NCBI GenBank assembly: GCA_018266835.1
Contig: JAFDZP010000004.1
Coordinates: 124,001 to 188,000, forward strand
DNA: 64,000 nucleotides
Direction of reading: 5' to 3'
DNA from: Bacteroidota bacterium
Lineage (GTDB): Bacteria > Bacteroidota > Ignavibacteria > Tepidaquicellales > Tepidaquicellaceae
The translations under genes and the position numbers were made by a program. The stretch's first letter is position 1. Each line of letters begins with the position of its first letter. Below the pieces are notes generated by a model. That model did no database searches and had not been told where the DNA came from. It was given only the letters and a program-made list of their open reading frames with translations. Of the stretch, positions 1-64,000 are shown piece after piece.

Positions 1-1561
1 TCATCTGAATTATTTTCGCAATATCCTGCGGAAGCAATTCGGGATTTATAGAGAGCATCAAAGCAACTACGCCGGCAGTGTGTGGAGTAGCTGAAGATGT
101 TCCAAGAAAAGGAGAGCCATAACCGGTTCCTGATAATACATAGCATGCAAGGGTACCGTCCCCCGGAGCAGCAACATCAGGTTTTAATAAACCCATCGAG
201 TCCGGAACTTCAATAGGCGCTACTCTGCTGTAAGGATAATCTTTGTGAGCGCTGTCTATTGGGAAAGTATAGCTTCCCCATAGGCTCCAGTTTCCCCATG
301 TAGTTGGACCGTAAGGTGATGTTGAATGTATCAGTCCCGTACTCACATCTATGTTGGCAGTTCCAATTACTCCTCCTATTCCTCCTCTTTTTAACTGGTC
401 TGGATGAAGCCATGGCGGAGGACAATTTCCTGCAGTGGAAATATTATTTGGTATACCACGAATATTTGCGTCGTTGCTTGTTGAGTTTGTATGCATCACA
501 CCTGCTGCAAGAGATATATCTGTTACAAGTCTGAATTGAGAATAATTTGGCGGGTCAGTTGGCGAACCCCACTTCCAGCTCAATGAGCTGGTGATAACAT
601 CTGCGCCCATTAATAAAGCGTATTGAAATCCGAGCCATTGATTTGCCTGTGTGCCTCCGTTAGTTCCGTCGTTTCTCATTATAATACATTTTGCCTCAGG
701 CGCTACACCAGTTTGTGTTCCCATTGTACCATCACCAATTATCTGGCTTAATGTTGCTGTGCCATGGTCATTAGTTGCAGGGTTGTTTGTATTGGTAGCA
801 AAGTTCCATCCGATAAAATCATCAACTTTTCCGTTTCCGTCATCATCGATGCCGTTTACATCTCCCGCATCAAACGCAGAAGTTGTTCCCGTTCCCCAGA
901 TAACAGTCATACCATTATGATTTGCGTCTTCACCTAGATTCTGATAAACACCTTTTACGAGGTCGGGGTGCCTCCACCAGAATCCGTTATCAACATTTCC
1001 GACAAGAACACCCTTCCCTTTATTTCCTTCAGCCCAGCATAAATCAGCTTTCAAAAAAGGAATCCCCGGGTTAATTGTCATTGGATTTGCATTATTAGTA
1101 TTAAAAGGAATTCGCGGAGTGACTACATCAGTTAACTCTTCAGTCGGAGTAGGGTAATCATAATAAATCATGCTCACTTCGTTAAACTTTGTCAGCTCAA
1201 GAATAGCGTCTCGATTTGATGTTGTCACTATAGCATTGCTAACCCATAATACTTCATAATTCTGAACAGCATTCATTGACTTTTGCATGTTCAGGAAAGA
1301 TTTAACATTTGCCTGATGATGCTCAGCATATTGCTGCAGTCTTTCGATTACAATTTTTCTTCTCTCATTTCGGGGAGTATCATAAGGTATATCTGCAAAA
1401 TCCTGTAAAGTAAGATGGCTGTCAAACAAAACATAAACCGGAATAAATTCAGATTCCGTCGATTGATTCATTTTTTGCTGAAGCGAAGGGGAGATTTTGG
1501 GATTTGCCCAAAGAGGGCAGAAAAATCCTGTAAGTAAAATTAATACAATTAATTTACTCAT
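1..1561 (-). CDS. Subtilisin-like S8 serine peptidase, secreted, C-terminus cut by window edge
   Basis: The frame is open from an ATG at 1561-1559 to the window edge, so about 520 N-terminal residues are visible. It starts with a signal peptide (Lys then a hydrophobic run ending near WA). The S8 catalytic triad can be placed: Asp191 in VGNVDNGF, His266 in NDHGTAT, and Ser489 in GTSSATPHTAG. The roughly 130 residues between the signal peptide and the catalytic domain resemble an inhibitor-type propeptide (inference). The spacing from His to Ser is longer than in subtilisin, which implies an insert. The family hydrolyses proteins outside the cytoplasm. The missing C-terminus may carry a sorting domain like the other exported proteins here, but this cannot be seen. 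It is transcribed away from the metal cluster that starts at 1732. Confidence 0.95.
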   Translation of the reverse strand, partial: MSKLIVLILLTGFFCPLWANPKISPSLQQKMNQSTESEFIPVYVLFDSHLTLQDFADIPYDTPRNERRKIVIERLQQYAEHHQANVKSFLNMQKSMNAVQNYEVLWVSNAIVTTSNRDAILELTKFNEVSMIYYDYPTPTEELTDVVTPRIPFNTNNANPMTINPGIPFLKADLCWAEGNKGKGVLVGNVDNGFWWRHPDLVKGVYQNLGEDANHNGMTVIWGTGTTSAFDAGDVNGIDDDGNGKVDDFIGWNFATNTNNPATNDHGTATLSQIIGDGTMGTQTGVAPEAKCIIMRNDGTNGGTQANQWLGFQYALLMGADVITSSLSWKWGSPTDPPNYSQFRLVTDISLAAGVMHTNSTSNDANIRGIPNNISTAGNCPPPWLHPDQLKRGGIGGVIGTANIDVSTGLIHSTSPYGPTTWGNWSLWGSYTFPIDSAHKDYPYSRVAPIEVPDSMGLLKPDVAAPGDGTLACYVLSGTGYGSPFLGTSSATPHTAGVVALMLSINPELLPQDIAKIIQM

Positions 1562-1731
1562 ACTTGAAAAATTTAAGTTGAGTGGATTAATTAAACATAC
1601 AGGTATTTATTTTTTTAAGCAATATCCTTAAAAATTTCATAGGTAAATGTGCTATTTTGCGGTGTATTCAAATTATAGTATAATAATAATTTTTTAAAAG
1701 GAGTATATTTTATTATTCTTTTTAATATAGA

Positions 1732-2322
1732 ATGTACGGCATGTATAATCTTTCAATAAAAAATATGGTCTGCGCGCGCTGCGTAAAAGTTGTCAGGGAT
1801 GAGTTAACAGGTCTGGGTTTAAATATTACTGAAGTCAATCTTGGAAATGTTACACTTGATAAAAAACCTTCAGCTTCACAGTTAACAAAAATTTCCAATG
1901 TATTAGAGCAAAACGGATTTGAACTTCTTGACGAAAAAGGCGCAAAGACTATTGAGCAGATCAAAAATTTAATTATTGAATCTGTTCATTACAATAAAGG
2001 AGATAAGAAGGAAACAGAAAATTTCTCTTCCTATATTTCAAAAAAACTTAATCTGGATTATAATTATTTAAGCAGCCTGTTTTCATCAATTGAAGGAATA
2101 ACTATTGAAAAATTTACCATACTTCAAAAAATAGAAAAAGTGAAAGAGCTTCTTGTTTATGATGAGCTTTCACTGGGGGAAATTGCATTCAATCTCGGCT
2201 ACAGTAGTGTGCAGCATTTATCTAATCAGTTTAAAAGCGTAACAGGAATAACACCTTCTCAGTTCAAACAAACCCACTCAAAATCTTTATCGGCGCGTAA
2301 ACCGCTGGATAAGATTTCATAA
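1732..2322 (+). CDS. AraC-family regulator with N-terminal HMA-like metal-binding domain
   Basis: This 196-residue protein has two parts. Residues 1-70 resemble a heavy-metal-associated (HMA) ferredoxin fold, with the Cys pair in NMVCARC placed as in the GMxCxxC loop of copper chaperones. Residues 100-185 are an AraC/XylS DNA-binding domain with two helix-turn-helices (LGEIAFNLGYSSVQHLSNQFK, then TGITPSQFK). I infer a one-component metal sensor, copper or another soft metal being the first guess. It is followed at 120 bp by an HMA membrane protein and a His/Met-rich outer-membrane protein on the same strand, which it probably regulates. An alternative ATG lies at 1741. The family architecture is recognised; the metal is not shown by sequence. 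Confidence 0.85.
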   Translation: MYGMYNLSIKNMVCARCVKVVRDELTGLGLNITEVNLGNVTLDKKPSASQLTKISNVLEQNGFELLDEKGAKTIEQIKNLIIESVHYNKGDKKETENFSSYISKKLNLDYNYLSSLFSSIEGITIEKFTILQKIEKVKELLVYDELSLGEIAFNLGYSSVQHLSNQFKSVTGITPSQFKQTHSKSLSARKPLDKIS

Positions 2323-2442
2323 ATATCCTTAAAATCCTTCCTTAAAATTTTATAAATCATTTTCGGAATTATGTAACGGACTTTCATTGCAGTCTTCATA
2401 ATTTTGTATAGTTAAGATTATTTATAAAATTTAAAATCTAAT

Positions 2443-3219
2443 ATGAAACACAGTTATAAAATTACAGGAATGCACTGTGAAGCGTGTGTAGGAAAAGTGC
2501 AGAAAGCAATTGTGCAAATCCCTGATGTCGAAAATGTTGTGGTAACTCTCAATCCTCAGCAGGCAGTTGTTACGATGAGAAAGCACATTGAAACAAAGAA
2601 ATTAAACGAAGCTATAAAAAGCGCTGGCAAGTATTCACTCGAAGAAATGCATGAATCTCATTCAGTTATTCATACAGAAATTCATTCAGATTCAAATAAG
2701 CCTTTGAATCCTTTTGCAGCAGTTGAAGAAGAGAAAAGCAAACTCACTACTTTCACTCCGTTAATAGTTATTTTTATTTACTTAATGGGATTCGTAATTC
2801 TTTCAGCAGTTAACAAAGGTGAGTTCAAACTGATGCATGAAATGAATAATTTCATGGGAGGATTTTTTATAATCTTCTCGTTTTTCAAATTCCTGAACCT
2901 TTCAGGATTTGCAGATGCTTACTCGACTTATGACGTGATTGCAAAAAAATGGAGAGGATATGGATTTATTTATCCGTTCATTGAGCTTGGATTAGGTGTC
3001 AGCTATTTATTCCACACGTTTCCGCAAACTACTAACATAATTACTTTGTTGGTAATGAGTATAAGCTCCATTGGAGTGATACAAAGCGTTCTTAAGAAAA
3101 ATAAAATTCAATGCGCATGTCTTGGAACTGTTTTTAATTTACCGATGACAACGATAACAATAATAGAAGACTTACTGATGGTTATAATGGCTGTAGTAAT
3201 GTTAATTTTTTTAAACTAA
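2443..3219 (+). CDS. HMA domain fused to a four-helix MauE/DoxX-like membrane protein
   Basis: Residues 1-65 form an HMA domain with the canonical metal loop GMHCEAC. A polar His-rich linker follows (HESHSVIHTEIHS), and then four hydrophobic segments between about residues 105 and 258. The membrane part resembles MauE/DoxX-type redox-associated proteins, with a Cys pair in IQCACLG before the last helix. The likely role is transfer of a metal ion or of reducing equivalents at the inner membrane (inference). It sits 18 bp upstream of the outer-membrane barrel gene, so the two are probably cotranscribed under the AraC-HMA regulator. It has no P-type ATPase motifs (no DKTGT), so it is not itself a CopA pump. 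Confidence 0.8.
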   Translation: MKHSYKITGMHCEACVGKVQKAIVQIPDVENVVVTLNPQQAVVTMRKHIETKKLNEAIKSAGKYSLEEMHESHSVIHTEIHSDSNKPLNPFAAVEEEKSKLTTFTPLIVIFIYLMGFVILSAVNKGEFKLMHEMNNFMGGFFIIFSFFKFLNLSGFADAYSTYDVIAKKWRGYGFIYPFIELGLGVSYLFHTFPQTTNIITLLVMSISSIGVIQSVLKKNKIQCACLGTVFNLPMTTITIIEDLLMVIMAVVMLIFLN

Positions 3220-3237
3220 AATTTTTTAATTATAAAA

Positions 3238-4746
3238 ATGAAATCAATAAAAATAATTTTCGCATTAACTTTATTAGTTCTTTTAACAAATACATCTTTT
3301 GCTCAGCACCATCATCACGATGACGATACAACTAAAACAAAGAAAGATACAATGGATATGAAGATGCCAAATGAAACACCTGAAAACATGAGTGATTCGA
3401 ATAAGCATGACCACTCAAAAATGAATATGGATGGAGAAATGAATATGTCCGATTCCACAATGAATTCTTTTATGAACTCTTCGGAAAATCCTTCCATGAA
3501 TAACCATGATATGCATTTGCACGGAAATATGGATGATATGGCAATGTCACATTCGTATTCACTCAGTCTGCCAATGAACAGGAACGGTTCGGGAACAGGA
3601 TGGCTGCCCGATGCATCACCTATGTACGGTTATATGGTTCACTCAAATAACTGGATGCTTATGTTTCACGGGGGAGTATTTTTAAGATATACGAGTACTA
3701 ATATAAACAATGAAGGTAAAGGAGGGGCGAGCATGTTCGATGCGCCGAACTGGTTCATGGGAATGGCTCAGAGAAAAATCGGTGCAGACGGATTAATAAA
3801 ATTCGGACTGATGATGTCATTGGATAGATTAACTGAAAGGGGAGACGGATATCCTTTACTGTTCCAGTCAGGTGAAACATGGCAAGGAAATCCGTTGGTG
3901 AACAGGCAGCATCCGCATGATTTGTTTTCAGAGTTGAGTATTGCATACACTCAAAGATTGAGTAAAGATGTTGATGTAACAGGGTACTTCGGTTATCCCG
4001 GCGAGCCTGCGTTGGGTCCCGTTGCATTTATGCACAGAGTATCGGCAGGAAATAATCCCGATGCGCCGCTTTCACATCACTGGCAGGATGCAACACATAT
4101 TACGTTTGGTGTTGGTACATTTGGAGTGCGGTATAATATATTTAAAATAGAAGGTTCTATTTTTAATGGAAAGGAACCTGATGAGAACAGGTATAATTTT
4201 GATAAAGGTGAATTTAATTCATACAGTTACAGAGTGTCCGTTAATCCCGACAGAAATTTTGCGCTGCAGTTTTCGCAGGGATTTATAAAAGCTCCCGAAG
4301 CATTAGAGCCTGAAGTAGATGTAACCAGAACGACGGCTTCAGTAACACACAGTTACAATTTTACAAAGACCTCGAATCTGAACACAACTATTGCATGGGG
4401 AATGAACGATAAGAAAAGCGGTGAAGGTGATAATCATAAAGAGCATTCTTTGCTGCTTGAAAGTAATTATGAAATTAACAAAGCAAATTTATACGGTAGA
4501 TATGAGTTTGTTGAAAAGGATGCAGAGGAGCTTGCGCTTTCAGGATTTGAACACGGAAGAAAATTCAGTATAAATGCTTTTACACTTGGGACAAATTACA
4601 AAATTGGAAATGCGGTCGGAGCGGATGTTTCGTTAGGGCTTCAGGGAAGTTTGTATTTTATACCGTCGGATCTGGAAACTTACTATGGAAAGAATCCGGT
4701 TTCGGCTCAGATTTATCTTAAGTTATCTCCTATGTTAATGAAATAG
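3238..4746 (+). CDS. Outer-membrane beta-barrel-like protein with His/Met-rich N-terminal tail
   Basis: This 502-residue protein has a signal peptide ending TSFAQ and then about 95 residues very rich in His, Met, Asp and Ser, beginning HHHHDDD. These are the usual ligands of copper, silver and zinc in extracytoplasmic metal proteins. From about residue 110 the sequence alternates polar and aromatic residues with repeated short Gly/Asn turns, as in an outer-membrane beta barrel, and it ends in an aliphatic strand. I recognise the general type (barrel proteins of copper loci in Bacteroidetes) but cannot assign a family with certainty. Context with two HMA proteins suggests metal capture or efflux across the outer membrane. 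It is the last gene of the cluster. Confidence 0.75.
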   Translation: MKSIKIIFALTLLVLLTNTSFAQHHHHDDDTTKTKKDTMDMKMPNETPENMSDSNKHDHSKMNMDGEMNMSDSTMNSFMNSSENPSMNNHDMHLHGNMDDMAMSHSYSLSLPMNRNGSGTGWLPDASPMYGYMVHSNNWMLMFHGGVFLRYTSTNINNEGKGGASMFDAPNWFMGMAQRKIGADGLIKFGLMMSLDRLTERGDGYPLLFQSGETWQGNPLVNRQHPHDLFSELSIAYTQRLSKDVDVTGYFGYPGEPALGPVAFMHRVSAGNNPDAPLSHHWQDATHITFGVGTFGVRYNIFKIEGSIFNGKEPDENRYNFDKGEFNSYSYRVSVNPDRNFALQFSQGFIKAPEALEPEVDVTRTTASVTHSYNFTKTSNLNTTIAWGMNDKKSGEGDNHKEHSLLLESNYEINKANLYGRYEFVEKDAEELALSGFEHGRKFSINAFTLGTNYKIGNAVGADVSLGLQGSLYFIPSDLETYYGKNPVSAQIYLKLSPMLMK

Positions 4747-4849
4747 CATAGTATCTATAAGAGGCAATAGGAAAACCAAAATCTTGTGTAATTTTATGTA
4801 AATGGTTAGAATATATCAAATAAACAACTAATAAAACAATAATTTGTTG

Positions 4850-4875
4850 AAAACTTACGATGGGGCGTAAGTTTT
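4850..4875. repeat. Palindrome AAAACTTACG-n6-CGTAAGTTTT, copy 1
   Basis: A perfect 10-bp inverted repeat with a 6-bp loop lies in the spacer before tRNA-Asp. The same arms recur at 23625-23650 with a different loop. The GTTTTGG tail could let it act as the terminator of the metal cluster, but the T run is weak. Confidence 0.7.
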
Positions 4876-4983
4876 GGTATAAGATTTTACAAGAAGTTAG
4901 TCTCACTTAAAAAATAAGCATATACCCCCAAAATCTCCATTGCAAAAGTCGTAAAAACTGACTAATTTAGAGATTACACCAAT

Positions 4984-5060
4984 GGAGTCGTAGTTCAGTT
5001 GGTTAGAACGCCTGACTGTCACTCAGGAGGTCGCGAGTTCGAGTCTCGTCGATTCCGCCA
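4984..5060 (+). tRNA. tRNA-Asp (anticodon GTC)
   Basis: A complete cloverleaf can be drawn. The acceptor stem pairs GGAGTCG with CGATTCC. The D arm contains AGTTCAGTTGGTTAGAA. The anticodon stem CCTGA/TCAGG encloses loop CTGTCAC with anticodon GTC at 5018-5020. The T arm carries GTTCGAGTC. The 3' CCA is encoded, unlike the tRNA-Val in this window. It appears as a single-gene unit with its own terminator. Confidence 0.97.
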
Positions 5061-5072
5061 AGCTAAAAAGTT

Positions 5073-5103
5073 AAAACCCGGAAGGCTTTCGGGTTTTCTT
5101 TTT
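5073..5103 (+). terminator. Rho-independent terminator of tRNA-Asp
   Basis: The stem AAAACCCG/CGGGTTTT is followed by CTTTTTTAT, 13 bp after the tRNA 3' end. Confidence 0.85.
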
Positions 5104-5146
5104 TATACTCTAAAGAGTTCAAATTCTTAACAAATATTGATTCACA

Positions 5147-6004
5147 TTGCTCTTACCAATCTCAGAAATAAAAGCGCGTCTGAAAAGAATAAAGCTTCTT
5201 GTGTCAGATGTTGACGGAACGCTGGTAAACAATCAAAATCAAATCGGAGAGCTTGCAAAAGATTTAGTTGCCAAACTAAAGAAAAAAAATATCTTATTCT
5301 CTCTCGCTTCACAAAGAATTTATTCATCTTTAATTCCTATTGCTTCCAGTCTTGATATCGAAATTCCACTTATTTCTCTTAATGGAGCCTTAGTAAAGGG
5401 AAGAAACGGAACAGTGCTTAACAAATCTGTCATCAATCCAAAAACCGTTGCAAAAGCAATTACTCTTGCACAAAACTCTATGGTTCGCATCGCACTTTGC
5501 TATAATGATGAAATTATTTACACTGATGATAACTCAGTTCTAAAAGATTTTATGTCCCGAGTGGGAACAACATACCGTCTTGTAGATTCTTATGAAAATT
5601 ATATGGATGATGTGCTTGAAATTATTCTTATGGGTAACGACAAAGCTAACGTAAAGAGTATCATGAGCAAGATGAAATTTCCTTTCAATTTCTCTCTGAA
5701 GATAAAATACTACCGTTCCAACAGCATGAATAAAATTTACAATCTTGAAATATTGAGAAAAGGTGTTAGCAAAAAAACGGGATTGAAAGAATTAACCAAA
5801 TATCTTGGGGTGAAAAAAAATGAAGTCGTTGTTTTTGGGGACTGGTACAATGACCGAGATCTCTTTGATTTCGGTGGTTTAAATGTTGCCTTGAATAATG
5901 CGGTACCTGAACTAAAAGAAAAAGCAAATTATGTAACAGAGAAAACTAATGATGAAGATGGCGTAGGTCATTTTTTAAAATTAGTTTACGATTCTGTTTC
6001 TTAA
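5147..6004 (+). CDS. Cof-like HAD-IIB phosphatase
   Basis: This 285-residue protein starts at TTG 5147; no ATG lies near the first motif. HAD motif I is VSDVDGTLV, with the nucleophile and acid/base Asp pair near residues 21-23. Motif II is LASQR, a Lys lies near residue 200, and motif IV is GDWYNDRDLF. The large cap inserted between motifs II and III marks it as a type IIB (Cof/YidA-like) phosphatase of sugar phosphates or small phosphorylated metabolites. The substrate cannot be told. The methyltransferase gene follows at 14 bp, so the two probably form an operon with the formiminotransferase-cyclodeaminase gene. Confidence 0.88.
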   Translation: MLLPISEIKARLKRIKLLVSDVDGTLVNNQNQIGELAKDLVAKLKKKNILFSLASQRIYSSLIPIASSLDIEIPLISLNGALVKGRNGTVLNKSVINPKTVAKAITLAQNSMVRIALCYNDEIIYTDDNSVLKDFMSRVGTTYRLVDSYENYMDDVLEIILMGNDKANVKSIMSKMKFPFNFSLKIKYYRSNSMNKIYNLEILRKGVSKKTGLKELTKYLGVKKNEVVVFGDWYNDRDLFDFGGLNVALNNAVPELKEKANYVTEKTNDEDGVGHFLKLVYDSVS

Positions 6005-6018
6005 CCTAACATCTTATA

Positions 6019-6744
6019 GTGGCTTCAAAAAATCATTACGATTCCTTAGCGCCATTCTACGATACCGTAATCGGTAAAAACAATTCTTCAAAAAAATTCT
6101 TACTTAATACTGCGAAAAAATATTTAAAGACAGGTTCAAAAATTCTTGAGCTCGGCTGCGGCACTGCTGAAAATCTTGCAGAGTTCAGCAGCAAATATTC
6201 TTTAACTGGTATTGATATTTCCGAAGGCATGCTTAAAGTTGCGTGCAAAAAAATCAAGAAAGCAAAATTTGTTCAGGGAGATATTTCAAACTTCAGTCTT
6301 GAGGAAAAGTTTGATATGATTTTTTGCGTGTATGATACAATAAATCATCTGGATAATTTTTATTCATGGATATCACTTTTTAAATGTGTCAGGAATCATT
6401 TGAATGAAGGCGGGATTTTTATTTTTGATTTTAATACTTTGTATAAACTGAATATATTATCGCAATCCGATATTTATCCTGAGTTTCCCGGCGAAGATAC
6501 ACTTCTCCTTAATGTAAAAAAAGAAACTAAAAATCTTTTTCATTGGGAGATAAAGTACTTCAAGCATGTTTCAGCGGCAAAATATGAATTAATAAAATCG
6601 GTGATTCCTGAATCAGGTTACGAAACCACAAAGATTTTATCTGAAGTAAAAAAGAATTTTACTTTATTAAATACTTATAACGAAAATTTCAAAAAGGCAG
6701 CAAAAAATTCTTTAAGAATATTTTGCGTAGTTAAACAAAAATAA
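6019..6744 (+). CDS. Class I SAM-dependent methyltransferase
   Basis: This 241-residue protein starts at GTG 6019. Motif I, which binds S-adenosylmethionine, is ILELGCGTAENL. GIDISEGML is the acidic loop after strand 2, and FDMIFCVYDTINHL is motif IV. The fold resembles the methyltransferase 11/25 groups. Nothing identifies the substrate. It lies between the HAD phosphatase and the bifunctional folate enzyme on the same strand with short spacers. Confidence 0.85.
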   Translation: MASKNHYDSLAPFYDTVIGKNNSSKKFLLNTAKKYLKTGSKILELGCGTAENLAEFSSKYSLTGIDISEGMLKVACKKIKKAKFVQGDISNFSLEEKFDMIFCVYDTINHLDNFYSWISLFKCVRNHLNEGGIFIFDFNTLYKLNILSQSDIYPEFPGEDTLLLNVKKETKNLFHWEIKYFKHVSAAKYELIKSVIPESGYETTKILSEVKKNFTLLNTYNENFKKAAKNSLRIFCVVKQK

Positions 6745-6760
6745 TCTAATTTTTATTTGT

Positions 6761-8377
6761 ATGAAAAAAATTATAGAGTGTGTCCCTAATATTTCAGAGG
6801 GAAGAGATGAAAAAATTATAAATGCATGCGCTGATGCAGTGCGAGCAGTTCCGGGAGTTACACTGCTAGATGTTGACCCGGGCAAATCAACCAACAGAAC
6901 TGTATTTACATTCGTTGGCGATCCCGATGCAGTAGTAGAAAGTGCGTTTCAGTTTGCAAAGAAGGCATATGAATTAATTGATATGACTAAGCACTCAGGC
7001 GAGCATCCGCGTATGGGAGCAGTGGACGTTGTGCCTTTCGTTCCCGTTGCCAATGTTACCACTGAAGAATGTGTTGAGTGCGCAAAAAGATTCGGTGAGC
7101 GCGTGGGAAAAGAACTTAACGTTCCTATTTATCTATACGAAGAAGCCTCGAACAATCCCGACAGAAAGATGCTTAAGCAAATCCGTCAGGGTGAGTACGA
7201 AGGCATCAAAGACAAAATTTATAAACCCGAGTGGAAACCGGATTTCGGTCCGCAGGAGTTTATTCCCAAATCAGGCGCAACTGTTACAGGCGCAAGATTT
7301 TTTTTAATAGCATACAATGTTAATATACTCGGCACAAAAGAGCAGGCGCATAAAATTGCGCTGAATGTCCGCGAGCAGGGAAGAAGCGCTGATGAACCGG
7401 GAAGATTGAAAGCCGTCAAGGGTATCGGATGGTATGTTACTGAGTACAACATGGCGCAGGTCTCAATGAATCTTGATAACTATAAAATCACTCCGCCTCA
7501 TATTGCATTCGAAGAGTGCGCTGCCGATGCAAGAAAAATGCATCTTGCAGTTGCAGGTTCTGAGCTTATCGGACTCATTCCGCTTGAAGCAATGCTCATG
7601 GCTGCCGATTATTATATAGAGAAAGAAAATTTATTTTTAGTAGATGAAGCGCAGAAGATAAGATTAGTAATTGAGCGTCTGGGACTTTCATCCATCTCTC
7701 CGTTCATTCCTGAAAAAAGAATTATTGAGTACATGATAAAAGAAGAAGGCGCAGAGCCCCTTGCTTCTTTAACAGTAAGAAATTTTGTTGAGCTTGTCGG
7801 CGCGCGTACATCTGCACCGGGCGGCGGAAGCGTCTCTGCTCTGATTGCTTCGATGGGTGCAGCGCTTGGAGCAATGGTAGGCTGGATGACTTATGGTAAT
7901 AAAAAGTTCGAGCATTTAGATGCTACAATGAGAAAACTCATAGGACCGCTTCATTATAAAATGAAAGAGCTTATTCCGTTGATTGATGCCGATACAAATG
8001 CATTCAATGATTACATGCTTGCAATGAAAATGCCTAATAAAACTAAAGAAGAGCAAAAAGTGCGTCATGCAAAAATGCAGGAAGGACTGAAGAAAGCTAT
8101 CACAGTTCCGTTCTCAGTAATGACAATTTCTGATTCGTGCTGGGAATATATGATTAAAATGGCGAAGGATGGGAATATTTCTTCTGCAAGTGATCTGGAA
8201 GTCGGTGCTAAATCTCTGGAGACAGGTATATGGGGTGCTTATAAAAATGTTCTTATAAATCTGAACAACATTGATGACGAAGCTTACAAATCTGATATGA
8301 TTACAAAAGGTGAAGAGATTTTAAAAAATGCAGAGAAAAACTGTAAAAAAGTCTGCTCGATTTTAGAGAAGAGATAG
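6761..8377 (+). CDS. ftcD: Bifunctional glutamate formiminotransferase / formiminotetrahydrofolate cyclodeaminase
   Basis: This 538-residue protein starts IIECVPNISEGRD, the signature of formiminotransferase. Residues 1-180 are the N-terminal and about 181-300 the C-terminal formiminotransferase subdomains (GWYVTEYNMAQVSMNL). From about 335 it is a cyclodeaminase (TSAPGGGSVSALIASMGAAL). The first half moves the formimino group of N-formiminoglutamate to tetrahydrofolate; the second releases ammonia to give methenyl-tetrahydrofolate. Length matches the fused enzyme of animals and some bacteria. No histidine-degradation genes are in view, so the source of formiminoglutamate must be encoded elsewhere. 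Confidence 0.95.
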   Translation: MKKIIECVPNISEGRDEKIINACADAVRAVPGVTLLDVDPGKSTNRTVFTFVGDPDAVVESAFQFAKKAYELIDMTKHSGEHPRMGAVDVVPFVPVANVTTEECVECAKRFGERVGKELNVPIYLYEEASNNPDRKMLKQIRQGEYEGIKDKIYKPEWKPDFGPQEFIPKSGATVTGARFFLIAYNVNILGTKEQAHKIALNVREQGRSADEPGRLKAVKGIGWYVTEYNMAQVSMNLDNYKITPPHIAFEECAADARKMHLAVAGSELIGLIPLEAMLMAADYYIEKENLFLVDEAQKIRLVIERLGLSSISPFIPEKRIIEYMIKEEGAEPLASLTVRNFVELVGARTSAPGGGSVSALIASMGAALGAMVGWMTYGNKKFEHLDATMRKLIGPLHYKMKELIPLIDADTNAFNDYMLAMKMPNKTKEEQKVRHAKMQEGLKKAITVPFSVMTISDSCWEYMIKMAKDGNISSASDLEVGAKSLETGIWGAYKNVLINLNNIDDEAYKSDMITKGEEILKNAEKNCKKVCSILEKR

Positions 8378-8398
8378 TAAGAGATAGAAAGAAATAAA

Positions 8399-8965
8399 TT
8401 AAGCTCTATGTTCCTCTTTGTTTTTTTCTAGTATGGAGTTTACATTTTTCAGAATATCCTGAGACAGGTTTTCAACAAGCTCCAGATCTTTTTTAATTTC
8501 ATCAAAGCTTTCTGATTTATCGTCTGATATTTTTCTGAAATGATTCATTGAAATTCCCTGAATAGTTACAATAGGCAGTTTCAGTTCTTCACTTATAATT
8601 TCAAGAATTTCATTTTTCTTTTTTCTAAGATTATTCAGTTCGTCATTTGCTTTCTGAAGCTCAGTATTTTTTTCCTGTAGAAGTTTTGTTTCTTTTCGTG
8701 ACTGGTGAATGGTCAGAGCGTTATTAAGCTCTTCCGTTTTCGCCTTATTTTCCTGCAGAATTTTTTTGTGTTCAGAATCAGTAAAAGCTTTAAAGTACAC
8801 AAATGCATTTTTGGAATCTCCCGAATTTTTATAGCATAGTGAAATCAGCTTCAGGATTTCCGGTCCGCCTTCATCCGAATCTTCCAGTGGGAGAAGCATT
8901 TCAAGCGCTTCCGTAAACTTCTTTTTTTCAATAAGCCCTCTGGCTTTTTCCAGTTCAAGATACAT
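8399..8965 (-). CDS. Truncated histidine-kinase paralogue: coiled coil and DHp-like helices, no phospho-His, no ATPase domain
   Basis: This 188-residue protein starts 3 bp after the stop of the TPR histidine kinase. Residues 1-60 resemble TPR helices. Residues 85-180 align closely with the kinase's coiled coil and dimerisation region: EKNTELQKANDELNNLRKKKNEIL matches EKNAELFEINRQLIEVDKEKNDFL, and SEELKLPIVTI matches VHDLKNPLTNI. The kinase's phospho-accepting His382 corresponds here to Glu126. No N, G1 or G2 ATP-binding box follows, and the protein ends with EEHRA. The frame is open and intact, so it does not look like a decayed pseudogene. I infer a partner or inhibitor that pairs with the kinase through the coiled coil; a recent partial duplication is the alternative. 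Confidence 0.8.
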   Translation of the reverse strand: MYLELEKARGLIEKKKFTEALEMLLPLEDSDEGGPEILKLISLCYKNSGDSKNAFVYFKAFTDSEHKKILQENKAKTEELNNALTIHQSRKETKLLQEKNTELQKANDELNNLRKKKNEILEIISEELKLPIVTIQGISMNHFRKISDDKSESFDEIKKDLELVENLSQDILKNVNSILEKNKEEHRA

Positions 8966-8968
8966 AAA

Positions 8969-10756
8969 TTAAAATGTTACTTTGAAAGTTGTTCCTTTGC
9001 CGAATTCAGATTCAAATGAAATCTCTCCTCCTGCAAGCTCAGTTAATTTTTTTACGATTGAAAGACCCAGCCCTGTAGAGTTTTCTCCCGCAGTCGGCTT
9101 ATTGCTAATTCTTGCAAACTTCTGAAATACTCTGCTCTTTTCTTCTTCCTTTATACCAAGTCCGTTATCGGTAATTTCAAAAACTGTTTTTGTATCTGTA
9201 TTTTTATAATAACTAATTTTCACCTCACTGTCTTTGTGAGAATATTTAAGAGCATTCGAGATTAAATTTATTAATATCTCTTTTATCACCACTGCATCGT
9301 TGTTCAATACTTCTGCATTTGCTTCGCCGATCAAATTTACTTTTACGTTTTTTTGTGTTGAGTATGTTTCAAATTCCGATATAATATTTTCCAGCAAGGT
9401 CTTCACATTTATTTCTTCGGGATGCAGTGTGATATTTCCCGATTCAATTTTATTTATATCGAGAAGGCTGTCGATTATCTGAAGCATTCTTTGAGATGTA
9501 AGAAATATTTTCTCAAATGAGTTTATCTTCTTTTCAGATGCGAGTTTTTCAAAATTTCTTTTAATATTCCCCGCTATCAGAATAATATTTGTGAGAGGAT
9601 TTTTTAAATCGTGCACTACCACTCCGAGAAAATCATTTTTTTCTTTATCTACTTCTATAAGCTGGCGGTTTATTTCAAACAGCTCTGCATTTTTTTCTTT
9701 AAGAATTTCCGATTCCTTTTGGGACTCATGCAGATGACTGACAATTTTTATATTCTCGAGATTCTTTTTGTTAAGTAAGGAAAGATGCTCTATGCGTGTA
9801 CTTCTGAACAGCTCGTGATAATGCAAGGCTTCATCATATTTTTCAAGTTTCTCATATAACTCGGAAAAATTTGAATACACAGTTATTAAAAGTCTGAACA
9901 TCCCTTTTTCTCTCAATATTTCAACTGCGCTTTTGTAAAGCCGTATAGCATCATTCGTTCTTCCCAGAAAATGATATGTTTCTCCCATGGCAGTAACACA
10001 TTCACCGTAAACTCCCCAGTTATTATTTTTTATTGCAAGGTTTACTACGCGCTCAAAACATTCCAGTGCTATATCAAATTTTTTCTGCTTCCAGTACACT
10101 GTACCTATAAACATAATAATATAGCAGCTGAGTATTTCATTGTTCAGCCCGTCTGCATTTACATCCTCTGCAATTTTTAAATGAGCAAGCGCTTTATCAT
10201 ACTCTCCTGTGATGGCATACATATTACCGAGATTGCAGTTAGTCACACAAACTCCGTAGTTATCATTTATTTCAGAGGCTATCTCCGATGAAATCTTTAC
10301 AAATTCGATTGCTTTATTTAAATCATTTAAAATATTCTGATAATAGTTTGCAGCATTGTTATAAAATTTATGCTGAAGGAGCAAATCTTTAACAGCAATG
10401 GATTTCTCAAGTCCCCGGAATAAAAACTCGGCCTGTTTTGAAGTATCGCCGATATCTGCATAAGCTTTGGAAAGAATAAGGCAGCAGTATGCCTCACGTT
10501 TGCCTTCATTTAATTTAACATATACAGGCAAAGCAGCACTGCAGTACTCAACGGCTTTTTCAGGGGTTTCAAGTTTATCGTAATTATTACCAATGGCGTA
10601 GGAGGCGTCGGCGATTCCGCGCTCAAAATTTATTTGTTTGCAGTAGGATAAAATAGATTTTAAAGATTCGTTTGATTCTTTAAGTTTACCGGAGCGGCCC
10701 AACTCTCTTGCAGTTTCGATTTGTTGCAGGATATTATCAGTTTCAGCAGTGAACAT
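8969..10756 (-). CDS. Soluble TPR-containing sensor histidine kinase
   Basis: This 595-residue protein has no signal peptide or membrane segment. Residues 1-330 are tetratricopeptide repeats (for example SYAIGNNYDKLETPEKAVEY and YSNFSELYEKLEKYDEALHYH). A coiled coil spans about 335-375. The HisKA helix carries His382 in VVHDLKNPLTNI. The HATPase domain shows an N box (NLISNALKYSHKD), a G1 box (DNGLGIKEEE) and a G2 box (STGLGLSIVKKL). It phosphorylates an unknown response regulator; no regulator gene is next to it, so it is an orphan kinase. The gene directly downstream encodes its His-less, kinase-less paralogue. Confidence 0.93.
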   Translation of the reverse strand: MFTAETDNILQQIETARELGRSGKLKESNESLKSILSYCKQINFERGIADASYAIGNNYDKLETPEKAVEYCSAALPVYVKLNEGKREAYCCLILSKAYADIGDTSKQAEFLFRGLEKSIAVKDLLLQHKFYNNAANYYQNILNDLNKAIEFVKISSEIASEINDNYGVCVTNCNLGNMYAITGEYDKALAHLKIAEDVNADGLNNEILSCYIIMFIGTVYWKQKKFDIALECFERVVNLAIKNNNWGVYGECVTAMGETYHFLGRTNDAIRLYKSAVEILREKGMFRLLITVYSNFSELYEKLEKYDEALHYHELFRSTRIEHLSLLNKKNLENIKIVSHLHESQKESEILKEKNAELFEINRQLIEVDKEKNDFLGVVVHDLKNPLTNIILIAGNIKRNFEKLASEKKINSFEKIFLTSQRMLQIIDSLLDINKIESGNITLHPEEINVKTLLENIISEFETYSTQKNVKVNLIGEANAEVLNNDAVVIKEILINLISNALKYSHKDSEVKISYYKNTDTKTVFEITDNGLGIKEEEKSRVFQKFARISNKPTAGENSTGLGLSIVKKLTELAGGEISFESEFGKGTTFKVTF

Positions 10757-10838
10757 TAGAACAAATTAACAAAGAATTTCATAAATAAAAATTTAATTGA
10801 AACAAATTTCCTAAAAATTGGTTTCAGTAAAAAAGCAT

Positions 10839-11435
10839 ATGAAATATTTTAAATTTTTAATAGCACTTTTAATTTTTATTTCAACAGCAAGGGAGTCATA
10901 TTCGCAGTCTTCATTTGTACCTGGATTATATAATACTGGAATGGACGATTTCAATAATCTCCTCGCCGACGGAGAAACTGACTCGCATTATCTTTTAATA
11001 GAAAGCGCCGATATGAATTATCCCGGACCTGATGCAAAAGTGATTTTATCCAACGAGTTTCCCATGGGAAACTGGTATCCGAACGGCGATAAATCAAAAT
11101 GGATTGCTCCGCGCACAGACGCAGGCAAATGGAATGAAGAAGGAGTTTATATCTACAGATTATATTTTGATCTCACGGGACATGATTTGAACAGCACTGT
11201 AATAAAAGGCGGATGGAGCACAGATAACAACGGTGTGGATATTTTGATCAACGGACAAAGCACAGGCTTCGCAACACCGTTTGAAGCATTTAAAGGAGGT
11301 TTGTTTCCGTTTGAAATAAAATCAGGATTCGTGCAGGGAGTAAATACACTCGACTTTATAGTAAATAACGGATATGCACCAACAGGTTTACGTGTTGAAT
11401 TTGCGCCGACGAATAAAACAATTACTCTGAGATAA
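10839..11435 (+). CDS. Secreted protein of unknown function
   Basis: I do not recognise this gene. Starting at ATG 10839 gives 198 residues with a clear signal peptide ending ARESYSQ. The in-frame TTG at 10818 would add seven residues ahead of the Lys start and is less likely. The mature part is rich in Asp, Gly and aromatics and looks all-beta, resembling a carbohydrate-binding or jelly-roll module: GGWSTDNNGVDILINGQSTG, then GLFPFEIKSGFVQGVNTLDF. It is expected in the periplasm or outside the cell. It is divergent from the TPR kinase over 82 bp and convergent with the next gene. Confidence 0.7.
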   Translation: MKYFKFLIALLIFISTARESYSQSSFVPGLYNTGMDDFNNLLADGETDSHYLLIESADMNYPGPDAKVILSNEFPMGNWYPNGDKSKWIAPRTDAGKWNEEGVYIYRLYFDLTGHDLNSTVIKGGWSTDNNGVDILINGQSTGFATPFEAFKGGLFPFEIKSGFVQGVNTLDFIVNNGYAPTGLRVEFAPTNKTITLR

Positions 11436-11446
11436 AGTCTTTATGT

Positions 11447-12376
11447 TTAGGGAACAAAATTGTAAATCTTTTGTGATTTATCTACCAGAGTAATCAAACA
11501 TCTCATGTCTATGTTCAGATTAAACTCCTTGAATGTAAGCATATACTCATAAGATTTCACAGCCTTAACAACTGCTGCTCCTTCTCCCATATCAAACTCC
11601 CTTGCATCGTACGATTCTTTCACCGTCTTGCCCGGGAAGACAATAGTAAAAGGCGCTCCTCCAATTGTCGGAATAGTTTGAATCGGTACTCTGAATGCGT
11701 TTCTTAATGCCGGAAGTTTCATTGAACAAAAATAGAGTGACAGCGCGTCCGGTGCAGGTAATGAAGCTCCGGCAAATGGCACAGACATTGAATTTGAAAC
11801 TGCAACAGTAAAATCCTGAAGTGAGTTTATACTTATTGTTGCGGGTCCCTGAGATATCATGTAGGACTGAGGAAAACTATAATTAGTAAACGGAATGATA
11901 TGGTTACGGTAAACATCCGGTGTCTGTGGGTCCGGAAATCCTATCATAACCTCGATGTTTCGAGATTCATAAGGATTAATTATTACCGGATCTTTTATTA
12001 TCCAGTGTTCTCTGTTGTTATGGTCAAAGTCTTTCAGATAGGGAACTTCTACTCCTCCTGAAACAGGACTGAGATTCATTATACCGCTTTTGAAATGATT
12101 TATTTGTTTATTAAATATCCATATATCGGCATATACAGATGATGGAATAGAATTGTAATCTGCGCCGGCATCGATAGCTTTATTATCAATACATCTAATC
12201 AGATAAATATACATATCATATTCCATTGTACTGCCGTCCTTTGAAGCATCCGTGGGATTCATATTGTCGCCATACTCACATCCCCATCCTTTAGGCACTA
12301 CATTAATCTGGGAATAAGAATTACAGTATAGGAAGAAAGAAAAAATAAATAGGGAAATACGCAGATTGTATTTCAT
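11447..12376 (-). CDS. Secreted protein of unknown function
   Basis: I do not recognise this gene. ATG 12376 gives 309 residues beginning MKYNLRISLFIFSFFLYC and a signal peptide ending NSYSQ. Extending to 12448 would add 24 hydrophobic residues ahead of a good signal peptide, so I reject that start. The mature protein is about 285 residues, mixed polar and beta-like. It has two Cys far apart and GGVEVPYL and NPYESRNIEVMIGFPDP segments that resemble Ig-like strands. Likely periplasmic or surface-exposed. Confidence 0.65.
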   Translation of the reverse strand: MKYNLRISLFIFSFFLYCNSYSQINVVPKGWGCEYGDNMNPTDASKDGSTMEYDMYIYLIRCIDNKAIDAGADYNSIPSSVYADIWIFNKQINHFKSGIMNLSPVSGGVEVPYLKDFDHNNREHWIIKDPVIINPYESRNIEVMIGFPDPQTPDVYRNHIIPFTNYSFPQSYMISQGPATISINSLQDFTVAVSNSMSVPFAGASLPAPDALSLYFCSMKLPALRNAFRVPIQTIPTIGGAPFTIVFPGKTVKESYDAREFDMGEGAAVVKAVKSYEYMLTFKEFNLNIDMRCLITLVDKSQKIYNFVP

Positions 12377-12552
12377 ATTAAACAATTTAGAGTTATTGAA
12401 TAATAGTTTCAGGATATTAAAAAAAATGAGATTTAATAACAAATGCATAATTTTGAAAGAATTTTTTATATAACTTTTATTGTATTATCCTATCTTAATT
12501 AACAATTTCGATTTATTTTACTATATTGAAATTAAAAATTACGGAGAATAAT

Positions 12553-13425
12553 TTGAAAAAAATAATATGTACTCTCCCCCTCATCCTGCTATTTCTTTCC
12601 CTCGTAACACATAATGGATGCAAACAAGAGGACGAAGTAATTACTCCTGTTGTAGATGAAAATGTTGATAAGGAATCGGCTTCGGCAAAGAACATCTCCA
12701 TGGTAATAAAGTTCTTAACGGACGCTAATTCATTTGGGTGGGCGGAAGCAAATAACATTACTCCTGTCACAAATTTTTGTCCCAATTTATATAATGATTC
12801 AGCTCAGGTACCGCATGTTTTAGATGTCGTTTATTCAGCATTTCCGGGATGTGCAGGAATGGATGGGGTAAGAAGAAGCGGGAAATATACGCTTTCATAT
12901 ACTTTGAATTCAGCAGGTGATTCTCTTTATTCAGAAATTTCTTTTAATGATTTCAGAATCTATAAGAATAATGATTTGAGCGATACGGTTATAAGAATTA
13001 TTGGCGGACTTAAATTTTCTTCCAAAAGAGTCAGCGGTACAAGTTACAGGTTTCATTCAAGCGGAGAAGTATTTCTCCAGACATTATACACCGGTAATAA
13101 AGATTTTGTAATCACTTCACTGGAAGGCACAGCTAATCTCAATTCATTATCAGATGTAACGGACGATACATACACTCTTTACGGAACAGGCAATATAGAT
13201 GACAGCGGAAACAGTGCATCATACGGAATTTCAATCGCTGCTTCAACGCCGCTTTTGTTTAATTCTACATGTAAATATCCTCTGACAGGAACTGCTAATT
13301 TTACAAAGGGAGGTGTAACGACGGGCTGTGATTTTTCGCCAAACTCCGGAAGCTGTGATGCAATTGTGAAATTTACCAGAGGTTCTTTCAGCAAGACAGT
13401 TGACCTTTCAACAACAAATTTTTAA
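12553..13425 (+). CDS. Putative lipoprotein of unknown function
   Basis: The TTG at 12553 is the preferred start: it gives LKKIICTLPLILLFLSLVTHNGC, a normal lipoprotein signal with the lipid-modified Cys in THNGC. The longer frame from 12526 would place nine charged residues first. The mature part is about 265 residues, contains several Cys (NFCPN, FPGCAG, TGCDF, GSCDA) and has repeated Thr/Ser/Gly-rich beta strands. No family is recognised. A strong terminator follows. Confidence 0.7.
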   Translation: MKKIICTLPLILLFLSLVTHNGCKQEDEVITPVVDENVDKESASAKNISMVIKFLTDANSFGWAEANNITPVTNFCPNLYNDSAQVPHVLDVVYSAFPGCAGMDGVRRSGKYTLSYTLNSAGDSLYSEISFNDFRIYKNNDLSDTVIRIIGGLKFSSKRVSGTSYRFHSSGEVFLQTLYTGNKDFVITSLEGTANLNSLSDVTDDTYTLYGTGNIDDSGNSASYGISIAASTPLLFNSTCKYPLTGTANFTKGGVTTGCDFSPNSGSCDAIVKFTRGSFSKTVDLSTTNF

Positions 13426-13433
13426 AATTAAAA

Positions 13434-13472
13434 AGCCGGGTACTGCAGTTAGCTGTATCCGGCTGTTCTTTT
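13434..13472. terminator. Bidirectional terminator between convergent genes
   Basis: AGCCGG-GTAC pairs with GTAT-CCGGCT around a 10-nt loop. It is followed by TTCTTTTT on the plus strand and by CTTTTTAATTTT on the minus strand, so it can serve both the lipoprotein gene and the AlbA-domain gene. Confidence 0.85.
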
Positions 13473-13487
13473 TAAAAATTATTTCAC

Positions 13488-14129
13488 TTATACCAGTGTA
13501 AAAAATTCTTCATTATCTAAAAAGTGATGGCGTATTACCTGCGCTCTTACAAGATTTATAAGTGTCCTGCTTGCTCTTCTTTCAGAAATATTTACCAGCC
13601 TTTTAAATCCCTTCACGGTTATTTTCTGATTCAATTCCAGATAAGCGAATAAAGCTTTTTCAATATCACCGATGTAAAGCTTAAGAGGAGTTTCCGTATC
13701 AACGGAGCTCTTTAAAATTTTCTCTGCTTCCTTAGATGCTATTATACTTTTATCATTGAAGCGGACATAAACTTTGCCGTTCTCATTTTCATCTTCAGAA
13801 ATTATGCGGTGCGGTTTATTTTTGCTCTCGGGAATTTTTACAACAAGTATATCTTTATTTTTTATGTAAAGAACTTCTGAATCGAATTCAATTTCAGGTT
13901 CGCAATAAAATTTGGCAGTGGTGGAGATAAGTTCTATTTCTTCCTTTTCGCTTTCAATGCCGTAGATGGTTTTATCGTCATCTACTCCGAAAAGTATTAC
14001 CCCGCCTGAAGTATTTGCAAGGGCACAAATTTCTTTAGCAATTTTTTCGGGAGTTGTAAATTTTCTTTTGAATTCTGTCTTTATTCCTTCACCGGCTTCA
14101 ATTAATTCGTAAAGCTCAATTAAGTACAT
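13488..14129 (-). CDS. Schlafen/AlbA_2-domain ATP-binding protein
   Basis: Residues 8-120 of this 213-residue protein match the Schlafen AlbA_2 (divergent AAA-4) domain: EGIKTEFKRKF, then KEICALANTSGGVILFGVDDDKTIYGI, then VKIPESKNKPHRI and GKVYVRFNDKS. The C-terminal third looks like a winged helix (FKRLVNISERRASRTLINLVRAQVIRHH). Such proteins are usually nucleic-acid-associated regulators or nucleases. The start codon abuts the ruvX stop codon with no spacer (TAA|ATG), implying translational coupling. It is the last gene of the pgsA-HU-ruvX operon. Confidence 0.85.
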   Translation of the reverse strand: MYLIELYELIEAGEGIKTEFKRKFTTPEKIAKEICALANTSGGVILFGVDDDKTIYGIESEKEEIELISTTAKFYCEPEIEFDSEVLYIKNKDILVVKIPESKNKPHRIISEDENENGKVYVRFNDKSIIASKEAEKILKSSVDTETPLKLYIGDIEKALFAYLELNQKITVKGFKRLVNISERRASRTLINLVRAQVIRHHFLDNEEFFTLV

Positions 14130-14576
14130 TTATGTCTGATTCCTTATGTTAATATTTTTATCAAGATAATCCTGAAGTATAATTTGCGCGGAAATGCTGT
14201 CTATCATCGACTTATTCTGCCGTTTGCTTTTCTTCATTGAAGAGCTTGCAATGTAGCCCGAAGCCATTTTACTTGTAAATCTTTCATCAAAAATTTCGAT
14301 TTTTATATCTTCTTTTTTTGATAAAAAAAAACTTTGAAGGCGTTCGATAAAATTATCGACCTCCAAAGTTTGTAAAGTTTTTTCAGACTTAAGATTTAAA
14401 GGATAGCCGACGACAATAACATCGGCATCTTCATCCTTTATAAACTTGTATATATTTTCCTGCAATTTACTGTCATTAAGTATCGCGCCTCTTTCAAATG
14501 AAAAGCGAAGTGTCTCGTCAGATACGGCAAGACCTACACGTTTAGCACCGAAATCTATTGCGATAACTTTTTTAAT
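14130..14576 (-). CDS. ruvX: RuvX/YqgF Holliday-junction resolvase-like protein with apparent ATT start
   Basis: The family (pre-16S rRNA processing nuclease / Holliday junction resolvase-like) needs its N-terminal DxG motif. Here it is VIAIDFGAKRVGLAVSD. In frame upstream of that motif there is a stop codon (TAA, ending six codons before the proposed start) and no ATG, GTG or TTG; the first usual start is a TTG at 14465, after the catalytic motif. The only good candidate is ATT at 14576-14574, giving 148 residues, the usual family length. Later motifs VIVVGYPLNL and IFDERFTSKMA are intact. A strong hairpin lies 13 nt upstream of the ATT. Confidence 0.88.
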   Translation of the reverse strand: MKKVIAIDFGAKRVGLAVSDETLRFSFERGAILNDSKLQENIYKFIKDEDADVIVVGYPLNLKSEKTLQTLEVDNFIERLQSFFLSKKEDIKIEIFDERFTSKMASGYIASSSMKKSKRQNKSMIDSISAQIILQDYLDKNINIRNQT

Positions 14577-14589
14577 AACAGTAAATTTT

Positions 14590-14622
14590 GATTAAATGTT
14601 GCACACACTGCAACAGTTAATC
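14590..14622 (-). promoter_or_regulatory. Hairpin between HU and ruvX, just upstream of the ruvX ATT start
   Basis: A 33-nt inverted repeat pairs GATTAA-n-TGTTGCA with TGCAACA-n-TTAATC around a 5-nt loop. On the minus (sense) strand it ends 13 nt before the ATT start and has no U-run, so it is not a clean terminator. It could be a processing site after HU or a translational control element of ruvX. The plus strand does show six T after it. Confidence 0.6.
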
Positions 14623-14652
14623 TTTTTTGAAATTATAATATTAGGTAAAAAT

Positions 14653-15027
14653 TTAGCTTAAAGGATTAGCGATTTTCTCTTTAAGGAAATTCTTAAGAAT
14701 TTTACCCGGTTTGAAATGCATTTTTCTTCTGCCGGGTACAAATACAAATTCGCCGGTTTTAAGATTTCTTGCCTTTGGTTTTGGTTTTGTTTTCTTTACT
14801 TCAAAAACACCAAAATCTCTTATTTCAATTCGGATAGTAGGGTCAGCCATCATGATAAGCTCCCTCATTGAATCAAAAAGAGAGTCAACGATGAGTTTTC
14901 TCGTTACTCTTCTTCCGATCAATTTTTCTTCCATTTTTAATTCTACATCTTTTCTTGTAAGTGTCTTTACACGGTCAATGTTCCTTTTCTTCGTCTCTTT
15001 GATTTCAATGTAAGTCTCTTGTGCCAT
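14653..15027 (-). CDS. HU/IHF-family DNA-binding protein with N-terminal extension
   Basis: This protein has 124 residues, against about 90 for typical HU. From residue 35 it follows the HU fold: KLIVDSLFDSMRELIMMADPTIRIEIRDFGVFEVKKTKPKPKARNLKTGE, with a DNA-clasping arm ending VPGRRKMHFKPGKILKNFL. The first 34 residues are a charged extension (IKETKKRNIDRVKTL). Its start lies inside the end of the pgsA-like gene (23 bp overlap). The proline expected at the arm tip (RNP in HU) appears as RNL, a minor variation. Confidence 0.9.
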   Translation of the reverse strand: MAQETYIEIKETKKRNIDRVKTLTRKDVELKMEEKLIGRRVTRKLIVDSLFDSMRELIMMADPTIRIEIRDFGVFEVKKTKPKPKARNLKTGEFVFVPGRRKMHFKPGKILKNFLKEKIANPLS

Positions 15028-15571
15028 TTTTTTCTCCTATTGTTTGGTTGAATCTTTTTAAATATAAAAAAGATGAATACAATATTAATGCTGTTGAGAC
15101 CAGCATTAAATAATACTGAATGCTAAATAGGGCAGATAAATTAAGAGTCGAAATTAAAATTACCACGCCAATACTAAATACGGCAATTTTGCCCGGATAG
15201 TTTGACATAAGGGTAATTTTTTTTCGTCCCTTTAATATTAATCCGAAAAGAAGGATTAAGATATCTCTCAATACTACTATCAAAACAAACCATAATGGTA
15301 TTTTGTTTAGTATCAGGAGAATCAAAACAAGAGTTACTACGGATATTTTATCTGCCAGTGGATCTATTATTTTCCCTAGCTCTGTAACCTGATTTAGCTT
15401 TCTCGCCAAAAAGCCGTCTAATAAATCAGTTGCATACATACTTAATAATATTACTATTATTAAGCCTTTGCTTCCTTCATTATCAGTAATCAACAGATAA
15501 CTTAGGGGAAATAAAAGAATTATCCTAAAAATAGATAAAAAATTTGAAATATAAAATAATTCTTTTAGCAT
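15005..15571 (-). CDS. pgsA: CDP-alcohol phosphatidyltransferase (phosphatidylglycerophosphate synthase-like)
   Basis: This 188-residue membrane protein has the family signature D-x2-DG-x2-AR-x8-G-x3-D-x3-D: TDLLDGFLARK, then ELGKIIDPLADK. About five hydrophobic helices are visible. The reaction replaces CMP of CDP-diacylglycerol with an alcohol phosphate, most likely glycerol-3-phosphate given the length and the presence of a separate PssA-like gene here. It is the first gene of the operon with HU, ruvX and the AlbA-domain protein. Confidence 0.85.
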   Translation of the reverse strand: MLKELFYISNFLSIFRIILLFPLSYLLITDNEGSKGLIIVILLSMYATDLLDGFLARKLNQVTELGKIIDPLADKISVVTLVLILLILNKIPLWFVLIVVLRDILILLFGLILKGRKKITLMSNYPGKIAVFSIGVVILISTLNLSALFSIQYYLMLVSTALILYSSFLYLKRFNQTIGEKNGTRDLH

Positions 15572-15862
15572 CTATCCACAAGTAAAATTAATGTTTTTTT
15601 TAAACAAAATGAATATATAAATTTATTTATTCTTCTTTTAACTCAACTTATAATATTTTAGAATAACAATCAACTATTAACTTACAAAATTTTTCAAATT
15701 ATTTAAAATAAAATTATATTGTTTTTTCTTTCATTATTAAACGAGTAAATTAAGAAATGGTTTTATTAGAATTCATAAAATCAGGTTAAAAAATAAAAAC
15801 ATTTGCTTCTCAAATTTATTAAGCATTTTTCCTTTTATTGCATTTACTTATTTTAAGTGACA
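15572..15862. other. AT-rich divergent intergenic region
   Basis: About 290 bp of very AT-rich sequence separates the pgsA-like operon (minus) from the first zinc-ribbon membrane gene (plus). It should hold both promoters. I see no repeat or RNA gene in it. Confidence 0.5.
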
Positions 15863-16609
15863 ATGGAAAAATGTTTAAACTGCGGAACAAAACTGATGGG
15901 TAAGTTTTGTTATCATTGCGGTCAGGAAAAAATTGTTGATGACTCGAATATGAAGGCTCTTCTCAAGGATTTTTTCCGGAACTCATTTCGATGGGAGTCC
16001 ACATATTTTGCTACTATCAAAAAATTATTTACAGCGCCGGGAATATTTATAAAAAATTATATTGAGGGAAAAAGAAAGCCTTACATAAAGCCCGTAACTT
16101 TTTTTATTTTAGTTGTATCGTTTTACATAATAACATTCCATACTTTCAGCGAGAATGATTTCAGCTATATGAGCAGAACTTTCTTAGGTGAAACCTCAAA
16201 GGAAATTATAATTCTTGGAGTCTCGGTTGCAGAATTTCAGCATTTTATTACCAATAAAATGAATTACATGATTTTCATTCAGCCGGTTTTTTATGCGTAC
16301 TTCTTTACACTGTTCTTTAGAAAGCCAAAAATAAAAATTGCCGAAAGCTTCATCTTTTATTTTTATATTATGGGAGCGGGATTTCTGATAGCAGCTCTTT
16401 TTATTTTTCTTAGTTTGATAAATTCTAATATATGGAATCTAAGATTCTTTCCTATGGCTGTTTTCGAAATTTATGCAATGATTCAGTTTACTCAGTCAAA
16501 AACTGCTTCCGGAATTTTAAAATCTGCTGCGGTATTACTGCTGGGAAGTGTTTCATATATAATTACTGCATCGGCAATCGTAATAGGATATTTAAAATTA
16601 ACACATTAA
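15863..16609 (+). CDS. Zinc-ribbon membrane protein, DUF3667-like, copy 1
   Basis: This 248-residue protein starts at ATG 15863; an in-frame GTG lies two codons upstream, but the ATG matches the start of the tandem paralogue. An N-terminal zinc ribbon is formed by CLNCG and CYHCGQ. Next comes the conserved block FRWESTYFATIKKLFTAPG, then FIKNYIEGKRKPYIKPVTFF at the start of the first membrane helix. About four to five membrane helices follow. The family (DUF3667) is widespread in Bacteroidetes and has no established function. It is followed after 63 bp by a second copy. Confidence 0.82.
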   Translation: MEKCLNCGTKLMGKFCYHCGQEKIVDDSNMKALLKDFFRNSFRWESTYFATIKKLFTAPGIFIKNYIEGKRKPYIKPVTFFILVVSFYIITFHTFSENDFSYMSRTFLGETSKEIIILGVSVAEFQHFITNKMNYMIFIQPVFYAYFFTLFFRKPKIKIAESFIFYFYIMGAGFLIAALFIFLSLINSNIWNLRFFPMAVFEIYAMIQFTQSKTASGILKSAAVLLLGSVSYIITASAIVIGYLKLTH

Positions 16610-16672
16610 TATATTTTATAAATCAATTCACAACTCCCATAAAATTTAATGTTATCATTTTCATAAAGCAGA

Positions 16673-17419
16673 ATGGAAAATTGTTTAAACTGCGGTACAG
16701 AACTGAACGGGAAATACTGCCATAACTGCGGCCAGCAAAAGATTTCGAAAAGATTTTCGGTAAAATCTTTGTTCCATGATTTTCTTCACAGCTCTTTTCA
16801 CTGGGAATCTACTCTCATATCTACAATAAAAGAATTGTTAATTTCCCCGGGAAATTTCATGCGAAATTATATAGAGGGTAAAAGAAAATCTTATTCTTCT
16901 CCTGTCTCATTTTTTATTCTGACGCTTACTATATTTCTTATACTGTTTCATTTTATCAGTGAAAACTATCTGAACTATATAAACCAGATGGTGATGGGTG
17001 AGAGGTCAAACAGCCTTTCAATTTACGGAATGACGGTTCCTGAATTGCAGCATTTAATATCAAGCAAGCTGAATTACTTCATGTTCATATTGCCTCCGGC
17101 ATTCGGCTTTTCTTTTATACTGTTCTTTCGCAAGACTAAAATAAATTTTGCAGAGTCCCTGGTAATTTCATTTTATGTACTCGGTCAGGGAATGCTGATT
17201 TCTTCAGTTCTCATTTTATTTTTAATGATAAGCTTTAAGCTATGGAACCTGAGATTTTTCTTTACGTTCGGATATTATATATATGCAATGATTCAGTTTT
17301 CGCGCTCGAATATTCTTCCGGGATTCTTTAAATCGCTTGGTGTGATTATAATTAGCTATTTATTCTATATGTTGACCGTTGTAATTTTAGTGCTGGGCTA
17401 CTTGAGACTGACTCATTAA
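16673..17419 (+). CDS. Zinc-ribbon membrane protein, DUF3667-like, copy 2
   Basis: This 248-residue protein is the same length as copy 1 and similar along its whole length: CLNCGTELNGKYCHNCGQ, then FHWESTLISTIKELLISPGN, then FMRNYIEGKRKSYSSPVSFF, and the same ending GYLRLTH (GYLKLTH in copy 1). The zinc-ribbon cysteines and the helix pattern are conserved, while the loops have diverged strongly. Both copies therefore appear to be under selection rather than one decaying. Its function is unknown. Confidence 0.82.
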   Translation: MENCLNCGTELNGKYCHNCGQQKISKRFSVKSLFHDFLHSSFHWESTLISTIKELLISPGNFMRNYIEGKRKSYSSPVSFFILTLTIFLILFHFISENYLNYINQMVMGERSNSLSIYGMTVPELQHLISSKLNYFMFILPPAFGFSFILFFRKTKINFAESLVISFYVLGQGMLISSVLILFLMISFKLWNLRFFFTFGYYIYAMIQFSRSNILPGFFKSLGVIIISYLFYMLTVVILVLGYLRLTH

Positions 17420-17459
17420 AACCCAACTTTCCCCCGATTTTTTGTTACATTTCTCAATT

Positions 17460-17486
17460 AAACCCCCTCCTTTTCAAGGAGGGGGT
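17460..17486. repeat. CCCTCC/GGAGGG palindromic repeat
   Basis: AACCCCCTCCTT pairs perfectly with AAGGAGGGGGTT around a 3-nt loop and is followed by GGGGGTGGTTAAA. Related copies lie near 25520, 25590, 25735, 45293 and 47327. Here it sits between two same-strand genes. Confidence 0.8.
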
Positions 17487-17612
17487 TGGGGGTGGTTAAA
17501 CTACTAAGTGATAAATGGAATATCCAACTTTTTCCCGACTTTTGTGCAAAATAAACTAAACAAATGCCTGCACATTTAATGTTCGTTTTTACTATTTTTA
17601 CCAAACAAAAAA

Positions 17613-18776
17613 ATGGATAGAATTTATTTTGATAATGCAGCAACTACTCCCGTTGCTCCCGAAGTATTTGAAGCAATGCTTCCCTATATTCAGTTCCAGT
17701 TCGGGAACGCTTCTTCAGTGCATCATTTTGGTAAGGGAGTGAAAGTCATCCTGGAAGACACACGCGACCTGGTTGCAGATTTTCTGAAATGCAAGCCGAA
17801 GGAAATTTTATTTACATCCGGCGGAACGGAGTCCGATAACTTTGCAATTAAAGGAACGACATTTCATTTTTTAAACTCAGGTAAGAATCATATCATAACA
17901 ACTTCAATTGAGCACTCAGCTCTGAATGAAAGCGTGAAGTATCTTACTGAGAGATTCGGAACTGAAGTTACTTTTATACGACCTGAACGGGACGGCTCAA
18001 TCGACCCGCAAAAAGTTCTTGCAGCAGTTACTCCGAAGACACATTTGATTTCAATGATGCATGCGAACAATGAGCTCGGAGTAGTGAACGATATAAAAAC
18101 AATTGCAGATAATACCGATAGAAACGAAGTTATTTTTCACGCTGATACGGTGCAATCGATAGGGAAGACTCCGTTCAATACAAAAGATTTTAATGTTAAC
18201 ATTGCCTGCATGAGCGGTCATAAAATTTACGGACCTAAAGGCATTGGAGTTATGTATATTAAAGACGGCACTCCTATTGATAAATTAATTCACGGCGGCA
18301 AGCAGGAAAGAAATATGCGCGGCGGCACGGAAAACATTGCTGGTATTGTCGGATTGAAAAAGGCTCTTGAAATTTTAATTGCCAGAATGGATGAAGACTT
18401 GCAGCACTACAAAGAATTAAAAGGATACTTCAAAGCAAAGCTGAATGAATACTTCCCTGAAGGTGTTCTTATCAATGGAGATTCAGCACATACGTTAGAT
18501 AATATTATCAATATATCATTTGATCAGAACTACTACGATGTTGATTCAGAAACACTTCTTATAAATCTTGATTTGAAAGGCACCGCCTGTTCAAGCGGCT
18601 CTGCATGTACATCGGGCTCTCCGCAGCCATCAAGAATTTTAATGGAGCTGGGACTAGATTACCAGACTGCATTATGCTCGGTAAGAGTTTCCTTCGGAAG
18701 AGATAATACTACAGCTGAAATAGATAAGTTCTTTGAGATTGTAAGAAATATTGCTAAGAAGAGAAGCGTGAACTGA
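17613..18776 (+). CDS. Cysteine desulfurase (NifS/IscS type)
   Basis: This 387-residue PLP enzyme takes sulfur from cysteine for iron-sulfur clusters or thio-modified tRNA. It begins IYFDNAATTPV. GGTESDN lies in the cofactor site, Lys204 in SGHKIYGPKG forms the Schiff base, and the catalytic Cys is in the loop GTACSSGSACTSGS (Cys326 or Cys332; Cys326 fits the class I spacing). The loop and length fit the NifS/IscS group rather than SufS. No IscU or regulator gene is adjacent. A hairpin cluster follows immediately. Confidence 0.95.
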   Translation: MDRIYFDNAATTPVAPEVFEAMLPYIQFQFGNASSVHHFGKGVKVILEDTRDLVADFLKCKPKEILFTSGGTESDNFAIKGTTFHFLNSGKNHIITTSIEHSALNESVKYLTERFGTEVTFIRPERDGSIDPQKVLAAVTPKTHLISMMHANNELGVVNDIKTIADNTDRNEVIFHADTVQSIGKTPFNTKDFNVNIACMSGHKIYGPKGIGVMYIKDGTPIDKLIHGGKQERNMRGGTENIAGIVGLKKALEILIARMDEDLQHYKELKGYFKAKLNEYFPEGVLINGDSAHTLDNIINISFDQNYYDVDSETLLINLDLKGTACSSGSACTSGSPQPSRILMELGLDYQTALCSVRVSFGRDNTTAEIDKFFEIVRNIAKKRSVN

Positions 18777-18784
18777 TTTAAGAA

Positions 18785-18914
18785 TTGTATAGCCACGGCT
18801 TTCAAGCCGTGGATAAAAATCATATCCTGAAATTTGGCTTTAGCCAAAAAAAATTGCCCTGAAGGGCATCAATAAAAAAACAAATTATGCCACGCCTTGA
18901 AAGGCGTGGCAATT
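18785..18914. repeat. Cluster of four hairpins between convergent genes
   Basis: Four perfect palindromes follow one another: CCACGGCTT-TC-AAGCCGTGG, TTTGGCT-TT-AGCCAAA, TGCCCT-GA-AGGGCA, and TGCCACGCCTT-GA-AAGGCGTGGCA. They fill the space between the cysteine desulfurase and pssA stop codons. They may terminate transcription from both sides or form a mobile repeat unit. Confidence 0.8.
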
Positions 18915-18921
18915 AAAAAGA

Positions 18922-19686
18922 TTAATTTACCTTAACTTTTTTAGTCTCAGCTTCTTCTTCGGAAAACGGCTGGCGCTTTTTGGTTTTACTCAATTGATTG
19001 TACACACCTCTGAAAATTCCTGTACTCAGGTAGAACAGACAGAATAAAAATAATCCTTCGCCTTTTGTAACGATACAAATAATAATCCCGACAAAAAGGA
19101 AGATAAACTTTACAGGGTATTTCTTTATTGCAGTAAAAGAGACTTTCGGAATGGAGTCATATCTGAACTTGCTTACCATTAATATTGGTAATAAAACTGC
19201 AAGCCCTATGATAAACTTCTCACTTAAGTCATAACCGAATAGCTTATTGTGATAGAAGTAAATGTATGAGCAGATAGTCATTGCAGCCATAGGGACAGGA
19301 ACTCCGCTGAAGTAATCCTTATCAAATCCTACTAACTGTACATTAAATCTTGCTAATCTTATTGCTGCGAACAGAAGAATGAGAGAAGCTAAGAATACTC
19401 CCAGGTCTCCGTGGTCTTTGAAATAGATATTATAAATCATGAATGAAGGAGCGGCTCCGAATGAGATAACATCGGAGAGGGAATCGAGTTCTACTCCGAA
19501 CTTGCTGGCTGACTTTGTAAGTCTTGCAGCTAAGCCGTCAACTGCATCAAAGAGAGCAGCATATACAATGAAAAGAATTGCTTTATCGTAGTTGCCTTGG
19601 GCAGAACTTATGATGGACATAAATCCGCAGAAGGCATTAAGGATTGTAAATAAGCTCGGTATAAAGTTACGCGGAATATTAATCAT
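18922..19686 (-). CDS. pssA: CDP-diacylglycerol-serine O-phosphatidyltransferase
   Basis: This 254-residue membrane protein carries the CDP-alcohol phosphatidyltransferase signature: FDAVDGLAARLTKSASKFGVELDSLSD. It begins with the PssA-type NFIPSLFTILNAFCGFMSI. It joins CDP-diacylglycerol and serine to phosphatidylserine in the inner membrane. The upstream psd gene encodes the decarboxylase that makes phosphatidylethanolamine, so the two steps are cotranscribed. The C-terminal tail is charged (KKRQPFSEEEAETKK). Confidence 0.93.
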   Translation of the reverse strand: MINIPRNFIPSLFTILNAFCGFMSIISSAQGNYDKAILFIVYAALFDAVDGLAARLTKSASKFGVELDSLSDVISFGAAPSFMIYNIYFKDHGDLGVFLASLILLFAAIRLARFNVQLVGFDKDYFSGVPVPMAAMTICSYIYFYHNKLFGYDLSEKFIIGLAVLLPILMVSKFRYDSIPKVSFTAIKKYPVKFIFLFVGIIICIVTKGEGLFLFCLFYLSTGIFRGVYNQLSKTKKRQPFSEEEAETKKVKVN

Positions 19687-19748
19687 TCAATCGTTCCTTT
19701 GGAGTACTAACAAATATATTTGCAATATTGTTTATCATCGATGATTAA

Positions 19749-20423
19749 TCATTTGTTAACAGCTACAACAGTTTCGCCGCCGGTAACCATGTCGTTTAAT
19801 TTTACTTTTATCTCTGTATCGGGTTTTAATAGAATATCAACACGCGAGCCGAATTTAATCATGCCGAATCTTTCGCCTGCTTTTACGGTATCGCCTTCGT
19901 CAAGATCGCATACAATTCTGCGCGCAACGAATCCGGCAATTTGTTTGAACAAGACTTTACGTCCCATTCTGTCTTCGATGCCTATTTCTGTTCGTTCGTT
20001 TCTATCGGATGATTTGTGGTCGAATGCTACAAGGTATTCACCTTCGATGTATTTGTAATATTTAACAGTGCCGTTAGTGGGATTTCTGTTTACGTGAACG
20101 TTAAGCGGAGAAAGGAAAATGCTTACTTGTTTAAGCGGCTCTCCCTTTGCGTATAAGTTATCTTCTTTATTTATGATGTCTTCGATAACGACAATCTTTC
20201 CATCGCCGGGAGCGAGTATCATGCTGTCGTCATAATTTTGGGGAATGCTTCTTTCAGGGTCCCTGAAAAAATAGAAAGTGAATGACATCAGGAATATAAC
20301 AAGCAAAAGTAAAATGACTTTCACTATGAAAATCGGAACGAATAAAGAACCGCAGAAAATCAGAGCGCATATTATAACCATTTTAAGTACAACGTCTCTG
20401 CCGTAGAATGTAATTTTAAACAA
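19749..20423 (-). CDS. psd: Phosphatidylserine decarboxylase, short form
   Basis: At 224 residues this is the short archaeal/Bacteroidetes-type decarboxylase. Two N-terminal membrane helices are followed by FFRDPERSIP, ILAPGDGKIV, and IFLSPLNVHVNRNPTNG. The self-cleavage motif is GS in IKFGSRVDI (about residue 189), where the Ser becomes the pyruvoyl cofactor. It lies 10 bp downstream of purC and 62 bp upstream of pssA. Confidence 0.93.
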   Translation of the reverse strand: MFKITFYGRDVVLKMVIICALIFCGSLFVPIFIVKVILLLLVIFLMSFTFYFFRDPERSIPQNYDDSMILAPGDGKIVVIEDIINKEDNLYAKGEPLKQVSIFLSPLNVHVNRNPTNGTVKYYKYIEGEYLVAFDHKSSDRNERTEIGIEDRMGRKVLFKQIAGFVARRIVCDLDEGDTVKAGERFGMIKFGSRVDILLKPDTEIKVKLNDMVTGGETVVAVNK

Positions 20424-20433
20424 ACTCTAACCT

Positions 20434-21147
20434 TTAATTATTGTGAATGGAAACTCGTTTACTTATTTCTTCATATGCTTCTTCAACTTTGCCCATATCA
20501 AATCTGAATCTGTCCTTATCCATTTTTTCTCCTGTATGTATATCCCAAAGGCGGCATGTATCGGGAGAAATTTCATCGGCAAGAATTACTTCGCCGTGTT
20601 CGTCTCTGCCAAACTCTAGTTTGAAGTCAACAAGGTCAATTCCTCTGTCGTACCAGAATTTTCTCATGAGTTCATTGATATGCAAAGCCATCGAATGAAT
20701 TGTATCCATCTCTTCTTTTGTGGCAAGCTCAAGCAAATGAATATGCTCAAGTGAAAATAACGGATCGCCGAGAGCGTCATCTTTAAGGTAATATTCTACC
20801 AATGGAAACTTAAGCTCTTCGCCTTCGGAGAATCCAAACTTTTTAACCAAGCTGCCGGCAGCAATATTTCTTATAACAACTTCAACCGGAATGATATGAA
20901 CTTTTTTAACAAGCATTTCATTGTCGCTCAGCTTTTTGACAAAGTGAGTTTTAACGCCGTGTTCAATAAGATAATCAAATATACCTGAGGAGATGCTTGT
21001 ATTAAGAACCCCTTTGTTTTTTATTTGATCTTTCTTAAGCCCGTTGAATGCAGTTGCATCGTCTTTGAATTCCTGAACGACGAGATTGTGCTCATCCGTT
21101 GACCAGATGCGCTTAGCTTTACCTTCGTATAAAAGTTCTTTTTTCAT
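20434..21147 (-). CDS. purC: SAICAR synthetase (phosphoribosylaminoimidazole-succinocarboxamide synthase)
   Basis: This 237-residue protein has the complete PurC fold: LLYEGKAKRIWSTDE at the start, TAFNGLKKDQIKNKG, EVVIRNIAAGSLVKKFGF, and LVDFKLEFGRDEHGEVILADEISPDTCRLWD. It joins CAIR and aspartate in purine synthesis. It is first in an operon with two phospholipid genes. The purS and purQ genes lie about 30 kb away, so the purine pathway is scattered. Confidence 0.96.
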   Translation of the reverse strand: MKKELLYEGKAKRIWSTDEHNLVVQEFKDDATAFNGLKKDQIKNKGVLNTSISSGIFDYLIEHGVKTHFVKKLSDNEMLVKKVHIIPVEVVIRNIAAGSLVKKFGFSEGEELKFPLVEYYLKDDALGDPLFSLEHIHLLELATKEEMDTIHSMALHINELMRKFWYDRGIDLVDFKLEFGRDEHGEVILADEISPDTCRLWDIHTGEKMDKDRFRFDMGKVEEAYEEISKRVSIHNN

Positions 21148-21231
21148 ATTGGTTATCCGAATACAAAATTAGGCAAATTTTAGGGATTATACTATGGAAG
21201 TATTTAGTAGTTGTAATGAATTTATACAAAC

Positions 21232-21264
21232 AAAAAAGCCCTCAGCATTTCTGTCAAGGGCTTT
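21232..21264 (-). terminator. Rho-independent terminator of the DUF4382-like lipoprotein gene
   Basis: On the minus strand AAAGCCCT pairs with AGGGCTTT and is followed by TTTTGTTTG, 26 bp after the stop at 21290. Confidence 0.85.
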
Positions 21265-21289
21265 GTATAATTCCGAATCTTATTGAATA

Positions 21290-21988
21290 TTAGTTATCTT
21301 CTATTCCGTTATGGTCGTCATCTTTAATTGCTTTGAAAGATGCCTTAATCTTGTTATCAATATCATTTTGATTTGATACATTAAGCGGGTCTAGATAATC
21401 ACTTCCGGTCCAGAACCATGTATAAGGCTGAACTTTAAGAGTTATATTAGATTTTGTTGTAGATGTAACTGTAACTGCAGGATTGAAATTAACTTTCTGC
21501 TTAGCTGATTTTGATGAACGGTAAATGAACGGTACTAAATTGAATTTACCATACACTACAACTGAATATCTTCCGCCGCCGAATGAAAATGCAGTGTCGA
21601 TCCCGATTGTTTCACTGTCTTCAAGCTTATGGATTTCAAACATTACTTTATTGTACGTTCCTGTAGGAATGTAAGCAGTGGTAATAACGTTGACGCTTGA
21701 ATTGAGATTAAGCTTTAATACAAAAGGACCTGTTTTGAAGTTAACTGAATCGTCTGATGCAGAGGAAACATTAAGCTTAATATCTTTTAAAAGTATTTTG
21801 ACTGAGTCTAATACTAAAGCATTTGCTGTTGGATTATCAGATACTCCCGGTGAGCTCATCATGCTCACATCAAGATTATCTGACTGGGGTGCTACTACAT
21901 CGTCGCTTTTGCAGCCGGCGATTATCGTTAAAGTTACGAATGCGCAAATAAGCGATAGTACTTTAAAAGATTCATTAAATCTCTTCAT
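21290..21988 (-). CDS. DUF4382-like lipoprotein
   Basis: This 232-residue protein has a lipoprotein signal with lipobox TIIAGC and mature Cys25. The mature part shows VLDSVKILLKDIKLNVSS, an FVLKLNLNSSVNVITTAYIPTGTYNKVMFEIHKLED block and a C-terminal beta-rich part, a pattern typical of DUF4382 surface lipoproteins. It probably sits on the outer membrane; function unknown. It is a single-gene unit with its own terminator. Confidence 0.8.
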   Translation of the reverse strand: MKRFNESFKVLSLICAFVTLTIIAGCKSDDVVAPQSDNLDVSMMSSPGVSDNPTANALVLDSVKILLKDIKLNVSSASDDSVNFKTGPFVLKLNLNSSVNVITTAYIPTGTYNKVMFEIHKLEDSETIGIDTAFSFGGGRYSVVVYGKFNLVPFIYRSSKSAKQKVNFNPAVTVTSTTKSNITLKVQPYTWFWTGSDYLDPLNVSNQNDIDNKIKASFKAIKDDDHNGIEDN

Positions 21989-22305
21989 GTTTATTTTGGT
22001 TTAGTTTAATCTGTACTGAATTACAGTACAGTCCTTGAACAAGTATATTCAAACAATGTTCCATTAAATAAGGATATCAGCCCTAATAATAAATTATTGT
22101 TAATATTGCATTTATCACTTTATCTTAAATAATAAAAATATAGTAATACAATATATTCATTTAACATTTTGTAAATATATAGATAACAAAGAGCGCTTAT
22201 TACATAATCTGTCACAAGACTGACATATTGTCGCACTAATTACTATTTTTAGCTTAACAGCGTCCCCTTACTTTAAAAGAAGGGGACGAAGGAATCTAAA
22301 TTTAC
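21989..22305. other. Intergenic region with one hairpin
   Basis: This 317-bp AT-rich stretch holds the presumed promoter of the lipoprotein gene. A perfect palindrome at 22261-22288 (CGTCCCCTT-n10-AAGGGGACG) lies just past the stop of the next minus-strand gene and may stabilise or end its transcript. I see nothing else. Confidence 0.55.
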
Positions 22306-23418
22306 TTACCTGTTCAAATCATCTCTGTTGTTGTCTTTTCTTATCTGCTCGTTTCTTATTTGTTCTTCTCTTAGTCTGTCGTTTCTTACTTGTTCATCTC
22401 TGTATTTATTGCGTTTGTTCTTACCGCTTAGCATTACTGCAGCGACTATAATTATAAGCGCAAGCAATCCTAATGCTATCCACAATAAATTAGATGAAGG
22501 CTCTGCAACTTTTCTCGGCAATCCCTTAACAACAAAAACTTTTGTAATAGCAGGCGCTTCCTGTGTTGTTCCGTCTTTATTTACCTTCTGATATTTTACA
22601 GTCAGTCTCAGTCTGTATTCACCTTCTGTATTCGGATGCATCATCCATTCCCATCTTGCGTCACCGTTATCTCCGATAACCTTCGTCTTGCTTTCTGAGC
22701 GCGGATTAATTGTGAATCCCGAATTGCTTCCGTCTAAGCTTAGGTCAACAGTTACCGATGAGTTCACTACTCCCGTTCTCATTCCGTATGTTCCCAGCAC
22801 AATCGAGTCAAGCGTTGAGTTTACATTTCCGTTTCTGTTATCATATTGTATAGTGTTATTCTTTGTAATTTCCACGTATGCAAGAAAATCATTTCCGACT
22901 GTTAGTGTGTCAGGAAAATACGAAAGCATTGCGCTCTTGCGTTCCATCTCGCCGGTGTTTTTATCTTCTTCAATCGGCTTTGCATTTTGCTCATTTCCTT
23001 TCCCGCTGTTTCTCGGATTGTTAGGATTGTTCGGTACTTTTACAGGCGGTTCTTTAGGATTTACTTCAAGGTTCCATGCGCTCAGCTTCTGCTGCATCGC
23101 GCTGTATCTTCCTGCAAACTCAGGCAGGCTGCGGACTCTTGAGCCGCTGATACTGTTAAAGCTTCTTTTTGCTTCATCGTAAGAGCCCATCCTTCTGCTA
23201 ATCATCTTTTCTACTGATTCAAAATTCTTTCTGTACTCGGCTATCTCTGCTTTTGAAATTGAGTCGGCTGATATGCCGTCTTTTACTATTGCAAACGAAT
23301 TGTTTGATGTTGCATTTGATGTCTCATTTTTTGAAACCGCTAATTCTGATATAACAAATGTGACTGCGCAAATGAACATTGCTAATAGAATATTCCTGAT
23401 AATTTTATAGTGCTGCAT
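22306..23418 (-). CDS. Membrane-anchored extracytoplasmic protein with charged repeat tail
   Basis: I do not recognise a family. This 370-residue protein has an N-terminal hydrophobic signal or anchor (residues 8-27) and a helical region. A Pro/Asn-rich linker follows (EPPVKVPNNPNNPRN). Next is an Ig-like beta domain at about 165-300 (DTLTVGNDFLAYVEITKN, EGEYRLRLTVKYQKV). One membrane helix lies at about 311-331. The C-terminal tail repeats a roughly five-residue charged unit (DEQVRNDRLREEQIRNEQIR), and the DNA there repeats a TTTCTTAT-TGTTC unit. The tail should be cytoplasmic if both helices span the membrane. It suggests a link between an envelope domain and a cytosolic coil (inference). 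Confidence 0.7.
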   Translation of the reverse strand: MQHYKIIRNILLAMFICAVTFVISELAVSKNETSNATSNNSFAIVKDGISADSISKAEIAEYRKNFESVEKMISRRMGSYDEAKRSFNSISGSRVRSLPEFAGRYSAMQQKLSAWNLEVNPKEPPVKVPNNPNNPRNSGKGNEQNAKPIEEDKNTGEMERKSAMLSYFPDTLTVGNDFLAYVEITKNNTIQYDNRNGNVNSTLDSIVLGTYGMRTGVVNSSVTVDLSLDGSNSGFTINPRSESKTKVIGDNGDARWEWMMHPNTEGEYRLRLTVKYQKVNKDGTTQEAPAITKVFVVKGLPRKVAEPSSNLLWIALGLLALIIIVAAVMLSGKNKRNKYRDEQVRNDRLREEQIRNEQIRKDNNRDDLNR

Positions 23419-23880
23419 AACATTGTATTTAATTTATAAAAACGTAGAATGCATTTTACGCACTCCTTCAGATGTCATACAAGCAAATGTCAGTCCAATG
23501 TAATGGTTAAGAAACGCTTGAAATTCGGCTTTTTTTGATGTTTTCAATAATAATTAATGACAGACTTGTCATAGCGGGTAAGTGATGGCGGAGAAAGGGG
23601 TAAATATCTGAAAAAACCATAGGCAAAACTTACGCCCCCTCGTAAGTTTTGGGTAAATATATGTTATATCAGTATATATTTAGAAAGATAAGTTCTTTAA
23701 CTTTGTTTTTACAGTAATATATGTCCTTGCCTATTAGTAGTAATAGGAGTTTGAGTTTGTTAATATTATTCAAAAAAAATGAGCTTTTCCAATACGACTA
23801 AAGCATTCACTTACATCTTGCAATTTGCTCCCGCTAGCTCGACGGTCGTAGAAAGAAATTGAGAACGCGTTAGCATTTAC
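23419..23880. other. Intergenic region with palindrome copy 2
   Basis: This 462-bp stretch has no supported gene. It contains the AAAACTTACG palindrome at 23625-23650 (same arms as at 4850). It also has a 15-bp word at 23730-23744 that recurs inverted at 26146-26160. Confidence 0.6.
23625..23650. repeat. Palindrome AAAACTTACG-n6-CGTAAGTTTT, copy 2
   Basis: A perfect 10-bp inverted repeat with loop CCCCCT. The arms are identical to those at 4850-4875, while the loop differs. Confidence 0.75.
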
Positions 23881-24954
23881 CTAATTGTTATATTTAGAGT
23901 CAAACACTACTGTTTGCCAGCCGGGCTGTCCAAATTTCCATTCACCTGCCCCGCATTCGTCTCCTTGCGCTGCTGTTGAACTTTTAAAATCAAGACCTGC
24001 CTGTACAGATGCACTTCCTGTTATTATCATTTCAGATTCAACTCTGAACCCTGTAGCATTATTAGGTATCGATATTCTCGGTTCGTTCCACCAATGCCAT
24101 ACTTTGTTATTAATATAGCTTGGATGAAATACTAAGTTTCCTGAAGAATTAATATTTGCATAGGTAGTCATCGGGCTGTGATAATCATATCTGCCTTGCA
24201 GAAAAAAAGGATACCTGTAAAAAAGACCTCCATCATAAAAAGTACTTCCGGGAGTATATGTGTAGTTCTGAAGAAGAGTTGGAGTGGATGAATTACCTAA
24301 GTAGGCATACACTCTTATATTTTTTACCTCCACAGTACTTTCAGAAGAAGAACCATGATCCTGCAATGCCTGAAACCAGGCTTGCATATAAGGTTTATCA
24401 GGAGGAGGCAAAGGATTTATAACAGTTCTCCTTCCATGAGCTGCTTCAGGTTGTACTCTTTCATCAGGGCTGACAGGAGTTAATCCCGAAGGCGCAGGTG
24501 TTCCATCGGAATTTAATTTAAATATTATATCAGAGCCACGCTGACCATTATCAATTGCATACTGGTAGTTTAACGAAACACCGTTAATTTTTACATCTGC
24601 GTAAGCTATCCCTCCTCCGCCGTTAACCCAAACCGAATCTAAGTTATAAAAATCAGGCGGTACAGTAGTATTCTGAACAGCAAATTTAATACTCATTTTA
24701 TTGGTGCCTGTTACATTATTATAGGTGTATTTAAAAGTGTTTGTGCCCGGCTGCCAGATATTATGAGTAGCCCAGCCGTCAATAGTAGAATTTATTTGTA
24801 TTCGGTATGGAGTAAAATAAAGAAAGTTAATTGTTACTTCCGCCTCATTTGAAACAGGGTCAATATTGTTATCTAATCTTTCGCATGAAATAAAACTTAC
24901 TAATATAAAAAACGGAAATAAATATTTAGAAGTAATACTTAAAATAATTTTCAT
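23881..24954 (-). CDS. Putative surface lipoprotein of unknown function
   Basis: This 357-residue protein has a lipoprotein signal with lipobox VSFISC and Cys24. The mature part starts with an acidic tether (ERLDNNIDPVSNEAE) and continues as beta-rich sequence. It contains Gly/Trp-rich segments (DGWATHNIWQPGTNTFKYTY), a Pro-rich central linker near residue 185 and late segments HWWNEPRISIPNN and GEWKFGQPGWQTVVFDS. No family is recognised. It is probably exposed outside the cell. Confidence 0.72.
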   Translation of the reverse strand: MKIILSITSKYLFPFFILVSFISCERLDNNIDPVSNEAEVTINFLYFTPYRIQINSTIDGWATHNIWQPGTNTFKYTYNNVTGTNKMSIKFAVQNTTVPPDFYNLDSVWVNGGGGIAYADVKINGVSLNYQYAIDNGQRGSDIIFKLNSDGTPAPSGLTPVSPDERVQPEAAHGRRTVINPLPPPDKPYMQAWFQALQDHGSSSESTVEVKNIRVYAYLGNSSTPTLLQNYTYTPGSTFYDGGLFYRYPFFLQGRYDYHSPMTTYANINSSGNLVFHPSYINNKVWHWWNEPRISIPNNATGFRVESEMIITGSASVQAGLDFKSSTAAQGDECGAGEWKFGQPGWQTVVFDSKYNN

Positions 24955-26290
24955 ACCAGTTAATTTATTTCAGTAAGATAAATATTTATTATTGGTTATT
25001 CCAATACTCTGTTCAAAATACGGAATTTTCTACCCCATAGGCAAGTATTCAATCATTGTATATTTAAAGGAGTTTTAGAAAAGAGTTTGGTTACTTTAAT
25101 TATAAATTTTTCTCGTTCTGATAATCCGGCTTCGGAACGTTAAATTATCCTATGAAACTTCGTTTCATTATTCTTTTTGGCTTGAACCAAAAAGAATCAA
25201 AAAGTTCAAGGCTCTATAAATTTTCCCTAAAAATTACTCCGAAAGTCTGCTCGAAAAGAACTCGTTCCGATTTGTCAATCGGAACTCAAACAGCTTTTCT
25301 CGCGACGACTGTTCTCGTAATTTTTTTAACGGAAAAATTTATAATGCCGTTTTGTAACAGTGTTGCATTATTGCCACATTTTATATCTCATTCCTCGTTC
25401 CGATGTGGCACATCCCGCTTTAGCGGGGCTCCGGCGTTTGAACGTGCATTTTATCTATGAAACTTTGTTTCATTGTTCTTTTTGTCTTGATACCCCGCAT
25501 CATGTGAGGGATTGTTCTCCCCCTTAACAAGGGGGAGTTAGAGGGGGTTTAATGCAGAATAGATTTTCATAACCTTCGCCAGACCACCCCTAACCCCTCC
25601 TTTAGAAGGAGGGGGACTGAGGGGGCGGTTTAAAAGTCGCATTATTGTCACATTTTCAGTAACCCCATCCTTTAGGATGGGGTTTACCAAATGGAAAATG
25701 CGCCCTTTAGGGCTAAAGTTTTGTTAACCACCCCCTGCCCCCTCCTTATCAAGGAGGGGGATTTGTCGACGAGTGTGTTAATCCCCACCCTGAAGGGTGG
25801 GGTTACTGAAAATCATTTTTGCTTTAATGTTACATTGTAACATTATTGTCAAATTTTATTTTTCATCCCCAAATTTTTTTCAATCTTGATGAATTTTTGA
25901 CGGGTTTTTGAAAAATTAGTGTTGTTAAAACAATACAGAAATTTTTAGAAATCCGTCAGTAGTCCTCTTTCCTCCTCATTCCCAACTGCCTGTCCCGCTT
26001 TAGCGGGATCTTCGTTGGGAATGTAAACTCAGAATGGCTTCCTAACGGGGACGTTGGGAAGCAGAAGCAATCAGGAAAACTGAACCCCCGGATTTGCATT
26101 CGCAAAATAATTATTGGTGAGAAAATTATAAATATATTCCTGCCCATTACTACTAATAGGTAAAAATATTTTTATTTTGCTTGACAGATGATGGCGTGCA
26201 ACACAAATACGTCCTCTTAGGTAATGCAACTATCTCGATTTTATTTTTTCTTTTATATAATTTTAAAATTTAACAATATTCATACCTAAA
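24955..26290. repeat. Repeat-packed non-coding stretch upstream of the defence-like genes
   Basis: I find no credible gene in about 1.3 kb. A unit with stem ATGAAAC-n-GTTTCAT followed by TTCTTTTTG occurs at 25151-25187 and again, slightly changed, at 25456-25492. CCCCCTT/AAGGGGG-type hairpins lie near 25520, 25595 and 25735. ACCCCATCC/GGATGGGGT at 25673 and CCCCACCC/GGGTGGGG at 25784 share the flanking word CAGTAAC. CCCGCTTTAGCGGG palindromes occur at 25412 and 25992. Open frames across this area owe their length to repeats and lack domain features. Confidence 0.7.
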
Positions 26291-27205
26291 ATGCCCCAGC
26301 CAGGTTACATTTACATCTTAATAAATCCAACTTTAAATGGATTAGTAAAAATAGGAAAAACTTCAAAGACATCTGAAGAAAGAGCAAAAGAACTTTCTTC
26401 AGCCACTGGTGTTCCAACTCAATTTATGGTCGCTTATGACGAATTTTTTGAAGATATAGATTTAGCAGAAAATCACGTTCATGAAGTTTTAAAAAATATG
26501 GGACATCATGTATTTCCCAATAAAGAATTTTTTGATATTGCGTTAAAAGATGCTATAGGAATATTAAATGAGACTAAAAAATACTATAATACACTTATGA
26601 GCAAAATGGAATCTAAAAATATTTTTGAAGGCGAAGATTACGATGTATCTCCTTTTGAAAGTATTTTGGAAGAAGCATATAGATATAAATTAGGAAGTGA
26701 TGAATATTTTCAAGATGACTTTAAAGCCTTTGACCTTTTTCTAAAAGCATACAATCTAGGTTCAGGGGAAGCATGCGTTTGGATAGCTGAATCTAAATTC
26801 TATGGGGAAGGTTGTTCTAAAAATGAAAGAGAAGCTTTTGAGTATCTTAGAGAAGGAGTAAAAAGAGGAGAAATAAAATGTTATGTTATTATGGAAAAAT
26901 ACTATACTGAATTAGGACAAATCGAAAATGCGGGAAAATGTTTAAAACTATTATTTGATACAATAAAAGGTAAAGATGATGTTGATAGTTTAATGGCTAT
27001 TCGTTACTATTTTGATGAACAAATAGAAAGCAAAAAAGAAATAAAGTTCATTGAAGAAATAATCTCATATATCCCCAAGTTAGTTTCACTTTATGAATAT
27101 TCAATTGAAAATTATAGTAACAATTTATATGGAATTAGCGATACTGAAAAGTCTCAACTAATAAAGAAATGCAAAGATAAGATAACTATATTAAATAATT
27201 TGTAA
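26291..27205 (+). CDS. T5orf172/GIY-YIG-type domain fused to Sel1/TPR-like repeats
   Basis: Residues 1-95 of this 304-residue protein match the T5orf172 (Mug113-like) branch of the GIY-YIG superfamily: GYIYILINPTLNGLVKIGKTS holds the two signature strands, SEERAKEL supplies the Arg, and DLAENHVHEVL the conserved Glu and His helix. Residues 125-240 are Sel1/TPR-like helical hairpins (FKAFDLFLKAYNLGSGEACVWIAESKFYGEG, then NEREAFEYLREGVKRG). The gene is visibly more AT-rich than lon nearby. It converges on the Shedu gene 66 bp away, which suggests a defence or mobile-DNA role (inference). T5orf172 domains may bind or cut DNA; the biochemical role here is not established. Confidence 0.8.
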   Translation: MPQPGYIYILINPTLNGLVKIGKTSKTSEERAKELSSATGVPTQFMVAYDEFFEDIDLAENHVHEVLKNMGHHVFPNKEFFDIALKDAIGILNETKKYYNTLMSKMESKNIFEGEDYDVSPFESILEEAYRYKLGSDEYFQDDFKAFDLFLKAYNLGSGEACVWIAESKFYGEGCSKNEREAFEYLREGVKRGEIKCYVIMEKYYTELGQIENAGKCLKLLFDTIKGKDDVDSLMAIRYYFDEQIESKKEIKFIEEIISYIPKLVSLYEYSIENYSNNLYGISDTEKSQLIKKCKDKITILNNL

Positions 27206-27271
27206 CTAATTTCAAACATGGTAGGATTGTTGGTAAGAAGACCAACAAGTGCAAAAATATTAACGAATTTA

Positions 27272-28510
27272 CTATATGTAAAATTGTGCTGTAACTCCAT
27301 CAACTAAATCATCATATGTTATTATTTCAACGTTTTTAAAGTCAGCTACAATATCTCTCCACTCCTCGTTAGTAAAATCCCATCTTCTTCCCACAACTAG
27401 AATTCTTTTAGGTTTGTGTACTTTAAATCCATATTTATCCTCAAACCATTTACGGTTATTGGGATCATCAAAATATGATTCATAAGCACGTGTTTGGGAA
27501 ATATAAGATTGTATTTCGGCAGAAAAAGTTTCTCTGTTAGCTCGTCCTGTTATAGTTTTTGATTTTAAATAAGGAAGCTTAAATTCTATTATATTTGCAA
27601 ATCCATTTGGTCCTACAATGAAAAAATCTGGTTTTATTGAAGGTTTAATTTCGCTTTGCCATTCACATAATAATTGAGCACGAATTTTTTTTCCAAAAAA
27701 AGCCATTGAGAGTATAAACAAATTTTCACTTTGTTCTAAAAAAGTGGTTATCATAGGTTCAGTTGTGTTCTTATCACCACATAACTCTATGAATCTATTA
27801 ATTTGTGGAAGTTTGGAATATTTATACTCATTTCGTTCAGGTAAAGGGTAAATATAGTGAGTATCACCTTCAACGAAAGTTTCATAAGGGTTTAGATCAA
27901 TAGCTAATGTATCGTAATCTGGATTTGAATCATCATACTTAATTGGTATAAAATCTATCCATTTAATTTGACGAGTCTTTAATCCATTTGAATCGGCATC
28001 AAAAAACAAACCATTTATTATTCTACAAAATTTATTTTCAGGAATAAAATATTTACCCCCATTCATTGAAAGAATAAAATTTTGTGCATCAAAATTCCAT
28101 CCAAGTTCCAGTAATTTTGTCATACCTTCGTTTGTAGGAATTACTAAATCTTCAACTATTCCCATCAACGGAAATTCTATTTCATCCCGAGTACTAACAA
28201 ACTTGAATCCAACAATTTGATCAAAAAAATTATTCTCCGTTTGAGTGTAATCAAAATAAACAAGATCGAATTTGTTTTCATCTTGTAATTCATCGAGCGT
28301 TTCTTTTCCAAAATACTCTAGAGCTATGTGTGTCTTACCAAAATATAAAACAATTTTTTCTGGTTTTAATAAAAATCCTGTAACGGTTTTAATTAAAGTA
28401 GGGTCAGCTTTTACTAATTGATAAATTTTTGACCAATAAATTTCTAGCAAAGACTGTGCAACCATTTTTGAATATGGGCTAAAACTATTTTCGATTTTAT
28501 CTTTATCCAT
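27272..28510 (-). CDS. sduA: Shedu-type anti-phage nuclease (SduA, DUF4263 family)
   Basis: About 412 residues from ATG 28510; ATGs at 28537 and 28561 would add 9 or 17 basic or hydrophobic residues. The C-terminal third has the SduA PD-(D/E)xK nuclease core: Asp295 in KPDFFIVG, then Glu309 and Lys311 in IIEFKLP, then helix FSAEIQSYISQTRAY with Gln334/Gln339, and finally KRILVVGRRWD and VEIITYDDLVD. Shedu is a single-gene defence system; known members nick or cut DNA and are held in check by the N-terminal region. The N-terminal 230 residues here match nothing I know. It is convergent with the T5orf172-Sel1 gene. Confidence 0.85.
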   Translation of the reverse strand: MDKDKIENSFSPYSKMVAQSLLEIYWSKIYQLVKADPTLIKTVTGFLLKPEKIVLYFGKTHIALEYFGKETLDELQDENKFDLVYFDYTQTENNFFDQIVGFKFVSTRDEIEFPLMGIVEDLVIPTNEGMTKLLELGWNFDAQNFILSMNGGKYFIPENKFCRIINGLFFDADSNGLKTRQIKWIDFIPIKYDDSNPDYDTLAIDLNPYETFVEGDTHYIYPLPERNEYKYSKLPQINRFIELCGDKNTTEPMITTFLEQSENLFILSMAFFGKKIRAQLLCEWQSEIKPSIKPDFFIVGPNGFANIIEFKLPYLKSKTITGRANRETFSAEIQSYISQTRAYESYFDDPNNRKWFEDKYGFKVHKPKRILVVGRRWDFTNEEWRDIVADFKNVEIITYDDLVDGVTAQFYI

Positions 28511-28602
28511 AATTTTAAATGAAATTAATATACTCATTCCTCTTTGTTTTCTCAATCTCATATCCTAATTACAAATTTTCCTAACCAATAGGCAAGTAGT
28601 AC

Positions 28603-28627
28603 AATTATGAATTCTGAATTATGAATT
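28603..28627. repeat. 25-bp direct repeat upstream of lon
   Basis: The word AATTATGAATTC followed by a variable base and GAATTATGAATT is found here and again at 31262-31286, so one copy lies on each side of lon. The two differ only at the central base (T or A). Confidence 0.75.
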
Positions 28628-28730
28628 ATAAATTGCAAAAACTCCTATCTGAATTACATTGAACTTCTTTCCCCCTATCTGTAATTTTAATCCCTTAATA
28701 AATAACCATTACAAAAGACAATAATAATTG

Positions 28731-31247
28731 ATGAAAGACGACAATTTTGATAACGACTCATTACAAGATTCATTAAATGAGCAAACGATGGAAGAAACCC
28801 AGGAGCAAAGTGACGACAGTAACGTTCAGGACTCTCCCGGCACAAGCTTTCAAACCAGTACATCAAACGAAAAAGACAACCTTTCGCTTATTCCCGAAAC
28901 GCTTCCCGTACTTCCTTTAAAGGATATAGTCGTATTTCCGTACATGATATTCCCTATACTTGCAGGGCGCGACTCCACTATAAAAGCGATTAACTTTTCG
29001 CTGGAGTCTCATAAATACATTCTGCTTGTTACGCAGGTAGATGAAAAAATAGAGGAGCCGACTTTTGAAAATCTTTACAAGACGGGAACAGTCGCGAAAA
29101 TATTACAGGTGCTGCGCCTGCCTAACGGACTTATAAAAGTGCTCGTTGACGGCATCGCTCCGGCTACGATAGAGAAGTTCTCCAATGCAGAGTATATCTC
29201 GGCAACTGTCGGCGTGAAGATGACGGAATACACTGAAGATAATGAGCTTACGGCGCTGGTGCGACGCGCATCTACGCTGTTCCATCAGTACGTGCAGTCG
29301 AACAGGAATCTTCCGCAGGAATCTACAATTGCATTCGATAACATAAAGGAAGCGGACAGAAAGCTTTACTACATTGCCTCGGCAATTAATATCGATACAC
29401 AGAAGAAGCAGCAGATACTTGAAATTGAGGACTTGCATAAGCAGTACTTTGAGATTATTTACATGATGAGCTCGGAGATGGAAATTATGAACGTGGAAAA
29501 AGATATCGACGCGAAGATATACAACGCCATGCAGAAGAATCAGAGGAAGTTTATTGTTCAGGAACAAATAAGGATTTTACAAGATGAGCTTGGCAGCGAG
29601 ACAGAGACTGACCCGGAAATGATAAAGCTGAAGGACGACCTGGAGAAATCGGGTATATACGGCACAGCAAAAGAAAAGGCGATGGAGGAATTTGCAAAGC
29701 TAAAGAAGATTCCGCAGATGTCACCGGATTTTTCCGTAATAAGAAATTATCTGGACTGGATGGCATCAGTGCCGTGGGTGCAGAAGACTGACGATAACTT
29801 TGACCTGGACAACGCAAAGAAAATTTTAGATGAAGACCATTACGGACTTGATAAGCCGAAGGACAGAGTGCTTGACCTTCTTGCAGTACTGAAGCAGCTA
29901 AGAGATAAAAATATAATCAAGCCGCCTAAGGGGCAGATATTGTGTTTCGTAGGGCCTCCGGGAGTCGGGAAGACATCGCTCGGCCGCTCAATTGCGCGCG
30001 CGCTTAACAGAAAGTTTGTGAGAATTTCCGTCGGCGGTGTGAGAGATGAAGCGGAGATACGCGGTCACAGAAGGACTTACATCGGCGCATTGCCGGGCAA
30101 GATAATCCAGGCGATGAAAAAGGCAGGAACTATAAATCCCGTAATATTGATTGACGAGATAGATAAAATGAGCAGTGATTTCCGCGGCGACCCGTCATCG
30201 GCGATGCTGGAGGTGCTTGACCCGGAACAGAATCAGACGTTCAATGACCATTACTTAGATGTAGATTACGATTTATCGCAGGTATTGTTTATAACGACTG
30301 CAAACGTGCAGTATCAGATCCCGCTGCCTTTGCAGGACAGAATGGAAACGATAGAAATGCGCAGCTATTTAGACTTTGAAAAGCTGCAGATTGCGAAGAG
30401 ACATATAATTCCGAAAGAGATTGAAGAGCACGGACTTGAGCCGAAGCAGGTTGAATTCCCCGATGATATGATTTTGAGAGTGATAAGAGATTACACAAGA
30501 GAGGCAGGGGTGAGAAATCTTGAGCGTGAGCTTTCTACTATAATAAGAAAAGTTACGCGTAAAGTAGTAATGGACAAAAAGAAGTCCAATAAGCCTGTTA
30601 AGATTACTGACGAGCTTATAAATGAATATCTTGGAGTAACGAAGTTCAGAAATAAAGCTCAGGATGAAAAAGTAAAGACACGCATCGGAAGTATTACAGG
30701 ACTTGCATGGACGTCAGTCGGCGGTGATGTATTGTACATAGACGTAACTGTAATGAAAGGAACTCCATCTAAGCTTACGCTTACGGGACAGCTGGGAGAC
30801 GTGATGAAGGAATCGGTAAGCGCAGGATTTTCATACATAAAAGCAAATGCAGCGAAGTTTAAAATCCCTGCAACTTGGTTCAAAGATAAAGAGATACATA
30901 TTCACTTGCCTGAGGGAGCGATTCCAAAGGACGGTCCGTCAGCAGGAATTACGATGATAATGGCAATGCTATCTGCCATCACAAAAATGCCGGCGAAGAC
31001 AGACGTTGCTATGACAGGTGAGATTACACTGAGAGGCAATGTGCTTGCAATCGGAGGACTAAATGAAAAACTGCTTGCTGCTTTAAGAAGCGGAATAAAG
31101 ACGGTGTTGATTCCTAAGGAGAATGAGAAGGATTTGATTGAAATTTCAGATGAGATAAAATCGAAGCTGACTATTATTCCTGTAGAGAAAGTTGAAGAAG
31201 GATTTAAGTATGTGTTTGGAACTTCGAAGATTTTATTTAAAAAATAA
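28731..31247 (+). CDS. lon: ATP-dependent Lon protease
   Basis: 838 residues from ATG 28731 (a TTG one codon earlier is also in frame). An acidic N-terminal tail of about 50 residues precedes the substrate-binding LON domain (LPVLPLKDIVVFPYMIFP). The AAA+ module has Walker A GPPGVGKTS and Walker B PVILIDEIDKM. The C-terminal protease has Ser737 in DGPSAGITM and Lys780 in GGLNEKLL, the usual 43-residue spacing. It degrades misfolded and regulatory proteins in the cytoplasm. Identical-type 25-bp repeats flank the gene. The gene is noticeably more G+C-rich than the defence-like genes just upstream. Confidence 0.98.
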   Translation: MKDDNFDNDSLQDSLNEQTMEETQEQSDDSNVQDSPGTSFQTSTSNEKDNLSLIPETLPVLPLKDIVVFPYMIFPILAGRDSTIKAINFSLESHKYILLVTQVDEKIEEPTFENLYKTGTVAKILQVLRLPNGLIKVLVDGIAPATIEKFSNAEYISATVGVKMTEYTEDNELTALVRRASTLFHQYVQSNRNLPQESTIAFDNIKEADRKLYYIASAINIDTQKKQQILEIEDLHKQYFEIIYMMSSEMEIMNVEKDIDAKIYNAMQKNQRKFIVQEQIRILQDELGSETETDPEMIKLKDDLEKSGIYGTAKEKAMEEFAKLKKIPQMSPDFSVIRNYLDWMASVPWVQKTDDNFDLDNAKKILDEDHYGLDKPKDRVLDLLAVLKQLRDKNIIKPPKGQILCFVGPPGVGKTSLGRSIARALNRKFVRISVGGVRDEAEIRGHRRTYIGALPGKIIQAMKKAGTINPVILIDEIDKMSSDFRGDPSSAMLEVLDPEQNQTFNDHYLDVDYDLSQVLFITTANVQYQIPLPLQDRMETIEMRSYLDFEKLQIAKRHIIPKEIEEHGLEPKQVEFPDDMILRVIRDYTREAGVRNLERELSTIIRKVTRKVVMDKKKSNKPVKITDELINEYLGVTKFRNKAQDEKVKTRIGSITGLAWTSVGGDVLYIDVTVMKGTPSKLTLTGQLGDVMKESVSAGFSYIKANAAKFKIPATWFKDKEIHIHLPEGAIPKDGPSAGITMIMAMLSAITKMPAKTDVAMTGEITLRGNVLAIGGLNEKLLAALRSGIKTVLIPKENEKDLIEISDEIKSKLTIIPVEKVEEGFKYVFGTSKILFKK

Positions 31248-31261
31248 AATTTTTAATGTAG

Positions 31262-31286
31262 AATTATGAATTCAGAATTATGAATT
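31262..31286. repeat. 25-bp direct repeat downstream of lon
   Basis: Second copy of the repeat at 28603-28627, with A instead of T at the centre, in the same orientation. Confidence 0.75.
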
Positions 31287-31323
31287 GCCATTGCAGCTAA
31301 TTCACACCTAATTTTTATTTTCA

Positions 31324-32589
31324 ATGAAGAGATTTTTTGTCATTATTTTAATACTACCCTCGTTACTATTTGCGCAGAATGATGTTAAAAAAAATGTGCA
31401 GGTGAATTCGAAGTCAACTTTTTTTGAGCCGGAGGAAGTTACGATTGCAATCAATCCCACTAATCCGAATAATTTCATCGGCGGTGCGAACCTCGACTGG
31501 TATTATTACTCAACGGATAAGGGTAAGACATGGACTGAGGGCAAAATGCCGGGGCCGGTAATCTACGGTGACCCTATGGTTTACTTTGATATGCTTGGCA
31601 ATGCATACTATTGCCACCTGGGACCATTTGGCAATACGGGAATTATGATTGCACGTTCATCTGACGGCGGGAAGACATGGAGCAACAGCAAAAAAATTTA
31701 CGGCAATGACGGAAGTGTTCCTTTCATGGATAAAGAATGGCTTACATCGGATAGAAGCGATTCGAAGTTTAAAAATAATTTGTATATTTCCTGGACTCAG
31801 TTTGATAAGTACGGAAGCAGCAATCCAAAAGACTCATCCAGAATTTTATTTTCACGTTCAACAGATTTCGGTGAGACGTTCTCTTCTCCTATACAGATTT
31901 CAAAATATCTTGGTGATGCAAAGGACGGAGATTCAACTGTTGAAGGCGCAGTGCCGTGTGTAGGTCCCGAAGGCAACCTTTACATTGCATGGAGCGGACC
32001 GCAGGGAATTGTTTTCACAAAATCACTTGACGGCGGAGTATCTTTTACAAAAGAAAAATTTGTTACCAAACAAATCGGCGGATGGGCTTATGATGTTGCG
32101 GGAATTTACAGAGCGGGAGGATTGCCTTTCACTGATTGCGATATTTCAAACAGTCCTTACAAAGGAACGATTTATATAAACTACTCAGACAGCACGAATA
32201 ACGACCACGATATTTTTATAGTAAAGTCAACCGATGAAGGCGAGACTTGGAGCGCGCCGATAAGAGTAAATGATGATGCAGTCGGCAACGGAAAAGAGCA
32301 GTTCATGAGTCACTTCTGCGTTGACCCTGTTACGGGAGTTATCAATGTTCTTTTTTATGACAGAAGAAATTATGAGGACAGCAAGACCGATGTTTATCTT
32401 GCGCGAAGCAGGGACGGGGGAGCAACGTTTGAAAATATAAAGATAAGCGATTCGCCTTTTACTCCGGTCAAATCAATTTTCTTCGGTGATTATATCGGAA
32501 TTTCTTCCTATAATAATCTTGTATCGTGCTTATGGATGAGACTTGAAGGCACACAGTTATCAGTTCAGAATTTTACAAAACAATTTTAA
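31324..32589 (+). CDS. Secreted sialidase-like BNR/Asp-box beta-propeller protein
   Basis: This 421-residue protein has a signal peptide ending LLFAQ. At least six Asp-box motifs (S-x-D-x-G-x-T/S-W/F) are spread along it: STDKGKTW, SSDGGKTW, STDFGETF, SLDGGVSF, STDEGETW, SRDGGATF. They mark a six-bladed propeller like sialidases. Asp-boxes are structural, and the arginine triad of true sialidases cannot be confirmed by eye, so enzymatic activity is uncertain. There is no type IX sorting domain at the C-terminus (ends QNFTKQF). It is expected in the periplasm or outside the cell. Confidence 0.85.
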   Translation: MKRFFVIILILPSLLFAQNDVKKNVQVNSKSTFFEPEEVTIAINPTNPNNFIGGANLDWYYYSTDKGKTWTEGKMPGPVIYGDPMVYFDMLGNAYYCHLGPFGNTGIMIARSSDGGKTWSNSKKIYGNDGSVPFMDKEWLTSDRSDSKFKNNLYISWTQFDKYGSSNPKDSSRILFSRSTDFGETFSSPIQISKYLGDAKDGDSTVEGAVPCVGPEGNLYIAWSGPQGIVFTKSLDGGVSFTKEKFVTKQIGGWAYDVAGIYRAGGLPFTDCDISNSPYKGTIYINYSDSTNNDHDIFIVKSTDEGETWSAPIRVNDDAVGNGKEQFMSHFCVDPVTGVINVLFYDRRNYEDSKTDVYLARSRDGGATFENIKISDSPFTPVKSIFFGDYIGISSYNNLVSCLWMRLEGTQLSVQNFTKQF

Positions 32590-32609
32590 TCTATTTATAA
32601 CTAACTACA

Positions 32610-33944
32610 TTGGCAGAGAGTAAAGGATATCAGGTATCGGCAAGGAAGTACAGACCGCAGAGATTCGATGAAGTTTCTTCACAGGAATTTGTAACGGATA
32701 CACTTAAGAATGCAATCATCACCGAAAAAATTGCGCACGCATATATTTTAAGCGGACCGCGGGGTGTAGGCAAAACTACTATAGCAAGAATTTTTGCGAA
32801 AGCGCTTAACTGCAAAAATTTACAGAACGGCGAGCCGTGTAATGTTTGCGATAGCTGCGTTGAAATTACAAAGGGAACACATCCCGATGTATTCGAGCTC
32901 GATGCTGCATCAAACAGAGGTATCGATGACGTTCGCGCAATTCAGGATGCTGCAAAGTTTTATCCTATAAAAGGAAAGAAAAAATTCTTTATCGTCGATG
33001 AAGTTCATATGCTCACGGGAGCTGCGTTTAATGCAATGCTTAAAATCCTTGAAGAGCCGCCGGAGTATCTTGTATTTATTTTAGCAACAACCAATCCCGA
33101 GAAAGTCCCGCAGACAATTTTAAGCCGCTGTCAGAGATTTATTCTGAAGCGTATTAAGATAGACGAGATAATGGGCAACATAAAAGAGATTGCTAAAGAA
33201 GAGAAAATAAAAATTGATGAAGAGTCATTGTTTTTAATTGCGAAGCTGGGTGACGGCGCGCTGAGAGATTCACAGGGAATTTTTGATATGGCTGTTTCTT
33301 TCTGCGGAGAGAATATAAAGTTTGAAGAACTTAATAAATTCTTAAATCTCCCCGATAAAGAAACGTTCTTCAAAATTTCAGATTACATACAGGAAGGAAA
33401 TTCAAAAGAAATTATTTCCTTCTTCAATTCTTTAATTGACCAGGGATTTGATTTGCAGACTTTCTTCAACGGGTTAATCGAGCACTTAAGAAATTTGTTA
33501 ATCATAACTTCTACAAGTAATGTTGAGTTATTGAACGAATCGGATGTAATAAGAAGCCGTTATTTAGAGACTTCAAAAAAATATACAGAAGGGCAGGTAT
33601 TGAGGCTTCTTAAAATTTTATTTGAGAGCGAAGGAAGATTTAAATTTTCAGGCAATCAGAAATTATTACTTGAATCAATTTTGATTGAGCTTTGCAGAGT
33701 GAATGCAGAAGTGAAAGACTTAGCCGAAATGATTGCAGTCGTAAATGCACTGAAGAACAGAAGCGGCGAAGCAAAACCGGTAAAGCAGAATTTCAGAATT
33801 ACACAGTCAGTTGTTGAAGTAGATAAGGCAATTGCAAGAAATGAAGAGAAACAAATTAATACTGAAGCTCAGGTGAAAAAGTCTTTAGCAGATATGATAA
33901 AAGAGATGTTCAATGCAGAAGATTACGAGATACCTCAGAATTGA
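32610..33944 (+). CDS. dnaX: DNA polymerase III subunit gamma/tau
   Basis: 444 residues from TTG 32610. The clamp-loader ATPase has Walker A SGPRGVGKTT, four zinc-binding Cys in CKNLQNGEPCNVCDSC, Walker B FIVDEVHML, the SRC motif LSRCQRF and sensor 2 GALRDSQG. Domain III runs to about residue 370. The rest is a short, unstructured tail, so the tau-specific region is small. It loads the sliding clamp at the replication fork. The delta subunit gene holA is also in this window, near 47.7 kb. Confidence 0.96.
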   Translation: MAESKGYQVSARKYRPQRFDEVSSQEFVTDTLKNAIITEKIAHAYILSGPRGVGKTTIARIFAKALNCKNLQNGEPCNVCDSCVEITKGTHPDVFELDAASNRGIDDVRAIQDAAKFYPIKGKKKFFIVDEVHMLTGAAFNAMLKILEEPPEYLVFILATTNPEKVPQTILSRCQRFILKRIKIDEIMGNIKEIAKEEKIKIDEESLFLIAKLGDGALRDSQGIFDMAVSFCGENIKFEELNKFLNLPDKETFFKISDYIQEGNSKEIISFFNSLIDQGFDLQTFFNGLIEHLRNLLIITSTSNVELLNESDVIRSRYLETSKKYTEGQVLRLLKILFESEGRFKFSGNQKLLLESILIELCRVNAEVKDLAEMIAVVNALKNRSGEAKPVKQNFRITQSVVEVDKAIARNEEKQINTEAQVKKSLADMIKEMFNAEDYEIPQN

Positions 33945-33955
33945 TTGGTAATATT

Positions 33956-34106
33956 CTTAACCACAGAGTTCACAGATTTATTACACAGAGAACACAGATG
34001 TTAAAAGTTGAAATGAATTTCCATTATATCAATAAAATTTTTAAAAATAATTAATAAAAATTCCGTGTTCTCTGTGCATTTTCACTCTGTGTTCTCTGTG
34101 GTTAAG
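33956..34106. repeat. Long CCACAGAG inverted-repeat element, copy 1
   Basis: The element begins CTTAACCACAGAG and ends with its exact reverse complement CTCTGTGGTTAAG, with further CACAGAG/CTCTGTG words inside each arm around an AT-rich centre. It can fold into one long hairpin. It fills the spacer between dnaX and the agmatinase gene. Confidence 0.8.
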
Positions 34107-34159
34107 CCCGGAGTCTCATAAGTAAAAATAGTATAGAATCCGTTATTATTTTAAAAACA

Positions 34160-35053
34160 ATGAAAGATAAAAAATACTATTCTATAAAGAAAAATTTTCT
34201 GGCGATAGAGGAGCAATACTCAGATTACAAAAATTCAAAAATTGCAATTCTGCCCGTGCCTTATGAAGTAACAACTTCTTATGGTAAAGGAACTGCTAAA
34301 GGACCAATGGCGATTTTAAAAGCTTCTCATTACGTGGAATTTTTTGATGAAGAACTCAACCGCGAATTATGTTTTGAGAAAGGAATCTGCTCCGTAAAGC
34401 AATTAGATATGACGGATAAACGGGGAAGCGCAGCGCTTGAGTATATTCAAAAGCATGTTGCTCAATTAATTGCAGATGATAAATTTGTTGTAACGCTTGG
34501 CGGCGAGCATACAATATCCACTGCTCCGATAAAAGCACACTTTGATAAATATCCCGATATGACAATTCTTCACTTCGATGCACACTCTGATTTAAGAGAA
34601 GAGTACGAAGGAACTAAATTTTCTCATGCATGTTTTGCTAAAAGAGTATCGGAGTTTACTACGAATATTACGCAGGTAGGCATAAGAGCTCAGAGCATAG
34701 AAGAGTATTCATACATTAAAGAAAAAGATATAAAAACTTTTTATGCTTATGAAATAAGGAATGGAAGATACGGAGTTGACTGGCAGAACATGGTGCTATC
34801 GACTTTAAGCGATAACGTTTACATAACTTTTGACGTGGATTATTTTGATCCTTCCATTATGCCTTCGACCGGAACTCCCGAACCGAACGGTTTATACTGG
34901 GCAGAGACAATGAATTTATTAAAACGTTTAGGGGAGACAAAGAACGTCGTTGGATTTGACGTAGTTGAACTTGCACCGAGAAAAGATTTTACATACCCTG
35001 ATTTTATGACTGCGAAACTTATTTATAAGATGCTGAATTATTTTATAAAGTAA
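34160..35053 (+). CDS. speB: Agmatinase / ureohydrolase family
   Basis: This 297-residue protein has all the manganese ligands of the arginase/agmatinase family: His in GGEHTIS, the block HFDAHSDLREEY, and TFDVDYFDPSIMP. The GTAKGPMAIL motif at the N-terminus and FSHACFAKR fit agmatinase better than arginase. The likely reaction is agmatine to putrescine and urea in the cytoplasm, so it would serve polyamine synthesis. The exact substrate is an inference, as the group also contains guanidinobutyrase. It is flanked on both sides by CCACAGAG hairpin elements. Confidence 0.9.
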   Translation: MKDKKYYSIKKNFLAIEEQYSDYKNSKIAILPVPYEVTTSYGKGTAKGPMAILKASHYVEFFDEELNRELCFEKGICSVKQLDMTDKRGSAALEYIQKHVAQLIADDKFVVTLGGEHTISTAPIKAHFDKYPDMTILHFDAHSDLREEYEGTKFSHACFAKRVSEFTTNITQVGIRAQSIEEYSYIKEKDIKTFYAYEIRNGRYGVDWQNMVLSTLSDNVYITFDVDYFDPSIMPSTGTPEPNGLYWAETMNLLKRLGETKNVVGFDVVELAPRKDFTYPDFMTAKLIYKMLNYFIK

Positions 35054-35065
35054 TTTTTATTTTTT

Positions 35066-35167
35066 TTACCACAGAGGACACAGAGATTATACACAGAGGG
35101 CACAAAATTTTTAACAGTGTATTTCTCAGCGCTCTCTGTATAATTTTTTGTGTTCTCTGTGGTTAAG
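35066..35167. repeat. Long CCACAGAG inverted-repeat element, copy 2
   Basis: It starts TTACCACAGAG and ends CTCTGTGGTTAAG, with inner CACAGAG words on both arms, like the element at 33956-34106 but shorter. It sits between the agmatinase gene and nth. Confidence 0.8.
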
Positions 35168-35186
35168 TTTTTAAATCCCTTTCAAA

Positions 35187-35885
35187 ATGAATAAGAACGA
35201 TGTAAAAAAGTATGCTCTTGTAGTTAATAAGAAGCTCGGCGAATTATATCCCAATGCTAAGTGCCATATAGATTATCAGAATTCATTTCAGTTATTGATA
35301 TCAACCGTCCTTGCAGCGCAATGCACTGATATAAGAGTAAATGCTACGATGGTGCCTCTGTATAAATCAAAGTATAAAAAACCGCAGGATATTTTGGATG
35401 ACGGATTAGAAAATTTCCGGACAGAAATTAAGTCAATTAATTTTTACAATAATAAAGCGAAGGCAGTAATTGCAATTTGCGAAATGTTAGTGGAGAAACA
35501 TAGAGGGAAAGTCCCCTGTGATATGGATGCGCTTACTGAACTTGCAGGTGTCGGAAGAAAATCTGCCAGCGTTGTGCTGGGCAATACATGCGGAGTGCAT
35601 GACGTTATTATTGTGGATACTCATTTAAAAAGAGTAGCAGGAAGGCTTGGGCTTATAAAGAACGAAGACCCTACAAAAATAGAATTTGAACTGAAAGAGT
35701 TAATTCCTCCGACTGACCAGTGGCATTTTTCAATGAGAATCGGTGAGCACGGAAGAGTTGTGTGCCATGCAAGAAAGCCGAACTGCCCTGAGTGTGCTTT
35801 CAATCAGTCATGTCCTTCAAGTCTTGTAAAAGACGGTCAGCCTGCAATTACTAAGACTGCTAAAATTTCTAAACCAAAAAATTAA
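35187..35885 (+). CDS. nth: Endonuclease III
   Basis: This 232-residue protein carries the helix-hairpin-helix LAGVGRKSASVVLG with the catalytic Lys and then the catalytic Asp in IIVDTHLKRVAGRLGL. The C-terminal iron-sulfur cluster loop has Cys spaced x6-x2-x5 (CHARKPNCPECAFNQSC). It removes oxidised pyrimidines and cleaves at abasic sites. Its stop codon abuts the kdsC start (TAA|ATG), implying coupled translation. Confidence 0.97.
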   Translation: MNKNDVKKYALVVNKKLGELYPNAKCHIDYQNSFQLLISTVLAAQCTDIRVNATMVPLYKSKYKKPQDILDDGLENFRTEIKSINFYNNKAKAVIAICEMLVEKHRGKVPCDMDALTELAGVGRKSASVVLGNTCGVHDVIIVDTHLKRVAGRLGLIKNEDPTKIEFELKELIPPTDQWHFSMRIGEHGRVVCHARKPNCPECAFNQSCPSSLVKDGQPAITKTAKISKPKN

Positions 35886-36389
35886 ATGCCAAAACCTTTC
35901 TCGAACGAAACACTTTCTAAGATAGAAGTTATATTAATGGACCTTGACGGATGCCTCACAACAGGCCATATTGTTTACTTAAGCTCAGGCGAAGATTTAA
36001 AAATATTCAATACTCATGACGGTTACGGAATTACAAGGGCAAAGAAGCTCGGAATAAAGTTCGGAGTTATAAGCGGAATGAGTTCGCTTGTGAACCAGAG
36101 AAGAGTTGACAGACTTAAAATAGATCATTTATATCAGGATGTTGATGATAAGACATTGCCTTATAAAGAGCTGAAGGAAATGTATAAGCTCGGCGATGAA
36201 AATTTTGCGTATATTGGCGATGATGAGTTTGATATTGGCTTATTGAAACTTGTGGGATTTTCATGCTGCCCGAATAATGCGATGGCGGAAGTAAAGAAGA
36301 ATGTTGATTACGTCTGCGCAAAAGACGGCGGTCAGGGCTGTGTAAGGGAGATTATTGACATGATTTTGAAGGCTAAGGGCTTGATATAA
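35886..36389 (+). CDS. kdsC: 3-deoxy-D-manno-octulosonate 8-phosphate phosphatase
   Basis: At 167 residues this is a cap-less HAD phosphatase of the KdsC type: motif I LMDLDGCLTTGHIVY, substrate loop FNTHDGYGI, motif II VISGMSS, the Lys in DDKTLPYKEL, motif IV YIGDDEFDI, and the C-terminal GGQGCVREI that closes on the neighbouring active site of the tetramer. It makes Kdo for lipopolysaccharide, so the cell has an outer membrane with Kdo-type core. Translationally coupled to nth. No other kds gene is nearby. Confidence 0.93.
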   Translation: MPKPFSNETLSKIEVILMDLDGCLTTGHIVYLSSGEDLKIFNTHDGYGITRAKKLGIKFGVISGMSSLVNQRRVDRLKIDHLYQDVDDKTLPYKELKEMYKLGDENFAYIGDDEFDIGLLKLVGFSCCPNNAMAEVKKNVDYVCAKDGGQGCVREIIDMILKAKGLI

Positions 36390-36466
36390 CATATATGTAT
36401 GTCCCTTCCCCTTGAAATTTTTGAGATAATTTATTAAATTGTAGATTCATTAAAAATAAAGAGAAT

Positions 36467-36703
36467 ATGAAAAAAGCATTTCATCCGAAATATTATAAAA
36501 CCGACGTTATCTGCAACTGCGGAGAGAATAGAGGAGTCATTTTTACAACACGTTCAACTGTTCCTGAAATCAAGGTTGAAATATGCTCATTATGTCATCC
36601 ATACTTCACGGGTACGCAAAAAATTATAGATACAGCAGGTAGAGTTGAAAAGTTCAATAAAAAATACGGCAAAAAGAAAATAGAAGTTACTCCTGAAAAG
36701 TAA
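36467..36703 (+). CDS. rpmE: 50S ribosomal protein L31
   Basis: The 78 residues start [20 protein letters not shown] and have [28 protein letters not shown], the L31 signature. The four Cys (CNC and CSLC) mark the zinc-binding form. A terminator follows. Confidence 0.97.
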
Positions 36704-36729
36704 ATTCTATATAAATATCAGATAATTTT

Positions 36730-36765
36730 AAAAGCCAATGTTGACTTCAACGTTGGCTTTTTTAT
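36730..36765 (+). terminator. Rho-independent terminator of rpmE
   Basis: AAAAGCCAATGTTGA pairs with TCAACGTTGGCTTTT around a 2-nt loop (one G-T pair), followed by TTTATTTTAT. It overlaps the in-frame ATG at 36738, which is why I start the next gene at 36780. Confidence 0.9.
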
Positions 36766-36779
36766 TTTATATAAAAAAT

Positions 36780-37973
36780 ATGAATATAATACTATTTGAA
36801 GACGGGAATTACAAAAATCTTTTTCCGTTAAATATTCTCCGTCCTAACTTTGAAATAAAATGCGGAGTATCGAATCTTCTGGCGAAGCATTTAAGACGTG
36901 TTCCCGAGGGTTCGCAGGTAACACTTCACGTCCGCAAAACATTGCAGGAATATGTTACTATGAAATATCCTGAGGCGGCTATTAATAAGGTTGACGTGAA
37001 GAAGTCGTATGTATTTCTTAATTCAAAAGTAATTTATTCAAAAAGTTTTTTTGAGAATCTTCCGAAGGCAAAGACCGATGTAGTTTTAATCGATAAGAAT
37101 AAAACTGTTTTGTATGCAACAGTATCAGGACCTAATGTAAAGAAAATTTCTGTAAAAATTACTAAAGGCGCGCCGCTTACATTGCTTGATTTCAAAAAGC
37201 CGAAGGTAAAAATGACTGAGTACAAAGAGAAAGATGTAAAAGTTATGGAATACTCATGGGATACGATGAGATATTTAGAGGGGGAGTTGAAAAAAGAATT
37301 GCACTTCCTCTGCAAAGATTCAAACACATTGACTCATCCGAAAGCAAAAGTTGCTCCTATTGTGATACTGGATGATTCAGCAGGAAAGATTTACGTATCC
37401 GAGCATGCGGTGATTGAACCATTCTCTTATATTAAAGGACCTTGTTTCATAGGTAAAAATGCGCTGGTGAAATCGGGCAGCAAAATTTACGGACCCGTAT
37501 CTATCGGCGAAGGCTCGAGAGTTTCGGGCGAAATATCAGGATGTATTTTCCATGCAAGAGTGAATAAGCAGCATGACGGATTTGTCGGCAACTCTTATTT
37601 CTCTGAGTTTGTTAATCTTGGTGCGGATACAGTTACAAGCAATCTGAAAAATAATTATTCAAAAGTAAGGGCGAAGCTCTTCAAAAAAGAATATGAAACT
37701 GATCTGCAGTTCTTAGGAAGTATAATCGGCGACCATACGAAAATCGGCATTAACACAATGCTGAATACAGGCACGGTCATCGGCGCATTTGTAAATATAG
37801 CAGGCGGAGGATTTCCGGATAAGTTCATTGATTCGTTCTCATGGTATATCATAGGTAAAAAGCCTGCGAAGTATAAAATTCCTGATGCATTAAAGACGTG
37901 TGAGATTGTTATGAACAGACGCGGAATAAAAATGACTAAGGAATTTGAAAAATTAATTAAAGCAAAATATTAA
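36780..37973 (+). CDS. GlmU-like sugar nucleotidyltransferase/acetyltransferase (bacteroidete type)
   Basis: This 397-residue protein starts MNIILFEDGNYKNLFPLNILRP, the variant N-terminus of the alternative GlmU family found in Bacteroidetes. The first half would be the nucleotidyltransferase-like domain. The second half, from about residue 215, is a left-handed beta helix with hexapeptide repeats (VIEPFSYIKGPCFIGKNALVKSG, then GADTVTSNLKNNYSKVRA and LGSIIGDHTKIGINTMLNTG). The family is proposed to make UDP-N-acetylglucosamine for peptidoglycan and LPS. The usual GlmU signature L-x2-GxGTRM is absent, as is normal in this branch. Confidence 0.87.
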   Translation: MNIILFEDGNYKNLFPLNILRPNFEIKCGVSNLLAKHLRRVPEGSQVTLHVRKTLQEYVTMKYPEAAINKVDVKKSYVFLNSKVIYSKSFFENLPKAKTDVVLIDKNKTVLYATVSGPNVKKISVKITKGAPLTLLDFKKPKVKMTEYKEKDVKVMEYSWDTMRYLEGELKKELHFLCKDSNTLTHPKAKVAPIVILDDSAGKIYVSEHAVIEPFSYIKGPCFIGKNALVKSGSKIYGPVSIGEGSRVSGEISGCIFHARVNKQHDGFVGNSYFSEFVNLGADTVTSNLKNNYSKVRAKLFKKEYETDLQFLGSIIGDHTKIGINTMLNTGTVIGAFVNIAGGGFPDKFIDSFSWYIIGKKPAKYKIPDALKTCEIVMNRRGIKMTKEFEKLIKAKY

Positions 37974-37981
37974 AATAAAAT

Positions 37982-39082
37982 TTGATCTGGATAGTTGTAT
38001 TAGTTGTAATAATAATTTTAGTAATAAGTGTTCTTTTATTTTTGAAGTCGAAAGTGTTTGGAGCTTTGCCTGAAGAAGGAAAGTATTCTTCATCTCCGAA
38101 TTACAAAAACGGAGCGTTCAGAAATCTTGAAGTAACTCCCATGATGGGTGATAAAACATCGGGGCACCAAATGACTATGCTGAGTGCACTATGGAAATTT
38201 TTAAATAAGCCGAAGAATACACGGCCGCCCGGACCGCTGCCGTTTGTAAAAACTGATTTGAAAAATCTTGATTACGATGCGCCGGCAATTGTTTGGTTTG
38301 GACATTCCTCATATCTAATTTCATTCAAAGGAATAAATATTTTAGTTGACCCTGTTTTCAGTGGAAGAGTTTCACCTGTTCCTATAGGAGGAAAAGCATT
38401 CAAAGGTACTAATGAATATCAGGCTGAACACATGCCTGAGATTGATATTCTGATTTTAACACACGACCATTATGACCATCTCGATTACAAGACAATAACT
38501 GAGCTGCATCCAAAGGTAAAAAAGATTTATACTTCACTTGGAGTTAGTCCGCATTTATTAAGATGGGGAGTTGAGCAGGGTAAGATTAACGAGATGGACT
38601 GGAACTACTCTGAGAACGTCTCTGAAAATATTAAACTGACTGCCTTAACGGGAAGACATTTTTCGGGAAGACAGTTTAAAAGAAATCAGTCACTGTGGAA
38701 TTCATTTGTACTGGAGTTCTTCGGCTTTAAAATTTATGTAGGTGGTGATTCAGGATACGGAAAACACTTTAAAGAAATTATTTCAAAGTACGGACCATTT
38801 GATATTGCACTGCTCGAGTGCGCGCAGTATGGTGAAGGCTGGCCGTATATACATATGACTCCCGAACAATCTCATCATGCAGCAGTTGATATAAATACAA
38901 AAGTTTTATTCCCGGTTCACTGGGGAAAATTTGCATTGGCGTTGCATCCATGGGATGAGCCGATGCATAGGTTATTAGCTGCGAATAAGAATAATGAAGT
39001 TGAGATAACTACTCCGATGATTGGTGAAGTTGTAGTGATGAATGAGAAATTGCCTAAGAGTAAGTGGTGGGAGAAGGTGTAG
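37982..39082 (+). CDS. Membrane-anchored metallo-beta-lactamase-fold hydrolase (NAPE-PLD/UlaG-like)
   Basis: 366 residues from TTG 37982, with an N-terminal hydrophobic anchor (residues 2-22). The metal-binding motif is LTHDHYDHLD, with further ligands in TGRHFSGR, VGGDSGYG and FPVHWGKF. The conserved WFGHSSYLISFKG and VDPVFSGRVSP blocks fit the NAPE-PLD-like branch, which includes phospholipase D-type enzymes acting on N-acyl ethanolamine lipids and many of unknown substrate. The anchor suggests activity at the inner membrane. Its substrate cannot be told. Confidence 0.87.
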   Translation: MIWIVVLVVIIILVISVLLFLKSKVFGALPEEGKYSSSPNYKNGAFRNLEVTPMMGDKTSGHQMTMLSALWKFLNKPKNTRPPGPLPFVKTDLKNLDYDAPAIVWFGHSSYLISFKGINILVDPVFSGRVSPVPIGGKAFKGTNEYQAEHMPEIDILILTHDHYDHLDYKTITELHPKVKKIYTSLGVSPHLLRWGVEQGKINEMDWNYSENVSENIKLTALTGRHFSGRQFKRNQSLWNSFVLEFFGFKIYVGGDSGYGKHFKEIISKYGPFDIALLECAQYGEGWPYIHMTPEQSHHAAVDINTKVLFPVHWGKFALALHPWDEPMHRLLAANKNNEVEITTPMIGEVVVMNEKLPKSKWWEKV

Positions 39083-39144
39083 AATTGAAATTCTGGAAAC
39101 ATTTCGCTTGTATCATACTTAAAAAAATAATAACTTAAAGAAAA

Positions 39145-40470
39145 ATGTTTATGGAAAAACTTTTTCTTTTTCTTGCCGTTTTCTGTACAACAAATTTGTT
39201 CGCCCAATCAGGCTGGCAGCAAATTTCAACTCCAACCAACACTTCATATACTTTTAACACAATATTTTTTGTTTCAAAAGATCTGGGGTTTCTATACTAT
39301 AAACAAAACTATGCGCCGTATTTTAGAGACGGAAGAATTTATATGACAACGGATGGCGGAAATACTTTTGCTCTTACATCCACCAATGTAATTTTGCAAT
39401 ATGCCTATTTTAAAAATGCTAATACCGGATGGATACTCGGGGACAGGATAAATTATGAAGTTCCCGGACATTACTACTTTACTTATCAGACAACAAATGG
39501 CGGAGCTAGCTGGACTGAGACTGAATATGTTACAAATTCGAACTATACAAACTGTATAAAATTTTCTAACGATAATACAGGATGGAAAACAAAAAACGGC
39601 GGCAACGGACTTTTTAAAACAACAAATGGCGGAGCCACATGGGATAGTGTAGCAGGTAATCTGGGAAATACTTTTGTGGATTATTTTACGGTCAATACAA
39701 TTGATTCGGCAAATTCCATTTACCGTTTAACCACATTTTATAAAGGTCCAGGAGCCATAGTAAAATATTCTACAAATTCAGGAATAAACTGGGTTCAGAC
39801 AGGTTCTCCCGGCAGTCAAATTCGAAATAAAAACCATTTTGAATTTTTAAACGCAACATGCATAGTTACTTATGCTACCGGTTTACCCACTAAAACAACA
39901 AATTATGGTGTTAATTGGAACTCGACACTTAGTATTCACGCATTCATGGATATATCTACTTTAAATAATAAATACGTGTGGGGATTAAATACTGAAGGGA
40001 AAATTAAATTTTCAACAGACGGCGGAAGTGCTTTTGCAGATCAACTTAATGTAGGATTCACTTATGACTCCTCATCACACTGTTTTATGTTTCCGGCAGA
40101 TACTGTAATACATGTTACAGGTTTTTTAAATACAGGCGGCAGATTGTATAAAACTACCACAGGAGGACAGGTTGTAACATCTGTTTCCAACAATGAATCA
40201 GTAGTTAACAATTTTAATTTATCTGTTTATCCGAATCCTTTTAATCCATCTACTAAATTAAAAGTAGATACACGCTCGGCTATAAATTTTCTTACAATAA
40301 ATCTTTATGATTTATCAGGAAAACTTATGAAGTCAACTGATTATCATGATATTCATATAGGAACAACAGAACTTAACATTGACCTTAATAATCTACCAAC
40401 CGGTTCATACTTGCTCAAAGCAACGGGTGAAAACTTTTCCGAAACAAAGAAACTTGTTCTGCTGAAGTAA
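39145..40470 (+). CDS. Secreted Ycf48/BNR-like propeller protein with type IX sorting domain
   Basis: This 441-residue protein has a signal peptide ending NLFAQ; ATG 39151 is an alternative start. The central part has Ycf48-like propeller blades with motifs TTDGGNTF, TTNGGASWT, TTNGGATWD, STNSGINWV and STDGGSAF. The last 80 residues are a Por secretion C-terminal sorting domain: LSVYPNPFNPSTKLKV, a middle YDLSGKLMKS and a terminal NLPTGSYLLKATGENFSETKKLVLLK-type end (given here only in part: KKLVLLK). It is exported by the type IX system and cut or attached at the surface. The exact role is unknown. Confidence 0.9.
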   Translation: MFMEKLFLFLAVFCTTNLFAQSGWQQISTPTNTSYTFNTIFFVSKDLGFLYYKQNYAPYFRDGRIYMTTDGGNTFALTSTNVILQYAYFKNANTGWILGDRINYEVPGHYYFTYQTTNGGASWTETEYVTNSNYTNCIKFSNDNTGWKTKNGGNGLFKTTNGGATWDSVAGNLGNTFVDYFTVNTIDSANSIYRLTTFYKGPGAIVKYSTNSGINWVQTGSPGSQIRNKNHFEFLNATCIVTYATGLPTKTTNYGVNWNSTLSIHAFMDISTLNNKYVWGLNTEGKIKFSTDGGSAFADQLNVGFTYDSSSHCFMFPADTVIHVTGFLNTGGRLYKTTTGGQVVTSVSNNESVVNNFNLSVYPNPFNPSTKLKVDTRSAINFLTINLYDLSGKLMKSTDYHDIHIGTTELNIDLNNLPTGSYLLKATGENFSETKKLVLLK

Positions 40471-40573
40471 TCTATTTTGCAGAATAGGGCAATTGTAGTC
40501 AATTGAATAAATTTTGAATATTGAGTATTTTAAGTATTCAATGTCTTTTGCAATATGTTTTGCAGTACATTTT

Positions 40574-40647
40574 GGGCGGTTAGCTCAGTTGGTTAGAGCG
40601 CTACGTTGACATCGTAGAGGTCATTGGTTCGAATCCATTACCGCCCA
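40574..40647 (+). tRNA. tRNA-Val (anticodon GAC)
   Basis: The acceptor stem is GGGCGGT/ACCGCCC, the D arm contains AGCTCAGTTGGTTAGAG, and the anticodon stem CTACG/CGTAG encloses loop TTGACAT with anticodon GAC at 40608-40610. The T arm carries GGTTCGAATCC. The 3' CCA is not encoded (A then CTG), unlike tRNA-Asp at 4984. It lies upstream of thrS in the same orientation. Confidence 0.97.
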
Positions 40648-40831
40648 CTGAATTTCTTTTTTACAGATTCAATAAATCATGATTCACATTATAAAGATAA
40701 ATATAGCCATTTTTCAATTCTCACGCTTCACGCGAACGCCTCACGCTATACCCAGCTCACTCTTTTAAACAAAATTTAAAAATTAAAATTTGAAGATTGA
40801 TTCGCAAGAGGCGGGTCATTCATTTAACTAT

Positions 40832-42796
40832 ATGGATAACAAAATTAAAATAACTTTCCCTGACGGAAGCGTTAAGGAATTCGATAAAGGGGTTTCTGCA
40901 TTCGATATTGCAAACTCCATTAGCAAAAGACTTGCTGAAGAAATACTTGTTGCAAAAGTAAACGGAGTTGATAAAGATGTTAACGCTCCGATAAACGAAG
41001 ATGCTGAAATAAAATTGTTCAAGTTCGATTCAGATGAAGGCAAAAAAGTTTACTGGCATACAACTTCGCACATAATGGCGCAGGCTATTGAGGAATTATT
41101 TCCCGGAGCAAGATTCGGCGTAGGTCCTCCTATAGAAGGCGGATTTTATTACGACGTTGACTCGGATAAAAAATTCACTGAAGATGATTTAAAAAAGATA
41201 GAAGCTAAGATGCTTGAGATTGCAAAACGCGACCTGAAGCCGAGCCGTATTGAAATGCCGAGACTTGAAGCGATTGAATACTTTAAATCAAAAAGAAACG
41301 ACCCGTACAAAGTAGAAATTCTTGAAACAATTGCTAAGGATGAAGATAACGTTTCGCTCTATGAACAAGGTAACTTTACTGACTTATGCCGCGGTCCTCA
41401 TCTTCCTTCAACTGCAAAAGTGAAGGCAGTTAAACTGCTTTCCGTTTCAGGTTCTTACTGGAGAGGCGATGAAAAGCGTCAGATGCTTCAGAGAATTTAC
41501 GGAATATCTTTTCCTAAGCAGAAAGATTTAGATGAGCATTTAAATAATCTTGAAGAGGCAAAGAAAAGAGACCACAGAAAACTCGGGCAGGAATTAGAAT
41601 TATTTATGATTTCTCAGGCAGTGGGAAGCGGTCTTCCTATATGGCTGCCGAAGGGTTCTATTGTAAGAATGGAACTGGAAAATTTCTTAAAGAGCGAACA
41701 GTTCAAAAGAGGTTACGAGCCCGTTTATACTCCGCATATCGGAAAAATTGAATTATATAAAACATCGGGACACTATCCCTACTATAAAGAGTCACAGTTT
41801 CCTCCGCTGGAGTTTGAAGATGAGACAGGAAAAAAAGAGCAGTATTTATTGAAGCCGATGAACTGCCCGCATCACTTCCAGGTTTATAATCATAAGCCGA
41901 GAAGTTATAAAGATTTGCCGGTGAGACTTGCTGAGTTCGGTACTGTTTATCGTTATGAACAATCTGGTGAATTAGCAGGATTATTAAGAGTAAGAGGATT
42001 TACACAGGATGACTCACATATTTTCTGCAGACAGGACCAGTTGCTTGATGAAGTCTGTAACGTGATTGAGCTTACTCAGTTTGTTGCAAGGACAGTAGGA
42101 TTTGATAATCTGAACATAAGACTTTCATTCAGAGATAAAGAAAATAAATCAAAGTACGGCGGAACAGATGAACTATGGGATAAAGCCGAGCAGGATGTAA
42201 AAGATGCTGCAGACAGAATGGGACTTGACTATACGATTGCAATCGGTGAAGCCAGCTTCTACGGTCCGAAGATTGATTTTATTTTAAAAGACTCGCTTAA
42301 CAGAAAATGGCAGCTTGGAACTGTACAGGTTGACTACGTTCAGCCTGTTAACTTCGATATGCTATATACAGGCGCAGACGGACAGAAACACAGACCTGTG
42401 GTTATTCACAGAGCGCCGTTTGGCTCTATGGAAAGATTCGTTGCATTGCTGATTGAAAACTTTGCGGGATACTTCCCGCTCTGGTTAGCTCCGGTGCAGG
42501 TGATGGTAATTCCGCTTACAGATAACCACAAAGAATATGCTCAGAAAGTGCATGATGAATTGAAATCTCAGAATATTCGTGTCAGTTTAGACGAAAGAAA
42601 CGAAAAAGTGGGCTATAAGATACGAGAAGCTGAAAATAAAAAAATCCCATATATGCTTGTTTTGGGCGATAAAGAGGTAAATGAGGGATTAATTTCGATT
42701 CGCGAGCATAAAAAGGGCGATACCGGAAAAATGGAATTGAATAAATTTATAGAAATTATTAAATTAAAGGTTTCCAAAAAAGATATTTTTTATTAA
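40832..42796 (+). CDS. thrS: Threonyl-tRNA synthetase
   Basis: 654 residues from ATG 40832, where the TGS domain begins (MDNKIKITFPDGSVKEFDKG); an in-frame TTG at 40790 would add 14 residues with no family match. The editing domain has HTTSHIMAQAIEELFP and the Cys/His site (TDLCRGPHLPST). The class II catalytic core has LKPMNCPHHFQVY with zinc ligand Cys, and RYEQSGELAGLLRVRGFTQDDSH. The anticodon-binding domain closes the protein. It heads the thrS-infC-rpmI-rplT-pheS cluster. Confidence 0.97.
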   Translation: MDNKIKITFPDGSVKEFDKGVSAFDIANSISKRLAEEILVAKVNGVDKDVNAPINEDAEIKLFKFDSDEGKKVYWHTTSHIMAQAIEELFPGARFGVGPPIEGGFYYDVDSDKKFTEDDLKKIEAKMLEIAKRDLKPSRIEMPRLEAIEYFKSKRNDPYKVEILETIAKDEDNVSLYEQGNFTDLCRGPHLPSTAKVKAVKLLSVSGSYWRGDEKRQMLQRIYGISFPKQKDLDEHLNNLEEAKKRDHRKLGQELELFMISQAVGSGLPIWLPKGSIVRMELENFLKSEQFKRGYEPVYTPHIGKIELYKTSGHYPYYKESQFPPLEFEDETGKKEQYLLKPMNCPHHFQVYNHKPRSYKDLPVRLAEFGTVYRYEQSGELAGLLRVRGFTQDDSHIFCRQDQLLDEVCNVIELTQFVARTVGFDNLNIRLSFRDKENKSKYGGTDELWDKAEQDVKDAADRMGLDYTIAIGEASFYGPKIDFILKDSLNRKWQLGTVQVDYVQPVNFDMLYTGADGQKHRPVVIHRAPFGSMERFVALLIENFAGYFPLWLAPVQVMVIPLTDNHKEYAQKVHDELKSQNIRVSLDERNEKVGYKIREAENKKIPYMLVLGDKEVNEGLISIREHKKGDTGKMELNKFIEIIKLKVSKKDIFY

Positions 42797-42812
42797 TTAA
42801 ATCCAATACAGT

Positions 42813-43520
42813 ATTAAAGATAATAAACGCTTCCGCGAAAGAACCAATAACTACATAAACGCTCCTCAACTGAGAGTGATTGACGAAAACGGCGATGCCT
42901 TAGGTGTACTGTCTAATTTCGAAGCAAAGAAATTAGCGCAGGAAAAAGGGCTCGATTTAATCGAAATTTCGCCAAATTCAAACCCTCCTGTTTGCAGAAT
43001 TTCCGATTACGGTAAATTCAATTATGAAAGACAGAAGAAGGAGAAGGAAGCCAAGAAAAATCAGGTAGTAATGACGGTTAAGGAAGTGCGTTTTAACCCG
43101 AATACCGATACGCATGATATTGAATTTAAGACGAAACATCTTTACAATTTTTTGATGGAAGGGCATAAAGTAAAAGCTTACGTTATGTTCAAAGGCAGAA
43201 TGATTACGCACCCTGAGTTCGGACGAAAACTGATGGACGATATTGTGAACAAGCTGAGTGAAGTCGGTAAGCTTGAAGCTCCGCCGAAAATGGAAGGAAA
43301 GCAATTGATTGCTTACTTCATGCCGGATAAAGCAAAGATCGCTGCGATTAACAAGTTCAGACAGAGAGAAGCAAAGTTAATAGCTAAAGAGAATGCGATG
43401 GAATCAGGACAGACCGCTCCGAAGCCGGTAGTAAATGAAGAAGTAAAAAACGACGCAAGTCAACAAGAAGAAAAACAAACATCAGATAATAATTCTGAAG
43501 GGAATATAGAAAATGCCTAA
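42813..43520 (+). CDS. infC: Translation initiation factor IF-3 with apparent ATT start
   Basis: From ATT 42813 the product is 235 residues: [27 protein letters not shown] aligns with the normal IF-3 N-terminus, while a GTG start at 42876 would cut off the first strand. Upstream of 42876 the frame reaches a TAA at 42798 and contains no ATG, GTG or TTG; only ATC 42801, ATT 42813 and ATA 42855 remain. E. coli infC also uses ATT, which allows IF-3 to repress its own synthesis. The core motifs [21 protein letters not shown] and [14 protein letters not shown] are intact. A 40-residue acidic tail rich in Glu, Gln and Asn is extra. It overlaps rpmI by 8 bp. Confidence 0.95.
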
Positions 43521-43707
43521 AATGAAATCCAACAGAGCTGCTGCTAAGAGATTCAAAGTAACAGCTACAGGGAAACTGAAAAGAAGTAAGTCTTACAAAA
43601 GACATATTTTAACAAAGAAGTCCAGCAAAAGAAAGAGACATCTTGGTACAGCTACCTTGGTTTCCGCACCGGAAACGAAAAAAATGCTTAGATTAATCCA
43701 AGCATAA
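43513..43707 (+). CDS. rpmI: 50S ribosomal protein L35
   Basis: The 64 residues [20 protein letters not shown], then [25 protein letters not shown], are the L35 signature. The start overlaps the end of infC by 8 bp, so the two are translated in close sequence. Confidence 0.97.
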
Positions 43708-43773
43708 TTTACAATTATAAGCCCGCTTAAATGCCGGGGAACGTATAATAATTTTAAAAATTAAAATAAACAA

Positions 43774-44121
43774 ATGCCACGTTCAAAAAACAAAGTCGCA
43801 TCGCACAGAAGAAGAAAAAGAATCCTCGAGAAAGCTAAAGGATATTTCGGAGCGAGAAGTAAAGTCTATACAGTTGCAAAAAACTCCGTAGAAAAGGGTT
43901 TAACTCACGCATACAAAGACAGAAAAACAAAGAAGAGAGTTTACAGAAGCTTATGGATAACAAGAATTAACGCTGCTGCAAGATTGAACAACACTTCTTA
44001 CTCAAAGTTAATCGATGCGTTAAACAAAAAGAATATTGATATAAACAGAAAAGTTCTTTCTGATTTAGCTTACAATAATCTTCCTGCATTCAATGAAATA
44101 GTAAGATTCGCTTTAGCGTAA
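43774..44121 (+). CDS. rplT: 50S ribosomal protein L20
   Basis: The 115 residues [42 protein letters not shown] and [14 protein letters not shown] are typical of L20. It follows rpmI by 66 bp. L20 is known in other bacteria to repress this operon by binding its leader RNA; I could not identify such a site here. Confidence 0.97.
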
Positions 44122-44150
44122 TTTTTCTTTTACATTACGGTTATTTTTAC

Positions 44151-44177
44151 AAAAGGCGAGCGAAAACTCGCCTTTAT
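44151..44177 (+). terminator. Terminator between rplT and pheS
   Basis: AAGGCGAG-CGAAAA-CTCGCCTT is followed by TATTATATA. It should reduce read-through from the ribosomal genes into pheS; the T run is short, so it may act as an attenuator. Confidence 0.75.
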
Positions 44178-44198
44178 TATATATAATCCTTTTTGACC

Positions 44199-45230
44199 AT
44201 GCTTGACAACTTAAAAAATATATCAGCTGAAGTAACGGATGAAATAAAATCGGTAAACGATTTAAACTCGCTGGAAGAATTCAGAATAAAATATTTAAGC
44301 AGAAAAGGAATAGTTGCCTCCCTGTTTGAAAATCTCAAAGACGTTCCTAAAGAAGAAAAAGGCGCTTACGGAAAGCATCTCAACGAATTAAAAAATCTTG
44401 TTAATAATCTTTTCGAAGAAAAGAAAAATTCCTTTGGCTCTGCTGAAGAAAAATCCGACATTGATATAACCTTAGAAGGCAGAACCTACAATGTAGGAAC
44501 ACGCCATCTTATTTCAAAAGCGCTTGAAGAAATTTCCTCGATATTTGTAAAGATAGGATTTAAAATTTACGACGGTCCTGAAATAGAAACTGAGTTTCAT
44601 AACTTCGATGCACTCAATACTCCTGACTATCATCCTTCAAGAGATATGCAGGATACTTTTTATTTAGATGAAAAAGGCAAACCTTCGAATGAATACGGTA
44701 AAATTTTATTAAGAACTCATACATCTCCGGGTCAGATACGCGCAATGCTGGGGCACAAGCCTCCGATAAGAATTATTTTGCCCGGTAAGGTGTTTAGAAA
44801 TGAAGCAATAAGCGCAAGAAGCTTATCGCAATTTCATCAGATTGAAGGATTGTATGTTGATAAAGATGTTACGTTCGGTGATTTGAAAGGAACGCTGGAT
44901 TACTTCGCAAAACAATTTTTCGGAGACGATTTAAAAACAAGAATGAGACCTTCGTTCTTCCCGTTCACTGAGCCCTCTGCTGAAGTTGATGTAGAGTGCT
45001 TCATCTGCAAAGGGGAAGGATGCAGAATTTGCAAGCATACGGGCTGGGTAGAAATTGCAGGCTGCGGTATGGTAAATCCTAAGGTATTTGAAAACGTAGG
45101 ATATGAAGAAGGTGAATACACAGGTTTTGCATTCGGTATGGGAATAGAGAGAACGATAATGGTGAAGTATGGAATTCCGGATATAAGAATGTTCTATGAA
45201 AATGATGTCCGCTTTTTAAAACAATTTTAA
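44199..45230 (+). CDS. pheS: Phenylalanyl-tRNA synthetase alpha subunit
   Basis: 343 residues from ATG 44199. A coiled-coil N-terminal arm is followed by the class II core: KIYDGPEIETEFHNFDALNTP, LLRTHTSPGQIRAML, then FRNEAISARSLSQFHQIEGLYV, and the C-terminal motif 3 FAFGMGIERTIMVKYGI. It also shows a Cys cluster (CFICKGEGCRICKHTGW) that resembles a zinc ribbon and occurs in some bacterial PheS. The beta subunit gene pheT does not follow; cyclophilin genes do. Confidence 0.96.
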   Translation: MLDNLKNISAEVTDEIKSVNDLNSLEEFRIKYLSRKGIVASLFENLKDVPKEEKGAYGKHLNELKNLVNNLFEEKKNSFGSAEEKSDIDITLEGRTYNVGTRHLISKALEEISSIFVKIGFKIYDGPEIETEFHNFDALNTPDYHPSRDMQDTFYLDEKGKPSNEYGKILLRTHTSPGQIRAMLGHKPPIRIILPGKVFRNEAISARSLSQFHQIEGLYVDKDVTFGDLKGTLDYFAKQFFGDDLKTRMRPSFFPFTEPSAEVDVECFICKGEGCRICKHTGWVEIAGCGMVNPKVFENVGYEEGEYTGFAFGMGIERTIMVKYGIPDIRMFYENDVRFLKQF

Positions 45231-45245
45231 TGAAGTGTCGAACTC

Positions 45246-45269
45246 GTTACGAAGCTCCAGCTTCGTAAC
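45246..45269. repeat. 24-nt GTT...AAC palindrome
   Basis: GTTACGAAGCT pairs perfectly with AGCTTCGTAAC around loop CC. Identical copies lie at 47281-47304 and 59794-59817, and a stem-preserving variant at 56646-56669. Confidence 0.85.
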
Positions 45270-45292
45270 GTATTCTAAATTTTAATTATTGA

Positions 45293-45355
45293 ACCACCCC
45301 CTTAATCCCTCCCGCCTTTAGCGGGACAGGCTCTCCTTGTAAAGGAGTGGAAGAC
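45293..45355. repeat. CCCTCC-type hairpin with CCCGC insert
   Basis: The repeat starts ACCACCCCCTTAATCCCTCC and resumes as CTCTCCTTGTAAAGGAGTGG, with a smaller palindrome, CCCGC-CTTTA-GCGGG (45311-45325), sitting between. Compared with the uninterrupted copy near 25735, the small palindrome looks inserted. Confidence 0.65.
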
Positions 45356-45390
45356 AGTTTAAATAAGTATTATAATTTAAAACAAACACA

Positions 45391-45939
45391 TTGAAACATT
45401 TATTAATATTAATAACAGCAGTTTTTATTTTTTGCTTTGCTTTAATTTTTAATAACGCAAATGCGCAGGATAGTGAAACAAAAATTGCGCAGCTTGAGAC
45501 ATCTTTAGGTACAATAAAAATAAAATTATTTACCCAAGAAGCTCCTTTGACATCACAAAATTTCATTGACCTTATTAATAAAGGCTTTTACGACGGAATA
45601 ATTTTTCACAGGGTAATAGACGGGTTTATGATTCAGGGTGGAGACCCTACCGGAACAGGAATGGGCGGCTCAGGAAAAATAATTCCTGATGAATTCAAAA
45701 CAGGGTTATCGCACGGCAAGCCGGGCATTGTTTCTATGGCAAATGCAGGTCCTGGAACAACAAGCTCACAGTTTTTTATTACTCTAACTCCTCAGGGAAG
45801 GTTAGATGGGGGATATTCTATTTTCGGTGAAGTTATCGAAGGAATGGATGTTGTATCTGCAATCGGCAAAGTTAAAACAGGTTTAAATGACAGACCGGTT
45901 GAAGATGTAAAAATTATTAAAGCAACAATTTTAGAATAA
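45391..45939 (+). CDS. Periplasmic cyclophilin-type peptidyl-prolyl isomerase
   Basis: 182 residues from TTG 45391. A signal peptide (hydrophobic to about residue 24, ending NANAQ) is followed by a complete short bacterial cyclophilin domain: [20 protein letters not shown] with the catalytic Arg, [16 protein letters not shown], and [14 protein letters not shown]. It speeds cis-trans proline isomerisation of exported proteins. It is the first of three consecutive cyclophilin genes, all on this strand. Confidence 0.93.
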   Translation: MKHLLILITAVFIFCFALIFNNANAQDSETKIAQLETSLGTIKIKLFTQEAPLTSQNFIDLINKGFYDGIIFHRVIDGFMIQGGDPTGTGMGGSGKIIPDEFKTGLSHGKPGIVSMANAGPGTTSSQFFITLTPQGRLDGGYSIFGEVIEGMDVVSAIGKVKTGLNDRPVEDVKIIKATILE

Positions 45940-45971
45940 TAGTTTTATTTATAAAAACACTATAAACAAAA

Positions 45972-46649
45972 ATGAAAAAAATTAATTTATTATTAACTGC
46001 ATTCGTTCTTTTTGCATTTATTGCAGCAGGATGCGGAAAAAAAGAGGAATCTACAACAACAACTACTACAACTCCTCCGACAACTACTACTCCTGTACCT
46101 ACAAAGGTTGATACAGTAAAGAAAGACACAGCAACAACTAAAAGTGATGCAAACGGCGATGAAAAGAAAACTGATGGTAAAGAAAAAAATATTGTAAAGA
46201 TGGAAACAACCATGGGAACCATTAAAATAAAGTTATTTACAAAAGAAGCTCCGATAACAACAGCAAACTTTATCGGGCTTGTAAATAAAGGATTCTACAA
46301 CGGAATTATTTTTCACAGAGTAATTGACGGTTTCATGATTCAAGGGGGAGACCCGACAGGAACAGGTACCGGCGGCTCACCAACGACAATTAAGGATGAA
46401 TTCGGTCCCGGCTTAACGAACAATAAAGCAGGCATATTGTCCATGGCAAACAGAGGTCCTAATACAGGAAGCTCACAATTCTTCATCACACTTGCTCCTC
46501 AGCCGCACTTAGACGGCAAGCATGCAGTGTTCGGTGAAGTTATTGACGGAATGGACGTTGTAAAGAAAATAGGAAAAGTAAAAACAGCAGGAGCAGATAA
46601 ACCTGTTACAGATGTGAAGATGACTAAAGTAACAATGGTAGATAAGTGA
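45972..46649 (+). CDS. Lipoprotein cyclophilin-type peptidyl-prolyl isomerase
   Basis: The 225 residues begin with a lipoprotein signal (lipobox AFIAAGC, Cys21). A tether of about 50 residues made mostly of Thr, Pro, Lys and Asp follows ([20 protein letters not shown]), and then a cyclophilin domain closely similar to its neighbours ([36 protein letters not shown]). The long tether would hold the enzyme away from the membrane. Terminated by the hairpin at 46667. Confidence 0.93.
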
Positions 46650-46666
46650 TAAAAAAATTTTAAGAT

Positions 46667-46702
46667 AATCCCGGAAGATTGATTTCTTCCGGGATTTTTT
46701 TA
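46667..46702 (+). terminator. Rho-independent terminator after the lipoprotein cyclophilin
   Basis: AATCCCGGAAGA pairs with TCTTCCGGGATT around a short loop and is followed by TTTTTTAT. Confidence 0.9.
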
Positions 46703-46717
46703 TGTCTATTTTCATCC

Positions 46718-46747
46718 GACCTGATCCCGCTCAAGCGGGACCAGGTC
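46718..46747. repeat. Composite palindrome GACCTG-[CCCGC-n-GCGGG]-CAGGTC
   Basis: The inner hairpin ATCCCGCTCAAGCGGGAC is framed by GACCTG and CAGGTC. The same inner core occurs at 25412, 25992 and 45311 with other flanks. Confidence 0.75.
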
Positions 46748-46764
46748 AAATTTTGTAATTAACA

Positions 46765-47274
46765 ATGTTCTTAAAAATATTTAAAAGAAAAAATATCTCT
46801 CACATGGAACAACAGGACAAAAACATTATGATGGAAACCAATATGGGCAACATCAAAATTAAATTATTCATGAAAGAAGCGCCGCTCACTGCAGGCAATT
46901 TTCTTTCGCTCGCTGAAAAAGGATTTTACGACGGAATCATTTTTCACAGAGTGATTGACCAGTTCATGATTCAGGGCGGAGACCCGACCGGAACGGGTCG
47001 CGGCGGTTCAGGCAAAAAAATTAAAGATGAATTCGGCGACGGATTGATTCACAATAAGCCAGGCATTCTTTCAATGGCAAATGCAGGACCTAACTCAGGC
47101 GACTCACAATTTTTTATTACACTTGTTCCTACTCCATGGCTTGACGGCAAGCATGCAATCTTCGGTGAAGTGATTGAAGGTATGGACGTGGTTGAGAAAA
47201 TCGGTAAGACAAAAGTTGACCACTACGATAAGCCTGTTGAAGATGTGGTGATGACAAAGGTGTATGCTATCTAA
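46765..47274 (+). CDS. Cytoplasmic cyclophilin-type peptidyl-prolyl isomerase
   Basis: 169 residues from ATG 46765, or 156 from ATG 46804 ([20 protein letters not shown]), which is probably closer to the family start. There is no signal peptide. The cyclophilin domain is complete ([41 protein letters not shown]). This is the third tandem copy and the only one apparently kept in the cytoplasm. A terminator separates it from the other two, so it has its own promoter. Confidence 0.92.
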
Positions 47275-47671
47275 GTTCTAGTTACGAAGCTCCAGCTTCG
47301 TAACGTATATTTAAAATTTTTGTAGTTAACCACCCCCCTACCCCCTCTCCGCCAAGGCGGAAGTTCCGCTTGAAAAGGAGGGGGAACAATCAGATAGAAT
47401 TTTATAAGCCCTTTAGGGAATTGCCCGGAAGGGCTTTTTATTTTTCAATAAATTCCTCCCTTGAGGGAGGTGGCTCGCCAAAGGCGAGACGGAGGGTGTT
47501 CGTTCAAACACCCCTCCCCGACTTCGTCGGGACTCCCCTCAAGGGGAGAATTTTTAAAACTTATCTCAATACCCAATACCCACTACCCAATACCCACTAC
47601 CCAATACCTTACATACTACCTACAAATAAATCTACTTATCCTTTCATTAGTTTTTATTAAATTGTAAACAT
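47275..47671. repeat. Repeat-dense spacer between cyclophilin and holA
   Basis: No gene is supported in these 397 bp. In order it holds the 24-nt palindrome (47281-47304), a CCACCCCC/GGAGGGGG hairpin with a CCGCCAAGGCGG insert (47327-47385), short hairpins CTCGCC-AAA-GGCGAG and CCGACTTCGTCGG near 47475-47530, CTCCCCTCAAGGGGAG, and a tandem repeat of a 14-bp unit ACCCAATACCCACT at 47571-47608 (2.7 copies). Open frames here follow the repeats and have no domain features. Confidence 0.75.
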
Positions 47672-48694
47672 ATGAAAGGTGCTTCAGCCACAAATCTTTC
47701 CTACAAAGAATTTACCCTGGATATCAGCAAAGGAAAAATTCCCCCTAATTTAGTTCTTGCTTCAAAATATAAAGTCGTGACTTCTATATTGCTTAACAGC
47801 ATTGCGCAGAAATTTTTAGAGGAAGAAAAAATCACGGAAGAGACACTGAAGTATTATTATGCCGACGATAAGAATTTTGAAGAGATGATGGGCGAAAGCA
47901 TGAATGTGAGTTTCTTCTCCTCAAAAAAAGTACTAGTATACAGGAATTTTAAAAAACTTTTAAAAGATGACAGGGAATTATTTTTAAGGTATCTTAATAA
48001 TTATAATCCGGATACACTTATAATTTTACTGGCAAATGATTTTGCAGATATAGCAGATAACGTGGGAGATATTTCTCACGGTAATCTGAAAGTTATTAAC
48101 GTAAAAGATTTTTCAGATGCAGAGCTGTTCAACTGGATTAAGGAATTATTCGAAGGATATGAAATCACCGATGAGAATATAAATTATTTTATTTCACTCT
48201 CAGGAAGCTCAGTTGATGAATTATATAATGAGACTGAGAAGCTGAAGATTTTTGCTTTCAAAGAAAAAGTTATTACGAAGGAAATAATAAATCTTAGCTC
48301 GGGGATTTCCCGCGACTTTGACGAGAACGATTTTCTTTTAGCGGTGCTTACCAAAAATTTTGAGAAGGCGCTTACAATATACGATAAGCTCTCACTGCAG
48401 AGAGATGTTGAGATTTACCTGATGTATCTTATAAGCAATGCGTTTATCGGCATCACAAAGCTTTTTGACCCCTCTGTAGCCGCCTACAGTAAGGATTTAA
48501 AAAGAATATTGAAGTTGTGGTTTGGTTCAGATAAATTGATTAGTACGCTGAAAGAGTATAAGGATTCTACGAATTTGCCGGCAGTAAAAGAGCATTTACA
48601 GAGAATTTTTGAGGTTGATAAGCTGTTAAAGACATCTAATCCCGATAAAAAAAACGTAATAACTAACTTAATTTTTAGTTTAACTCATACTTAA
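47672..48694 (+). CDS. holA: DNA polymerase III subunit delta
   Basis: This 340-residue protein shows the HolA pattern: an N-terminal Walker-A-less AAA fold with PDTLIILLANDFADIADN, VINVKDFSDAELFNWIKELFEGYE, the SGSSVDELYNETEKLKIFA helix pair and the C-terminal collar domain FDENDFLLAVLTKNFEKALTIYDKL. It opens the sliding clamp together with DnaX and delta prime. Sequence conservation is low in this family, so the call rests on several linked motifs. Upstream spacer is full of repeats. Confidence 0.9.
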   Translation: MKGASATNLSYKEFTLDISKGKIPPNLVLASKYKVVTSILLNSIAQKFLEEEKITEETLKYYYADDKNFEEMMGESMNVSFFSSKKVLVYRNFKKLLKDDRELFLRYLNNYNPDTLIILLANDFADIADNVGDISHGNLKVINVKDFSDAELFNWIKELFEGYEITDENINYFISLSGSSVDELYNETEKLKIFAFKEKVITKEIINLSSGISRDFDENDFLLAVLTKNFEKALTIYDKLSLQRDVEIYLMYLISNAFIGITKLFDPSVAAYSKDLKRILKLWFGSDKLISTLKEYKDSTNLPAVKEHLQRIFEVDKLLKTSNPDKKNVITNLIFSLTHT

Positions 48695-48750
48695 TAAAAG
48701 ACTATCGGCGGAACATTTTACAATTTAATTAGTATATAAATTAAGCTTAG

Positions 48751-49353
48751 ATGCTTTTAAAATCGAATTCCGTTTATAAGGGTTATACCGACGAACAGCT
48801 GATAGCCGAGTTTCAGAAAGAAAAGGTTGAGGCGTTCAATGAAATTGTACTCCGGTATAAGGATAAGCTGATTAACTTTTTATTCAGATACACAGGCAGC
48901 CGTGAAGAGGCTGAGGACCTTGCGCAAGATACATTTTTGAAGCTATATAAATCGAAACATTTATACAAAGAGATAGCAAAGTTTTCTACATGGTTCTATA
49001 CGATTGCAATTAACATTGCAAAGACGAACTTAAGAAAAAAGAAGAATTACAGTTCAATTTCTATAAGCGATTTTGACCCCGATGGCGAAAAAGATTTTGA
49101 TTTAAAGGCCGATGTTTTATCTCCCGAGGAAACGGCTCAGGCAGGAATTGAGAACGAATTTATTCAGCAGGCAATTAACTCGCTTGATGATAAGTTCAAA
49201 GAAGTAATAATCCTGCGCGACATACAGGATATGGACTACGAAGAGATAGCTGAAATTATGAAGCTGCCGTTAGGCACAGTGAAATCCAGGATTAACAGAG
49301 GACGCGAAAAGCTTAAAGAATTATTACAGGATATATATAAACCCAATTCCTAA
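48751..49353 (+). CDS. ECF-type RNA polymerase sigma factor
   Basis: This 200-residue protein has region 2 (EAFNEIVLRYKDKLINFLFRYTGSREEAEDLAQDTFLKLY, TWFYTIAINIAKTNLRKKK) and region 4 (SLDDKFKEVIILRDIQDMDYEEIAEIMKLPLGTVKSRINRGREKL). It would direct polymerase to a specific promoter set, usually envelope-stress genes. The next gene, 48 bp downstream, encodes a single-pass membrane protein fit to be its anti-sigma factor. Confidence 0.95.
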   Translation: MLLKSNSVYKGYTDEQLIAEFQKEKVEAFNEIVLRYKDKLINFLFRYTGSREEAEDLAQDTFLKLYKSKHLYKEIAKFSTWFYTIAINIAKTNLRKKKNYSSISISDFDPDGEKDFDLKADVLSPEETAQAGIENEFIQQAINSLDDKFKEVIILRDIQDMDYEEIAEIMKLPLGTVKSRINRGREKLKELLQDIYKPNS

Positions 49354-49401
49354 TTTTATAAATTTAAGGGAGAATTAATTATAAATTAATTTTACAATTT
49401 T

Positions 49402-50235
49402 GTGGAACACGAAAACGAACATTTAGACATACGAGAAAAACTTTTACGACTTCCTAAATTACAAGCCGACGAAAATTTTCTGAAAAGACTTCAGATTCAA
49501 ATCGATATTTTAGATTCTGAAGAACGAACAAGAGACGTTGTTGATAAAGGCACAGCCTCATCCTATTTCAAAAATTTATTCGGAGCACGACTTGTTCCTG
49601 CATTGGGAATTTCATCACTTGTTGTAGCTGCATTTTTAGTATACTTCATTTTAGGAGATAAAAAAGATGCCGTTGTAAACAATATGACGAGCAGTAAAAA
49701 TACTGAAACGATTATAACAAAGGAACAACCCGGCGAAACGAATTCTCCTGTTGTAACCGGAAAAGAACTTACCCAAAAGGAACTCACCGATATAAAAGAA
49801 AAAGTTTTAGCAAAGACTGAAGAAAAGCCAAGAGAAACACCTGATACATACGGTAATAAAATTGCTCAGCCAAAAGTCACTGACGAAAGAAGTCTGCAGC
49901 AAAGTGTACAGGATATTAAGAAAAATGTAAATATTGACCAGGAGCAAAGCGGAAGGACAATGGAAGAAAAACCTGCGCCTGTTGTTATTCCTGAGAAAAA
50001 AACGGACAAAATTAAGGATGCAGAATCTTCATCAATAGAACCGAAAAAAGAAACGATGAAGACTGAGGCACCTGTGACTTCAACCGAAAAGGAAAAAACC
50101 GTCAATGAAGGCGGCAGAGGAAATACTGACACAAAAACCGCAAAAGCAAACATAAAACCGAAGAAAAAAGACTTAAACGGCGTTATTGAGATAAATAAAT
50201 CCGGTCTAGAATCTATAAGAGATAAAGTAAAATAA
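49402..50235 (+). CDS. Putative anti-sigma factor, single-pass membrane protein
   Basis: 277 residues from GTG 49402. The N-terminal 70 residues are charged and helical (EKLLRLPKLQADENFLKRLQ), as in cytoplasmic anti-sigma domains. One membrane helix lies at about 73-90 (PALGISSLVVAAFLVYFIL). The remaining 185 residues are a Lys/Glu/Thr/Pro-rich, probably disordered periplasmic tail. It has no Cys and lacks the zinc HxxxCxxC motif, so it is not a ZAS-type anti-sigma. The assignment rests on position after the sigma gene and topology. Confidence 0.7.
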   Translation: MEHENEHLDIREKLLRLPKLQADENFLKRLQIQIDILDSEERTRDVVDKGTASSYFKNLFGARLVPALGISSLVVAAFLVYFILGDKKDAVVNNMTSSKNTETIITKEQPGETNSPVVTGKELTQKELTDIKEKVLAKTEEKPRETPDTYGNKIAQPKVTDERSLQQSVQDIKKNVNIDQEQSGRTMEEKPAPVVIPEKKTDKIKDAESSSIEPKKETMKTEAPVTSTEKEKTVNEGGRGNTDTKTAKANIKPKKKDLNGVIEINKSGLESIRDKVK

Positions 50236-50316
50236 TCCCGCACTTTTCCAATTTCTATTAATATTTTTAATAGCTAATTTTGTATTAAACTTATTACTCT
50301 CCCCATCATCTAACTA

Positions 50317-50574
50317 ATGAAATTCAGCTCAAAAATTAAAATTACTTTACGCAAAAGTATTTTAGACCCGCAGGGTAAGGCAATTGAACACTCGCTTAAA
50401 TCCATCGGGTATGATTCTATTTTAGATACAAGAATCGGGAAGTTCATCGAGCTTCTTGTTGAGGCTGACTCTTCCGAGAAAGCAAAACAAATTACGGAAG
50501 ATGCCTGCAAGAAACTTTTGGCAAATCCTGTAATGGAAGATTATGAATTTGAAACGGTTGAATTAAAGGCGTAG
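50317..50574 (+). CDS. purS: Phosphoribosylformylglycinamidine synthase subunit PurS
   Basis: The 85 residues show the PurS fold: [41 protein letters not shown] and a C-terminal [11 protein letters not shown]. It bridges PurQ and PurL in the FGAM synthase complex. It is followed by purQ after 8 bp; purL is not in the window. Confidence 0.95.
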
Positions 50575-50582
50575 GGTATAGA

Positions 50583-51254
50583 ATGAGTAAGGCAAAGATT
50601 GGCGTAGTAGTTTTTCCCGGTTCAAACTGCGATCATGATGCATACAACGTATGCAAGCACGTACTTAATGCAGATACAAAATTCCTATGGCATAAAGAGG
50701 GAAGTATTGATGACAGGAATGTAATTATTCTGCCCGGCGGATTTTCATACGGTGACTATTTAAGATGCGGAGCGATTTCAAGATTTTCCTCAATAATGAC
50801 GGATGTGATAAGATTTGCGAACAATGGCGGAATAGTTATAGGAATTTGCAACGGATTTCAGGTCTTGTGTGAGTCAGGCTTGCTTCCCGGAGCGCTTTTA
50901 AGGAATGAAAATCTCAAGTTTATATGCAAAACTGTTTCATTGAAAGTAGAAAATAATAAGAGTATTTTTACAGGCAAATACGATATAAAAGAAAATATTA
51001 ATATTCCCATTGCCCACGGCGAGGGAAATTATTACTGCGATGAAAACACACTGAGTGAACTGATAAGCAATAACCAGATTTTATTCAGCTATAATGAGAA
51101 CCCAAACGGTTCTTTATTCAATATAGCCGGAATACAGAATAAACACAGAAACGTTTTAGGAATGATGCCTCATCCGGAAAGAGCCTCTGAGAAGGTGCTT
51201 GGTAACGATGACGGAAAGAGGTTGTTTGAAAGCGTTGTAGAAAGTATATTATAA
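50583..51254 (+). CDS. purQ: Phosphoribosylformylglycinamidine synthase subunit PurQ
   Basis: This 223-residue class I glutamine amidotransferase begins [32 protein letters not shown] and the nucleophile Cys in [17 protein letters not shown] match the glutaminase site, with His and Glu in [10 protein letters not shown]. It supplies ammonia for FGAM synthesis. Forms an operon with purS. Confidence 0.97.
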
Positions 51255-51287
51255 AAGAGTTTATACAAATAAAATAAATCAATTAAC

Positions 51288-51479
51288 ATGTTTGGATTAG
51301 GAACACCCGAAATAATATTAATCGCGCTGGTTATCTTAGTGCTGTTCGGAGCTAAGAAAATCCCGGATTTAATGCAGGGACTCGGAAAAGGAATCAGAGA
51401 ATTTAAAAAGGCTTCAAGCGATATCGAAAAAGATATAACGAATCACGACCGCGATAACGATAAGAAACCTGCTGCGTAA
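51288..51479 (+). CDS. tatA: Twin-arginine translocase subunit TatA/E
   Basis: This 63-residue protein has one short N-terminal membrane helix ([22 protein letters not shown]) followed by an amphipathic helix ([18 protein letters not shown]) and a polar tail, the TatA pattern. It forms the protein-conducting oligomer of the Tat system. It is 33 bp downstream of purQ and followed by a terminator. No tatC is in the window. Confidence 0.95.
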
Positions 51480-51522
51480 TATTTAAAAGTAAAAATTCGA
51501 TTCTTTAATTAATATTTACCTC

Positions 51523-51560
51523 AAAGGGATTTATATGTTTAAATCCCTTTTGCTTTATTT
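51523..51560 (+). terminator. Rho-independent terminator after tatA
   Basis: AAAGGGATTTA pairs with TAAATCCCTTT and is followed by TGCTTTATTT, between tatA and gatA. Confidence 0.8.
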
Positions 51561-51575
51561 ATAAATTATATCAAT

Positions 51576-53003
51576 ATGACTGCAATCCCATCAACATATT
51601 CAGAACTCAGAAAAAATTTAGATTCAGGAAGTATAACATGCACATATGTTGTTGAGCATTATCTTTCAAATATAAAAGCTAAAGAAAGCTTAAATGTTTT
51701 TATTTCTTTATTTGAAAATGAAGCGCTGGAACAGGCAAAGATTGTAGATGAGAAAATCAAGAACGGAACTGCAGGCGAGCTTGCAGGGATGGTGATATCA
51801 GTCAAAGATGTAATTTCTGTTAAAGATGCTTTGCTGACTTGCGGCTCAAAAATACTCAGCAACTTTAATGCGATATATGATGCAACAGTTATAAAAAGAT
51901 TGAAGGATGCCGATGCAATTTTAATAGGTAAAGTTAACTGTGATGAATTTGCAATGGGTTCCTCCAATGAAAATTCATATTACGGAGTAACAAAAAATCC
52001 GATAGATGAAACAAGAGTTCCAGGCGGTTCATCGGGAGCAAGCGCAGTATCTGTAGCTGCAGATATGTGTATGGTATCACTCGGTTCGGAAACAGGCGGC
52101 TCAATAAGGCAGCCGGCATCATTCTGCGGAATCACAGGGCTGAAGGCAAGCTACGGAAGAATTTCACGATTCGGTCTTGTTGCATTTGCATCATCATTCG
52201 ATTCTATCGGTCTTTTTGCAAAGGAAAATGAAAACATTGCAAGAGTACTTAAAGTAATTGCCGGAAGAGATGAACAAGACTCAACTTCTGCCGATGTTGA
52301 AGTACCTGATTACACTGAAGAGATAAAAGGAAAATTAGATCCGAAGAAAATAAAAATAGGATTTGCCAAAGAATATTTCGGCGAAGGACTTAATGAAGAA
52401 ATTAAACAAACAATCTTAGCCAAGCTTGAGCATTTAAAAAATAAAGGATTTGAGGTCACTGAAATTGAATTGCCTTACTCTAAATACGGAATTCAGACTT
52501 ATTATATATTAACTTGCGCAGAGGCATCGAGCAACTTATCAAGATATGACGGAGTAAGATACGGAGTCCGCTCTAAAAAATCTGAAGTATTGGAAGATAT
52601 GTACGTGAACACACGCTCAGAAGGATTCGGAGACGAAGTGAAAAGAAGAATTATGCTTGGCACTTACGTGCTTTCATCGGGATATTATGATGCGTATTAC
52701 CGAAAAGGTCAGAAAGTAAGAAATCTTATCAAGAAAGATTTTGAAAAGGCATTTGAAAAAGTTGATTTTATAATTTCACCTACTACTCCGACCGCTGCAT
52801 TTAAAATCGGAGATAAAATAGATGACCCGCTTGCAATGTATCTGAACGATATTTACACTGTGTCTGCTAACCTTGCAGGCAACTGCGCCTTGTCTGTTCC
52901 GGTTGGAAAAGATAAAGAAGGGCTTCCGTTCGGCATTCAGGTCATGGGTAAAAAATTCGATGAGGCAGGATTGTTGAGAATGGCAAATTTATTATCAGAA
53001 TAA
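51576..53003 (+). CDS. gatA: Aspartyl/glutamyl-tRNA amidotransferase subunit A
   Basis: This 475-residue amidase-signature protein has Lys77 in VISVKDVISV and the Ser pair in RVPGGSSGASAVSVAADMCMVSLGSETGGSIRQPASFCG, the Ser-cisSer-Lys triad. It supplies ammonia to convert Glu-tRNA-Gln (and Asp-tRNA-Asn) to the amide form. Presence of GatA implies indirect Gln-tRNA synthesis in this cell. gatB and gatC are not adjacent. Confidence 0.96.
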   Translation: MTAIPSTYSELRKNLDSGSITCTYVVEHYLSNIKAKESLNVFISLFENEALEQAKIVDEKIKNGTAGELAGMVISVKDVISVKDALLTCGSKILSNFNAIYDATVIKRLKDADAILIGKVNCDEFAMGSSNENSYYGVTKNPIDETRVPGGSSGASAVSVAADMCMVSLGSETGGSIRQPASFCGITGLKASYGRISRFGLVAFASSFDSIGLFAKENENIARVLKVIAGRDEQDSTSADVEVPDYTEEIKGKLDPKKIKIGFAKEYFGEGLNEEIKQTILAKLEHLKNKGFEVTEIELPYSKYGIQTYYILTCAEASSNLSRYDGVRYGVRSKKSEVLEDMYVNTRSEGFGDEVKRRIMLGTYVLSSGYYDAYYRKGQKVRNLIKKDFEKAFEKVDFIISPTTPTAAFKIGDKIDDPLAMYLNDIYTVSANLAGNCALSVPVGKDKEGLPFGIQVMGKKFDEAGLLRMANLLSE

Positions 53004-53015
53004 AATCTAAGTAGT

Positions 53016-54098
53016 CTATCTTGTAAGATTAAATTCAAAGCGCGTTCCCTTGTTCTCTTCACTCTCTACTTTTATCTGGCTCTTATGCACTTCAAGAATG
53101 TGTTTCACAATTGAGAGTCCCAATCCGCTGCCGCCAACATCACGTGAGCGCGTTTTATCCACTCTGTAAAATCTTTCAAAGAGTCTTGGCAGGTCAGCTT
53201 TAGGAATTCCGATTCCGTTATCTTCCACTGCAATAGTTACTTCTTTAGGTTTCATTTCAGTCGTTACCTTTATCACTCCCTCTGCATTTGTATATTTCAC
53301 AGCGTTATCAATCAGGTTTATCATTACCTGTTTTAATCTCTCTTCATCTCCGAAAACATTCACTCCGTTTGAGCTTCCCGGATTGAACTCAATAGTAATA
53401 TGTTTTTTGCTTGCAATTCCCTGCAAGTCATCGATAGTCTTTTTAATCATGTCGTTCACTCTGAAGTATCTTTTACTCATTTTCATACCTGCTTCAAGCT
53501 TTGAAATGCTTATCAGGTCATCGACTAAGTCTTTCAATCTGTATGTCTGCTTTATCGCTCTCTGAAGAAAATCTTCAGCAACTGCTTTATCATTCATTGC
53601 CCCATCAAGAAGTGTCTCTAATGAAAGTTGTATTGCAAAAATTGGTGTACGGAGTTCATGAGTTACGTTGCCGAGAAATTCGTTTCTGTTTACCTTGAAA
53701 GTTTTTGCAGTCTGTAAATCACTTGATAATCTTTCTGCAACATCAATGAGAAGATTATTTATATTATAAATATAAAGTGATTTTGACTTTTCATCTCTGT
53801 AATGAATAAGCTCTGCAAGAATTTCATTCACTGCAGAAATTTCATTATCCAGTTCTTCGCTGTTATCTTTTTTTGAGCTGAGCTTAGTTGTAATTTTTGA
53901 AAGGTCCTGAAGCGGTTTGAATAACTCAAATTTTATGAACGCAAACGTTGCTCCGTAGCAAACGAGCATAATAACAGCAGAAGCAATCAGTGTCTCATTA
54001 GAAACATCAATTACCTTTGATAAAAAAATAATAAAGACAAGGAATAGTAATGAATAAAGGAGTGTGAATTTCGTGAATAGCTTTAACCTGTTCTTCAT
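53016..54098 (-). CDS. PhoR-like sensor histidine kinase
   Basis: This 360-residue protein has two N-terminal membrane helices (about 10-28 and 34-56) with almost no periplasmic loop between them. A linker follows, then HisKA with the phospho-His in NVTHELRTPIFAI, and HATPase with NLIDNAVKYTNAEG, DNGIGIPKADLPRLFERFYRVD and GGSGLGLSIVKHIL. The lack of a sensing loop suggests it reads membrane or intracellular signals, as in PhoR. Its regulator gene lies 13 bp upstream in the same operon. Confidence 0.93.
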   Translation of the reverse strand: MKNRLKLFTKFTLLYSLLFLVFIIFLSKVIDVSNETLIASAVIMLVCYGATFAFIKFELFKPLQDLSKITTKLSSKKDNSEELDNEISAVNEILAELIHYRDEKSKSLYIYNINNLLIDVAERLSSDLQTAKTFKVNRNEFLGNVTHELRTPIFAIQLSLETLLDGAMNDKAVAEDFLQRAIKQTYRLKDLVDDLISISKLEAGMKMSKRYFRVNDMIKKTIDDLQGIASKKHITIEFNPGSSNGVNVFGDEERLKQVMINLIDNAVKYTNAEGVIKVTTEMKPKEVTIAVEDNGIGIPKADLPRLFERFYRVDKTRSRDVGGSGLGLSIVKHILEVHKSQIKVESEENKGTRFEFNLTR

Positions 54099-54111
54099 AC
54101 GTAAAATATAA

Positions 54112-54828
54112 TTACTTCGCTTCTTTAAATCTATATCCTAAACCTTTGATGGTTTCTATGTAATCATTGTACTCGCCGAGTTTCTCTCTCACCTTCGCAA
54201 CATGTACGTCAACGGTTCTATCTACTACGTAAATGTTTTCTCCCCAAATCTGGTTCAATAAAATCTCACGGGAGAAAACTCTGCCGCGGTTAGCAATTAG
54301 AAAATGTAAGAGCTGAAATTCTTTTTTAGGGAAGAAAATTTCTTTTTTGTTTATTTTCACTGAGTGAGTAACGCTGTCGACTTCAAGATTTTTGAACTTA
54401 ATTATTTCATCAAGCTTTGTATTTCTTTCTGCTTCAACATTGCTTCTGCGGATAACGGATTTTACTCGGGCAATTACTTTTCTTGGTGAGAGCGGCTTAT
54501 GAATATAATCATCTGCACCGAGCTCAAGGCCTAGAATTTCATCTATCTCGTTTTCTTTTGCGGTTAAAAATATTACAGGGATTTTTGCTGTGGCGGGATT
54601 TTGTTTAAGCTGCTTACAGACTTCAAAGCCGTTAAGCTCCGGCATCATTATGTCAAGCAGAATTAAATCAGGGTGGCTTTCAACTAACTCCAGCGCTTCT
54701 TTACCGTTGTACGCAGCTAAAACTTCGAACTCATGTTCCTTTTCAAGATTGTATTTCAGTATATCGACGATATCTTTTTCGTCATCAACTACAAGTATTT
54801 TCTTTTTCACCTTATTGTTTTTCATCAA
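54112..54828 (-). CDS. PhoB/OmpR-family response regulator
   Basis: The 238 residues comprise a receiver domain (KILVVDDEKDIVDIL, phospho-acceptor Asp in DLILLDIMMPELNG, Lys in FLTAKENE) and a C-terminal winged helix (FFPKKEFQLLHFLIANRGRVFSREILLNQIWGE, RTVDVHVAKVREKL, YIETIKGLGYRF). Cotranscribed with the kinase downstream. Phosphate control is plausible because the pair resembles PhoB-PhoR, but there is no adjacent pst gene. Confidence 0.95.
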   Translation of the reverse strand: MMKNNKVKKKILVVDDEKDIVDILKYNLEKEHEFEVLAAYNGKEALELVESHPDLILLDIMMPELNGFEVCKQLKQNPATAKIPVIFLTAKENEIDEILGLELGADDYIHKPLSPRKVIARVKSVIRRSNVEAERNTKLDEIIKFKNLEVDSVTHSVKINKKEIFFPKKEFQLLHFLIANRGRVFSREILLNQIWGENIYVVDRTVDVHVAKVREKLGEYNDYIETIKGLGYRFKEAK

Positions 54829-54862
54829 TATACACTATTAATGTAAAGAAACCGTAAAGTTT

Positions 54863-55870
54863 TTATTTAAAAATTACTTCCTTTCCGAGCTTAGCAGACT
54901 TGTAAATAGCGTCCACAATCTTCATTCTTGAAAGCGCTTCATCTCCGTTGCAGATAATTTCAGCTTCGTTGTTGATTACTTTCACAAAATGCTGCAGTTC
55001 GAACTCATAACTCTTCTTGAATTGGTTCGCAGGCATCTGTAATTTATTCGGGGTGATGTTGAATAATTTATCTCCCATTCTTTTATAGATACGCAGCGGA
55101 TTTATTGCCGAGCTTCCGGTCTTTCCGAATACGTTGCAATAAAATAATTCACCTTCTCTTTGCAGGCTCCAGCTTGTTTCTATTGAAAGTGTTGAACCGT
55201 TCTTGAACTTTATTAAACTTATATTTGAATCTTCTACGTTCTTTGTATTGTGATTATAATTTACTGCTGATACACTTAACGGTTCAGGAAAACCAAGCAT
55301 CCACATTCCAAGGTCAAGCATTACAATTCCGTTATCGAGTAACACACCGCCACCTGATTTTTCTTTTTCAAGAAACCATTTCTGGTCAGAGCTTTGTGTT
55401 TTTATCCATCCTGTTTTAACATAAAATGGCTCACCAATTTCTTTTCCCTTCACAAATGTTTTCATAAGCATTACATCGTTGCGGAATCTGTTATTCATAC
55501 CGATCATCAATTTCTTTTTGTGTTTCTTCGCAGCTTCAACTATATCTTCTGCCTCTGCATAATTTCTTGCAATGGGTTTTTCTACAAGTACGTCTTTACC
55601 CGCAGCAAATGATTTTAACGCAAGCTCTCTGTGCGCATCGGTCTGAGCAGTGATGATTACTGCAGCAATCTCAGGATTCTCATCAAGCATTTTATCAAAA
55701 TCTTTGTACCATTTTTTTATTCCGTATTTGGAGGCAATAGTTTTTGCTTTTGAAAGCTCAAGATCGCATACAGCGGTGATTTCCACATCATTCATTTTTG
55801 ATAGAATAGGAATATGGTTTACCTGTGCTATTCCGCCTAGTCCTACAATTGCGAGTTGGGTTTTGCTCAT
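54863..55870 (-). CDS. Gfo/Idh/MocA-family oxidoreductase
   Basis: This 335-residue protein starts with the dinucleotide fold LAIVGLGGIAQVNHIPIL and carries the conserved EKP motif (DVLVEKPIARNYAEAEDIV). The C-terminal domain is the typical alpha/beta half of the family (GGGVLLDNGIVMLDLGMWMLG). It probably oxidises or reduces a sugar or inositol with NAD(P). Substrate unknown. Single gene between the two-component system and a repeat-bearing spacer. Confidence 0.92.
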   Translation of the reverse strand: MSKTQLAIVGLGGIAQVNHIPILSKMNDVEITAVCDLELSKAKTIASKYGIKKWYKDFDKMLDENPEIAAVIITAQTDAHRELALKSFAAGKDVLVEKPIARNYAEAEDIVEAAKKHKKKLMIGMNNRFRNDVMLMKTFVKGKEIGEPFYVKTGWIKTQSSDQKWFLEKEKSGGGVLLDNGIVMLDLGMWMLGFPEPLSVSAVNYNHNTKNVEDSNISLIKFKNGSTLSIETSWSLQREGELFYCNVFGKTGSSAINPLRIYKRMGDKLFNITPNKLQMPANQFKKSYEFELQHFVKVINNEAEIICNGDEALSRMKIVDAIYKSAKLGKEVIFK

Positions 55871-56203
55871 AGAAAAGTTGGTTAGAATTTGAAGTTTTTG
55901 TTGAAGGAGTAAAAAGTCAAGACACCCGAATCACATATGATTATTACTTACCGTTGCTTCATTCCTGACCTGGCGGGGTTGGGTAATGTCACATTGTTCG
56001 GGGCTTGACAAATTTAACTCAATATAACTTTAACTGACTGAAAATTAAATAAACTAAAAAATACCTTTTTATTTCTAAATTTTCATTTTGTTCTCCTTTC
56101 CAACTCCTGTTTGGGAAGGAACGTTGTAGCGAAGCTCTGCTTCACTGCGAAACGGAGTTTCGCGGAATATGCATTCCCAAATAAAGTTTGGGAATGATCA
56201 CTT
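55871..56203. other. Intergenic region with palindromes
   Basis: This 333-bp spacer has no supported gene. Near 56125-56190 it holds three palindromes: GAAGCTCTGCTTC, GCGAAACGGAGTTTCGC and CATTCCCAAA-n5-TTTGGGAATG, probably fragments of the same repeat families as elsewhere. Confidence 0.6.
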
Positions 56204-56623
56204 TCATAATTCTCCTATTATTTTTTCTGCAGTTTCATCAAGTGCATTTCTTTCTTTTGGAACAAAATATTCATCGGAAAATTGCAAGCCGAAGCCGTCA
56301 TTTTTAAATCTTGGGACTATATGTATATGCAGATGAAATATTTCCTGTCCTGCAGCTTCTCCGTTTGCAATAAGATTCAACACACCCTCACACTTTACTG
56401 CTTTTGAAACAGCGTTGTTTAATTTTTTAGTGACTGCCATCAAGTGCTTTGCAGTTTCCTCATCACAATCTTCCAATGTTTCATAATGTTTCTTAGGCAC
56501 AACAAGTGTATGCCCTTCATTCACCGGCTGAATATCCATGAAGGCAATTGCTATATCATCTTCATAAACAATTGAAGATTGAAACTCTTTATTTATTATT
56601 TTACAAAATGTGCAGTCTTCCAT
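56204..56623 (-). CDS. HIT-family protein (HinT-like nucleotide hydrolase)
   Basis: This 139-residue protein starts CTFCKIINKEFQSSIVYEDD and carries the histidine-triad motif HLHIHIVPR, where the central His becomes nucleotidylated. Cys in CTFC may bind zinc. Members hydrolyse AMP-linked phosphoramidates. No functional link to the neighbours is evident. Confidence 0.95.
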   Translation of the reverse strand: MEDCTFCKIINKEFQSSIVYEDDIAIAFMDIQPVNEGHTLVVPKKHYETLEDCDEETAKHLMAVTKKLNNAVSKAVKCEGVLNLIANGEAAGQEIFHLHIHIVPRFKNDGFGLQFSDEYFVPKERNALDETAEKIIGEL

Positions 56624-56645
56624 TATGTATAATTCTAGTCTTCTG

Positions 56646-56702
56646 GTTACGATGCTCCAGCGTCGTAACCATTCTTTCGTTCCAACGCTAGAGCATTGGA
56701 AC
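56646..56702. repeat. Two adjacent 24-nt GTT...AAC palindrome variants
   Basis: 56646-56669 is GTTACGATGCT-CC-AGCGTCGTAAC, where both arms changed relative to the standard copy yet still pair (one G-T). 56679-56702 is GTTCCAACGCT-AG-AGCATTGGAAC, a further variant with the same 11-2-11 layout. Confidence 0.8.
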
Positions 56703-56720
56703 GAGATTTTCTGTAAATTT

Positions 56721-58055
56721 TTACGATGATTTCTTCATCAAGATTAATCCAAATACTCCCAATACAATATTTGCAAACCACATACCAAGCAGGGGACTAA
56801 GCAGCGCTCTATCCGCAAACTTCTCTCCGCCTATCAGTGATGCCCAGTATAATAAAAAGAATAAGAGAGATAATCCAGCTGCAATTCCGAATCCGCCGCG
56901 CCTTACTCTGTATCCAAGCGGTGCGCCTATCAAAGCAAAAACTATACATGAAAAAGGAATCGAATACTTTTTGTAAATCTCCACATCATACTGGTCAACC
57001 TGCTTTTCAAGTTCTTTTCTTATAGTGGACTGGTTCTTATAATCATTCCTGTAAACCATAATCCTGGAGTACAATGTTTTCAAAGTATCATAAGCCGGAT
57101 TTTTACCCGTCGTATCATTGGGATTTAACTTAACTCCTACAGGAGCTTTATAAACTGTATCTTTTAATTTATAATTGGAAATTTTTATTATGTCCGGATA
57201 AATTCTTCTGAACAACTGCTCGCCGATTGTATTTGATGACTTTTTTAAACTATCAACAATCTGATTCATCGCATAAGAGGATAGCTCCCTGTCTCCGCGC
57301 GAAAAAGCGTTATCGCCTGACTGCTGAAATCCAAATCCGTTGGCATCCATAATAATCCTGTGCTTATCGAATTTTATTACTCTGTACTTGTTGGTATAAT
57401 CTAAATTATTCAGCTGATGAATTTCTCCGTTGGAGAGATTCATTACTATGTGTTTGAAATCACTTGTAAAGCTAATGTCGCCCTTCTCCGCAGTGATAAC
57501 GTTTCTCGTTGCGGGATTGGAATAATCCGAAATATAGATATCCTCGAGATTATTGTTGTTCTCGAATGTTTTCTTGACAAGAATTTTAAATCCACCTATG
57601 TCATCGGAGAATTTCCCCGCTTCAAGAATAAATGTCGGCTTTGTTTTAGAGATATCAGTGAGAAGAACCCTTGCCTTATGATTTGCCTCAGGCAAGATAT
57701 CGTTATTAAATCTTACCATAGCATACGATAAAATTACAGAGGCAATTAAAACCGGCGCCATAAGCTTGGGAAGACTCAAACCGCTTGCCTTCATAATTGT
57801 AATTTCGTTATCTGAAGATAAGGAACCGAATGCCATGAGAGTTGCTACAAGCACTGCCATTGGAGCGGCAAGAGTAACAATCCATGCAAGGTTGAATGTA
57901 ATTAGCTGGAAGATTATCCATAAACTAAGACCCTTGCCGACTAACTGGTCAAGGGCCTTAATTAAGAATTGGAATAAGAAAAGAAAAAATATCGTGAAGA
58001 ATGAAAATATAAACGGACCTACGTGAGCTTTTAATATGTATCTATATAGAATCAT
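56721..58055 (-). CDS. LptF/LptG-family lipopolysaccharide export permease
   Basis: This 444-residue protein has three hydrophobic helices at each end (residues 15-110 and about 365-440) around a large periplasmic domain, the YjgP/YjgQ layout. The N-terminus YRYILKAHVGPFIFSFFTIFFLFLFQFL and the segment APMAVLVATLMAFGSLSSDNEITIMKASG are family hallmarks. With LptB it pulls LPS out of the inner membrane. Whether it is LptF or LptG cannot be decided by eye; only one copy is here. Confidence 0.93.
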   Translation of the reverse strand: MILYRYILKAHVGPFIFSFFTIFFLFLFQFLIKALDQLVGKGLSLWIIFQLITFNLAWIVTLAAPMAVLVATLMAFGSLSSDNEITIMKASGLSLPKLMAPVLIASVILSYAMVRFNNDILPEANHKARVLLTDISKTKPTFILEAGKFSDDIGGFKILVKKTFENNNNLEDIYISDYSNPATRNVITAEKGDISFTSDFKHIVMNLSNGEIHQLNNLDYTNKYRVIKFDKHRIIMDANGFGFQQSGDNAFSRGDRELSSYAMNQIVDSLKKSSNTIGEQLFRRIYPDIIKISNYKLKDTVYKAPVGVKLNPNDTTGKNPAYDTLKTLYSRIMVYRNDYKNQSTIRKELEKQVDQYDVEIYKKYSIPFSCIVFALIGAPLGYRVRRGGFGIAAGLSLLFFLLYWASLIGGEKFADRALLSPLLGMWFANIVLGVFGLILMKKSS

Positions 58056-58078
58056 TCATTGTTTTTCATTTCAAAAAA

Positions 58079-58501
58079 TTAATCATCGCTGATTTTTGTC
58101 CATGTCTGAAAATTCCCCGAAGTTGTCGGGTCAGTAGTCATTGATGTAATTGTAATATGGGAATCGTCCGTAAACTCAATATATTTGTATGCGTACCAAG
58201 AATCACAGCTGCTGCTTTTTGATAAGTCATCCATCTCATAATATCCTTTACCTGCCTTGATAATATTCATCCATTTAATTTCACCAACATCAAAACATGC
58301 TTCCTTCATTGCCTGTGTTGAAAAAACAATTTTTCCTTTAAATGTGCTGCCGGTCTTGAAAACCTTTACCTGCGCACCTGCTAAGTCATCACCCGTTCTT
58401 TCCCAGGTACCGATTAATTTATCCTGAGCATACAGATTAGATAAAGAAATAACCGACAGTACAAAAACTGCAAAGAACAGTCTTATTGTTTTTTGTTTCA
58501 T
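58079..58501 (-). CDS. Secreted DUF2147-like protein
   Basis: This 140-residue protein has a signal peptide ending NLYAQ. The mature part starts DKLIGTWERTGDDLAGAQVKVF and continues KGKIVFST, resembling small DUF2147-type beta-barrel domains. The two Cys near the middle may form a disulfide. Function unknown. Convergence is absent; it is on the same strand as LptF/G and the KBL gene. Confidence 0.72.
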   Translation of the reverse strand: MKQKTIRLFFAVFVLSVISLSNLYAQDKLIGTWERTGDDLAGAQVKVFKTGSTFKGKIVFSTQAMKEACFDVGEIKWMNIIKAGKGYYEMDDLSKSSSCDSWYAYKYIEFTDDSHITITSMTTDPTTSGNFQTWTKISDD

Positions 58502-58529
58502 TGGGGTTGTATTTATTTATTAAAGAAAA

Positions 58530-59723
58530 TTATTTCAGTACTCCTAGCTCTTTACCGACTTTTGTAAATGCATTTATACATTTATCAAGATGCTCTCTGG
58601 TATGTGCAGCAGAAAGCTGTACTCTTATTCTTGCTTTTCCTTTTGCAACAACAGGGAAGAAGAATCCTATTACATAAATTCCTTCGTCCATTAATTTGGC
58701 TGCCATATCCTGTGCAAGTTTTGCATCGTAAAGCATGATTGGTACTATCGGATGAACGCCGGGCTTTATATCAAATCCGGCAGCAGTCATTTTCTCTCTG
58801 AAATATTTTGTGTTCTCTTCAAGTCTGTCTCTCAGTTCAGTTGTCTCTGTAAGTAAATCCATAACTGCTATCGAACCCCCGACTATTGAAGGAGCAAGAG
58901 AGTTTGAAAATAAATAAGGTCTGCTTCTTTGTCTTAATAAATCTATAATTTCTTTTCTTCCTGATGTAAATCCTCCCATTGCGCCGCCTAATGCTTTACC
59001 GAGCGTTCCTGTAATTATATCAACTCTTCCCATTACATCGCAATGCTCAATTGAACCTCTGCCTGTTTTTCCGAGGAAACCCGAGCAGTGACACTCATCA
59101 ACCATAACCATTGCTTCGTACTTATCTGCTAAGTCGCAAATTGATTTTAAATCTGCAATTGTTCCGTCCATAGAAAATGCGCCGTCAGTACAGATGATTA
59201 TCTGCTTAGCGCCTTTTGCTCTGGCATCTTTCAGATGCTCTTCGAGCTCTGCCATATCGTTGTGTTTATATCTGTAGCGCATTGCCTTACAGAGACGAAC
59301 ACCATCGATAATGCTGGCATGATTTAACTCATCTGAAATTATCGCATCGGTTTCATTTATTAAGGGTTCAAATACACCGCCGTTTGCATCGAAGCATGCT
59401 GCATATAAAATTGTATCCTCTGTTCCGAGAAATTTTGCAATTTTCTCTTCAAGTGTTTTATGTATTGTCTGCGTTCCGCAGATGAATCTTACTGATGACA
59501 TTCCGTAACCCCATTCGTCGAGAGTTTTTTTTGCTGCTTCGATTACTTTAGGATGTGATGAAAGTCCCAGATAATTATTTGCGCAGAAGTTTATAACTTC
59601 TTTGCCGTTCGCTTTGATTTCCGCGCCCTGCGGAGTTTCGATAATTCTTTCTTTTTTATATAGCCCTGCCTCTTCAATTGATTGAAGCTCTTTTTGAAGT
59701 ATGTCCTTGTATTGTGAAAACAT
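58530..59723 (-). CDS. kbl: Glycine C-acetyltransferase (2-amino-3-ketobutyrate CoA ligase type)
   Basis: This 397-residue alpha-oxoamine synthase has the PLP Lys in [33 protein letters not shown] near the N-terminus and [16 protein letters not shown]. Sequence order and length match KBL, which links glycine and acetyl-CoA or acts in threonine breakdown. The close family members BioF and serine palmitoyltransferase are alternatives, but the N-terminal [19 protein letters not shown] favours KBL. No threonine dehydrogenase gene is adjacent. Confidence 0.88.
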
Positions 59724-59756
59724 TTCAGGTTGGATTAAAGATTATAAAATAATAAC

Positions 59757-59817
59757 GTTCCCAAGCCTGAGCTTGGGAACGAGTATCGTTCTCGTTACGA
59801 AGCTCCAGCTTCGTAAC
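59757..59817. repeat. Two 24-nt palindromes upstream of kbl
   Basis: 59757-59780 is GTTCCCAAGC-CTGA-GCTTGGGAAC; 59794-59817 is the standard GTTACGAAGCT-CC-AGCTTCGTAAC. Both are perfect and the same length, separated by 13 bp. Confidence 0.85.
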
Positions 59818-59824
59818 GCAAAAA

Positions 59825-61471
59825 CTATTTTATTAAAATTAATTTCTTTGTAGAGGTGAAATCAGATGTTTCTAACTTGTAAAAATATGTTCCGCTTGGT
59901 AATGCCGCTGCATCGAATTCGTATTGATATGTTCCTGCCTGTAAAATATTATTTACCAGTGCTGAAACTTCTCTTCCGTTTAAGTCATAAACTTTTAATG
60001 TTACAAAGCTTCTGTATGGGACTGCAAAATTTATTTTTGTAGTCGGGTTAAACGGATTTGGATAGTTTTGTGATAAAGCAAATCTGTCAGGAACCTGTGT
60101 TGAAAGTGTTGCAATTCCTGCTGTCTGACTGTTGCTGTATCCTGTAACGTTAACAGTTTTAACTGTATCACTTGAAGTGATAGTAATTAAACCGTTGAAT
60201 GTCTGATTGTTTGCATTTGGTTTGAACTTCACTCTTGCATAAGCAAATGTGTTCTGTGCAATAGTTGAAGGGAAGCTTTCAACTGTGAAAACTCCGTTAG
60301 ATGATGAAACATTGCTGATGCTTGCATTGCCTGTACCTGAATTAAAAATTGCAATGTAGTAGCTTGCTGTGTCATTTTTAGCCAGAGTATCATAGGTAGC
60401 ATTTGAAGGCGCTGCAGATGTCTTTGGTCTTGGGATATTTAATATAGTTGTATATGTGCTTTTAATTCTGTCTATAAATTCAGGATGGTCAATGAAAGGG
60501 TTTCTTACATTGAGGTATTGTTTAATTCTGTCGTTTCTTGTTCTTTCATGGGCATCTACTGTATCAATTAAATTCCATTGTCTTAAAACATCTTCCTGTT
60601 TTCCGCCTGTGAAACCGCCCTGGTTGCCGTATTTTACAGCGAAGTAAAATAATGCTCTTGCAACGTTTCCTTTATGTTTATCTCTTGCTTCAAATACTGT
60701 TGCGCCTTCAAAATCTTTACCGAGTTTTGAACCGCCGACATTGAATGTGATATTTGTTAATACAAATCCGAACGGATAATTGCTTCTTGCATTGTTTGCA
60801 GCGTCATCTGTAGGGAATAAGTGATTCACATCGCTGACCATAGGGTCATTGCTGTTGAAAAAACTTTGCGGCCACGTATGTTCACAATTGAAGTTTACAT
60901 TTCCTGCACCTGCTCTGTTCGGAACGTATGCTCGTCTTCCTGTGTAAACACATTCCAGAGTGTCGTTATTATCGTAGTCGTCGATTGATTCATACATTCT
61001 GTCTCTTGCTACATTGTAGCCGAGAGTAATATAACCTGTTGTGGTGAAATTTTTTAAAGCTGTTTTTAATTCTTCATCAATAAGACCTTGTGTAAATGCA
61101 TACAATACATCTGCATATTTTCCCGTTGCCACAGTGTAATATACTAAAGAATTTTTTAGAACATTAACATCGTATATAATGAAATCTCTATAGGTGATGT
61201 TTTGATTTGTTCTGAAAATTACCCATTTCTGAACGCTGTCATTCGGGTTTACGGTGAATGAAGTACTTCTTAAAAAGAACATTGAGTTCAGTGTTCTTCC
61301 GTTTGTTACTGTCATTACTTTATTAGTCGGATTCTTTACATAAAATGACGCGCTGTCGTAAGTCTTTGTTATCGATGTATCAAGATTGATTGTCTGAACA
61401 AAGGATTGCTGCGAGAATGCCATTTCCGAAAATAATAAAATAAGGGCGAGAGCCGTTAGTTTTAGTTTCAT
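59825..61471 (-). CDS. Secreted endonuclease I with type IX sorting domain
   Basis: This 548-residue protein has a signal peptide ending MAFSQ. A short beta domain (to about residue 125) is followed by the His-Me endonuclease I domain (NucM family): CEHTWPQSFFNSNDPMVSDV, then NHLFPTDDAANNARSNYPFG. An Ig-like domain follows. The C-terminus is a type IX sorting domain (QNYPNPFNPTTKINFAVPYR, ending TSTKKLILIK). It cuts DNA outside the cell, as a nutrient or competence-type nuclease, and would be exported across the outer membrane. Confidence 0.93.
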   Translation of the reverse strand: MKLKLTALALILLFSEMAFSQQSFVQTINLDTSITKTYDSASFYVKNPTNKVMTVTNGRTLNSMFFLRSTSFTVNPNDSVQKWVIFRTNQNITYRDFIIYDVNVLKNSLVYYTVATGKYADVLYAFTQGLIDEELKTALKNFTTTGYITLGYNVARDRMYESIDDYDNNDTLECVYTGRRAYVPNRAGAGNVNFNCEHTWPQSFFNSNDPMVSDVNHLFPTDDAANNARSNYPFGFVLTNITFNVGGSKLGKDFEGATVFEARDKHKGNVARALFYFAVKYGNQGGFTGGKQEDVLRQWNLIDTVDAHERTRNDRIKQYLNVRNPFIDHPEFIDRIKSTYTTILNIPRPKTSAAPSNATYDTLAKNDTASYYIAIFNSGTGNASISNVSSSNGVFTVESFPSTIAQNTFAYARVKFKPNANNQTFNGLITITSSDTVKTVNVTGYSNSQTAGIATLSTQVPDRFALSQNYPNPFNPTTKINFAVPYRSFVTLKVYDLNGREVSALVNNILQAGTYQYEFDAAALPSGTYFYKLETSDFTSTKKLILIK

Positions 61472-61577
61472 TTAGTTTTTTAGTTTTCGAACCTTAAATT
61501 TAACTTAATTTATCCAAATATGTAATTGAAAACAAGGGGACTAACGTCAATTTTTTAGGTGGTTTGTGGGGGATTAC

Positions 61578-61877
61578 TTAAAAAAACTCTATTTTTTCGG
61601 CGGAAACGAAGAAAATTATCAGAATTAACAAGAAAGAAAGGAATGAATATATAACTACCTGAGCAGATTTATTTGTCTCTGAAAAAATGGTCGGTAGAAT
61701 TACAAAAAGAAATACGGGTACGCTGTAGGCAATTAATATTAACGCTACCATTATACCACTCTGATAGAATTTGCCTGAAGTCAGTTCCATCGAAACATTA
61801 AAAATATTTACTGCAAAGATAAATAGCAGAGTAATAATGTAAAATCTCAGCAAATATTTCTTCATAAAAAATTTCAT
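61578..61877 (-). CDS. Small three-helix membrane protein of unknown function
   Basis: About 99 residues from ATG 61877 (61865 is an alternative). Three membrane helices: LLRFYIITLLFIFAVNIF, IMVALILIAYSVPVFLFVIL and AQVVIYSFLSFLLILIIFFV. No recognised family. Confidence 0.6.
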   Translation of the reverse strand: MKFFMKKYLLRFYIITLLFIFAVNIFNVSMELTSGKFYQSGIMVALILIAYSVPVFLFVILPTIFSETNKSAQVVIYSFLSFLLILIIFFVSAEKIEFF

Positions 61878-61999
61878 TATGCAAATTAACAATTATTTTA
61901 CAAACAAACGATTAATTTATTTTCAAATTTGTGATAAAATTCTGTAAGCCATAGTCTTTTGTATGGTATTAAATTTGTATTAAAGTTAAATTTGTGGGT

Positions 62000-64000
62000 A
62001 TGGAATTAATCGCAAAAAACTCACTGAAAAAAGGCAGTCCCGAAATGTTCTTCAACCGCGAACTTAGCTGGATTGAATTCAATAAACGCGTACTTGAAGA
62101 AGCTCAGGATGAAAGTAATCCTTTGCTGGAAAGAGTTAAATTTCTTTCTATCTTCAGTTCAAACCTTGACGAGTTTTTTATGATTCGTGTCTCCGGTGTG
62201 AAAAGACAGATACTGAGTGATATAAACGAGCTTTCTTCTGACGGGATTTCTCCTGCCGAGCTCATGGAGCAGATTTACCAGAAACTGAACCCGCTTGTAG
62301 AAGAGCAATACAGATTATTTAATTCCGATATTTATCCTAAGCTTGCAGAGAACAATATAAAAATTTTCAAATACGAAGACCTTACTGATGAGGAAAAGAA
62401 AAGAATAACTCAGTACTTTGAAGACGAAATTTTCCCGATACTTACTCCTCTTGCAATAGATAACGTTCATCCTTTCCCGAATTTAATTAACAGAAGTATT
62501 GCGCTTGCAATTTTGCTTGATGACCCTGATACTGAGACGATTGAAGAAAAACTTTCAGTAGTGCAGGTGCCTTCCAATATCGTTCCGAGATTTTATCAGA
62601 TTGACGGAAGAGAAGAGAACACTTTTATTTTGCTGGAAGAAATTATTCTTGCAAACATTGATAAGCTCTTCCCGGGAATGGCAACTGTTGGTGTGACTTC
62701 ATTCAGAATCACCCGCAATGCCGACCTTGAACTTGAAGAGGAAGAAGCGGCAGACTTACTCACATTGATTGAAGAAGAGGTTAAGAAAAGACGTCTTGGA
62801 CTTTTAGTTAGAATGGAAATTGATAAACACTGTCCTGATAAGCTGAAGAATTTTTTAACAAGCGCGCTGAATGTAGAGAAGAATGAAATTTATGAAATTG
62901 ACGGCCCTTTAAATCTTGGTGATTTAATGAACCTTACAAAAATTGAGAACAGAAAATTAAAATACGAATCATTCACTCCGAGGATTTCTTCATTCTTCAG
63001 AGAGGAAGACGACGTATTCAAAAATATTTCACGTCAGGATATTTTCCTGCATCACCCCTTTTATTCATTTTCTTCTGTCAGCGAGTTCATCGCTCAGGCA
63101 GCAGTTGACCCGAAAGTTTATGCTATAAAGCTTACGCTGTACAGGACAAGCGGTGACTCTGCTATAATTAATTCACTCATCACAGCCGCAGAGAATGGCA
63201 AACAGGTAACGGCAGTAGTGGAGTTAAAAGCCCGCTTCGATGAAGAAAATAATATCATCTGGGCACGAGCACTTGAAAACGCAGGAGTACACGTTGTGTA
63301 TGGATTGATCGGATTAAAAACTCACTGCAAAATTGCTCTCGTAGTCCGCAAGGAAGATGAGAAGATGAAACGTTACGTTCACCTTAGCACAGGAAATTAT
63401 AATCAGACTACTTCAAAGCTTTATACAGATTTCGGCTTGTTCACAGCGAATGAAGATTTCGGAAAAGATGCAACGCAGCTTTTCAATTACCTTACAGGAT
63501 ATTCAAAAAAACATTCATTCAAGGAATTAGTAGTTGCACCGATTAACATGCGCAAAACAATTCTTGGATTAATCGACAACGAAATACAAAAACATAAAGA
63601 CCACAATAACGGTTACATTCTTGCAAAGATGAATTCGCTTGTAGATGAAGAAGTGATTCTGAAGCTCTACGAAGCATCCAATGCCGGAGTGAAGCTTGAA
63701 CTTATGGTTCGCGGTATCTGCAGACTGAAACCGGGAATAAAAGGACTTAGCGAAAACATAAGTGTGTACAGTTTAGTAGGAAGATTTTTAGAACACAGCA
63801 GGGCATTTTATTTCCATAACAACGGAGATTCCAAATTATATCTTGGAAGCGCTGACTGGATGCCGAGAAATCTGGACAGACGAATTGAAATTATGTTCCC
63901 TATTGAAGATGAAAGAGTGAAGGAAGATATACTTGAAGTATTAAAATTGTATTTGACGGATAATGTTAAATCAAGAATGTTAAAAAGCGACGGCACCTAT
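62000..64000 (+). CDS. ppk: Polyphosphate kinase 1, C-terminus cut by window edge
   Basis: The frame is open from ATG 62000 to the window edge, giving 667 of an expected roughly 690 residues. The N domain begins FFNRELSWIEFNKRVLEEAQ and FSIFSSNLDEFFMIRVSG. The core has TLYRTSGDSAIINSLITAA and the autophosphorylated His442 in GLKTHCKIALVVRK. The C1 end shows HLSTGNYNQTTSKLYTDFGLF and GSADWMPRNLDRRIEIMFP. It makes polyphosphate from ATP at the membrane. The start follows a stop-rich AT region on the plus strand, so the first ATG is accepted. Confidence 0.96.
   Translation, partial: MELIAKNSLKKGSPEMFFNRELSWIEFNKRVLEEAQDESNPLLERVKFLSIFSSNLDEFFMIRVSGVKRQILSDINELSSDGISPAELMEQIYQKLNPLVEEQYRLFNSDIYPKLAENNIKIFKYEDLTDEEKKRITQYFEDEIFPILTPLAIDNVHPFPNLINRSIALAILLDDPDTETIEEKLSVVQVPSNIVPRFYQIDGREENTFILLEEIILANIDKLFPGMATVGVTSFRITRNADLELEEEEAADLLTLIEEEVKKRRLGLLVRMEIDKHCPDKLKNFLTSALNVEKNEIYEIDGPLNLGDLMNLTKIENRKLKYESFTPRISSFFREEDDVFKNISRQDIFLHHPFYSFSSVSEFIAQAAVDPKVYAIKLTLYRTSGDSAIINSLITAAENGKQVTAVVELKARFDEENNIIWARALENAGVHVVYGLIGLKTHCKIALVVRKEDEKMKRYVHLSTGNYNQTTSKLYTDFGLFTANEDFGKDATQLFNYLTGYSKKHSFKELVVAPINMRKTILGLIDNEIQKHKDHNNGYILAKMNSLVDEEVILKLYEASNAGVKLELMVRGICRLKPGIKGLSENISVYSLVGRFLEHSRAFYFHNNGDSKLYLGSADWMPRNLDRRIEIMFPIEDERVKEDILEVLKLYLTDNVKSRMLKSDGTY

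Follow-up and report, generated by a model that had tools for sequence, protein, structure and literature searches.

A His-less, ATPase-less kinase-like protein encoded directly behind a TPR histidine kinase, and recurrence of the layout in the same genome

Analysis of a 64,000-nt stretch of a Bacteroidota genome (the window, whose positions serve as coordinates below) suggested that this genome probably uses catalytically empty partner proteins to tune its TPR histidine kinases, at two loci. In the window, the gene of a 595-aa product (the kinase) is directly followed by that of a 188-aa product (the short protein), for which our preferred reading, with a probability of about 0.5, is a functional pseudokinase subunit that would pair with the kinase through the coil and the DHp bundle and lower or bias its output. 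Three observations favour a dimerisation partner that is catalytically empty and under selection: the layout recurs with purifying selection, the loss of catalytic residues contrasts with retained structural columns and an unchanged coil length, and the coil resembles that of the neighbouring kinase best of 45. Histidine kinases are usually regarded as symmetric homodimers, and the few known kinase heterodimers involve partners in which most parts of a kinase are still present. The putative partners at the two loci described here are trimmed to sensor, coil and dimerisation hairpin, with neither His nor ATPase domain. If these proteins pair with their adjacent kinases, they would be natural test objects for one-sided kinase dimers, bearing on what one dimer half does when the other neither phosphorylates nor is phosphorylated, and on whether the TPR input of one subunit can steer the other.

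Architecture of the gene pair

A sequence-only reading of the window had described a TPR kinase gene and a short kinase-like gene with an intact frame, 3 bp apart. Both open reading frames were found where it had placed them and with that spacing; they lie on the minus strand with the kinase gene first, and they share one reading frame (Table 1). The 3-bp, same-frame junction is an arrangement that allows translational coupling, and the gene order indicates that the two genes probably form a two-gene operon lacking a response regulator; no response regulator gene was found beside the pair.

Table 1. Features of the kinase pair and its flanking genes (window positions)
Feature	Position	Strand	Basis
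TPR sensor histidine kinase, 595 aa	8969..10756	-	ORF, domain search and AlphaFold
His-less, ATPase-less putative partner, 188 aa	8399..8965	-	ORF, profile and AlphaFold
Intergenic gap of 3 bp, kinase stop TAA to partner ATG	8966..8968	-	junction TAA-TTT-ATG
Codon of phospho-acceptor His382, motif HDLKNP, in the kinase	9611..9613	-	alignment
Codon of Glu126 (motif EELKLP) in the short protein, aligned with the phospho-acceptor His	8588..8590	-	alignment
Convergent neighbour, glutamate formiminotransferase/cyclodeaminase-like	6761..8377	+	named by eye
Divergent neighbour; orthologue in the genus-mate 75% identical	10818..11435	+	synteny comparison

Only 21 bp separate the stop codon of the short gene from the convergent gene. 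A split or broken kinase with its ATPase part downstream was therefore ruled out, since no room is left for it. One original fusion cut by a stop codon is also unlikely: the two frames are in register, but the kinase terminates where kinases usually do. The convergent formiminotransferase/cyclodeaminase-like gene is kept in 29/29 family genomes searched, and it served to locate the syntenic site. Elsewhere in the window, positions 15857-17419 encode two similar membrane proteins in tandem that bear a zinc-ribbon-like CxxC...CxxC motif at the N-terminus, with a single copy at the syntenic place of the genus-mate, and positions 45391-47274 hold three consecutive cyclophilin-type peptidyl-prolyl isomerase genes, with signal-like N-termini in two products and not in the third.

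The kinase is complete. TPRs, HisKA and HATPase_c were all matched in Pfam, and the motifs HDLKNP, NLISNALKYS, DNGLGI and GLGLSIVKK are all found in its sequence. About eight TPRs occupy residues 1-320, a long coil-DHp helix (307-404) contains His382, and a full HATPase_c domain follows at 487-595; no membrane segment was seen by eye.

The likeness of the short protein to the coil and DHp of the kinase, noted by eye in the sequence-only reading, was borne out by BLASTP (residues 62-185 against 320-438, 34% identity, E 4e-11). The short protein scored 71 bits against a coil-plus-DHp profile of TPR kinases, built from 13 of these with the window's kinase included and the short protein left out; the likeness is therefore not mere coiled-coil composition. 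Pfam HisKA alone gave 12.8 bits, under the cut-off, and the presence of a HisKA-type dimerisation domain is shown by the TPR-kinase profile match together with a predicted DHp hairpin. The short protein matched neither Pfam HATPase_c nor the ATPase profile of the TPR kinases, confirming that the ATP-binding domain is absent. Alignment with the kinase likewise verified the proposed substitution of His382 by Glu126, and it further revealed Glu127 for Asp383 and Leu130 for Asn386. With His, Asp and Asn all replaced, the short protein has lost its phospho-acceptor together with its HDxxN phosphatase motif.

The AlphaFold model of the short protein (mean pLDDT 91, 32 relatives aligned) comprises two TPRs, where the kinase has about eight; they are formed by residues 2-48 and the first part of the long helix. 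This helix spans 51-147 (97 residues; coil and DHp helix 1), and DHp helix 2 follows at 154-187. Measured from the beginning of the predicted long helix, the phosphosite lies 75 residues further on in both proteins (51 to 126 in the short protein, 307 to 382 in the kinase). A Foldseek search returned no match at E below 0.001, TPR proteins and HK853 DHp structures being among the weak ones; the scores are weak because short TPR and helix-hairpin matches score low.

Recurrence, kinship and distribution

The window's genome contains a family of TPR kinases, and the layout recurs in it at locus L091:6454-11073 (G000:C2:466453-471072). There, 11 bp separate the gene of a 599-aa TPR kinase (K599) from the next gene, which encodes a 463-aa protein (D463), and a further 13 bp lie before the gene of a 467-aa protein (D467). 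D463 and D467 are TPR-coil-DHp proteins that retain full TPR arrays, lack the ATPase domain and both end directly past DHp helix 2; the position of the phospho-acceptor His is occupied by Ile in D463 and by Lys in D467. They share 50% aa identity, with pN 0.33, pS 0.75 and an omega of about 0.08 at a pS near saturation, and pN was lower than pS within the coil and within the DHp, each taken alone. Because both lack the ATPase domain and have the same end point, its loss is most simply older than their duplication, in which case their later divergence took place under purifying selection. No other observation argues as strongly that empty proteins of this kind are in use.

Comparison with 45 TPR kinases revealed different patterns for coil and DHp. 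By coil similarity, the adjacent kinase ranked 1st for the short protein, 1st for D463 and tied 1st for D467, whereas by DHp similarity it ranked 6th, 14th and 14th, respectively. The TPR-to-DHp coil linkers of the kinase group (L091-L171) mostly measure 19, 26, 33 or 40 residues, a heptad ladder in steps of seven that should preserve helix phase from the TPR sensor to the DHp. Each of the three short proteins has a linker of 26, equal to that of its own neighbour kinase, although 26 is a common class, a point against reading the length match as pairing. Tandem duplication followed by retention of the coil for pairing would account for these coil matches, as would co-adaptation, and they are not proof of pairing. 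In the phylogenetic tree, the short protein joined a kinase of another genome (G014) with support of 95/94, and grouping it with the neighbour kinase or with D463/D467 was not rejected by the AU test. The term paralogue, used in the sequence-only reading, is correct, but the tree and the AU test do not single out this very kinase as the gene that was duplicated.

The phospho-acceptor His is kept in 45/45 compared TPR kinases and is absent from all three ATPase-less proteins, whose genes in every case (3/3) come directly after that of a full kinase. Searches of 29 genomes of the family and of a phylum sample of 395 genomes revealed no orthologue of the short protein, and a genome-wide search of 391 genomes found none of D463/D467; the 391- and 395-genome searches scored the best candidates per genome and might overlook strongly degenerate cases. 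A check of more than 100 ORFs with a DHp, taken from about 85 regions of the family, order, class and phylum, yielded no further intact ATPase-less, His-less TPR-DHp protein. In scans of the whole collection of GTDB contigs, the short protein had no relative and the kinase query retrieved two distant kinases only.

Further HATPase-less candidates in relatives were dismissed. L092 and L153 are affected by Ns (an assembly gap in L092, N within the sequence in L153), L151 is frameshifted, and L154, like its relatives L178/L179, has a truncated ATPase domain, the His being kept in L154. L133/L177/L181 proved to be TPR-coil-cyclase proteins, L172/L176 complete kinases and L174/L180 other TPR proteins. 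The frameshift in the genus-mate TPR kinase L151:4675-6542 lies between the DHp and the ATPase domain (516 aa + 102 aa); in the window's genome, the closest relative of this kinase is an intact one at L111:4880-6751. In proteins of related genomes, at L133:9914-11905, L177:4649-6391 and L181:1244-3145 and 6096-7940, a nucleotide cyclase catalytic domain replaces DHp-ATPase behind the TPR-coil, and one of these proteins adjoins a TPR kinase, the same sensor-coil module carrying exchanged outputs.

At the genus-mate's syntenic interval, the kinase pair is missing and a 373-aa FAD-dependent oxidoreductase-like ORF is found (L087:9605-10726). Set against each other, this interval and window positions 8399-10756 look like an exchange site. 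The kinase shares only 37% identity with its best match in the genus-mate, and as judged from this comparison, kinase and putative partner are present or absent together. The sequence-only reading had held that a short gene not conserved in related genomes would indicate decay. No conservation was found, yet the kinase is equally lineage-specific, and absence from relatives therefore does not separate decay from recent invention.

Alternative explanations and a proposed mechanism

The short gene could be a decaying duplicate, a kinase copy without its ATPase domain and most of its TPRs that drifts functionless, its frame open since the truncation is recent. No orthologue exists in any genome searched, the gene is absent from the genus-mate's syntenic site, the short protein has the longest end branch in the tree (1.6 changes per column), and the frameshifted kinase of the genus-mate indicates that such genes do decay in this lineage. 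However, the 188-codon frame is intact despite strong divergence, and neutral simulation left it stop-free in 7% of copies at 85% aa identity and in 0.5% at 72%, values to be taken as a rough guide only, because the short protein had diverged in part before its ATPase domain was lost. Structure was also retained where catalysis was lost: conserved columns were defined as the 23 with at least 80% conservation among 30 aligned kinases, with three catalytic ones set apart, and the short protein was identical in 16/23 structural and 0/3 catalytic columns, with 18% identity in the remaining columns. Codon usage of the short gene is normal for the genome (z 3.8 over a base-composition null), and the same design is under purifying selection at the second locus. 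We consider decay unlikely, though a serious alternative. Purifying selection was seen in the comparison of D463 with D467; for the short protein, which has lost its catalytic residues and has no orthologue to set against it, we infer functionality from indirect signs of selection.

A functional short protein might also act as a free-standing homodimer, a TPR-DHp scaffold or sink that, for example, holds a response regulator without phosphorylating or dephosphorylating it. In known kinases, the surface of the DHp hairpin binds both the partner and the response regulator, and this hairpin is kept in the short protein. Archaeal HisKA-only proteins have been proposed to act alone (PMC5847659), but these keep their His, whereas the short protein has lost its catalytic and phosphatase residues. 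The position of a full kinase directly ahead in 3/3 cases, and a coil of identical length that is most like that of the adjacent kinase, further argue against independent action, which we likewise regard as unlikely. The sequence-only reading had suggested that Glu126, located exactly at the phospho-acceptor position, could mimic phosphorylation; on this view it would imitate phospho-His and lock a mixed dimer in a phosphorylated-like state. This idea was not supported and was rejected as a general principle, since the corresponding residue is Ile in D463 and Lys in D467, the equivalent proteins. Glu mimics phospho-histidine poorly, and the adjacent Asp and Asn are lost as well, a pattern that points to inactivation rather than mimicry. 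We regard phosphomimicry as very unlikely.

The preferred reading of a catalytically empty partner also has points against it, namely the missing orthologues, the longest tree branch, the missing TPRs and the lack of an adjacent response regulator. HisKA kinases dimerise via a DHp four-helix bundle, and phosphorylation occurs in cis or in trans. The short protein would be made from the kinase's message directly after the kinase, and would pair with it by the shared coil and a four-helix DHp bundle extended by that coil; both this pairing and the direction of its effect are what we infer from sequence and models. The resulting mixed dimer would contain a single His and a single ATPase domain. 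A kinase that phosphorylates in trans would be silent in this dimer because its ATPase would face Glu; for one that phosphorylates in cis, the mixed dimer would work at half output, and in either case it would be short of one HDxxN phosphatase site. The short protein would set the fraction of active dimers, with co-translation favouring the mixed form, and it would mostly damp or bias the kinase because it has two TPRs against about eight. For K599, D463 and D467 would additionally give the kinase a second sensor arm or ligand input, because they keep full TPR arrays. An AlphaFold model of a read-through kinase-short fusion reached a pTM of 0.53, too weak to interpret for pairing. As a tentative generalisation, which we hold with less confidence than the reading of the window's pair, the soluble TPR kinases of this lineage may have acquired dedicated empty TPR-coil-DHp regulatory subunits, translated directly after the kinase. 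These would form asymmetric heterodimers in which the second subunit brings a separate sensor arm and sets how many active sites there are, a natural histidine kinase with one active site.

Comparison with known systems

The sequence-only reading knew of no named system with this layout. As a general statement this is too strong, since FasBC, RocA-CovS, DivL and RetS-GacS are similar in principle. The nearest working model is FasB-FasC of group A Streptococcus, which are encoded by adjacent kinase-like genes and whose products heterodimerise in two-hybrid tests (PMC12675982); the window's genes are likewise adjacent, and their products would pair as well. In FasC, the kinase domain is dispensable and His246 is required (PMC12675982). 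Natural FasC retains an ATPase domain and a needed His, whereas the short protein has neither, and FasB and FasC are membrane proteins with a response regulator alongside, whereas the window's pair appears soluble. In RocA-CovS, a non-catalytic kinase homologue modulates a true kinase, and changing the predicted His of RocA was without effect (PMC7028121); RocA is a larger kinase-like protein, whereas the short protein is only TPR-coil-DHp and is encoded 3 bp behind its kinase. According to the passages on DivL-CckA in PMC9491836, DivL functions without need of its His and is a full kinase-like protein with an ATPase domain, which the short protein lacks. RetS inhibits the paralogous kinase GacS through heterodimerisation (review PMC12189002), but it is a complete hybrid kinase with receiver domains that are likewise missing from the short protein.

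Two further cases involve incomplete kinases. Archaeal "HisKA, no HATPase" proteins, annotated as "possible incomplete histidine kinase", consist of sensor domains followed by a HisKA-like domain with a conserved His (PMC5847659; P2CS database). The short protein lacks HATPase as these do, but it is without the conserved His and is encoded behind a full kinase, whereas no partnership with a neighbouring kinase is described for the archaeal proteins. In Corynebacterium, a ChrS pseudokinase with a frameshift in the CA domain alters signalling through a paralogous kinase and does not need its own His (PMC9491836); this form is laboratory-evolved and its truncated form showed no two-hybrid binding, whereas the window's short gene is natural.

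In the literature searched, with subscription papers mostly outside reach, no description of a TPR kinase with a DHp-only partner was found, nor was the combination of a soluble, His-less protein of TPR-coil-DHp only, encoded directly behind a kinase and recurring in the genome, found described there. The principle of a kinase tuned by a kinase-like partner is already known in a few other bacteria, and the form suggested here would be a variant of it.
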